From the IMG/VR virus record IMGVR_UViG_3300043436_000548, positions 1 through 23,509 of that record: a DNA stretch of 23,509 bases; one strand, 5' to 3'. Below, one piece after another: positions 1 to 23,509 of this stretch. Origin of the DNA: a virus. Below the pieces are notes generated by a model that worked only from the letters and a program-made list of their open reading frames with translations, did no database searches and was not told the DNA's origin. The number at the start of each line of letters is the position of its first letter. Position 1 is the first letter of the stretch. The position numbers were made by a program, and so were the translations under genes.

Positions 1-386
1 GAAGAAATCTTCTCTGTTTTACGCTTAGAATACTCTTCAGCATAAATCATTGAATCATACATAGAACCAGCAGGAAGTGCTTTCTGCAAATACTTTGCTT
101 CAAGGTCTTTCAAGCAAAGTGCTTCGTTCACTTTTATCTTCCCGACTGTAACTGTACGCTGCGTGAAGCTGGTCAGACCAGAGGCGTTGAATCCGCAAGA
201 TGAACCATCTTGGAAGATTGCATCTGTGTCCATAATGTTGATGGTTTCGGCAGACTTAACACCTACCATCACGTTACCTTGCTCTTTAATTAAAGAGGCG
301 GTTTTGCTACCAAGTACAGAAGAGGCAACAAGCAGTTGCTCGTTCTCTTTAGTATAGGCTGCCAATGTTCCTACTGAAAAACTCAT
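1..386 (-). CDS. Major capsid protein, N-terminal part (cut by window edge)
   Basis: This is the first 128 residues of a gene that continues past the left edge of the window. It begins MSFSVGTLAAYTKENEQLL and contains the stretches VMVGVKSAETINIMDTDA, CGFNASG and QRTVTVGKIKVNEALC. I recognise this pattern from major capsid proteins of Bacteroidota tailed phages (family memory, not a search). It would form the capsid shell. The start follows an A-rich leader (AACAATAAAAATTAAATAAA), as at other starts here. It lies 30 nt after the scaffold-like gene, so the two are probably co-transcribed from the promoter-like site near 1037-1064. The C-terminal part, needed to confirm an HK97-type fold, is outside the window. 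A different abundant structural protein is the main alternative. Confidence 0.75.
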   Translation of the reverse strand, partial: MSFSVGTLAAYTKENEQLLVASSVLGSKTASLIKEQGNVMVGVKSAETINIMDTDAIFQDGSSCGFNASGLTSFTQRTVTVGKIKVNEALCLKDLEAKYLQKALPAGSMYDSMIYAEEYSKRKTEKIS

Positions 387-416
387 TTTATTTAATTTTT
401 ATTGTTTGAGAAATTT

Positions 417-1004
417 TTACTTAATTGACTTTGCGAAATCAAGGAATCTGCTAATCTTATCTTCCTTTTTTTCAATGTGCTGATTGAACTTTTCCTTCGG
501 TGCTTCAGTTGCATTTGCAGATGGTGTGTTCAAAAGTTGAACCAAAACATCTGAAATGTCACTCATGCCCTTGCTAAACTTTGCTTCTTGAGAGGCAAGT
601 TTGGCATCATACCCCATCTTAATTTCATCAAGTTGCTTTTGCATTTCTTCAATCTTCTTCTTCATCATGTCCTCTTCTACCTTCTTAGATTCAACAGAAA
701 TCTCAACCTCGGGAACTTCAGGGAGTTCAACTTCAGGGACTTTAATTGCGGTGATGATTGAGTTATCATCAAGAGTAATTACAGAACCATCAATGAGTTC
801 GTGGTCACCAACAGGAGCAGGAACTTCGTTTCCACCCTCATCTACCAGTGTAACTTTACCACCGACTTCAAACTTATCAATCATAACCTTTGCACCACTC
901 TTCAGCGTATATTCCGCCATAGATTGGAGAGGCATTGCAGATGGCAATTCTCCTGCTTCTGCAAACATTTGTTTAATCTTGTTAATTGCTTCCAAAGTTG
1001 TCAT
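417..1004 (-). CDS. Scaffold-like / capsid assembly protein
   Basis: The protein has 195 aa from the ATG at 1004 (MTTLEAINKIKQMF). The frame stays open upstream to about 1091, but that extension would run through a terminator hairpin and T-tract, so I reject it. Residues about 25-90 look beta-rich, with alternating V/I/G/D around GGKVTLVDEGGNEVPAPVG. Next comes a Pro-Glu-Val linker (VELPEVPEVEIS), then a charged helix about 105-150 (MMKKKIEEMQKQLDEIKMGY) likely to form a coiled coil, and a lysine-rich C-terminus. The place directly before the capsid gene, the coiled coil and the charged tail fit a scaffolding protein that guides procapsid assembly. A capsid-decoration role for the N-terminal domain is possible. 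Confidence 0.6.
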   Translation of the reverse strand: MTTLEAINKIKQMFAEAGELPSAMPLQSMAEYTLKSGAKVMIDKFEVGGKVTLVDEGGNEVPAPVGDHELIDGSVITLDDNSIITAIKVPEVELPEVPEVEISVESKKVEEDMMKKKIEEMQKQLDEIKMGYDAKLASQEAKFSKGMSDISDVLVQLLNTPSANATEAPKEKFNQHIEKKEDKISRFLDFAKSIK

Positions 1005-1036
1005 AATAACTTTTGGTAATAAATAGGAGGCATTTC

Positions 1037-1064
1037 CTAATGTACCATATAAGAAAAAAGGCAA
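1037..1064 (-). promoter_or_regulatory. Candidate promoter for scaffold and capsid genes
   Basis: On the minus strand TTG (1064-1062) is followed after 17 nt by TACATTAG (1044-1037), a one-mismatch match to the Bacteroidota element TAnnTTTG. The TTG lies inside the terminator hairpin just upstream, so transcription would restart where the previous transcript ends. It sits 33 nt before the scaffold start. This is inferred from sequence similarity to a known consensus only. Confidence 0.4.
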
Positions 1065-1083
1065 GGTGTAGAAACACCCTGCC
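1049..1083 (-). terminator. Intrinsic terminator after the protease gene
   Basis: On the minus strand GGCAGGGTGT (1083-1074) pairs with ACACCTTGCC (1069-1060) across the loop TTCT, with one C-A mismatch in ten pairs. TTTTTTCTTAT follows directly. This is a standard Rho-independent layout. It starts 26 nt after the stop of the protease gene and precedes the scaffold-like gene. Confidence 0.8.
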
Positions 1084-1108
1084 TTAACCAAACGCTATGA
1101 AAAAATTG

Positions 1109-2005
1109 CTACTTAACTTTAGATAGCACTTCTAAGACATTTTCCCAAAGTTGCTCTATCTTTTTGTCCCCTGTCTTCTTATAATTAAACTGACCCTCAA
1201 CGCTAAACCCTCTGACATTCCCCGCCTTAATCTCTGACCATACTTCGGGATTATCTACCTTAAATGAACCGAACCAAGACCCATCAGGTACATCCTCAAA
1301 TCCTTTCATTGGGTAGATTCCCCTAACCTTGTCGCTGATAAAAGATTCAAACATGGTAACACCTTCAACGGATTGCCCTGAATCGTGCATAAGGTTTACG
1401 TTTGCTTGATACCCTTTCTTGAAGTACCTCTGTGCTATCTTTTTTATCGTTTCCTTGGTGAATACTACATAATACTCCCCATTGTGGTCATTCCTGTATA
1501 TTGGAGTGTCTGCCAACATTAGAGGACCGCTTATGATTTGTTGCTCCTCATCTTGGATGACAAAGGTCTGCTTATCAATCTTTTTAAGCTTGTTACTTGC
1601 CCATTCTATCATTGAAGTACCTCCCCAAGCATCCCACATAAGACCCCCGCATCCTTCTGAGTATGGGACATCTTTATTCTGCTGATGCCTCTTGAATCCA
1701 CTAATCCTTGCAATTGTTTCCCTTGTAATCGGTTCGCCTTTTGCGATTTGATTTGCCCTAATCTTCCCAGTTGCCTCACCACAAGAACCCCATCCGTTTT
1801 TCTCTACCCAATCCAATGCCCTTTGTGCGTTATTCTTTGCAGATTCAGGATAGTCTGTGTAGGATTCCGCAAACTCATCTTCATTAAAGGCAAGGAAGGA
1901 CCGCTCAATTGCAGGTCTGTCTACTAAACTAATCACATCTACCTCTACATCATCTTCAAGGTCATTGGTAATCTCAAGGTTAAATATTGGTATGTTTTTT
2001 TCCAT
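1109..2005 (-). CDS. XkdF-type prohead serine protease with an inserted domain
   Basis: The protein has 298 aa. The start at 2005 follows an A-rich leader (AACAATAAAAAAAGTAAC). Residues 1-45 and about 148-275 resemble XkdF / Peptidase_S78_2 prohead proteases: DVISLVDRPAIERSF near the N-terminus, then SGPLMLADTPIYR, NLMHD (His207, Asp208) and a C-terminal GNVRGFSVEGQF (Ser268). Such proteases trim scaffold and capsid during head maturation. His207 and Ser268 are my guesses for active-site residues. Between the parts, residues about 53-145 carry an extra module (AQRALDWVEKNGWG, GKIRANQIAKGE, RHQQNKDVPYSEGCGG, WDAWGG). I recognise similar patterns in other phage proteins but know no function for it. 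Its place before scaffold and capsid fits a protease. Confidence 0.65.
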   Translation of the reverse strand: MEKNIPIFNLEITNDLEDDVEVDVISLVDRPAIERSFLAFNEDEFAESYTDYPESAKNNAQRALDWVEKNGWGSCGEATGKIRANQIAKGEPITRETIARISGFKRHQQNKDVPYSEGCGGLMWDAWGGTSMIEWASNKLKKIDKQTFVIQDEEQQIISGPLMLADTPIYRNDHNGEYYVVFTKETIKKIAQRYFKKGYQANVNLMHDSGQSVEGVTMFESFISDKVRGIYPMKGFEDVPDGSWFGSFKVDNPEVWSEIKAGNVRGFSVEGQFNYKKTGDKKIEQLWENVLEVLSKVK

Positions 2006-2028
2006 TGTTACTTTTTTTATTGTTTATG

Positions 2029-3684
2029 TTATCCAAGCCTCGCTGCTCGGTTTATTCTTATAATCTTTTCTTGTTGATTAGTGATGTCAGATTCAACAAC
2101 GTATGCCCTACCTGCTGCTGACCCCATTTGGTTGATGGATTGCTGACTTAATGAGGTTACAGTGTTTTGGATTGGTGCAGATGGTGCTATTGGTGCAGCA
2201 GACATAGACATTGATGGAGAACCCGATTCAGCAACATTGCCCGTTCCTTTTGCAGATGGTACTTTTGTACTGATAATCTTTTTAACATTTATCAATCCTG
2301 CTGCGATGGTCGCTGCTGCTGCCACAGGTCCAAAGATACCACCTTGTGCCAATGCTTTAGATGCACCTTGATAAGTGTTTATGATTGCTTGAGTAACCGC
2401 AATTGCTTTACCTGCTGCACTATTTTGGTCAACAAGTCCACCGATAATGGAAAGAGATTGAGAAGCAAGTCCTAATTGAGCATCAAACTTCTCCTGCTCT
2501 AACTTTTTCTCGTAATCTGTTAACTGCTTCTTTGCATCCGCTTGTTGAGTAGCACTGACAATAATTGCATCTGTTACACCCTTTGCAGTTACTTGTGTTG
2601 CAATAAGTGCATCCTTTCCTGCTGCGGTTATTCCTAAAACTTCAGTTTTGGTAATATTTGCAGCAAGTTCTTTGTCCCTACGAATTAACTCTTCGCCTTC
2701 TTCCCTTTCCTTTCTTGCCTTGTCTTTTTCTGCTTGTTTTGCTGCTGCATCTTTTGCTGCCTGTGCATTTCTGTCTGCTATCCTCTTTTGCTCGGTAGCA
2801 TCAAGGACCGCACTTTCAACCTTTAATTCCCTGAATCTTTTTGCTTCTTCCTCGGTTAGCGTTCCAGTAAGTTTCAATCTTTCACGCAGTGCATTAGTTT
2901 CATTGGCATTTGCCTCTTTTTGCAGTGCGTAAATCTCCTTTTCTTTACCACCTTGTGCAGTAAGTAATTTTACTCTTGCCTCAATATTTTCATTCGCCTT
3001 TGCATTGGTCTTGCTTAACTTTTCAAGCACCCTATCCGCTTCGGATGTTATGCCCACAAAATCAGTAAACTTTGTAACAAGGTTGCCTACAAGGTCAGCA
3101 AACTTTCCAAGACCAGGTATAAAGTTAAGGACTACCTTTTTAACTGTTTCAAAGTTGGCAATCAATAAACCTACACCGACAACCAATGCACCTATACCAG
3201 TTGATATGATAGCACTCCTAAGCGTTCCGAATGCCTTAGAAACGCTATTCCCAATTACCGCACCCAATTGCTTGAATGAATCTATGCTCTCGCCAACCGC
3301 CTGTAAACCCTGTGAAAGTGCCATTGCAGATTGAACCTTTAACAAGGTTTTCTCTACTGCTTCTGTTTGCTTTCCGAACAATCCAACCGCACCCTGCAAT
3401 GCTGCGAATCCACCTGCTACACCCGACAAAGATGCGGTTAATGCTTTAAACTTTGCATCGGGATTGAAGGCATCCGTTAACGCTTTCGCATCACCGATGG
3501 CATCCTTTAATTGTGCTGCCCTTTTTGCTGCCTCAATTGCTTCCTTAGATGTTGCACCGAACTTGTCAGACAATGCGGTGACCTCATTTTGTGCTTCCCT
3601 TAATTGTTGTTTAAGTGAACCAACCGATTTGCCTACATCCCCTGCATCAACTTTGACCTTGACACCAATTATCTCTTCTGCCAT
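2029..3684 (-). CDS. Tail tape measure protein
   Basis: The protein has 551 aa and starts MAEEIIGVKVKVDAGDVGK, with an alpha-helical N-terminus (SLKQQLREAQNEVTALSDKFG) typical of short tape measures. There is an Ala/Gly-rich region about 90-155, a hydrophobic segment about 158-177 (STGIGALVVGVGLLIANF), a strongly charged coiled coil about 300-345 (rich in K, E, R, A) and a second hydrophobic stretch about 425-470 (IFGPVAAAATIAAGLINVK). Tape measures set tail length and may help DNA cross the envelope. With the rough rule of 0.15 nm per residue the tail would be about 80 nm. It lies 1 nt from the preceding tail gene and ahead of the head genes. Confidence 0.8.
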   Translation of the reverse strand: MAEEIIGVKVKVDAGDVGKSVGSLKQQLREAQNEVTALSDKFGATSKEAIEAAKRAAQLKDAIGDAKALTDAFNPDAKFKALTASLSGVAGGFAALQGAVGLFGKQTEAVEKTLLKVQSAMALSQGLQAVGESIDSFKQLGAVIGNSVSKAFGTLRSAIISTGIGALVVGVGLLIANFETVKKVVLNFIPGLGKFADLVGNLVTKFTDFVGITSEADRVLEKLSKTNAKANENIEARVKLLTAQGGKEKEIYALQKEANANETNALRERLKLTGTLTEEEAKRFRELKVESAVLDATEQKRIADRNAQAAKDAAAKQAEKDKARKEREEGEELIRRDKELAANITKTEVLGITAAGKDALIATQVTAKGVTDAIIVSATQQADAKKQLTDYEKKLEQEKFDAQLGLASQSLSIIGGLVDQNSAAGKAIAVTQAIINTYQGASKALAQGGIFGPVAAAATIAAGLINVKKIISTKVPSAKGTGNVAESGSPSMSMSAAPIAPSAPIQNTVTSLSQQSINQMGSAAGRAYVVESDITNQQEKIIRINRAARLG

Positions 3685-5712
3685 TTAAATATAGTTTAAT
3701 TCAATTACTTTAAGAAGTTCAACCTTTGTAACGTTAAAGTCCATAGGATTATAATCCAAGACCTTATTCAACCGCCAAAGTGAACCATCAATGTATATCA
3801 GTTTGCTAAAATCAAGGTTATAAATGTCAACCTCATTCAATTTTAAAGAGCAAGTCAGCAACTTACTATCCTTGTCTGTTATCTCAGCAATGTACTCGGA
3901 CCAATACCCGTTGAACAAGTTCGCTGCCGTGTAGGATAAGGTAGTAAAAAACAACTCCTTCGGTGCTCCCCAATTAATATCATTTGTTGGGTTTAATGGG
4001 TCATCAACGTGACCAGCGTATCCGTATGCAGTGTATGTATCATGACCTGATGGATGGGTGAGTTTCCAAGATGTCATCCCTGTTACTTTCTTTGCTTGAA
4101 GGATTCGTATAACGGAATCCATCTTATCTTCCTTGGTATTCTCGTTGGATAGTTTATAAATAGTGCTATAAATTTTATCAGTAGCAGTAAGTTGGTAAAG
4201 TATGGTAGATGCAAAAATCAACTCAGTGCTATCAACTTCCTTCACAAACTCATTCTCACTATCATAAATAAAATCACCATATCCTTCATTGTACTTCTTG
4301 CGATAATTTTCAGCATAAAAGTCATTGTCTTGCTTGTACTTGTAATCATAATAACGTGCAGTAAACTCTGACATGGGTTTTAACCTTATAACACTGCCTC
4401 GGTCTACCTTACCAGTCCAATCAATCTGACTACCATCATAAAAGTCAATAAATGGTTTAATGATAAGTTTTTTCTCAACAAGTCTGTCCTCATAGACATA
4501 AAGGTTAAACATCTTTACAATGGAGGCAAAGAAGTCCTTTTGAAAGATTCCCTTTGGTATAGTATCGTTTATAACAATCGTATCTCCGTAACTGATGTCA
4601 ACTTGAGAGGTTACATCTGTACCTACTAAAATAGTGTCACCCGTTATGTCATAACCTAAACCACCACCTGCATCAGATATAACAAAAATATCAAAGAAAT
4701 CCGTGTTGCTTACAGAAATATTATTAACGGACAAATCTGCAGTAAATATGTAATCAAATGTGTTTGGAACATAACTCTGTGATGCAATGTCTACTCCGTT
4801 TTTTCTCAATGCAATATTAAAAAACGTAGTATTTGGGTCAATGATTGCACCGCTTACAACCACTTGAAAGTTGATTGTGGTAGTAGTAGCACTATTGTAG
4901 GTAAAAGTATTGTTGCCAACATTAACAAGGAATGGACCAAGTTGAGATGCCGTAAACTCAACTTTTGATGCTATTGCATAGTTTGTATTGTTTGGAGTTG
5001 CTATGAATTGTGTAGTAGCATTTTTAGTTAATGTTTTTTGATTATGTGGTATCACTAACCTATTCATTAAGGACGTACTAAGTAATGGGAAATCGTACGT
5101 ATAACCTGAACCATCTAAAATCTTGGTCAAGTATTGCTTTACAAACAAAGCAGGTCTGAATGCATCAAAAGAAAAGTCTATCTTATTTGTAGATACGTTG
5201 CCATTGTCTATTAAAGGGTAATAAACACCTGTACCGCTAATATTGTCCCAACTATTTGCAATGGTAGTAGCATTCCAAGTTTGGTCAGCAATACCAAAGT
5301 CTATGTCTTCAAGTTTATTATTTCCAAGTGCATTGATAAAACCGCCTAACTCACCGAAGACTGCAACCTCATACTCTATGCTTCTGTCATCAATGATTAT
5401 CTCAAGCAGTCTAAGAACCCCTTTAAATATCTGTATTTTATCTACCAAGATAATGCATGGTACTGACTTGGTAGCATTGAAGTTGTAACCCACGTTTGGG
5501 ATTGCTGGATTGTATAGATTGGAATTCCCAAAGTCGAATATATTACCGAATAACTTATTATTTGTATCATTGCCAGGTAGTACTATTGTTTTACTAAATG
5601 AGGTGTTTCTACTTGCAAAGTCTTGTATCTCATCTATGGCATAGGTAAACTCCGCTGAGATATCCTTTGTTAAATCAAGTCTGTAATTGTCTATGTAAAT
5701 CTCAGTCCTCAT
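3685..5712 (-). CDS. Large tail protein (distal tail or baseplate-like)
   Basis: The protein has 675 aa and begins MRTEIYIDNYRLDLTKDIS. It contains IDEIQDFASRNTSFSKTIVL and later IFKGVLRLLEIIIDDRSIEY. I associate this pattern with large structural tail proteins of Bacteroidota phages. The middle, about 225-350, is rich in beta-prone residues, Asn and Thr, as in tail or baseplate domains. The C-terminal third has aromatic-rich segments (YYDYKYKQDNDFYAENYRKK). It overlaps the upstream tail gene by 4 nt and sits directly before the tape measure gene. Its exact place in the tail tip cannot be read from sequence; a hub or receptor-related role is possible. Confidence 0.55.
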   Translation of the reverse strand: MRTEIYIDNYRLDLTKDISAEFTYAIDEIQDFASRNTSFSKTIVLPGNDTNNKLFGNIFDFGNSNLYNPAIPNVGYNFNATKSVPCIILVDKIQIFKGVLRLLEIIIDDRSIEYEVAVFGELGGFINALGNNKLEDIDFGIADQTWNATTIANSWDNISGTGVYYPLIDNGNVSTNKIDFSFDAFRPALFVKQYLTKILDGSGYTYDFPLLSTSLMNRLVIPHNQKTLTKNATTQFIATPNNTNYAIASKVEFTASQLGPFLVNVGNNTFTYNSATTTTINFQVVVSGAIIDPNTTFFNIALRKNGVDIASQSYVPNTFDYIFTADLSVNNISVSNTDFFDIFVISDAGGGLGYDITGDTILVGTDVTSQVDISYGDTIVINDTIPKGIFQKDFFASIVKMFNLYVYEDRLVEKKLIIKPFIDFYDGSQIDWTGKVDRGSVIRLKPMSEFTARYYDYKYKQDNDFYAENYRKKYNEGYGDFIYDSENEFVKEVDSTELIFASTILYQLTATDKIYSTIYKLSNENTKEDKMDSVIRILQAKKVTGMTSWKLTHPSGHDTYTAYGYAGHVDDPLNPTNDINWGAPKELFFTTLSYTAANLFNGYWSEYIAEITDKDSKLLTCSLKLNEVDIYNLDFSKLIYIDGSLWRLNKVLDYNPMDFNVTKVELLKVIELNYI

Positions 5713-6896
5713 CGGAATTGACTATATTTTTTATTGGCAATCTGCACATCAAGTTCAAGGTTAAACATCTTGTCTGCTATCCTCTTTTTCTCTTCCCAAT
5801 TGCTTGTCATAGTGACCACGGGATAGTAGTAACCTCCTTGCTCAAAGTAAACCTCAGGAGATTGGATTAACTCCGCTAACCAGTTGTAATCTTTTACATT
5901 TAAATAATTACTTCGCAGTTTGTACATTGTTGAATGCTCAACTACATACTTTGTTGCCCCTGGGTTGATTCTGTTGTAGTCATCATAGGACCGCATTGCA
6001 GTAGCAGTTGCATTGTACCTAAACTTACTACCCTCGTACTGCTTTGACTCCACGTTCCTTGATTCTTTATTCACTAACCTAAAATGCATAGTATCGTATC
6101 CTCCTAACTGATTTAGGAAGTGCAATGCGATTGGTGAGTAGTTAGGATTACAAACAAGTTTAACCCGTACCTCATCTCCGAAACTTGTCCCATTGTGCAA
6201 TTTTATGCCGTATGAGTACGCAGATTGTGGGATTACAGTTGAACCATACCAAGAATTTATCCCACTTGGTGAGATGTCAAGAAGACTAAATGTTTCCTGT
6301 GGGTCTGTTGCCGTTGTTAAAGCACTTCCACTTGTACTCCCATTCTCGTTGTAAAGTTGCACCGATGGGTAAACATTTGTAGTCACTCCACTTGCAAACA
6401 TATATCCGATATGCAACTTGTCAGTAAATGCACATTCAACATTGCTCAAATCTCTATTGGTCAACCATTCGTTTATGTATGACTTGAAATAGGTTGGAGA
6501 TTGAGCAGGATTATAAAAGTCGGGATAGTAAAAGTTAAACGCTACATAGGTCTGCTCAAGCAGATTCGTGTAGGTTACACCTCCGTACTCTTCGCCATAT
6601 TTTATGGTATATTCTTTATAAATATTATCGTTTGAAGCACTGAATAAAGTAGTAGCAGGATTAGGGATGAAATAGGATTGAGCATAATTACGCATAATGT
6701 TCCCTGCGTTAAATATCCCCTTTGTACTGCTCACATCAGGGAACTGCTTTATCCTTGCCACCAAGACCGCATCTACATAGATATCAAAGACATACTTAAA
6801 ATTGCTTGATGCCTTATTTGTGCTATCCACCACGAACCAAAGGTCATCGTGAAGGGAAGCATATTGTTCGGGTATGCTATTAACTGTTATTGCCAT
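5709..6896 (-). CDS. Tail structural protein, function not assigned
   Basis: The protein has 395 aa, starts MAITVNSIPEQYASLHDDLW and is rich in Tyr, Asn and Ser throughout, like extracellular or virion beta-proteins. No signal peptide or membrane segment is visible. Notable stretches are DIYVDAVLVARIKQFPD, WLTNRDLSNVECAFTDKLHI and a C-terminal KRIADKMFNLELDVQIA. I recognise the general type as a Bacteroidota phage structural protein, but not a defined Pfam-like domain. The 4-nt overlap with the next large tail gene and the gap of 2 nt to the gp10-like gene place it in the tail operon, possibly as a major tail or distal tail component. Confidence 0.5.
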   Translation of the reverse strand: MAITVNSIPEQYASLHDDLWFVVDSTNKASSNFKYVFDIYVDAVLVARIKQFPDVSSTKGIFNAGNIMRNYAQSYFIPNPATTLFSASNDNIYKEYTIKYGEEYGGVTYTNLLEQTYVAFNFYYPDFYNPAQSPTYFKSYINEWLTNRDLSNVECAFTDKLHIGYMFASGVTTNVYPSVQLYNENGSTSGSALTTATDPQETFSLLDISPSGINSWYGSTVIPQSAYSYGIKLHNGTSFGDEVRVKLVCNPNYSPIALHFLNQLGGYDTMHFRLVNKESRNVESKQYEGSKFRYNATATAMRSYDDYNRINPGATKYVVEHSTMYKLRSNYLNVKDYNWLAELIQSPEVYFEQGGYYYPVVTMTSNWEEKKRIADKMFNLELDVQIANKKYSQFR

Positions 6897-6898
6897 AA

Positions 6899-7591
6899 TT
6901 ACTTGTTCTCTTCATTAATTAGCGTATTCGCTTGTTTTATGTACACTATTAAGTCCGCACCGATTGCCTTACCCATTTTATCGTAGAACTGCTGATTAAA
7001 TACCTCATCAACTGCATTATCAAAGAATCCAGTCTTTGGTAATCCACGTTGTTTAATCTTCCTTGCAATTAGATAAGCAGTGGTCCTTCCCGTGTTTAAT
7101 TGTGCAACTGATTTACGTTTTTTCTGTAAACCACTTAGATTAAACCTTTGGTCTTCTCTTCTTGATGATAATGCGTTCCTCTTGACCCACTTTTGAATGG
7201 CATTAACCATTGGACCATTGATGGAAGGATAAGCGGACCTGAACCGATAAGGTGAGTTAGGTTGACCCGATTTAAACCCCTTTACACCCTTATTTACAAA
7301 GTCATAATACTTTGCACCTTCTGATGATGCAGGATAACCAATGTCAAGGGAATACGATGAACCTTGCTTAATTAATTCACCTTCTGTTATGTCTGTGCTT
7401 AGAGTTCCAGTATCTACTCTGTTTGCCTTAATTAGATTGTCTTGAACCCTTTTGATAAATATTGAGGCAAATCTTATTATGGTTCTTTCAACGAATGGCA
7501 ACTGCCCTAACTTTTGGTAGTCTTCTTTGTTCGCTGCTTGGGATGCGATTATTGCATCATTTATAACTACCTCAGTATCAATTTTTGCCAT
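6899..7591 (-). CDS. HK97 gp10-like tail completion protein
   Basis: The protein has 230 aa. Residues about 45-130 contain ANRVDTGTLSTDIT, a GYPASSEGAKYYDFVNKGVKG segment and a proline/arginine-rich loop. This resembles the gp10 / minor tail family, whose members have a basic helix, a D-T-G-x-L-x-x-S/D turn and a conserved aromatic Y-x-x-F-V-x-x-G. Such proteins act at the head-tail joint or terminate the tail. A basic linker follows (LQKKRKSVAQL). The gene overlaps the upstream reading frame by 14 nt. Family membership rests on pattern recognition only. Confidence 0.5.
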   Translation of the reverse strand: MAKIDTEVVINDAIIASQAANKEDYQKLGQLPFVERTIIRFASIFIKRVQDNLIKANRVDTGTLSTDITEGELIKQGSSYSLDIGYPASSEGAKYYDFVNKGVKGFKSGQPNSPYRFRSAYPSINGPMVNAIQKWVKRNALSSRREDQRFNLSGLQKKRKSVAQLNTGRTTAYLIARKIKQRGLPKTGFFDNAVDEVFNQQFYDKMGKAIGADLIVYIKQANTLINEENK

Positions 7592-7751
7592 AACTCTTCC
7601 GTATTAATTCGTTATCGTGTTCCATCTTCGCTTTGAGGTACGCAAGGTCATTGAGAAAGTTTATGACAGGTAAGTTAAATGCTTGGTCAAGTGTGATTCC
7701 TTCAAAGTCGGCAACCAGTTTGGTTTGGTAAATCCATCCATAACTGTGCAT
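7578..7751 (-). CDS. Small overlapping tail protein (chaperone partner or frameshift product)
   Basis: From the ATG at 7751 this gives 57 aa (MHSYGWIYQTKLVADFEG...). The frame is also open without a stop upstream to about 7841, including a possible TTG start. The conserved-looking part is WIYQTKLVADFEG followed by AFNLPVINFLNDLAYLKAKM. It overlaps the 225-aa gene by 91 nt in the -1 frame. In many siphophages a tail assembly chaperone is extended by a -1 frameshift into such a downstream frame. I see no perfect X-XXY-YYZ slippery heptamer in the overlap, so independent, translationally coupled initiation at 7751 is at least as likely. It overlaps the next gene by 14 nt. Confidence 0.5.
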   Translation of the reverse strand: MHSYGWIYQTKLVADFEGITLDQAFNLPVINFLNDLAYLKAKMEHDNELIRKSYGKN

Positions 7752-8338
7752 AAAACCTGATGCACTTCTTCCGCTTTCATCTTCTCCACTCCCTGCTCCA
7801 TCATCTGACGGACCATATAATCCTTTGAATTCTTTATCCAAAGCCTGAATACTTGATAAAAAAAAACCACCGAACCAAGAACGGATTGGATAGGTGCTTC
7901 AAGCATATCCTGTGCATAGTCGCTATGCTTACCTGCATCGTATTTATCATCTACCCATCCCAAGAATACCTTCTTCTGAGGTATGACCATACACGCCATA
8001 ATCTTATGCAGATTACCCATCACATCACTGCTGAAGTGCTTAGATTCAATGTACCTGGAAGCAGGGATATTCCGCACATCATAAACGCACTTGTACCTTC
8101 TGTCATTAATCTTTAGCACCTTTACCGCTTCAGGTTTAATCTCATCGTTAATGAATGCGATTGATTCCAATAGTGGTGCAAGTTCCTTAACGGGTAAACT
8201 ATCAATCTGATTCTCCGTTTGGTTGGTTAGTATTGAGGCAACCTTAACGCTTATATCAAGGTCAGTCAAGTCCTTGCTATTGGCATAGAGTTCATTAATC
8301 TGTTGGTATTGGAAGACTGTTACATTTGACCAATTCAT
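7661..8338 (-). CDS. Tail assembly chaperone-like protein (tentative)
   Basis: The protein has 225 aa and is the first gene after the 461-bp gap, so it probably starts the virion operon. The N-terminus reads MNWSNVTVFQYQQINELYAN, followed by VASILTNQTENQIDSLPVKEL and mostly helical sequence with a middle CVYDVRNIPASRYIE. No membrane segment is convincing. The fold is not one I can name. The call rests on size, its place before the tail genes and the long overlapping -1 frame at its 3' end, a layout typical of tail chaperones. A head-tail connector protein is an alternative. The last 59 codons overlap the other frame, which makes their conservation hard to judge. Confidence 0.4.
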   Translation of the reverse strand: MNWSNVTVFQYQQINELYANSKDLTDLDISVKVASILTNQTENQIDSLPVKELAPLLESIAFINDEIKPEAVKVLKINDRRYKCVYDVRNIPASRYIESKHFSSDVMGNLHKIMACMVIPQKKVFLGWVDDKYDAGKHSDYAQDMLEAPIQSVLGSVVFFYQVFRLWIKNSKDYMVRQMMEQGVEKMKAEEVHQVLCTVMDGFTKPNWLPTLKESHLTKHLTYLS

Positions 8339-8384
8339 ATACTTTAAATAGTTTAAATGTGAAATAATGTATAAGTGAATCTTA

Positions 8385-8475
8385 ATCTACTCCCGAACAA
8401 GGTTATGAGGGAAGTTGGTCAGAACAGAAGTTGCCCCCTACCCCCAATAGGAAACAACTACTGACCATCTACTCC
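8385..8475. repeat. Imperfect stem-loop with flanking 9-bp direct repeat
   Basis: On the plus strand TGGTCAG (8416-8422) is the reverse complement of CTGACCA (8461-8467). An inner GTTG (8430-8433) matches CAAC (8455-8458). The loop holds CCCCCTACCCCC. The 9-mer ATCTACTCC occurs at 8385-8393 and again at 8467-8475, either side of the stem. It could be a packaging or processing signal next to the terminase genes, or an element in the 5' end of the virion transcript. Confidence 0.35.
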
Positions 8476-8605
8476 GTCACATAGGTAATCGGGTTAGTCG
8501 GCTGAAAAGGGAAAAAGTTACATCCTTCTTTTCATTTAACAGATTTAAACTCCTTGATTTCAGAACTTTGAGAGGTAGTGGTCTACTTGCAGGTCAATCA
8601 AGTAT

Positions 8606-8647
8606 GGGCAAAAAGAAAACCCACACATTTCGCAGTTGTATGGGTTT
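8606..8647 (-). terminator. Strong intrinsic terminator downstream of terminase
   Basis: On the minus strand AAACCCATACA (8647-8637) pairs with TGTGTGGGTTT (8627-8617), giving 11 pairs with one T-G wobble around the 9-nt loop ACTGCGAAA. TTCTTTTTGC follows, with the T-run continuous with the stem. It lies about 150 nt past the terminase stop and ends the candidate small RNA. Confidence 0.85.
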
Positions 8648-8707
8648 AACGTAAGCGGGTTGCTTAAATCAAACCCGAATAAATACTGCGAATATCTAAT
8701 CGGATTG
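8606..8707 (-). ncRNA. Candidate structured small RNA with pseudoknot
   Basis: A promoter-like site would start a transcript near 8707 that ends at the terminator near 8606, about 100 nt with no start codon followed by a credible frame. In order it shows TTCGCAGT (8692-8685), a hairpin CGGGTT/AACCCG (8677-8672 with 8661-8656, loop of 10 nt), then the terminator hairpin whose loop ACTGCGAA (8636-8629) is the exact complement of the first element. Eight of nine loop bases can thus pair upstream to form a pseudoknot. This is read directly from sequence; expression and function are inference. Confidence 0.5.
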
Positions 8708-8713
8708 ACTATG

Positions 8714-8742
8714 CGAAAATACTAAATATTTTAGATTACCAA
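8714..8742 (-). promoter_or_regulatory. Candidate promoter of the small RNA
   Basis: On the minus strand TTG (8742-8740), an 18-nt spacer and TATTTTCG (8721-8714) resemble the Bacteroidota pattern TTG-N17-19-TAnnTTTG with one mismatch. The same variant ending (TTCG) occurs in the early promoter candidate at 22025-22054. Confidence 0.4.
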
Positions 8743-8799
8743 GTTTTTTAGCAAAATATTTTTAGAAAAAGGGAAAAAATAGGGAACCCTACAAAAACC

Positions 8800-9957
8800 C
8801 TACAAGAAACTATACCTCCCACTCCCCACATTTTTTTGAAGGTGTTGCCAAGCAAGGGACAGACTAACCACGCAGTCATCATGGAACCCTTGAGGTGCTG
8901 AATACTTTACCCCGTAACTTGTGTACTGGTACTCAAAGATTTCTAACTCATCCACAATAGGACCTGGTGGGAATGTTATTTTCCTTTGGTGAATGGCACT
9001 TGCAAGACCCTCCATAAGCATCTGCTTTGAGGTAGAACTAAACTTATACCCTTGAACATCAAGACCCTCCCGTTGCATATCCTCAAAGATTGGGTCACCT
9101 ACCCCCGTAGAATCCATCAGGATAGGTGCTTTAGGTAGATTGACAATATACTCCTTAGTCTGCCTCCAATCCCTTTGGAAGCGTTCATAATGGCACACAG
9201 ACCCGTTCTTATCAAGTCCTATCACCACAGTCCAGTCAACCGCTTTGGCAAGGTCAATCCCATAACAAGCAACAGGATTAGTGGACATTGGAAAGATACA
9301 CTGCCTTATGTAAGCAGACCCAAAAGGATTAGCAGCGTTCTCCGCAGGATTCGCCATATACTCTTGCTCAAAGACCACCTCTGGAAGTTGCATCCTTGCA
9401 CTATCAACCTCTGACTTATCTATGTACGGATTGTCATAGGTGCTAAACTTGAAACTTTGCCAATCTTCCTCCCCTCCGTTCCCTTTCATAAAAAGTGAGT
9501 AAAAGTAGTTCTTACCCTTTGGAGTTGATAGGAACAATGCCTTGCCCTTGTAATCGGTTAATGTAGGTCTGATTGAGTTCAACCAACCGCCTTCAAGGTC
9601 GGGTATAAACGATGCCTCATCTACCACAACCAGGTGGAACTTCCTGCCCCGCAGGTTATCTAACCGCTCCCCCGTAAAGAACTGAACCGAACCCCCATTC
9701 GGAAACTCAATAGTCAAATCAGACCGATTAGAGGCGAAAGGAACCGCTTTAGCAAGTTTGTCAAAGAAAGTCTTGGCAAGGTTATAAGTCGGGGTAATAT
9801 AGGCAACGGTTTGCCCCACAATGGCATTCTTAATGATTTCTACCTGTGAGAGTTCAGACTTGCCAAACCTCCTTCCACACATCACCACCCTAAACCTTGC
9901 AGGGGAATCAATAATTACCTCTTGATTCTTATGTGCTTCGGGTAGTTCAATTATCAT
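8800..9957 (-). CDS. terL: Terminase large subunit
   Basis: The protein has 385 aa. It is the ATP-driven packaging motor and nuclease that cuts and translocates phage DNA into the prohead. The ATPase half shows a Walker A variant RVVMCGRRFGKSE (Lys33), Walker B LVVVDEAS (Asp113, Glu114) and a coupling motif LFLSTPKG (141-148). The C-terminal RNase H-like nuclease shows YGIDLAKAVDWTVV (first acidic residue), ILMDSTGVGD and a late FHDDCVVSLSLAW. The length is somewhat below the common 420-550 aa, but all core motifs are present. It overlaps the small subunit gene by 4 nt. Its stop lies in a short repeat (ACCCTACAA), followed by the terminator-containing gap. Confidence 0.95.
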   Translation of the reverse strand: MIIELPEAHKNQEVIIDSPARFRVVMCGRRFGKSELSQVEIIKNAIVGQTVAYITPTYNLAKTFFDKLAKAVPFASNRSDLTIEFPNGGSVQFFTGERLDNLRGRKFHLVVVDEASFIPDLEGGWLNSIRPTLTDYKGKALFLSTPKGKNYFYSLFMKGNGGEEDWQSFKFSTYDNPYIDKSEVDSARMQLPEVVFEQEYMANPAENAANPFGSAYIRQCIFPMSTNPVACYGIDLAKAVDWTVVIGLDKNGSVCHYERFQRDWRQTKEYIVNLPKAPILMDSTGVGDPIFEDMQREGLDVQGYKFSSTSKQMLMEGLASAIHQRKITFPPGPIVDELEIFEYQYTSYGVKYSAPQGFHDDCVVSLSLAWQHLQKNVGSGRYSFL

Positions 9958-10334
9958 AGAATGGTCTTTCCTTTAGTAAACACAACCTCAATCTTCCCGT
10001 CATTGGTTATGTGGGCAGTCTCCTTTGGTTTGCCATACACCCTAGTAAGTAAGGTATCTATTGAATAAAGACTGCCCTTCTCAAGTGACTTCCTCAATGC
10101 CCCTGCAATGGTCTTCTCCAATACAGTTGCTTTCGGGTTATCCCATACCGCTTTCAGTTCCTGCATATCCATTGACATAATTGCTTGGATGCAATCGTTG
10201 ACCTCCGCTAACTTGTACCCCTGCTCTTTGAGAAGTGATACATATTTCCTCGGTCTTCCGTTTGGATTTCCCGATACTCCCTTCTCCCAATTCTGTATCT
10301 CGCCCCCGTGTTCTTGCTTGATTCGCTTTGCCAT
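9954..10334 (-). CDS. Terminase small subunit-like protein
   Basis: The protein has 126 aa. The N-terminal part has GVSGNPNGRPRK (residues about 19-30), the hallmark of DUF5681-type phage proteins that commonly precede the large terminase. The rest is helical (SLLKEQGYKLAEVNDCIQAI, ATVLEKTIAGALRKSLEKGS), ending with a basic, beta-prone tail (KIEVVFTKGKTIL). It would recognise packaging-start DNA and recruit the large subunit. The 4-nt ATGA overlap with terL supports coupling. It lies 2 nt after the methyltransferase gene. Confidence 0.75.
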   Translation of the reverse strand: MAKRIKQEHGGEIQNWEKGVSGNPNGRPRKYVSLLKEQGYKLAEVNDCIQAIMSMDMQELKAVWDNPKATVLEKTIAGALRKSLEKGSLYSIDTLLTRVYGKPKETAHITNDGKIEVVFTKGKTIL

Positions 10335-10336
10335 TG

Positions 10337-11527
10337 TTAGTCCATTGTTTTAGTATACTTCTGCCCATTTCTTTTAACCTCCAAAGTCGGGTCAAGTTTA
10401 ACCATCCTGTCAACTATGACTTGGCAGTATTTAGGGTCAAGTTCCATGCCATAGCACTTGCGTTTAAGTTGGTGACTTGCCACCATAGTTGAACCGCTAC
10501 CACTAAAAAAGTCCATAATTAAGTCTGCTTTATGGTTTTTTATTGCTCTTTCAGGAACTGATATTGGTTTTTGCGTTGGATGTAATTTGTTATTTCTATC
10601 CTTCTCAATTTCCCATGTTGTATTCTCATCAGTAGGTCCAATCCAATTTGTTGACTTTCCCACTTTAGCATATACGCAAGGTTCATATCTATTTTTATAA
10701 TGACTATTCATATCAGCATAACCAGTGTTTATTTTTATCCATGCTAATACTGCCATAATATCTATTCCATTTTCATGCAATGGTTTAAAAATCTCATAAG
10801 AGTTTCTTGTTGCATAAAAAATGTATAAAGGTCCATTATCAATAACTAAAGGTAGCAAAGCAATAAAATCTGCATATAAATCAATTTCATCATTTTTTAG
10901 CATTTCTCTCTTATGATTATTATTGATTTTATTTCCATGTATAACACCGCCAGTGTAACTAACTCCATAAGGAGGGTCAGTAAATACCATATCTGCCTTC
11001 TGTCCATTCATCAACTTTGCAACTTGGTCGCTATCTGTTGAATCACCACAGAGCAAACGATGCTCACCTATCTCAAATAAATCCCCAAGAACGATATCGG
11101 TATCAATGCCCCCATCAGGTACTTCAAACTCATCCTCTTCTGCTTCAATGACCTCGGGTTTAAAGTCAGGTATATCCAACCCCCAATCTGTTAACTGTTC
11201 TGCATCCCAATTATTAGCAAGGTCTTCCCAATCCCATTCACCGAAACCTACATTATCCTTAATGATAAACTGCTTCTGTTGGTCTTCTGTTAGGTCCTCT
11301 ACTTTGATTATTGCCACCTCTTTCAGTCCTGCTTCCTTACAAGCCTTTAGTCGCATATTCCCACCGAGTACAACCATATCCGCATTAACTACGATTGGTC
11401 TAATGTTAAGCATCTCAGGAAACTCCTTAATTGACTTGACTAACTTTTGAAACTTGTCATCCTTGATGATTCTTGGATTGTTCGGGTTAGACTTTACCTC
11501 GCTGATTTTAACTGTGATTGGGTTCAT
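10337..11527 (-). CDS. ParB-like domain fused to a DNA methyltransferase
   Basis: The protein has 396 aa. Residues 1-95 are a ParB/sulfiredoxin-type domain (KISEVKSNPNNPRI, VVLGGNMRLKACKEAG). Residues about 140-380 form a DNA N6-adenine or N4-cytosine methyltransferase: TDPPYG (183-188) is the catalytic motif IV and FFSGSGST (340-347) is SAM-binding motif I. This order marks the beta class. An acidic linker (VIEAEEDEFEVPDGG) joins the two. No restriction enzyme is next to it, so it is a solitary methylase that may protect phage DNA or mark it for packaging. It sits directly before the terminase genes and shares 1 nt (TAATG) with the upstream methyltransferase gene. The stretch about 10500-10960 looks AT-richer than its flanks. 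Confidence 0.9.
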   Translation of the reverse strand: MNPITVKISEVKSNPNNPRIIKDDKFQKLVKSIKEFPEMLNIRPIVVNADMVVLGGNMRLKACKEAGLKEVAIIKVEDLTEDQQKQFIIKDNVGFGEWDWEDLANNWDAEQLTDWGLDIPDFKPEVIEAEEDEFEVPDGGIDTDIVLGDLFEIGEHRLLCGDSTDSDQVAKLMNGQKADMVFTDPPYGVSYTGGVIHGNKINNNHKREMLKNDEIDLYADFIALLPLVIDNGPLYIFYATRNSYEIFKPLHENGIDIMAVLAWIKINTGYADMNSHYKNRYEPCVYAKVGKSTNWIGPTDENTTWEIEKDRNNKLHPTQKPISVPERAIKNHKADLIMDFFSGSGSTMVASHQLKRKCYGMELDPKYCQVIVDRMVKLDPTLEVKRNGQKYTKTMD

Positions 11528-12198
11528 TATTTAAGTTTAGTTAATACTCTGTTATGCACCAAGTTAAGTTCATGCTTCCATTGTTCTGTCTGTCCTTCCC
11601 TTGGGAGGAATTGGTCTACTGCGTTTGATACGGATTGGATACCTGCGAAGTAACCCCAAGGCATTTGTACTCCATTATTGCAGTCATCAATTACCAGTGT
11701 ACCGCCTACCTTTAGGATTGGAAGATAGTTCTTTAGGTCTGCCATAACCACCTCGTAAGTATGTCCTCCATCTATGTAAAGCACATCGGGAGGATTCTGT
11801 GATGCAAGTTTGACCGCTACGGGATTAGTTGAATCAAGTGTGATTAGTTCGTAATCATCGGGAATGTAAAAAGTATCGTGCAGTTTCTTAATGTCTGCTT
11901 CATAGTCAGATTCCCAATGCCCATCGGATGTATCAAGAGGAGTAATCCCGATTCGCCTAACCTTCTTTCCGTGTCTGTCCGCAAGTAACTTGACAAGTCC
12001 GAGAATCTGTCCTCTGAAAACCCCTATCTCCATAAATGTAAACTCTTGTGGCATCCTTGCAACAATATCATTCCACATCCAAAGAAAACACCTTTCCCCG
12101 AATCCGAATGCGTTTGCTTCAATCCAGTCCCTATACTCTTTTAGTTCTTGGTCAGCGTTGACCTTGTCGGTGTATTCCTTAACTATCCATTCCATCAT
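11527..12198 (-). CDS. Class I SAM-dependent methyltransferase
   Basis: The protein has 223 aa. Motif I is FMEIGVFRGQ (about 55-64) and the acidic partner and catalytic-region motif is DVLYIDGGHTYEVVMADL (about 137-154), followed by GGTLVIDD. This pattern fits Methyltransf_24-like enzymes, which often methylate sugars or small molecules; the D-G-x-H metal-site pattern is visible. It probably acts with the three glycosyltransferases just upstream. It overlaps the preceding gene by 4 nt. Nothing suggests DNA as its substrate: there is no DPPY-type motif. Confidence 0.8.
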   Translation of the reverse strand: MMEWIVKEYTDKVNADQELKEYRDWIEANAFGFGERCFLWMWNDIVARMPQEFTFMEIGVFRGQILGLVKLLADRHGKKVRRIGITPLDTSDGHWESDYEADIKKLHDTFYIPDDYELITLDSTNPVAVKLASQNPPDVLYIDGGHTYEVVMADLKNYLPILKVGGTLVIDDCNNGVQMPWGYFAGIQSVSNAVDQFLPREGQTEQWKHELNLVHNRVLTKLK

Positions 12199-12827
12199 AG
12201 TGCGTAAAATTTAGTCATATCGGTTTTCCCGTTTCCGTGAATGAACATCGGGAAAGTATGGGTTATCTTGTTGTAAAGTCTTCCATATCTTATCTCAAAA
12301 TCTCCTTCTGACTCAAAAGCGATTGATTGAAACATATTGCAATAATCTAAACCAATCCAATCACATTGGTTTACTAAATTCAAATATGTATCAGTGTACC
12401 ATCTTTGGTCATCATCTTCAAACCTTGGGGGATTCATTTGATATATCTTGCAAAAATCAACTGAGTTGCCCCATATTTGCCCGCTATTTATATATTTCCA
12501 ATCATGTGAAACAGTAGGAAATTTTCCAATATTATGAGTATCGGGGTAGCATCCTTTTTCGGTTGATAGTATAATTTTATGATTTTTCTTTGGTTTATGC
12601 TTTAGTTCATCAGGACCTGCAACACAGTAGTTATCATAAGCATCAAGGTAAATAAATTGATAGATAGTAGAATTAATAAGATATTCATACAAGCCTATTA
12701 TTTTAGTGCCAAACCCTTTCCATTCTGTTACGATTGGATGGTAATCCCAACCATGCCGTTTAAGAGATTCTTCCAACTTCAACCAACCTGGGTGATTTGG
12801 ATTGTCAAGAGATACGATTACTTTCAT
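12195..12827 (-). CDS. Glycosyltransferase of the PLOD / procollagen-GT type
   Basis: The protein has 210 aa. It shows a metal-binding LDAYDNYC (61-68, D-x-x-D), YINSGQIWG (112-120), EDDDQRWYTDTYL (137-149) and a final FIHGNGK (195-201). This set resembles the glycosyltransferase domain of lysyl hydroxylase/procollagen galactosyltransferase-like enzymes, also found in large viruses and phages. It would transfer a sugar from a nucleotide donor; the acceptor is unknown. It is a single compact domain and overlaps both neighbours by 4 nt. The DNA is AT-richer than its neighbours in places, which may reflect separate acquisition. Confidence 0.7.
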   Translation of the reverse strand: MKVIVSLDNPNHPGWLKLEESLKRHGWDYHPIVTEWKGFGTKIIGLYEYLINSTIYQFIYLDAYDNYCVAGPDELKHKPKKNHKIILSTEKGCYPDTHNIGKFPTVSHDWKYINSGQIWGNSVDFCKIYQMNPPRFEDDDQRWYTDTYLNLVNQCDWIGLDYCNMFQSIAFESEGDFEIRYGRLYNKITHTFPMFIHGNGKTDMTKFYAL

Positions 12828-13606
12828 TGAAAAGGATTGTAGTATATTGGTCTTGTGCCGTGATAATATTCGTGAGTCATTTTGATTACTTGTTGGGTAA
12901 CCTCTGCACTATGCTTCTCCTTCCAAGTTTGGTATTCTGTTTCCCCTTTGTCTATGTGTTCAATCTCAATATGAGGTAAAAACACATTCCACATACCTGC
13001 AACTGTTGACCTATGAGAAGCAAGGACATCATCGTAACCATAGAGGTTAGGTTGGCAAAGATACCCTATTTTGTCAAGCAAAGCGGAGGAGTACATTTGA
13101 CAAGTTCCTATAATGTGGTGACATTTCTCAACTATTATCCATCTTTGACCTGCGAAGTGTGGTAGCATAATCAATTCGCTTCTCCAGTCAGGCAGTGCGT
13201 GATTCGGTTCTTCCCAACAATCTTTTCTCTTTAGTCCTACGATTCCAATCTTAGGTTCACGTTCAATTGCCTCAACCATTTCCTTAACCCAATCAAGATT
13301 GTTAATGGTAACATCGTTATCCATCTTTATGCAGTGCTGACCTGGTTTGCGATGCTTCCACGCAAGGTTAACCGCTTCAGCAGTCCCAATGTTCTGCTCA
13401 TTAGTGATAAGGTTTATGTAACCATCCTCCGCCCAAGATTCAAGAATCTCCTTAGTTGCATCGCATGAATTGTTATCTACCACCCAAAAGTCATGGTCAG
13501 TAAATATATCCTGATTGTATAAAGCATTCAATACCCTTTCGGTCAGTTCTGACCTTTTGTTCTCTTCAGTGTCATGCACCGCCATTGCGATAAGTACCTT
13601 ATCCAT
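12824..13606 (-). CDS. GT-A fold (family 2-like) glycosyltransferase
   Basis: The protein has 260 aa from the ATG at 13606 (MDKVLIAMAVHDTEENKRSE). An upstream in-frame ATG at 13666 is possible, but it would overlap the preceding small gene by 68 nt, while 13606 overlaps its stop by 8 nt. It shows VVDNNSCDATKEILESW (42-58), NEQNIGTAEAVNLAW (69-83) and the donor/metal motif KMDNDVT (94-100, D-x-D), all typical of GT2 enzymes. Later it has VGLKRK and GTCQMYSS. It would move a sugar from a nucleotide donor to an unknown acceptor. Confidence 0.8.
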   Translation of the reverse strand: MDKVLIAMAVHDTEENKRSELTERVLNALYNQDIFTDHDFWVVDNNSCDATKEILESWAEDGYINLITNEQNIGTAEAVNLAWKHRKPGQHCIKMDNDVTINNLDWVKEMVEAIEREPKIGIVGLKRKDCWEEPNHALPDWRSELIMLPHFAGQRWIIVEKCHHIIGTCQMYSSALLDKIGYLCQPNLYGYDDVLASHRSTVAGMWNVFLPHIEIEHIDKGETEYQTWKEKHSAEVTQQVIKMTHEYYHGTRPIYYNPFQ

Positions 13607-13766
13607 TGCGTTTATTTTTTGTTTTCTTTGCATTTGGTTTCTTATCTGAATATTTACCTCCTGCAAGTATTGCGGTCCATACCTCAGTCGCCTTCTCTTT
13701 TGTATCGTAGATGCACTGACCTGAACCGATGCGATACTTTCCGTTGCTGCATTTAATTACTGGCAT
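13599..13766 (-). CDS. Small conserved-looking phage protein
   Basis: The protein has 55 aa and starts MPVIKCSNGKYRIGSGQCIY. The first half, with a paired-cysteine K-C-S-N-G-K-Y-R-I-G-S-G-x-C pattern, looks like a compact beta unit and recurs, from memory, in small proteins of other phages. The C-terminus is strongly basic (KKPNAKKTKNKRNG), suggesting contact with nucleic acid or disorder. The start is an ATG 2 nt past the previous gene, and its stop overlaps the next gene (ATGGATAA). Function is unknown. I rate it real because it exactly fills the gap between two genes and has a plausible composition. Confidence 0.65.
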   Translation of the reverse strand: MPVIKCSNGKYRIGSGQCIYDTKEKATEVWTAILAGGKYSDKKPNAKKTKNKRNG

Positions 13767-13768
13767 AC

Positions 13769-14011
13769 TTAGTTAATTAGTTCTGATATGATTATGTTAT
13801 GGTCACTCATCAATAGTTCAAACTCATCAAACACTAACTCAACTGCTTCATATTCACTTAGACCTTTCTCCTCAACCAAGTTCATTAATCTTTTTTTAGT
13901 ATTATAATGAAAGGTGTGGATTGCAGACATCAATGCCTCAGACTTAATGCACCTTAAATGTGCAGTCCTTTCATCAATGTCATCAAGGTCAAAGGTTAAT
14001 TGTGCTTTCAT
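13769..14011 (-). CDS. Small acidic protein of unknown function
   Basis: The protein has 80 aa and starts MKAQLTFDLDDIDERTAHLR. The pattern M-K-A-x-L-x-F-x-L at the start, followed by acidic residues and helices, recalls small phage proteins often found among accessory genes; I know no defined function. The rest is helical and acidic (EYEAVELVFDEFELLM). It overlaps the glycosyltransferase gene upstream by 4 nt. Confidence 0.6.
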   Translation of the reverse strand: MKAQLTFDLDDIDERTAHLRCIKSEALMSAIHTFHYNTKKRLMNLVEEKGLSEYEAVELVFDEFELLMSDHNIIISELIN

Positions 14012-15009
14012 AATGCGTTGAATATTTGTGTTCTTAATTTATTTACCTTAACCAAGTCAAAGTTCTCCCTGCACCATTCACCATTAGCAAGACCCATCTC
14101 TTGTCTATAAATAGCATCTTTAATAACTTTTTTAATATTTGTGAACCAATCTGATTGATTGTTTACTCGGATGATATACTTACAATCAAAGTAGGGTTTC
14201 ACGTTTGAACAGATAACAGGTGCATTCTTAGTCGCTGCTTCCAATACCTTGAGGTTAGACTTCATTGAGTTAAACTTGGAATCTACTAAAGGAACAAGAC
14301 AAGCATCTGCTTCATTATAAAAGTTCATGTATTGGTCCACTGGTAACGCAGAACGTATGTAACCATCAACCTTGAACCCACACATATAATCGTTAATCAT
14401 TCTTCCCCAAGGTTCTGATACCTGTTTGTCTTCTGAGTAACCGCAAAGGATAAAGGTTGAGTTATTCTTTACCATTGAATCACCTGCCACTCTTTTCATT
14501 GGATTCTTTAGGATTGCAATGTCCTTCTCATGAGTTACTGAACCTGCATAAACAAAGCGTACCTTATCTGATTCAGTCTTTACATCTGTGAACTGGTCCT
14601 CACCATAAGGCAAAGCGTTTGGAACTACCACATAATTCTTATTGTAATTGCTCACTTCTTGTGCTAAAAGTTCATTTGAAGATATTACCATATCTGCAAC
14701 TTTGATATGGTCAATAACTTTCTGCGTTGGATATTTTCCGTAAAGTATATGCCACGGGTCAAGATGCCAAAAGTCATCTATATCAACTACTAACTTAAAC
14801 CCATACTTCTCCCGTAACCTTACAACCTCATCAACCTCCATTCCTGCTATGTACCGATTGATAAAAAGAATGTCATATCCTTTTTCAAGTTCTTCCTCGG
14901 TAAGTACATCGGTCATCATTGCGTAATCCTTTGGCAAGTAGATTAACGGATTAAATAACCTATGGAATGATACCCCTGAGTTTCTTTGACCGACTGTTAT
15001 GATTCTCAT
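14008..15009 (-). CDS. GT-B fold (family 4-like) glycosyltransferase
   Basis: The protein has 333 aa. The N-terminal half shows GQRNSGVSFHRLFNPLIYL (7-25), the acceptor-side start seen in phage and bacterial GT4 enzymes, then LVVDIDDFWHL. The C-terminal half has VRFVYAGSVTHEKDI (phosphate-binding loop region), NEADACLVPLVDSKFNSMKS and KVLEAATKNAPVICSN, which match the donor-binding E-x(7)-E-like segment of GT4. It would move a sugar from an NDP donor. It is the first of three glycosyltransferases in the block and overlaps both neighbours by 4 nt. The acceptor could be a virion protein, a host surface polymer or modified DNA; the sequence does not decide. Confidence 0.8.
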   Translation of the reverse strand: MRIITVGQRNSGVSFHRLFNPLIYLPKDYAMMTDVLTEEELEKGYDILFINRYIAGMEVDEVVRLREKYGFKLVVDIDDFWHLDPWHILYGKYPTQKVIDHIKVADMVISSNELLAQEVSNYNKNYVVVPNALPYGEDQFTDVKTESDKVRFVYAGSVTHEKDIAILKNPMKRVAGDSMVKNNSTFILCGYSEDKQVSEPWGRMINDYMCGFKVDGYIRSALPVDQYMNFYNEADACLVPLVDSKFNSMKSNLKVLEAATKNAPVICSNVKPYFDCKYIIRVNNQSDWFTNIKKVIKDAIYRQEMGLANGEWCRENFDLVKVNKLRTQIFNAL

Positions 15010-15308
15010 TGCTTATTTTTAAATGGTCTACCTTTCTTCTTCGGTACTTGTACGGGTTCTTGTACAACTTCTGCATCAAGTACCTTCTTTGCTTGGTATT
15101 CATCCCAAAAGATAATCAGTCGCTTCATCATGCTACTCACACATGAACTGCACCAACTCGTAAGAATAAAACCACCATCAAGGTATCTCCTGTAAATCTG
15201 CTCATACCCTACAAGAATATGCAAAGGGAGGTTCTTCATGAACCCAATCTTTACGCACTCAAAGTTGTAAATATTGTCTTGAATAAACTTTTCATCTTCC
15301 TGATTCAT
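15006..15308 (-). CDS. Hypothetical protein with basic C-terminus
   Basis: The protein has 100 aa. The middle holds two cysteines close together (WCSSCVSS), and the C-terminus reads VQVPKKKGRPFKNKQ, an AT-hook-like K-G-R-P flanked by lysines, so DNA contact is possible. The body is helical (FIQDNIYNFECVKIGF, MMKRLIIFWDEYQAKK). It starts 2 nt after the previous stop and overlaps the GT4 gene by 4 nt. I do not recognise the family. Confidence 0.55.
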   Translation of the reverse strand: MNQEDEKFIQDNIYNFECVKIGFMKNLPLHILVGYEQIYRRYLDGGFILTSWCSSCVSSMMKRLIIFWDEYQAKKVLDAEVVQEPVQVPKKKGRPFKNKQ

Positions 15309-15310
15309 AA

Positions 15311-15544
15311 CTATTTTTTATAGTATTCATTAAAATAATCTTCTGCCATTAGCAATGCATCTTCTTTCTCCATGTCGGTTGTGCCATTCCAATATGCATT
15401 TTTTATCTGCTCTTTCTCCATTGCTTTTGCTTCTGCTATGTCATCTTGAGAAAGGTAACCTTGCCTTTGGTGATACCTTAATGTCAACCATTCAATTGCG
15501 GTAAACGTGTGACTGTTTGTCACGCTTTCGGTTTGTTGTGCCAT
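15311..15544 (-). CDS. Small conserved phage protein of unknown function
   Basis: The protein has 77 aa. The pattern T-A-I-E-W-L-x-x-x-Y, then DDIAEAKAMEKEQIKNAYWNG and a final AEDYFNEYYKK, is one I know from small proteins common in many phages and prophages, with no function assigned. It is helical and acidic. The start follows an A-rich leader (GTATAAAATAACAAAC). A short hairpin TGATTG/CAATCA lies between it and the upstream gene. Confidence 0.6.
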   Translation of the reverse strand: MAQQTESVTNSHTFTAIEWLTLRYHQRQGYLSQDDIAEAKAMEKEQIKNAYWNGTTDMEKEDALLMAEDYFNEYYKK

Positions 15545-15589
15545 GTTTGTTATTTTATACGTTTGTGATTATTTTGATTGTATTATCAA

Positions 15590-15841
15590 TCACTTTTTAA
15601 AAAAGATATTATTCATTAGGTTCCTAAATAGCGGAGCAGATACCCCTGCAACGAATGCCACCAAAACGCAATTAAGGACCATTACAGGCAGGAAGTACAA
15701 AGCAATGGCAACATATACACTGAGGCACATATTACAAGAGAATGGTTTAAAATTGAGTTTCCACTTCTCAGGCAGTCTTGCCATTTCTATAAAGTAGAAC
15801 ACAAAGAAAAGTGATGCGATAACAATTTTAATGAGTAACAT
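15590..15841 (-). CDS. Small integral membrane protein
   Basis: The protein has 83 aa with three likely membrane segments, about 2-20 (LLIKIVIASLFFVFYFIEM), about 38-52 (MCLSVYVAIALYFLP) and about 53-72 (VMVLNCVLVAFVAGVSAPLF). A C-x-x-C pair (CNMC) sits at the start of the second segment. It overlaps the sigma-like gene by 14 nt. It lies far from the lysis genes, so a holin role is less likely than membrane reorganisation or superinfection exclusion. I cannot assign a family. Confidence 0.6.
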   Translation of the reverse strand: MLLIKIVIASLFFVFYFIEMARLPEKWKLNFKPFSCNMCLSVYVAIALYFLPVMVLNCVLVAFVAGVSAPLFRNLMNNIFFKK

Positions 15842-16343
15842 GGTTTTTGATTTTATATTTAAGAAGAGTTTTTGTTTTCTTTATGGTCTTCATTAGGGAA
15901 CGATAAGGGATACCAGTGTCCCGTGAAAGACTCATTATGTTCTGTCCATTCTCGGAATATAGTCTAAGTATCTCAAGTTCGTACCAATGGAGAATCTTTA
16001 AAGAATTATTTAATTTTATAGTTATCTCATCGGTTTGGATGGTATCACTTACATCGGGTGCATCGTGTTTCTCGGTCCATTCGGTAAACACCCTGCGGAA
16101 CTTATTAAAGAAGGTAGACCTATCGGACTTAATCATTGATAGCATTGTGCGAACCAAGTAGAACTTTAGGAATCCACCCGTATGCATTGACATAAACTTG
16201 ACTTCATCCATCTCGCAAAGCACCATAAACATCTCCTGCCTCAAGTCATCCTGCAACTCAAATGGTTGCATCTTCTTGATGGCATTGTCTATATCCTTGT
16301 CGGTGTATAGACCTGCGATGATATCGTTCTTTGTCAAACCCAT
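15828..16343 (-). CDS. Sigma-70-like factor (candidate late regulator)
   Basis: The protein has 171 aa. Residues about 28-85 look like sigma region 2: an acidic helix LQDDLRQEMFMVLCEM and then GFLKFYLVRTMLSMIKS with aromatic and basic residues, followed by FFNKFRRVF. Residues about 115-165 look like region 4: HWYELEILRLYSENGQ, then a helix-turn-helix MSLSRDTGIPYRSLMKTIKK. Size and order match small phage sigma factors, which direct host RNA polymerase to phage promoters. A structural regulator with the same fold is possible. It sits between replication and accessory genes and overlaps the VRR-NUC gene by 10 nt. Confidence 0.65.
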   Translation of the reverse strand: MGLTKNDIIAGLYTDKDIDNAIKKMQPFELQDDLRQEMFMVLCEMDEVKFMSMHTGGFLKFYLVRTMLSMIKSDRSTFFNKFRRVFTEWTEKHDAPDVSDTIQTDEITIKLNNSLKILHWYELEILRLYSENGQNIMSLSRDTGIPYRSLMKTIKKTKTLLKYKIKNHVTH

Positions 16344-16642
16344 TCGTTAAGTTCAGGGATGCCTTTGTTATCTGTTGCAAGGTAACACAATGCACCTGCA
16401 TTTTTTGCCCTATTGAGAAAAACTATTTGATAATCGCTAAGTTTATCCTTAATTGTTTTAACCTCGCAATAAACCGCCTTACCTGTACTTTTGCAGAATC
16501 CCGTGATATCTGCAACACCTCTCTCACCAATGAACTTCCTGCCAGGTACAGACAGATTATTGTTCCTCCAAACATAGTAACCCTTTGATTCTAATTTGAT
16601 AAGTGCAAACTTGGTTAACATTCCTGCGGTTAAGTCCATCAT
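16334..16642 (-). CDS. VRR-NUC domain nuclease
   Basis: The protein has 102 aa, about the usual length of stand-alone VRR-NUC proteins. It shows GERGVADITGF (Asp45), then VYCEVKT (Glu60, Lys62) and LSDYQIVFL (Gln72), which together form the PD-(D/E)XK-like active site of this family. GALCYLA follows. Such nucleases act on branched DNA, possibly resolving junctions in replication or before packaging. A second Met follows the first, so the start could be one codon later. It overlaps the upstream gene by 4 nt. Confidence 0.8.
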   Translation of the reverse strand: MMDLTAGMLTKFALIKLESKGYYVWRNNNLSVPGRKFIGERGVADITGFCKSTGKAVYCEVKTIKDKLSDYQIVFLNRAKNAGALCYLATDNKGIPELNEWV

Positions 16643-17400
16643 TTATCTTTTAAAAGTTTATCAAAGTAGCATGATACCGCCATACGATAGCACTGATGCT
16701 CAAGATACTCTTCATCCTTTAACTTGTTCTTGATGTCTATCTTGTCCTGCCTTGAACCTTTAAACATCCTGTCATTCATTGCAGATATTACCTTATCATA
16801 GGTATCCTCAACCTCAACAATGATTTTACCACGTTTGTGCAGGATATGGAAGACATCTATCCCGAACACAATGTTATCCCATTGCTTAAACTTTGAGTAA
16901 CAATCAAAGGCAGTTTCTATCTTTTCATCATCAGTTACAAATCTTGGTTGCCATTTAGACTCCTGCTCAACTGGTTTAATCTCGTTAAGTTTCTGCATTC
17001 CATACCTTGCAAATGCTCTAAGTAACCTGTGAAGGTATAGCATTGAAAAGTTTTGGTATGTTTCTGCTTCTATGTCAAGTTTACCCTTTGCTGCTAAATC
17101 AAAAGCAAGGGATAACTCACCGAACTTGATGTTAGGGTATTCCTCCATTATGGACTTGTACATAAGCAAAAGGTCTGCATTGTTTGGCATCTTATCACCT
17201 TTAACACCAAGTTTCTGCATCCCGTTGATAAGTTCATCAATAACCAATGCAGTGCTTAAATTCTTGATAGGTTCACTGGTTCTTGATAGTTTAAACTTCT
17301 CAAGGTCTAATTCCTCTGAGTTGGTCAATCTTTTCTGCGTACTGATGGAGTTCTGCTCTGCGTTCTGCATAGATGTCAGAACTTGATTTAGTGGTAACAT
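16639..17400 (-). CDS. Replication-associated protein, unknown family (helicase-loader position)
   Basis: The protein has up to 253 aa. The core about 75-145 reads ADLLLMYKSIMEEYPNIKFG, LSLAFDLAAKGKLDIEAE and FSMLYLHRLLRAFARY, a pattern I know from phage proteins downstream of replication initiators. The rest is helical and charged; no Walker motif is seen, so it is not an AAA+ helicase. Its place after the initiator is where lambda P-type helicase loaders lie; that role is inference. The start is uncertain: 17400 overlaps the initiator gene by 101 nt, while a TTG near 17328 would overlap by about 29 nt. Confidence 0.55.
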   Translation of the reverse strand: MLPLNQVLTSMQNAEQNSISTQKRLTNSEELDLEKFKLSRTSEPIKNLSTALVIDELINGMQKLGVKGDKMPNNADLLLMYKSIMEEYPNIKFGELSLAFDLAAKGKLDIEAETYQNFSMLYLHRLLRAFARYGMQKLNEIKPVEQESKWQPRFVTDDEKIETAFDCYSKFKQWDNIVFGIDVFHILHKRGKIIVEVEDTYDKVISAMNDRMFKGSRQDKIDIKNKLKDEEYLEHQCYRMAVSCYFDKLLKDK

Positions 17401-18040
17401 TTGATTTATAATTTTTAGAGTTTTTAATCCAGTTCCTTGATGCTGCTTTCCAGTCCTTCATTGGGTTCTTACCTACCTTCCAACCATTGCTTTCGTAGTA
17501 GTTGAAGAATCCCTCTGCTTCTGTTAGGTTTGCAAGTTCTTCAAAATAGTTCTGTACTTCAAATAACTCAGGGCGTACAAAACCTACTTTACTTTCTTTT
17601 ACTTTAGTTTCCTTTACTTTACTTTCCTTTATTTGCATTGCATCGGCATTGCATTTGCTATGCATTTGCATTGCATTTGCATCTGTTTCTACCTTATCCC
17701 ATCTTTTTTGTGCTGCAACTCTTGCTCTTTGGGTCTTTTCTATGTAAGGTTGTAGGTAGTAAATCTGCTTAATACTAAAAAAGTTCTCATTTGAATCAAC
17801 TTCAAATAAACCATAATTGCATACCACTACTCTTACTTTTTGCTCACTAATGCCGAATTCATGTGCAAGAATGTAAATATCATCTAATGGATATTTGAAG
17901 TCATTTTGCTCTCTAAGCACTTCCAGTAACATAAAATAGATTGCATAACCTTCAAGACCTAACTCAATGCGAACACGCATAATCTTTCTATCGTGCCTTG
18001 AGTTTGCGAAATGCGGAAAATAAAACGCATCTTTCTTCAT
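17300..18040 (-). CDS. Replication initiator with DUF4373 (Lin1244/Lin1753-like) domain
   Basis: The protein has 246 aa. Residues 1-100 match the DUF4373 N-terminal domain: MKKDAFYFPHFANSRHDRK, then GLEGYAIYFMLLEVLREQ and FGISEQKVRVVVCNYGLF, a winged-helix unit typical of phage replication proteins. A low-complexity linker about 108-150 (Asn/Ala/Met-rich, then repeats of KESKV/KETKV) leads to a DnaD-like C-terminal part with FFNYYESNGWKVGKNPMKDWK. The DNA that encodes the linker carries five 11-bp iterons, a candidate origin. The gene starts right after a promoter, hairpin and terminator element, so its expression is probably controlled by attenuation. It would open the origin and recruit helicase. 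Confidence 0.8.
   Translation of the reverse strand: MKKDAFYFPHFANSRHDRKIMRVRIELGLEGYAIYFMLLEVLREQNDFKYPLDDIYILAHEFGISEQKVRVVVCNYGLFEVDSNENFFSIKQIYYLQPYIEKTQRARVAAQKRWDKVETDANAMQMHSKCNADAMQIKESKVKETKVKESKVGFVRPELFEVQNYFEELANLTEAEGFFNYYESNGWKVGKNPMKDWKAASRNWIKNSKNYKSNVTTKSSSDIYAERRAELHQYAEKIDQLRGIRP
17583..17630 (-). repeat. Purine-rich tract beside the iterons (candidate unwinding region)
   Basis: On the coding strand this stretch is almost all A and G, built from near-repeats of AAAGTAAAG and GGAAA. Together with the adjacent iterons it recalls the AT-rich, strand-asymmetric part of the lambda origin. In protein it encodes the K-E-S-K-V-K-E-T repeats, which are common in linkers of this protein family, so a coding-level explanation is also possible. 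Confidence 0.4.
17629..17683. repeat. Five 11-bp iterons inside the initiator gene (candidate origin)
   Basis: On the plus strand five tandem 11-bp units start at 17629, 17640, 17651, 17662 and 17673, with consensus GCATTTGCATT. The third to fifth match over the GCATTTGC core; the second has two changes and the first has two changes at its edge. The period is one turn of DNA and is not a multiple of three, so it does not follow from repeats in the protein. Iterons in the linker of an initiator gene are the known arrangement of lambda-type origins. Confidence 0.6.
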
Positions 18041-18087
18041 AAAATAAAAAAAGGGGATTCAGGTGTAGTGTGTTTACCCGATTCCCC
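18041..18087 (-). terminator. Intrinsic terminator just before the initiator gene
   Basis: On the minus strand GGGGAATCGGGT (18087-18076) pairs with ACCTGAATCCCC (18064-18053), 12 positions with one A-A mismatch and one G-T wobble, around an 11-nt loop. TTTTTTTATTTT (18052-18041) follows and runs into the ATG of the initiator gene. Stopping transcription here would shut off that gene, so it probably works as an attenuator. Confidence 0.85.
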
Positions 18088-18142
18088 ATTCTTGTCTGTT
18101 CTTACAAACAAGCATTTGCACACTACCTCAAATGCTTGTCTA
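18041..18142 (-). ncRNA. Structured leader RNA with kissing loops (attenuator or small RNA)
   Basis: The promoter-like site at 18148-18155 would start RNA near 18142. The RNA begins with a perfect 11-bp hairpin, ACAAGCATTTG (18139-18129) with CAAATGCTTGT (18118-18108), loop AGGTAGTGTG. The terminator hairpin follows. The loop bases GTAGTGTG (18126-18119) are the exact complement of CACACTAC (18072-18065) in the terminator loop, so the two loops can kiss over 8 bp. No reading frame is apparent in it. This is a strong structural signal; the role in controlling replication or immunity is inference. Confidence 0.6.
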
Positions 18143-18147
18143 CTTTG

Positions 18148-18155
18148 CAAAGATA
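18148..18155 (-). promoter_or_regulatory. Candidate promoter of the leader RNA
   Basis: On the minus strand TATCTTTG (18155-18148) matches the Bacteroidota -7 element TAnnTTTG exactly, and a C-A follows as is common. No TTG or TTTG lies at the usual -33 distance, so an activator may be needed. A perfect 10-bp palindrome CTTTGCAAAG (18143-18152) overlaps it and could be an operator. Confidence 0.5.
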
Positions 18156-18160
18156 CAAAA

Positions 18161-18409
18161 TTATTCACTTATTGCATCTTTTTTCTTAACTCGGACCGCA
18201 TAGGTTTTCCCATCCAGTCTGCTAATCACCTTGCGACCAACCTGCCTCAAGTCGCTAATTTTATTGGGAGGATATCCCATAAAGTTACAAACGCACTTCC
18301 CTGACCGATAGGTGACCGCCTTTGCCCTGCGTTCTTCTATGTCCTCAATGCTTAGGTCATAGACAAGATACTCAACTGCATTCTCTAAATGATAGGTTAA
18401 ATCTCTCAT
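18161..18409 (-). CDS. Hypothetical protein
   Basis: The protein has 82 aa. The N-terminus is helical and acidic (LENAVEYLVYDLSIEDIEERR), and the rest is basic (RQVGRKVISRLDGKTYAVRVKKKD) with two close cysteines (KCVC). I do not recognise the family. It overlaps the nuclease gene by 4 nt and is the last gene before the leader RNA and initiator gene. Its stop lies 5 nt before the promoter-like site. Confidence 0.6.
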   Translation of the reverse strand: MRDLTYHLENAVEYLVYDLSIEDIEERRAKAVTYRSGKCVCNFMGYPPNKISDLRQVGRKVISRLDGKTYAVRVKKKDAISE

Positions 18410-18870
18410 AGTTCCATCTTTAATCTGTCCTGTGATATTCCATAGGTATCTCCATGACCCAAGTTAACAAGGTTCTCAGGTTTAAAAACTTCTGACCCTC
18501 GGAAGTATCCCTTAAACTCATAGTTAGGGAATTCGCCTACCATTAAGGCATAATACTCAGGTATTGCACGATGCTTCCAAGTTCCTACCAATAGCATCCC
18601 ATTTGGTTTCTTTGTAGTCTTTACATCTATAAACCCAACACCATTAATGTAGCAATCGTATGGAATAGGATGGTCAATGGTCATGTCAGGATAGATATTT
18701 TTCAGTTTGCAAAATGCAAACTCTCCACCAATGCCTTCAAGGTTAATAAGTAGGTCATCTCCATTGCCCATCTTGTAAGACCTGCTTCCTCTGTCTATAT
18801 TGCTATTGTGTCTTGCTAACGCTAAACTTCTGACTATTTCTTGTTCGTGATTATCAAGTGATATTTGCAT
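18406..18870 (-). CDS. PD-(D/E)XK nuclease-like protein
   Basis: The protein has 154 aa from the ATG at 18870 (MQISLDNHEQEIVRSLALAR), which follows the leader AAACCAAACACA. Earlier in-frame starts at 18900 (ATG) and 18924 (TTG) are possible. It shows GIGGEFAF (Glu50), then IPYDCYINGVGFIDVKTTKK (Asp72, Asp82-x-Lys84), the E...D...D-x-K pattern of the fold. LLVGTWKH and YYALMVGEF follow. It lies after an SSB-like gene, so it may process DNA in recombination; it is shorter than lambda Exo-type nucleases. Confidence 0.65.
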   Translation of the reverse strand: MQISLDNHEQEIVRSLALARHNSNIDRGSRSYKMGNGDDLLINLEGIGGEFAFCKLKNIYPDMTIDHPIPYDCYINGVGFIDVKTTKKPNGMLLVGTWKHRAIPEYYALMVGEFPNYEFKGYFRGSEVFKPENLVNLGHGDTYGISQDRLKMEL

Positions 18871-18924
18871 TGTGTTTGGTTTAAATATGGGTGAGGTCAT
18901 TACAACCTCACCCTTGGTTTTCAA

Positions 18925-19188
18925 TCAGAATGGCAAGTCTTGGGGTTCTTCTTGTTTTGAAGGTCCACCTGCTGCCATATACTTGGCATTCCCGATGATT
19001 GTACCTTTCTTGCCTTGCTCCCTTTCTTCCTTTGTAATAGATTCTACTATAAATCCATTGTTACCGTACTGGTCCACCTCTTCCTTGAGGAATAAGGTAG
19101 CAGATAGGTACTGACCTTTTTTACCCTTGTAAAGGCGTTTGGCATCAATTTTACTTACATCAATGTTAAGACTAATTAACTTTTGCAT
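18925..19188 (-). CDS. Single-stranded DNA-binding protein-like
   Basis: The protein has 87 aa and ends KQEEPQDLPF, the acidic tail with terminal D-L-P-F by which SSB proteins bind partners. The body is beta-prone and basic (LISLNIDVSKIDAKRLYKGK, YLSATLFLKEEVDQYGNNGF), consistent with a short OB-fold. It would coat ssDNA during phage replication and recombination. It is shorter than host SSB (about 110-180 aa). It lies between the coiled-coil protein (7 nt away) and the nuclease gene. Confidence 0.75.
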   Translation of the reverse strand: MQKLISLNIDVSKIDAKRLYKGKKGQYLSATLFLKEEVDQYGNNGFIVESITKEEREQGKKGTIIGNAKYMAAGGPSKQEEPQDLPF

Positions 19189-19195
19189 ATTTGTT

Positions 19196-19627
19196 TTATT
19201 TACTGAGTTGAATTTTGAAGGTTGAAGTTACTGACTTAATAGGTAGGTCGCCTTTATGGTAGGTCTTTTCTTTGTCCTCTATTTCCTTTTGCTTTTCCTT
19301 TAGCAAGGTAATCTGCTCTTCAAGTTCTGACCAACCTGCAAGGTCTGAAAAGTCATACTTGATACTTTCCATATTGGAAACAACTGCACCAAGTACCTCT
19401 GCTTTGCCCTTTGGATGCTTCATAAGTTCTGATAAAACATTCTCGGTTATTCGGGATTTTACCAACTTAACCAATTGCTCTAAACTATTAAACTTAATTG
19501 CAACCTCTAATGGGTCAAGCAGTCCATCATTGACTTGCTCTTGGATAGCATCTGCCATTAACTCAATCCCAAATTTGGTGGGAGCAATATCCCCCACCTT
19601 TATTTCATTAACCTTTAAGGAGTTCAT
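19196..19627 (-). CDS. Coiled-coil protein of the recombination operon
   Basis: The protein has 143 aa. Residues about 95-125 (LEEQITLLKEKQKEIEDKEK) form a coiled coil; the N-terminal part is helical (IELMADAIQEQVNDG, SLEQLVKLVKSRI). I do not recognise a family. Lying between the annealing protein (20-nt overlap) and the SSB-like protein, it probably acts in recombination or as an accessory to them; a Gam-like role is possible but not supported by motifs. Confidence 0.6.
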   Translation of the reverse strand: MNSLKVNEIKVGDIAPTKFGIELMADAIQEQVNDGLLDPLEVAIKFNSLEQLVKLVKSRITENVLSELMKHPKGKAEVLGAVVSNMESIKYDFSDLAGWSELEEQITLLKEKQKEIEDKEKTYHKGDLPIKSVTSTFKIQLSK

Positions 19628-20372
19628 TCTTTCTTGCTTTTAGTTGGTCCTTGATAAATGTGTTGGTTTCAATCTTATGCTTGTTGGCATCATACACCGC
19701 CTTGAGTTCCACAATGTTACTTGCCTTCTTGATTGCGATTGCAAGTCTTCCAATGCTTAACTCTGCATCTTCCTCAATTACCTCAGCCTCAATATCCATC
19801 TCAGGCATCAATGCTTTTATCATTGTGTTTATTGGAGTTGAATTTATAAGGTCTTTATTGTCAACAGTTGTAGTGATTGCTACTGTGGTTGCATTAGGGA
19901 TTGATTCTGCCTCTGATTCATCAAGAACACCCAATCCTAAGAGGTCAAGTGTTGCCCTTCTTTTTGCCTTGGTTTCCGCTTTCATAATGGCATTAGCATA
20001 CATCTCACCTTTAAGTCCTGCTATGTTTACTGCTCCGATACTTTCCGTACATCTGCCATCAGGAAGGGATGCTTTAGAAGTTACAATGTAAACACCTGCC
20101 TCTGCATTTGTGTCCCTTGAGGTAATCAAGTGCGATACTTTATGCAGTTTGTTAAGTTGCTGAGTTCCTGACCTTGTGCAGTAGAGGACTTCCTTGCCGT
20201 TAAGTCTGAGGATGTCAAAAGGTTTTGTAAATGGGTCAAGTCCCATTCTTTCACAGTACCCGTTATAATACCTCACTTTGTCGTTTGCCGACAACTTGGA
20301 TAAGTCCCCCTGTAAGATTAACTGGTTCGCAATAGAGGTTTGCTGGTCTTGATTCTTGTTCTGTTGTGTCAT
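19608..20372 (-). CDS. Putative single-strand annealing recombination protein
   Basis: The protein has 254 aa. The conserved part about 20-150 reads ILQGDLSKLSANDKVRYYNG, GLDPFTKPFDILRLNGKEVL, LPDGRCTESIGAVNIAGLKG and KAETKAKRRATLDLLGLG (131-148). From memory this pattern occurs in phage proteins annotated as annealing recombinases, and its late basic helix resembles the segment found near the end of Rad52/Erf-type cores. I cannot name the subfamily from sequence alone. It would pair complementary ssDNA in phage recombination and replication. The start at 20372 follows AATCACAACAAA. It is followed by the coiled-coil protein, SSB and a nuclease. Confidence 0.6.
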   Translation of the reverse strand: MTQQNKNQDQQTSIANQLILQGDLSKLSANDKVRYYNGYCERMGLDPFTKPFDILRLNGKEVLYCTRSGTQQLNKLHKVSHLITSRDTNAEAGVYIVTSKASLPDGRCTESIGAVNIAGLKGEMYANAIMKAETKAKRRATLDLLGLGVLDESEAESIPNATTVAITTTVDNKDLINSTPINTMIKALMPEMDIEAEVIEEDAELSIGRLAIAIKKASNIVELKAVYDANKHKIETNTFIKDQLKARKNELLKG

Positions 20373-20607
20373 TTTGTTGTGATTTTAGTAAATATGGAAA
20401 AGGTTTTTCTATCTTAAAAGGTGTGTTCTCTTTCATTGGTGAGATATGAGATATGTAAATTTCCCACTCTTTAATACTTTTCAATCCATAAAAAAAGTAC
20501 CATTGCCTTCTTTGCTTTTCTATTGCTTCAAAGGTTCTTTGTGGAAATGCAGTTGCTCTAACTTCACCTCTTACCTCAAGGGTCATTTCTATTCTCTCAT
20601 AGTACAT
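20263..20607 (-). CDS. Hypothetical protein overlapping the annealing gene
   Basis: The protein has 114 aa and starts MYYERIEMTLEVRGEVRAT; the start overlaps the upstream stop by 11 nt. A later ATG at 20586 is possible. The first 75 residues look protein-like (beta-prone, basic, aromatic-rich), while the last 36 codons lie inside the annealing gene in another frame and look like an accidental extension. No motif or membrane segment is recognised. Confidence 0.5.
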   Translation of the reverse strand: MYYERIEMTLEVRGEVRATAFPQRTFEAIEKQRRQWYFFYGLKSIKEWEIYISHISPMKENTPFKIEKPFPYLLKSQQNDTTEQESRPANLYCEPVNLTGGLIQVVGKRQSEVL

Positions 20608-20854
20608 ATTCTTCCTGCTTTAGTTTATCCTCAGAATACTTTTGGATACACTTTTCTTCTACCAATGCATAAACATCTCTTTTGAATTCGGGTTTCAGGT
20701 TAAATACATACCAACCTGGGAAGTTGATATACCTAACATTGATTTCCCATTCTCCATCTTTAGTAGTAACGAAAGCACCAGCAGTTGCATGTAGGTCAAC
20801 ATTTGCGTTGAACCATTCTTTAGGCATTGTAACATTTGCGGTAACGTAGTTCAT
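20597..20854 (-). CDS. Hypothetical protein
   Basis: The protein has 85 aa. The N-terminal two-thirds look beta-rich (YVTANVTMPKEWFNANVDL, GEWEINVRYINFPGWYVFNL) and the C-terminus is helical and acidic. No known domain is recognised. The start follows AACACAAAACAAATCAC, the leader type used here. It lies 21 nt after the HTH gene. Confidence 0.6.
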   Translation of the reverse strand: MNYVTANVTMPKEWFNANVDLHATAGAFVTTKDGEWEINVRYINFPGWYVFNLKPEFKRDVYALVEEKCIQKYSEDKLKQEEYVL

Positions 20855-20875
20855 GTGATTTGTTTTGTGTTAAAG

Positions 20876-21046
20876 TTAATTAATTTCTTCTAATGTTTGA
20901 AATAATTTTTGCATTGTGCAAAGCCTAACCTTGCCTGTTTTTTCTGCCCTGTTAATTGTTGCCAGTGAGATGCCTGACAGTTCTGCTAACTTTTCCTGTG
21001 TTACTTCTTTTGCTCTTCTTGTTTTTCTGAGTTCTTCCTTTGTCAT
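20876..21046 (-). CDS. Small XRE-family HTH regulator
   Basis: The protein has 56 aa: MTKEELRKTRRAKEVTQEKL is helix one, and EKLAELSGISLATINRAEKT is the helix-turn-helix, with the Q-x-x-L-A and S-x-x-T-I-x-R-x-E signature of the Cro/CI class. A short C-terminal helix follows (MQKLFQTLEEIN). It is a bare DNA-binding domain, in the size range of Cro. The start at 21046 follows AACAATAAAACCAAAACA. It would bind operators as a dimer, perhaps controlling the early promoter at 22025-22054 or the palindromic promoter near 18148. Confidence 0.85.
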   Translation of the reverse strand: MTKEELRKTRRAKEVTQEKLAELSGISLATINRAEKTGKVRLCTMQKLFQTLEEIN

Positions 21047-21063
21047 TGTTTTGGTTTTATTGT

Positions 21064-21228
21064 TTAAAATATTCTGTATAAGTCTGCGTAAGGGTCATTG
21101 TTCTTCTTGCTCTTGACTATCTTCTCACAGACCTTGCAACGATTGCTCAACTTGTCCACCCTTGTGTTGCTTTTGTGGAACTCGGTTTTAGGTTTCTCTT
21201 TTTTACACCGACCGCATACTTTTGTCAT
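21064..21228 (-). CDS. Small zinc-ribbon protein
   Basis: The protein has 54 aa: MTKVCGRCKKEKPKTEFHKS followed by CKVCEKIVKSKKNN. The two C-x-x-C pairs 22 residues apart, with K-x-x-x-x-F-x-K-S between, form a typical small treble-clef or zinc ribbon, as seen in HNH-associated phage proteins, but no HNH follows. It is basic, so nucleic-acid binding is likely. It overlaps the upstream gene by 4 nt (ATGA). Confidence 0.75.
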   Translation of the reverse strand: MTKVCGRCKKEKPKTEFHKSNTRVDKLSNRCKVCEKIVKSKKNNDPYADLYRIF

Positions 21229-21479
21229 AGTTCTTCATGTTTTAGAAATGTACAATTATTGCAACCTCTTCCATTGCATTCGGGACAGGTTTCTTCAGGT
21301 TCAATTTCAGGTAGGATTACAGACCTAACATATCCCATCAAGCGGAACTGTTCAACAGTTACTTTAAGGTATTGTACTGCTTCTCCGCTATAAATCATAG
21401 CATCAATAAGTTCACCGAGTAACTTGTGCCGTTCAAAGGTGTTTAGGTCCATCCATTTAGGCAGTGACATCTTGGACAT
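21225..21479 (-). CDS. Protein with C-terminal zinc-binding motif
   Basis: The protein has 84 aa from the ATG at 21479 (MSKMSLPKWMDLNTFERHKL), preceded by AATCACAATAAAAACACAAA. ATGs at 21470 and 21452 in the same frame are alternatives; I reject the longer frame to 21539 because another gene occupies that DNA. The body is helical (LLGELIDAMIYSGEAVQYLK), and the end has EETCPECNGRGCNNC, a DnaJ-like C-x-x-C-x-G-x-G cluster. A small metal-binding regulator is likely. Confidence 0.65.
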   Translation of the reverse strand: MSKMSLPKWMDLNTFERHKLLGELIDAMIYSGEAVQYLKVTVEQFRLMGYVRSVILPEIEPEETCPECNGRGCNNCTFLKHEEL

Positions 21480-21568
21480 TTGCTTTGTGTTTTTATTGTG
21501 ATTGTGTAAAGTGATTTGCATATTCTGCATTTTACCCATATTGGTTGCAGTATCTTCTTTGTATTCAT
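21443..21568 (-). CDS. Com-like zinc ribbon protein
   Basis: The protein has 41 aa: WVKCRICKSLYTITIKTQSK then CPRCHCLNGW. The pattern C-x-x-C-x13-C-P-R-C with an I-x-x-C start resembles Mu Com, a small RNA-binding zinc protein that controls translation of a modification gene (established for Mu). The start at 21568 shares its A with the stop of the previous peptide gene (TAATG), and the 3' end overlaps the next gene by 37 nt. Whether this one binds RNA is inference. Confidence 0.6.
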   Translation of the reverse strand: MNTKKILQPIWVKCRICKSLYTITIKTQSKCPRCHCLNGWT

Positions 21569-21654
21569 TACCTACAGAATTGGTCTTGTAGTTGCCCTAC
21601 TATGTAAAGCATTGTGAGAATAATTGCCCAAGTGATAATTTTTTTTGCTTTCAT
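21568..21654 (-). CDS. Tiny membrane peptide
   Basis: The protein has 28 aa: MKAKKIITWAIILTMLYIVG, then QLQDQFCR. It has a basic start and one membrane-spanning segment, like single-pass phage peptides. The start at 21654 follows ATAATAAAACCAAAAACA, the leader type used here. Its stop and the next ATG overlap as TAATG. Function is unknown; the leader and the coupling are the main reasons to call it. Confidence 0.5.
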   Translation of the reverse strand: MKAKKIITWAIILTMLYIVGQLQDQFCR

Positions 21655-21671
21655 TGTTTTTGGTTTTATTA

Positions 21672-21995
21672 TTAATCTTCAATGTTTTCTAAAGATTCAA
21701 TCCACTCATAAATATCCTCAATACTTTCAAATTCAGATAACCTTCTTTCTGTTTCTTCGCCATCTTCCAAATCTGTGAACAGAACCCAAACATCATTCTC
21801 ATTCAACCTGCAATCAATTTCCATATACAAAGTAAATGGGTAATCTTCTCACCATAAATAAGTGTACCCTGAGTTTGGATTAACTGCTATTTCTCCGTAT
21901 GAATTAAGATTCATGCAAAGTTTCTTAGCACATTGAACCAGGTAGATTGCTTTTGTGAGTTCCCATCCTTCTAATTTAGTAAAGTCTAATTTCAT
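21672..21995 (-). pseudogene. Small gene interrupted by an in-frame TGA (codon 49)
   Basis: From the ATG at 21995 the frame gives MKLDFTKLEGWELTKAIYLV and ends TYLW at a TGA (21851-21849). The same frame then continues EDYPFTLYMEIDCRLNENDV to a TAA at 21672, in all 107 sense codons plus the internal TGA. Both halves look like one protein with even composition (aromatic, acidic C-terminus EYEW-like). TGG codes Trp elsewhere and TGA ends several genes here, so the code is not changed. A nonsense mutation or sequencing error is simplest; readthrough is possible. It is the first gene after the early promoter. Family unknown. Confidence 0.7.
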
Positions 21996-22024
21996 AACTG
22001 TGTTTTTAAGTGTGATTGATAAAG

Positions 22025-22054
22025 CGAAGATAATACTTTATTTAATACAAACAA
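22025..22054 (-). promoter_or_regulatory. Candidate early promoter
   Basis: On the minus strand TTG (22054-22052), followed by TTTG (22051-22048), then TATCTTCG (22032-22025), gives TTG-N19-TAnnTTCG, one mismatch from the Bacteroidota consensus. It lies 30 nt before the first early gene and after the lysis terminator, in a strongly AT-rich stretch. Confidence 0.6.
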
Positions 22055-22097
22055 CACTTTTTTTATATTTTTTAAAATATTTTTTAGCGTTTACCCA

Positions 22098-22130
22098 TAA
22101 AAAGAACCCCCGATATGAAAATATCAGGGG
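22098..22130 (-). terminator. Intrinsic terminator of the lysis operon
   Basis: On the minus strand CCCCTGATAT (22130-22121) pairs with ATATCGGGG (22116-22108) across the loop TTTC, with one mismatch near the base, and G-TTCTTTTTA follows. It lies 75 nt after the endolysin stop. The 75 nt between hold no gene. Confidence 0.8.
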
Positions 22131-22204
22131 AGAATCACATTAAAATAAACACAATGTACAGTCAAATGTCATCGTTAAATAGCAGCAAACCTATGTTTTT
22201 TACA

Positions 22205-22672
22205 TTATTTATAAGGTGAGTAAGTTGTTTTCCCGTTTACCCTTGATGCCTTCAAGATTTGCTTTCTTTGCTTACCACTTGACTCATAGGAAACGTGAAC
22301 CCAGTCAGGGTTATTAGAATCTCCGAACTCGTAGATAAGTTGGTCAAAGTCTAAGTTGTCCTTTATGTAATCAAAGACCATTCTATTGGTTACTCCATTT
22401 GGTGTACCATCCATATCTATATCAATTGCCTTACCTGAACAATGTTGAGAGGTTAAAGAACCACCAATAGCAGCGTTCAATTCCTTGCTTCTATATCCTG
22501 ATGAGATAATTATTGGGCATCTAAAATGAGTTCTTATTGGTTCAAATATCTTCTCAGCAAGTAGTTTAAAGTTTGCAATGTGTGCCTCTGTTGGCATATT
22601 GCTTATTCCTTTACGTTTTGCTGACTCGCTTCTTGTTACTTCTGACAAATCAAGATGCTCCGACAATTTCAT
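22205..22672 (-). CDS. Endolysin, peptidase M15 family
   Basis: The protein has 155 aa. It shows CPIIISSGYRSKELNAAIGG, the zinc-binding S-Q-H-x-x-G-x-A-x-D (His77, Asp84) and WVHVS (His126), the full ligand set of M15_3 D-Ala-D-Ala-type peptidases, plus Glu115 in LIYE as the likely general base. It cuts peptide crosslinks in peptidoglycan at the end of infection. There is no signal peptide, so it should need the holin to pass the inner membrane. It overlaps the spanin-like gene by 4 nt and is followed by the terminator. Confidence 0.9.
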   Translation of the reverse strand: MKLSEHLDLSEVTRSESAKRKGISNMPTEAHIANFKLLAEKIFEPIRTHFRCPIIISSGYRSKELNAAIGGSLTSQHCSGKAIDIDMDGTPNGVTNRMVFDYIKDNLDFDQLIYEFGDSNNPDWVHVSYESSGKQRKQILKASRVNGKTTYSPYK

Positions 22673-23124
22673 TTCCTAAGTTTTAAATAAATAAATAATG
22701 CAATAAGAACCAAAAGAGATATCAACCAAGATAAGCGACTATCTGCTTTTCCTTTCCATTCTATTACCTCGCCTCCTAAACGTGCTGAATCTGCCTGTAA
22801 TAACCTCACACGGGCATTATCAACAATGAAGGACTTAACTGTGTCATGGATGGTTACAGACTTGATTATGTCCCTTGTTTTCCAATTAGTGATATAAACA
22901 AATTCGTTTACTTTTTGTGTATCAACTTGAATATCTATGTTCACTAAAGTGTCAAACTCAACCAATGTGTCTGACTTAACAATAAAGGTAGTGTCTGAAG
23001 CACACCACCCCCCTTTAATCACAACCTTTGCTACTTCTTCAAGTTTATCTTGGTCACGCAAAACCTGCTTAACTGGGTTGCAACCAACAAATAGTAATAG
23101 TAAAAGACTAATCTTTGTTCTCAT
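22669..23124 (-). CDS. Candidate unimolecular spanin (lipoprotein with C-terminal anchor)
   Basis: The protein has 151 aa. The N-terminus MRTKISLLLLLFVGC is a lipoprotein signal with Cys15 as the acylated residue. The middle, about 40-105, alternates beta-prone residues with D-T repeats (SDTTFIVKSDTLVEFDTLVN, VTIHDTVK), followed by a short helix. The C-terminus LSWLISLLVLIALFIYLKLRK is a membrane segment with a basic end. An outer-membrane lipid anchor plus an inner-membrane segment in one small protein is the architecture of u-spanins such as phage T1 gp11, which fuse the two membranes in the last step of lysis. It lies between holin and endolysin genes (17-nt and 4-nt overlaps). Confidence 0.65.
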   Translation of the reverse strand: MRTKISLLLLLFVGCNPVKQVLRDQDKLEEVAKVVIKGGWCASDTTFIVKSDTLVEFDTLVNIDIQVDTQKVNEFVYITNWKTRDIIKSVTIHDTVKSFIVDNARVRLLQADSARLGGEVIEWKGKADSRLSWLISLLVLIALFIYLKLRK

Positions 23125-23326
23125 CCTTCTTAAATATTTTCTCTGCTGAAGTTAAACCCAAGCAACCAAATGCAAGAGCAGAAACAGAGTAAACCAATGC
23201 CTCTGATGGTTCGGTTTCGTAGAATGAATTGTGGTACATTGTAACACAGATGATTACAACGCAAGTAAAACCGCAAAGTCGCTTCATTGATAGTCTGCCG
23301 TTTTCTTCGCAAAAAAATTGTTTCAT
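23108..23326 (-). CDS. Holin-like membrane protein
   Basis: The protein has 72 aa, with membrane segments about 16-33 (KRLCGFTCVVIICVTMYH) and about 42-60 (ALVYSVSALAFGCLGLTSA) and a charged C-terminus (KIFKKDENKD). Size, two segments and place next to the endolysin fit a class II-like holin that makes pores in the inner membrane. The S-M-K-R-L-x-G-F start recurs in small phage holins. The start overlaps the upstream stop by 3 nt (ATGA-type). Confidence 0.65.
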   Translation of the reverse strand: MKQFFCEENGRLSMKRLCGFTCVVIICVTMYHNSFYETEPSEALVYSVSALAFGCLGLTSAEKIFKKDENKD

Positions 23327-23508
23327 TGATTTTCAGTTGAGTCAATTGATGATATGGAATCCGTAGAAGTTTTCTTTCTGCCCCAAAAGTTTGTCTTTTC
23401 CTTGATGATAATGGTATCCCTAATGGTAATAGTCTTGACTATTTTTGCATCCTCTTTGAGTTTAGCATTTTGCAATTTTATGCTTAATACGTTTAGCAAT
23501 ACTTGCTT
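23323..23508 (-). CDS. C-terminal end of an upstream gene (cut by window edge)
   Basis: Sixty-one codons are open from the right edge to a TGA at 23325-23323. The end reads IVKTITIRDTIIIKEKTNFW, then GRKKTSTDSISSIDSTENQ. The beginning is outside the window, so I cannot name the protein. Charged and beta-prone repeats (TITIRDTIIIKEKT) resemble the T-I-x-D-T segments of the spanin-like protein two genes on, which hints at a related envelope protein. The ATGA junction with the holin-like gene supports one operon. Confidence 0.6.
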   Translation of the reverse strand, partial: KQVLLNVLSIKLQNAKLKEDAKIVKTITIRDTIIIKEKTNFWGRKKTSTDSISSIDSTENQ

Positions 23509-23509
23509 C

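What the first reader, a model, noticed from the sequence alone, without database searches (positions are those of the whole stretch)
17583..17683. Lambda-like origin inside the initiator gene: five 11-bp iterons next to a purine-rich tract
Five tandem units of consensus GCATTTGCATT repeat with an 11-bp period within the coding linker of a DUF4373 initiator. Eleven is not a multiple of three and the protein there has no matching repeat, so the periodicity is a DNA-level signal. The next 48 bp are almost pure A/G on the coding strand. Iterons plus a strand-asymmetric AT-rich tract inside the initiator gene is the known layout of the lambda origin, but I know no such origin described for this family.
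Basis: partly seen in the sequence, partly recalled or inferred. Interest (0 to 1): 0.75.

Follow-up and report, generated by a model that had tools for sequence, protein, structure and literature searches.

The report
Replication origin inside phage initiator gene
This phage keeps its probable DNA replication start site inside the gene for the protein that starts replication: a row of 11-base repeats next to a purine-rich stretch, a layout that recurs in many related phages and in two well-studied dairy phages, so it is a new example of a known kind and a practical marker for finding phage origins.

Summary
In detail: five tandem 11-bp units (coding strand AATGCAAATGC, 17629-17683) lie in the disordered linker of a Lin1244_N/DUF4373 replication initiator, followed by a 5-bp-periodic, 83% purine, AT-rich tract (17585-17632). 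In the window alone synonymous shuffling does not separate DNA from protein repeats, but comparative data do. In 18 relatives, synonymous diversity is 0.04 in iteron codons against 0.39 in the N-domain. Across 101 non-redundant initiators, pooled autocorrelation upstream of the purine tract peaks at lags 11 and 22. Arrays with unrelated unit sequences occur in 7 of 12 N-domain families; 53/101 initiators but 2/244 control genes score >=14. Natural recombinants swap N-domain together with iterons. Lactococcal phages Tuc2009 (mapped intragenic ori) and r1t have the same 11-bp plus 5-bp layout. Best reading: an intragenic iteron origin. The winged-helix N-domain binds one iteron per helical turn, the purine tract opens, and the C-domain recruits the helicase machinery; binding, opening and loading are inferred. 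It is lambda-like in layout, not a lambda O homologue. New member of a known kind; the breadth of the 11-bp rule is the new part.

The parts
17300..18040 (-). replication initiator gene, 246 aa (Lin1244_N/DUF4373 N-domain + disordered linker + C-terminal domain found in other phage replication proteins)
   Evidence: PF14297 E 1.7e-12; PHROG 2562 replication initiation protein E 1.8e-18
17687..18040 (-). N-terminal winged-helix domain (residues 1-118), presumed iteron-binding
   Evidence: AlphaFold model pLDDT 85; best structural matches are winged-helix domains but weak, Z at most 7
17629..17683 (-). five 11-bp iterons, consensus AATGCAAATGC (coding strand)
   Evidence: synonymous diversity 0.04 vs 0.39 in the N-domain
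17585..17632 (-). purine-rich (83% on the coding strand), AT-rich (75%) tract with 5/15-bp period, candidate unwinding element
   Evidence: period-5 score 21.2 vs synonymous shuffles mean 6.9, max 18.6
17396..17584 (-). C-terminal domain (residues 153-215, FFNYYESNGWKVGKNPMKDWKA), shared with initiators that have unrelated N-domains; presumed contact to helicase or helicase loader
   Evidence: profile similarity to PHROG 8489 DnaD-like helicase loader is weak (E 0.006)
16639..17400 (-). next gene, 253 aa, unknown function; its position is that of the DnaC-like loader in r1t, EF62phi and a Porphyromonas phage, but no such similarity was found
   Evidence: phrog_26016 unknown; comparison

Best explanation
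The linker DNA of this initiator gene is the phage's replication origin. Shown by sequence: an array of five 11-bp direct repeats (one helical turn each) followed by a 5-bp-periodic, purine-rich, easily melted tract, both under constraint at the DNA level, encoding a disordered linker between a winged-helix N-domain and a C-domain shared among phage replication proteins. Inferred: the N-domain binds the iterons, one protomer per turn on one face of the helix; the assembled complex opens the purine-rich tract; the C-domain then brings the helicase loader or host DnaB helicase to the exposed strand. Because the origin sits inside its own initiator gene, initiator and binding site are inherited and exchanged together.
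For: (1) Synonymous diversity in iteron codons 0.038 vs 0.394 in the N-domain of 18 relatives; no 15-codon stretch of the N-domain falls below 0.288. (2) Out-of-frame tandem periodicity score >=14 in 53/101 non-redundant initiators vs 2/244 other genes of the same loci; of the 57 scoring >=13, 43 have period 11. Pooled autocorrelation peaks at lag 11 (z 9.0) and 22 (z 7.7), absent in control segments, and lag 11 is still present among genes without an individually detected array (z 3.2). (3) 7 of 12 N-domain families have 11-bp arrays with different unit sequences; iteron similarity tracks N-domain similarity (Mantel r 0.44, p 4e-4). (4) The most purine-rich 45-mer of the gene starts within -15..+60 of the array end in 40/49 genes; period 5 in 35/49 tracts, above all 100 synonymous shuffles in 31/35. 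(5) Tuc2009 Rep (CAACCAAATG units at 11 bp, then AGGAT repeats) and r1t ORF11 (TGGAACCGAAA x4, then AGATAAGAATAGATT repeats) have the same layout; for Tuc2009 and TP901-1 the organiser protein binds direct repeats within its own gene and these serve as ori (PMC8965321). (6) Natural chimeras: L065 has another N-domain and other linker DNA and is nearly identical to the window from the purine tract on; L024/L030 share N-domain, iterons and tract but have different C-domains. (7) GCAAATGC/GCAATGC cores are read in two or three frames in all 19 genes tested. (8) The linker is the low-confidence (disordered) stretch 119-151 of the model.
Against: No experiment on this phage or on any DUF4373 initiator was found. 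48/101 initiators lack an individually detectable array and 5 of 12 N-domain families have none by this method. Statistics over relatives are not phylogenetically independent; recombination through the linker could also lower synonymous diversity. GC skew shows no inflection near 17.6 kb, though the recognised genes run on one strand. TP901-1, a known intragenic origin, has an in-frame 15-bp repeat instead, so 11 bp is not obligatory.
Confidence: 0.86

Rival explanations
1. The array is a binding site for the initiator acting only as an autoregulator or copy-number brake; replication starts elsewhere.
For: Repeats inside a gene could serve as a roadblock operator; binding by the encoded protein would look the same in sequence (inference).
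Against: An operator is expected near the promoter, not about 360 bp into the gene; it would not need the adjacent 5-bp purine tract that recurs beside arrays of differing sequence; in Tuc2009, with the same layout, this site is the origin.
Confidence: 0.06
2. The repeats follow from a repetitive, low-complexity protein linker; the DNA pattern has no role of its own.
For: The linker is disordered; in the window alone the 11-bp score lies within synonymous shuffles.
Against: Tenfold lower synonymous diversity; out-of-frame 11-bp arrays with differing units in other families beat synonymous shuffles (e.g. L150 28.2 vs max 14.8, L177 24.4 vs max 10.0, L055 26.0 vs max 13.0); cores read in several frames.
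Confidence: 0.04
3. The linker DNA is conserved because it is the crossover point for domain shuffling, not because it is an origin.
For: Chimeras break at or next to the array and tract.
Against: Crossover needs identity, not 11-bp periodicity or purine asymmetry; iteron sequences diverge with the N-domain. Exchange is better seen as a consequence.
Confidence: 0.03
4. A phase-variable repeat (contingency locus) or a structured RNA element.
For: Tandem units not divisible by three shift the frame if copy number changes (inference).
Against: All 22 sequences of the class have the same five units; RNA folding is no better than shuffles (z -0.37).
Confidence: 0.01

Closest known systems
Lactococcal P335 phage replisome organisers and their intragenic origins (Tuc2009 Rep2009/ori2009, r1t ORF11)
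   Same: Origin-type DNA in the linker of the initiator gene; four 11-bp direct repeats followed by a 5/15-bp-periodic purine-rich tract, in the same order. Tuc2009-type N-domains occur joined to the window's C-domain type (L221, L224, L216).
   Different: N-domain not detectably similar in sequence; C-domains of Tuc2009 (Rep_Org_C) and r1t (Phg_2220_C) are different Pfam families; iteron sequences differ.
Phage lambda O / ori-lambda
   Same: Iterons inside the initiator gene between DNA-binding N-domain and C-domain, followed by an AT-rich, purine-rich stretch. Some DUF4373 initiators (L169, phage LBR48) have a lambda-O-like C-domain.
   Different: Lambda has four 18-bp iterons spaced 20-24 bp; N-domain is Phage_rep_O (PF04492), not Lin1244_N; lambda's separate P loader has no recognised counterpart here.
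TP901-1 rep and its origin
   Same: Origin within the rep gene, replisome organiser (PMC8965321).
   Different: 15-bp in-frame repeats, no 11-bp array or purine 5-bp tract found.
Iteron plasmids
   Same: Direct repeats bound by the initiator within the origin (PMC4980987, title and abstract), beside an AT-rich opening region (own knowledge).
   Different: Plasmid iterons are usually about 17-22 bp and lie outside the rep gene (own knowledge).

Membership tests
Lin1244_N / DUF4373 (PF14297) initiators | N-terminal Lin1244_N domain above the Pfam cut-off | tested here: met
   48.3 bits vs cut-off 25
Intragenic phage origin of the P335 replisome-organiser kind | array of direct repeats within the initiator's own gene | tested here: met
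Intragenic phage origin of the P335 replisome-organiser kind | 11-bp units followed by a 5-bp purine-rich tract, as in Tuc2009 and r1t | tested here: met
Intragenic phage origin of the P335 replisome-organiser kind | initiator binds the repeats and they support replication | not testable with these tools
   needs EMSA/footprint and a plasmid replication assay
P335 replisome-organiser protein families (Rep_Org_C, Phg_2220_C) | Pfam C-domain match | tested here: not met
   window protein matches only Lin1244_N at E <= 0.01 whereas Tuc2009 and r1t match PF06926 and PF09524
Lambda O (Phage_rep_O, PF04492) | Phage_rep_O N-domain | tested here: not met
Lambda-type origin | 18-bp iterons at 20-24-bp spacing | tested here: not met
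   11-bp units
Lambda-type origin | asymmetric AT/purine-rich region directly after the iterons inside the initiator gene | tested here: met
   lambda sequence

The most novel reading that the evidence does not exclude
An 11-bp, one-turn iteron array plus a 5- or 6-nt-periodic purine tract is a general origin grammar of phage initiator genes, kept while N-domains, C-domains and iteron sequences are all exchanged; the purine tract is a strand-specific single-strand element read by the initiator or loader, functionally comparable to the DnaA-trio of bacterial origins.
Probability: 0.3. Interest if true: 0.75.

Novelty: new member of a known kind. Interest (0 to 1): 0.55.

Why it matters
It gives a sequence-only way to place replication origins, and to pair each initiator N-domain with its binding site, in uncultured phages of many hosts. 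It supplies many natural initiator-iteron pairs for studying recognition, and explains how phages can exchange initiator domains without losing the match to their origin. Only two papers in the library name DUF4373, and neither title nor abstract concerns origins.

Tried and rejected
GC skew of the window: monotonic, no inflection. RNA structure of the linker: no signal (z -0.37). Synonymous shuffling of the window gene alone: inconclusive for the 11-bp array. Fold searches of the N-domain and of the full model against solved structures: mostly winged-helix matches, nothing significant (Foldseek E >= 0.06; VIA Z at most 7). Profile search of the C-domain against solved structures: none. Original Tuc2009 and r1t papers not held. 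SPP1 record not held under the accession tried. Searches of genomes by class needed a genome handle and were dropped. Literature searches for 11-bp phage iterons inside initiator genes found no general description in the open library; subscription papers, such as the Weigel and Seitz 2006 review, could not be read, so priority of the general rule is not established.

Full report
WHAT IS THERE. The window is a virus record of 23,509 bases, a fragment of a tailed phage with its recognised genes on the minus strand (terminase, tape measure, head protease, endolysin). The gene at 17300-18040 (-) encodes 246 aa with a Lin1244_N (formerly DUF4373) domain and matches the PHROG 'replication initiation protein' family. 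Its coding strand carries five 11-bp units, GATGCAAATGC AATGCAAATGC ATAGCAAATGC AATGCCGATGC AATGCAAATAA (17683 down to 17629), followed by a tract with period 5/15 that is 83% purine and 75% A+T (17632 down to 17585). The array is the only cluster of this motif in the window. In a predicted structure, a winged-helix N-domain (pLDDT 85 when folded alone) and a folded C-terminal domain are joined by a linker with pLDDT below 50 at residues 119-151, the stretch that array and tract encode.

IS IT A DNA SIGNAL? In this gene alone the test is indecisive for the 11-bp array: protein-preserving codon shuffles reach similar scores. Relatives decide. Among 18 relatives with the same linker peptide, synonymous diversity is 0.038 in the iteron codons and 0.394 in the N-domain; no stretch of equal length in the N-domain is below 0.288 (Mann-Whitney p 7e-8 over sites, not corrected for relatedness). 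The one freely varying synonymous site falls at the off-consensus position of the fourth unit. The GCAAATGC/GCAATGC cores are read in two or three frames in each of 19 genes.

HOW GENERAL IS IT? I collected relatives by the whole protein, by the N-domain and by the C-domain and reduced them to 101 clusters at 85% identity. Best out-of-frame tandem periodicity is >=14 in 53 of 101 initiators and in 2 of 244 other genes of the same loci; of the 57 initiators with score >=13, 43 have period 11 and 10 have period 10. Pooled autocorrelation of the 70 bp before the purine tract has its strong positive peaks at lag 11 (z 9.0) and 22 (z 7.7); segments further upstream show none there; genes without an individually detected array still show lag 11 (z 3.2). 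The N-domains fall into 12 families without detectable mutual sequence similarity; 7 include 11-bp arrays with different units, e.g. GAACAACCGTT, AACATATGACT, ACCATATGTCA, AACCAAAACGA, AGCAAACGTCA. Within the DUF4373 family the unit changes with the N-domain (Mantel r 0.44, p 4e-4). The most purine-rich 45-mer of the gene lies at the array's 3' end in 40 of 49 genes, and the tract has period 5 in 35 and period 6 in 7 of 49 genes.

MODULARITY. The C-domain (NGWKVGKNPMKDWKA) is found with many unrelated N-domains. In L065, N-domain and linker DNA differ from the window up to the purine tract, from which the two genes are nearly identical; L024 and L030 share N-domain, iterons and tract but not the C-domain. 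The site therefore goes with the domain that should bind it.

YARDSTICKS. The rep gene of lactococcal phage Tuc2009, annotated as containing the origin, has four units around CAACCAAATG at 11-bp spacing followed by AGGAT repeats; r1t ORF11 has TGGAACCGAAA x4 followed by AGATAAGAATAGATT repeats. A 2022 paper summarises that the TP901-1 and Tuc2009 organiser proteins bind direct repeats within their own genes and that these serve as origins (PMC8965321). Lambda has 18-bp iterons at 20-24-bp spacing and then a purine-rich stretch; TP901-1 has 15-bp in-frame repeats. Phage initiators L221, L224 and L216 join a Tuc2009-like N-domain (39-47% identity) to the window's C-domain type, and L169 and phage LBR48 join a DUF4373 N-domain to a lambda-O-like C-domain. 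The families thus share parts, though the window protein is not itself a member of the lambda O, Rep_Org_C or Phg_2220_C families.

MECHANISM. Most likely the winged-helix domain binds one 11-bp unit per helical turn, so that protomers line up on one face; the complex strains and opens the adjacent tract, whose one strand is mostly purine; the C-domain then directs the helicase loader or the host helicase to it. Sequence layout, constraint, domain architecture and shared organisation are shown; binding, opening and loading are inferred from the precedents.

LIMITS. No experiment exists here; clusters are not independent; about half of the initiators have no individually detectable array, and the family beginning MAKRMTDTDKWKK shows at most three AAGGGT motifs at 11-bp spacing. 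GC skew is uninformative. The library holds only open papers, so the generality of the 11-bp rule may have been noted elsewhere.

Noticed in passing
L169 3001-3858; L272 1492-2463 (Lactobacillus phage LBR48): DUF4373 N-domain joined to a lambda-O-like C-terminal domain (PHROG 391 and 277), a direct link between the two initiator families.
   Followed up: partly
L068 gene 36-800, repeats at gene positions 377-459: ATCATGA units spaced alternately 11 and 10 bp (period 21, close to two helical turns), the same phasing solved differently.
   Followed up: no
L072-L080, L211, L229, L230, L246 (proteins beginning MAKRMTDTDKWKK): Linkers without a clear tandem array but with AAGGGT two or three times at 11-bp spacing and, in some, an inverted TACCCTT before a 6-bp purine tract.
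   Followed up: no
L247, gene positions 196-318: Eleven units of an 11-bp array (AGCAAACGTCA type), the longest array found.
   Followed up: no
window 10337-11527 (-): ParB-like domain together with a DNA methyltransferase domain in one gene (phrog_498 E 1e-95), beside another methyltransferase-like gene at 11527-12198.
   Followed up: no
window 12824-13666 and 14008-15009 (-): Two glycosyltransferase genes (family 2-like and group 1-like) in the phage.
   Followed up: no
window 16334-16642 (-): Small VRR-NUC / Holliday-junction resolvase-like gene two genes downstream of the initiator.
   Followed up: no

Follow-up and report, generated by a model that had tools for sequence, protein, structure and literature searches.

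Control of replication initiators by RNA is a textbook subject in plasmids; to our knowledge, little is known of it for phages, and hardly anything for phages of Bacteroidota. The described system nearest in logic to the leader presented here is that of the Staphylococcus plasmid pT181, in which the attenuated gene is repC, the gene for the replication initiator. A terminator in the pT181 leader decides expression, and loop-loop kissing is the first contact between the RNAs (PMC4878617). The CI RNA of phage P4 is likewise a short RNA that involves premature termination before phage replication genes and complementary segments within one leader (PMC4825925); it is processed and keeps the lysogen silent. 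For IsrK of the prophage Gifsy-1, the sections of the same source that treat it describe one promoter from which a small RNA arises by termination and an mRNA by read-through; IsrK activates translation of this mRNA in trans, and these sections do not describe kissing with its own terminator (PMC4825925). Long-range loop pairing also precedes the replication initiator gene repZ of ColIb-P9, where, as far as the citing text describes it, control is translational, is exerted by an antisense RNA and involves no kissed terminator (cited in PMC10724649). Finally, the trpB motif (Rfam RF04312) consists of a hairpin followed by a terminator, and occurs before trpB or transporters in Firmicutes and Fusobacteria (PMC11109978).

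We analyzed a virus record of 23,509 nucleotides (hereafter the window, meaning this whole stretch), whose minus strand carries all main genes. The leader at 18155-18046 (minus), directly behind which the initiator ATG follows at 18040, shares with pT181 its place before an initiator, an intrinsic terminator ahead of that gene, recognized here by sequence, and a predicted kissing interaction. The two differ in the source of the partner. While pT181 has a kissing antisense RNA and a real anti-terminator, the partner loop of the phage leader lies on the same strand, in the terminator. An antisense promoter is not apparent: opposite-strand TAnnTTTG elements occur in 3 of 23 leader clusters, against 3.8 expected, and none has a -33 TTG. 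A conserved anti-terminator that would disrupt the stem of the terminator, as textbook attenuators have, could not be demonstrated. The leader also does not look like a ribosome-mediated attenuator with a conserved leader peptide, given that the short ATG frame of the window leader is absent in the other leader families.

Compared with the P4 CI RNA, the phage leader shows no sequence likeness, its target is a terminator loop, and the genomes do not appear to be temperate elements that silence their replication genes: an integrase (PF00589) was found in 0 of 20 phage records, but in 14 of 14 control genomes. Yet two Sphingobacteriaceae genomes hold such leaders. Regarding the trpB motif, RF04312 gave no match for the leader (18041-18155), and a second module in the same phage scores 28.1 bits, below the cut-off of 59 bits. 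The features are collected in Table 1.

Table 1. Predicted features of the phage leader, its presumed target gene and related modules (window coordinates unless a locus is named)
Feature	Coordinates	Strand	Description and basis
Putative promoter, -7 element	18148..18155	-	TATCTTTG, Bacteroidota type TAnnTTTG; sequence and conserved position in relatives
Hairpin 1 (P1)	18108..18139	-	11-bp perfect stem ACAAGCATTTG/CAAATGCTTGT (18139-18129 / 18118-18108), 10-nt loop AGGTAGTGTG; probable 5' end of the RNA
Kissing partner 1	18119..18126	-	GTAGTGTG, in the loop of hairpin 1; 8/8 complementary to 18065-18072
Linker	18088..18107	-	TTTGT...ACAGA within the linker can pair
Terminator hairpin (P2)	18053..18087	-	GGGGAATCGGGT...ACCTGAATCCCC (18087-18076 / 18064-18053), one A-A mismatch, loop AAACACACTAC; sequence, fold, scan, covariation
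Kissing partner 2	18065..18072	-	CACACTAC, in the terminator loop; scan, covariation
Terminator T-run	18046..18052	-	ends 5 nt upstream of the ATG
Replication initiator, Lin1244_N domain	17300..18040	-	PF14297 (E 1.7e-12); phrog_2562, replication initiation protein (E 1.8e-18); gene presumed to be controlled by the leader
Second kissing module	8617..8720	-	TATTTTCG; hairpin AATCCGA...TTCGGGTT with loop TTCGCAGT; terminator with ACTGCGAA; T-rich tail
Sphingobacteriaceae kissing leader, locus L256	~2990-3110	-	some genes ahead of the initiator
Sphingobacteriaceae kissing leader, locus L499	~2755-2855	-	

A preliminary description of the site had listed a TAnnTTTG element, an 11-bp hairpin and a terminator running into the start codon of the initiator on the minus strand, and eight complementary bases between the two loops. 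All of these lie where it had placed them, and GTAGTGTG and CACACTAC are Watson-Crick complementary throughout. Hairpin 1 begins at most 10 nt behind TATCTTTG, and the enclosed RNA is predicted to be ~95 nt long. A -33 TTG, present in 8 of 23 leader clusters, is absent at the window promoter, so the promoter is called here by its -7 element and location. The expectation that such a combination would rarely arise by chance was also borne out. The folding energy of the leader is -38.9 kcal/mol (z = -4.1), which 0 of 200 shuffles equal. A scan written for this purpose gives the site a score of 74, with three shuffled versions of the window reaching no more than 48, and comparison of the leader alone with its shuffles by the same scan gives p = 1/301. 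The kissing 8-mer has no other copy and no second loop target anywhere in the window; the short loops of other phages show extra matches, which may be due to chance. Pairing within the linker might form at the expense of the base of hairpin 1. One part of the preliminary description did not survive. A 10-bp palindrome over the promoter, CTTTGCAAAG, had been regarded as part of the element and was considered as an operator, but relatives do not keep it (e.g., TATCTTTGGGTAG and TATCTTCGCAAAG), and it is probably incidental.

Relatives were collected from IMG/VR by searching with the hairpin, the terminase, the initiator, the 82-aa protein encoded upstream, the gene that follows the initiator and an initiator of a different type. 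The searches yielded several hundred loci, whose leaders were read; many of these loci come from overlapping contigs and were de-duplicated by sequence only. Most of the leaders have a common plan of TAnnTTTG, hairpin, terminator, T-run and ATG, often with no other sequence likeness. There are 40 distinct kissing sequences in 23 leader clusters (<75% identity). Examples of loop pairs are GTAGTATG/CATACTAC, GTGGAAC/GTTCCAC, GGGAAAC/GTTTCCC, GTCGGAT/ATCCGAC, GTCAGAT/ATCTGAC, ATGCGAC/GTCGCAT, GTGGCTT/AAGCCAC, GAGTCAG/CTGACTC, AAGAACCAC/GTGGTTCTT and CTACGAA/TTCGTAG; several pairs were judged by eye (e.g., in loci L020, L022, L028, L037 and L405). Counterparts of kissing partner 1 that retain their complements include GTAGTATG, GTAGAGTG, GTAGTGAG and GTAGTGC. 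The loop of hairpin 1 is purine-rich (190 of 293 letters in the 40 distinct kissing sequences), and the terminator loop is consequently pyrimidine-rich.

Across the leader clusters, the element TAnnTT[TCA]G lies a median of 5 nt upstream of hairpin 1 (23 clusters), linkers are mostly 12-20 nt long, and the enclosed RNA measures ~85-125 nt. In loci L419, L421, L424, L433, L435 and L439, the promoter spacer holds a ACAACCTCGCGTGGTTGT inverted repeat that resembles a repressor operator, beside the kissing leader.

Complementarity between the loops spans 6-9 nt within a leader, compared with a mean of 3.7 nt between leaders. This set was pre-selected for the kiss, and we therefore regard two other comparisons, a genome scan and a test on 26 clusters, as the fair tests. 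To be accepted by the scan, a site must combine a T-run with a terminator stem, a hairpin upstream of it and at least 6 complementary bases; the scoring scheme of the scan is our own and was set after the first relatives had been seen. Modules with a promoter and a score of at least 54 number 20 in 18 near-complete phage genomes and 0 in shuffled genomes. One of the 20, which maps to the opposite strand and is not near a leader, probably reflects chance; nearly all the others lie before an initiator or behind a terminase. The promoter element accompanies 20 of 25 strong genome matches, versus 7 of 124 chance matches in shuffles. When leaders were chosen only by the downstream protein, 13 of 26 clusters reached p ≤0.02 against shuffles. 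Several further clusters in this set have the loops with shorter stems or broken T-runs, a few of them detected by eye only, and at least 5 of the 26 do not have the module plan. Given that relatives carry the same device with matching loops in at least 20 unrelated sequences, we conclude from this sequence comparison that the kissing leader is a real control element.

Covariation was counted in three alignments, with two further leader families left out as too ragged. In Family A, which includes the window leader (12 sequences), changes on both sides occur in 3 of 8 kissing pairs and in 11 of 23 stem pairs (6 of 11 in hairpin 1 and 5 of 12 in the terminator). Family B (13 sequences) has two-sided changes in 2 of its 7 kissing pairs, with all 91 cells paired. 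The alignment of the second module (20 sequences) shows such changes in every one of the 7 kissing pairs and pairing in all 138 cells, while 10 of the 18 pairs of hairpin 1 and the terminator never vary. Sliding the partner by 1-3 columns abolishes the signal in all three alignments. The loop-loop helix is thus maintained by compensatory change, as is typical of kissing-loop RNAs. The preliminary description had suggested that a lack of covariation in stems or loops would speak against the element; in fact, both covary, and other initiators are preceded by unrelated sequences with the same anatomy.

Taking the three alignments together, the kissing cells comprise 319 Watson-Crick pairs, no G-U pair and 2 unpaired cells, which come from two rows whose kiss is shorter, whereas 119 of 1135 stem cells (10.5%) are G-U; alignment cells are not independent events. 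Strict Watson-Crick pairing fits a kissing helix, although a constraint at the DNA level would look alike. The complementarity might in that case be an inverted repeat in DNA, maintained by protein sites, a replication origin or repeat homogenization, with no role in RNA, and the position of the element next to the initiator would agree with this. We consider this explanation extremely improbable. The strictly paired segments lie between a promoter and a T-run and occupy apical or internal loops, the hairpins that present these loops covary and do admit G-U, and the second module is far from the replication genes.

Our preferred interpretation is that the leader is an attenuator made of RNA only, in which loop-loop pairing determines how often transcription terminates and how often it continues into the initiator; we give this reading about an even chance of being correct. 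Transcription would start at the TAnnTTTG promoter, and hairpin 1 would fold at the extreme 5' end and expose a kissing sequence of 6-9 nt in its loop. Farther downstream, the same transcript would form an intrinsic terminator, and the loop of this terminator matches that of hairpin 1 in perfect Watson-Crick complementarity. Most transcripts would be expected to stop at this terminator, making the short RNA of ~85-125 nt the default product, and read-through would give the initiator mRNA. The kiss would form in cis and fix the fold, and hence the choice between termination and read-through; it would probably also stabilize the short RNA. The kissing segment of the terminator loop occupies its 3' side or a position close to it, so that hairpin 1 could reach this segment before the terminator closes. 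With linkers mostly 12-20 nt long, pairing in cis appears feasible but tight.

The second module of the same phage lies behind the terminase and has loops, TTCGCAGT and ACTGCGAA, that differ from those of the first. Its homologues sit downstream of the terminase in relatives, some of which do not have it. The stems AATCCGA...TTCGGGTT and ACCCA...TGGGT are kept in relatives, while the loops are freely exchanged (GTAGAAG, GTCTCAG, GATGCAA, ATAGCAG, GTTGCGG, ATTACGG and more), and a middle hairpin in the long linker shows compensatory changes. No gene starts behind this module. Instead, a non-coding stretch of 260-500 nt, of at least three unrelated types, leads to a tail gene and often contains a further TAnnTTYG. 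The fold of this long stretch is not unusual (z -0.8). In the window it comprises ~270 nt (8339-8616, minus), has no Rfam match and is well conserved in relatives; in other relatives its place is taken by non-coding sequence of 315-500 nt, of two or more unrelated types. Between the terminase and the second module is a hot spot of small cargo genes that vary by phage (L156, L157, L159, L161, L166, L167, L168, L174 and L180). The cargo genes carry their own TAnnTTTG-like promoter, and several also have a GGGAGGTTCGCCTCCC terminator.

Since no gene starts behind the second module, control of an initiator cannot be the module's only use. Moreover, given its occurrence before varied non-coding stretches and its absence in some relatives, the module is portable and not tied to initiators. 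This bears on whether the leader might act on translation, with a hairpin just before the AUG that blocks the ribosome and is locked or opened by the kiss, and with a T-run that is simply an AT-rich start region. The terminator stem in relatives mostly ends 4-17 nt upstream of the initiator ATG, which agrees with this reading, and the pseudoknot in the ColIb-P9 repZ leader acts in translation according to the text that cites it (PMC10724649). However, the hairpin and T-run also occur in the second module, where no start codon of a gene lies close behind, and we regard translational control as highly improbable.

The diversity of the loops raises the main alternative to attenuation in cis, namely that the terminated RNA is itself the product. 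It would act in trans on copies of its own leader, and so measure the number of phage genomes or oppose a co-infecting relative with the same loops, like plasmid antisense RNAs in copy number control and incompatibility. The 40 distinct kissing sequences and their strict pairing are consistent with such a role, as are the different loops of the two modules in one phage and the exchange of all second-module kissing pairs on a largely invariant scaffold. A precedent is found in IncK plasmids, where single loop changes set incompatibility (PMC10724649). On the other hand, a single RNA contains both partners, which would be expected to pair in cis before doing so in trans. The second module alone has hypervariable loops, the kiss of the first being no more variable than its stems, and the 20 records without a PF00589 integrase imply that there is no prophage immunity to serve. 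Overall, we view action in trans as unlikely, if still worth considering. Of the preliminary proposal, the frame of an attenuator or short RNA remains the best one, but P4 CI-like action in trans on replication or immunity fits poorly with the missing integrases, with the location of both partners in one RNA and with the lack of a second loop target in the window. Rather unlikely as well is a broader idea, in which the loop pair of each Bacteroidota phage belongs to a widespread RNA code read between RNA molecules. Through this code, genomes of one type would count one another in the course of an infection or shut one another out, and the late region would be served by a further pair orthogonal to the first.

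Leaders and initiators are combined in many ways. Family A leaders precede five N-terminal types of initiator and Family B leaders at least six, and the MKKDAFYFPH type of initiator stands behind at least six leader clusters; these counts derive from overlapping loci and are not counts of independent phages. As leader families and initiator types are mixed, the leader appears to be independent of the DNA-binding domain of the initiator, and it is unlikely that the initiator's own DNA-binding part is the regulator. The initiators (17300-18040 and relatives) are themselves mosaic, with unrelated N-terminal domains, a similar C-terminal part and the same helicase-loader-like gene behind them.

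This mixing also bears on the possibility that the kissing fold serves as the binding site of a small molecule or a protein, as in a riboswitch or a protein-bound leader, and that binding switches termination. The compact fold with its conserved scaffold would suit a ligand, as would the long linker with its covarying middle hairpin in the second module. However, the leader families are not linked to initiator type, nor do they share the sequence core that is expected for a ligand pocket. At the gathering score, Rfam 15 contains no family that matches the window or seven relatives; matches to snoRNA, miRNA and trpB families at low scores were dismissed as chance or generic. A ligand-bound leader is therefore decidedly unlikely in our view.

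Among cellular genomes, the module was found in only two loci, both in Sphingobacteriaceae. Their leaders share one scaffold and have different loops (CGTCTCAC/GTGAGACG and CATCCAC/GTGGATG), and the stretch surrounding one of them, in Sphingobacterium sp. UT-1RO-CII-1, is prophage-like. Together with the TAnnTTTG promoters, these loci point to Bacteroidota as hosts of the phages with the module. Relatives in bacterial genomes that were identified by the initiator protein mostly have a plain gene boundary and no leader. The initiator of a Porphyromonas phage has only 61 nt upstream and that of a Bacteroides phage overlaps its neighbor, so that neither has space for a leader. The helicase-loader-like gene had no match in 50,697 cultured phage records.

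We found no description of such elements in phages in the literature, in a search that covered few subscription journals. A survey of RNAs in the human microbiome includes phage-linked candidates from Bacteroidetes (PMC8040213). The module is apparently undescribed, but the evidence for novelty is weak, as these candidates were outside our comparison. A kiss between the first hairpin and the terminator, present in two copies in one phage, would represent a novel means of linking a terminator to its own leader. The set of modules provides dozens of natural, mutually mismatched loop pairs, with which action in cis and in trans could be distinguished directly, and which would constitute naturally orthogonal attenuators.
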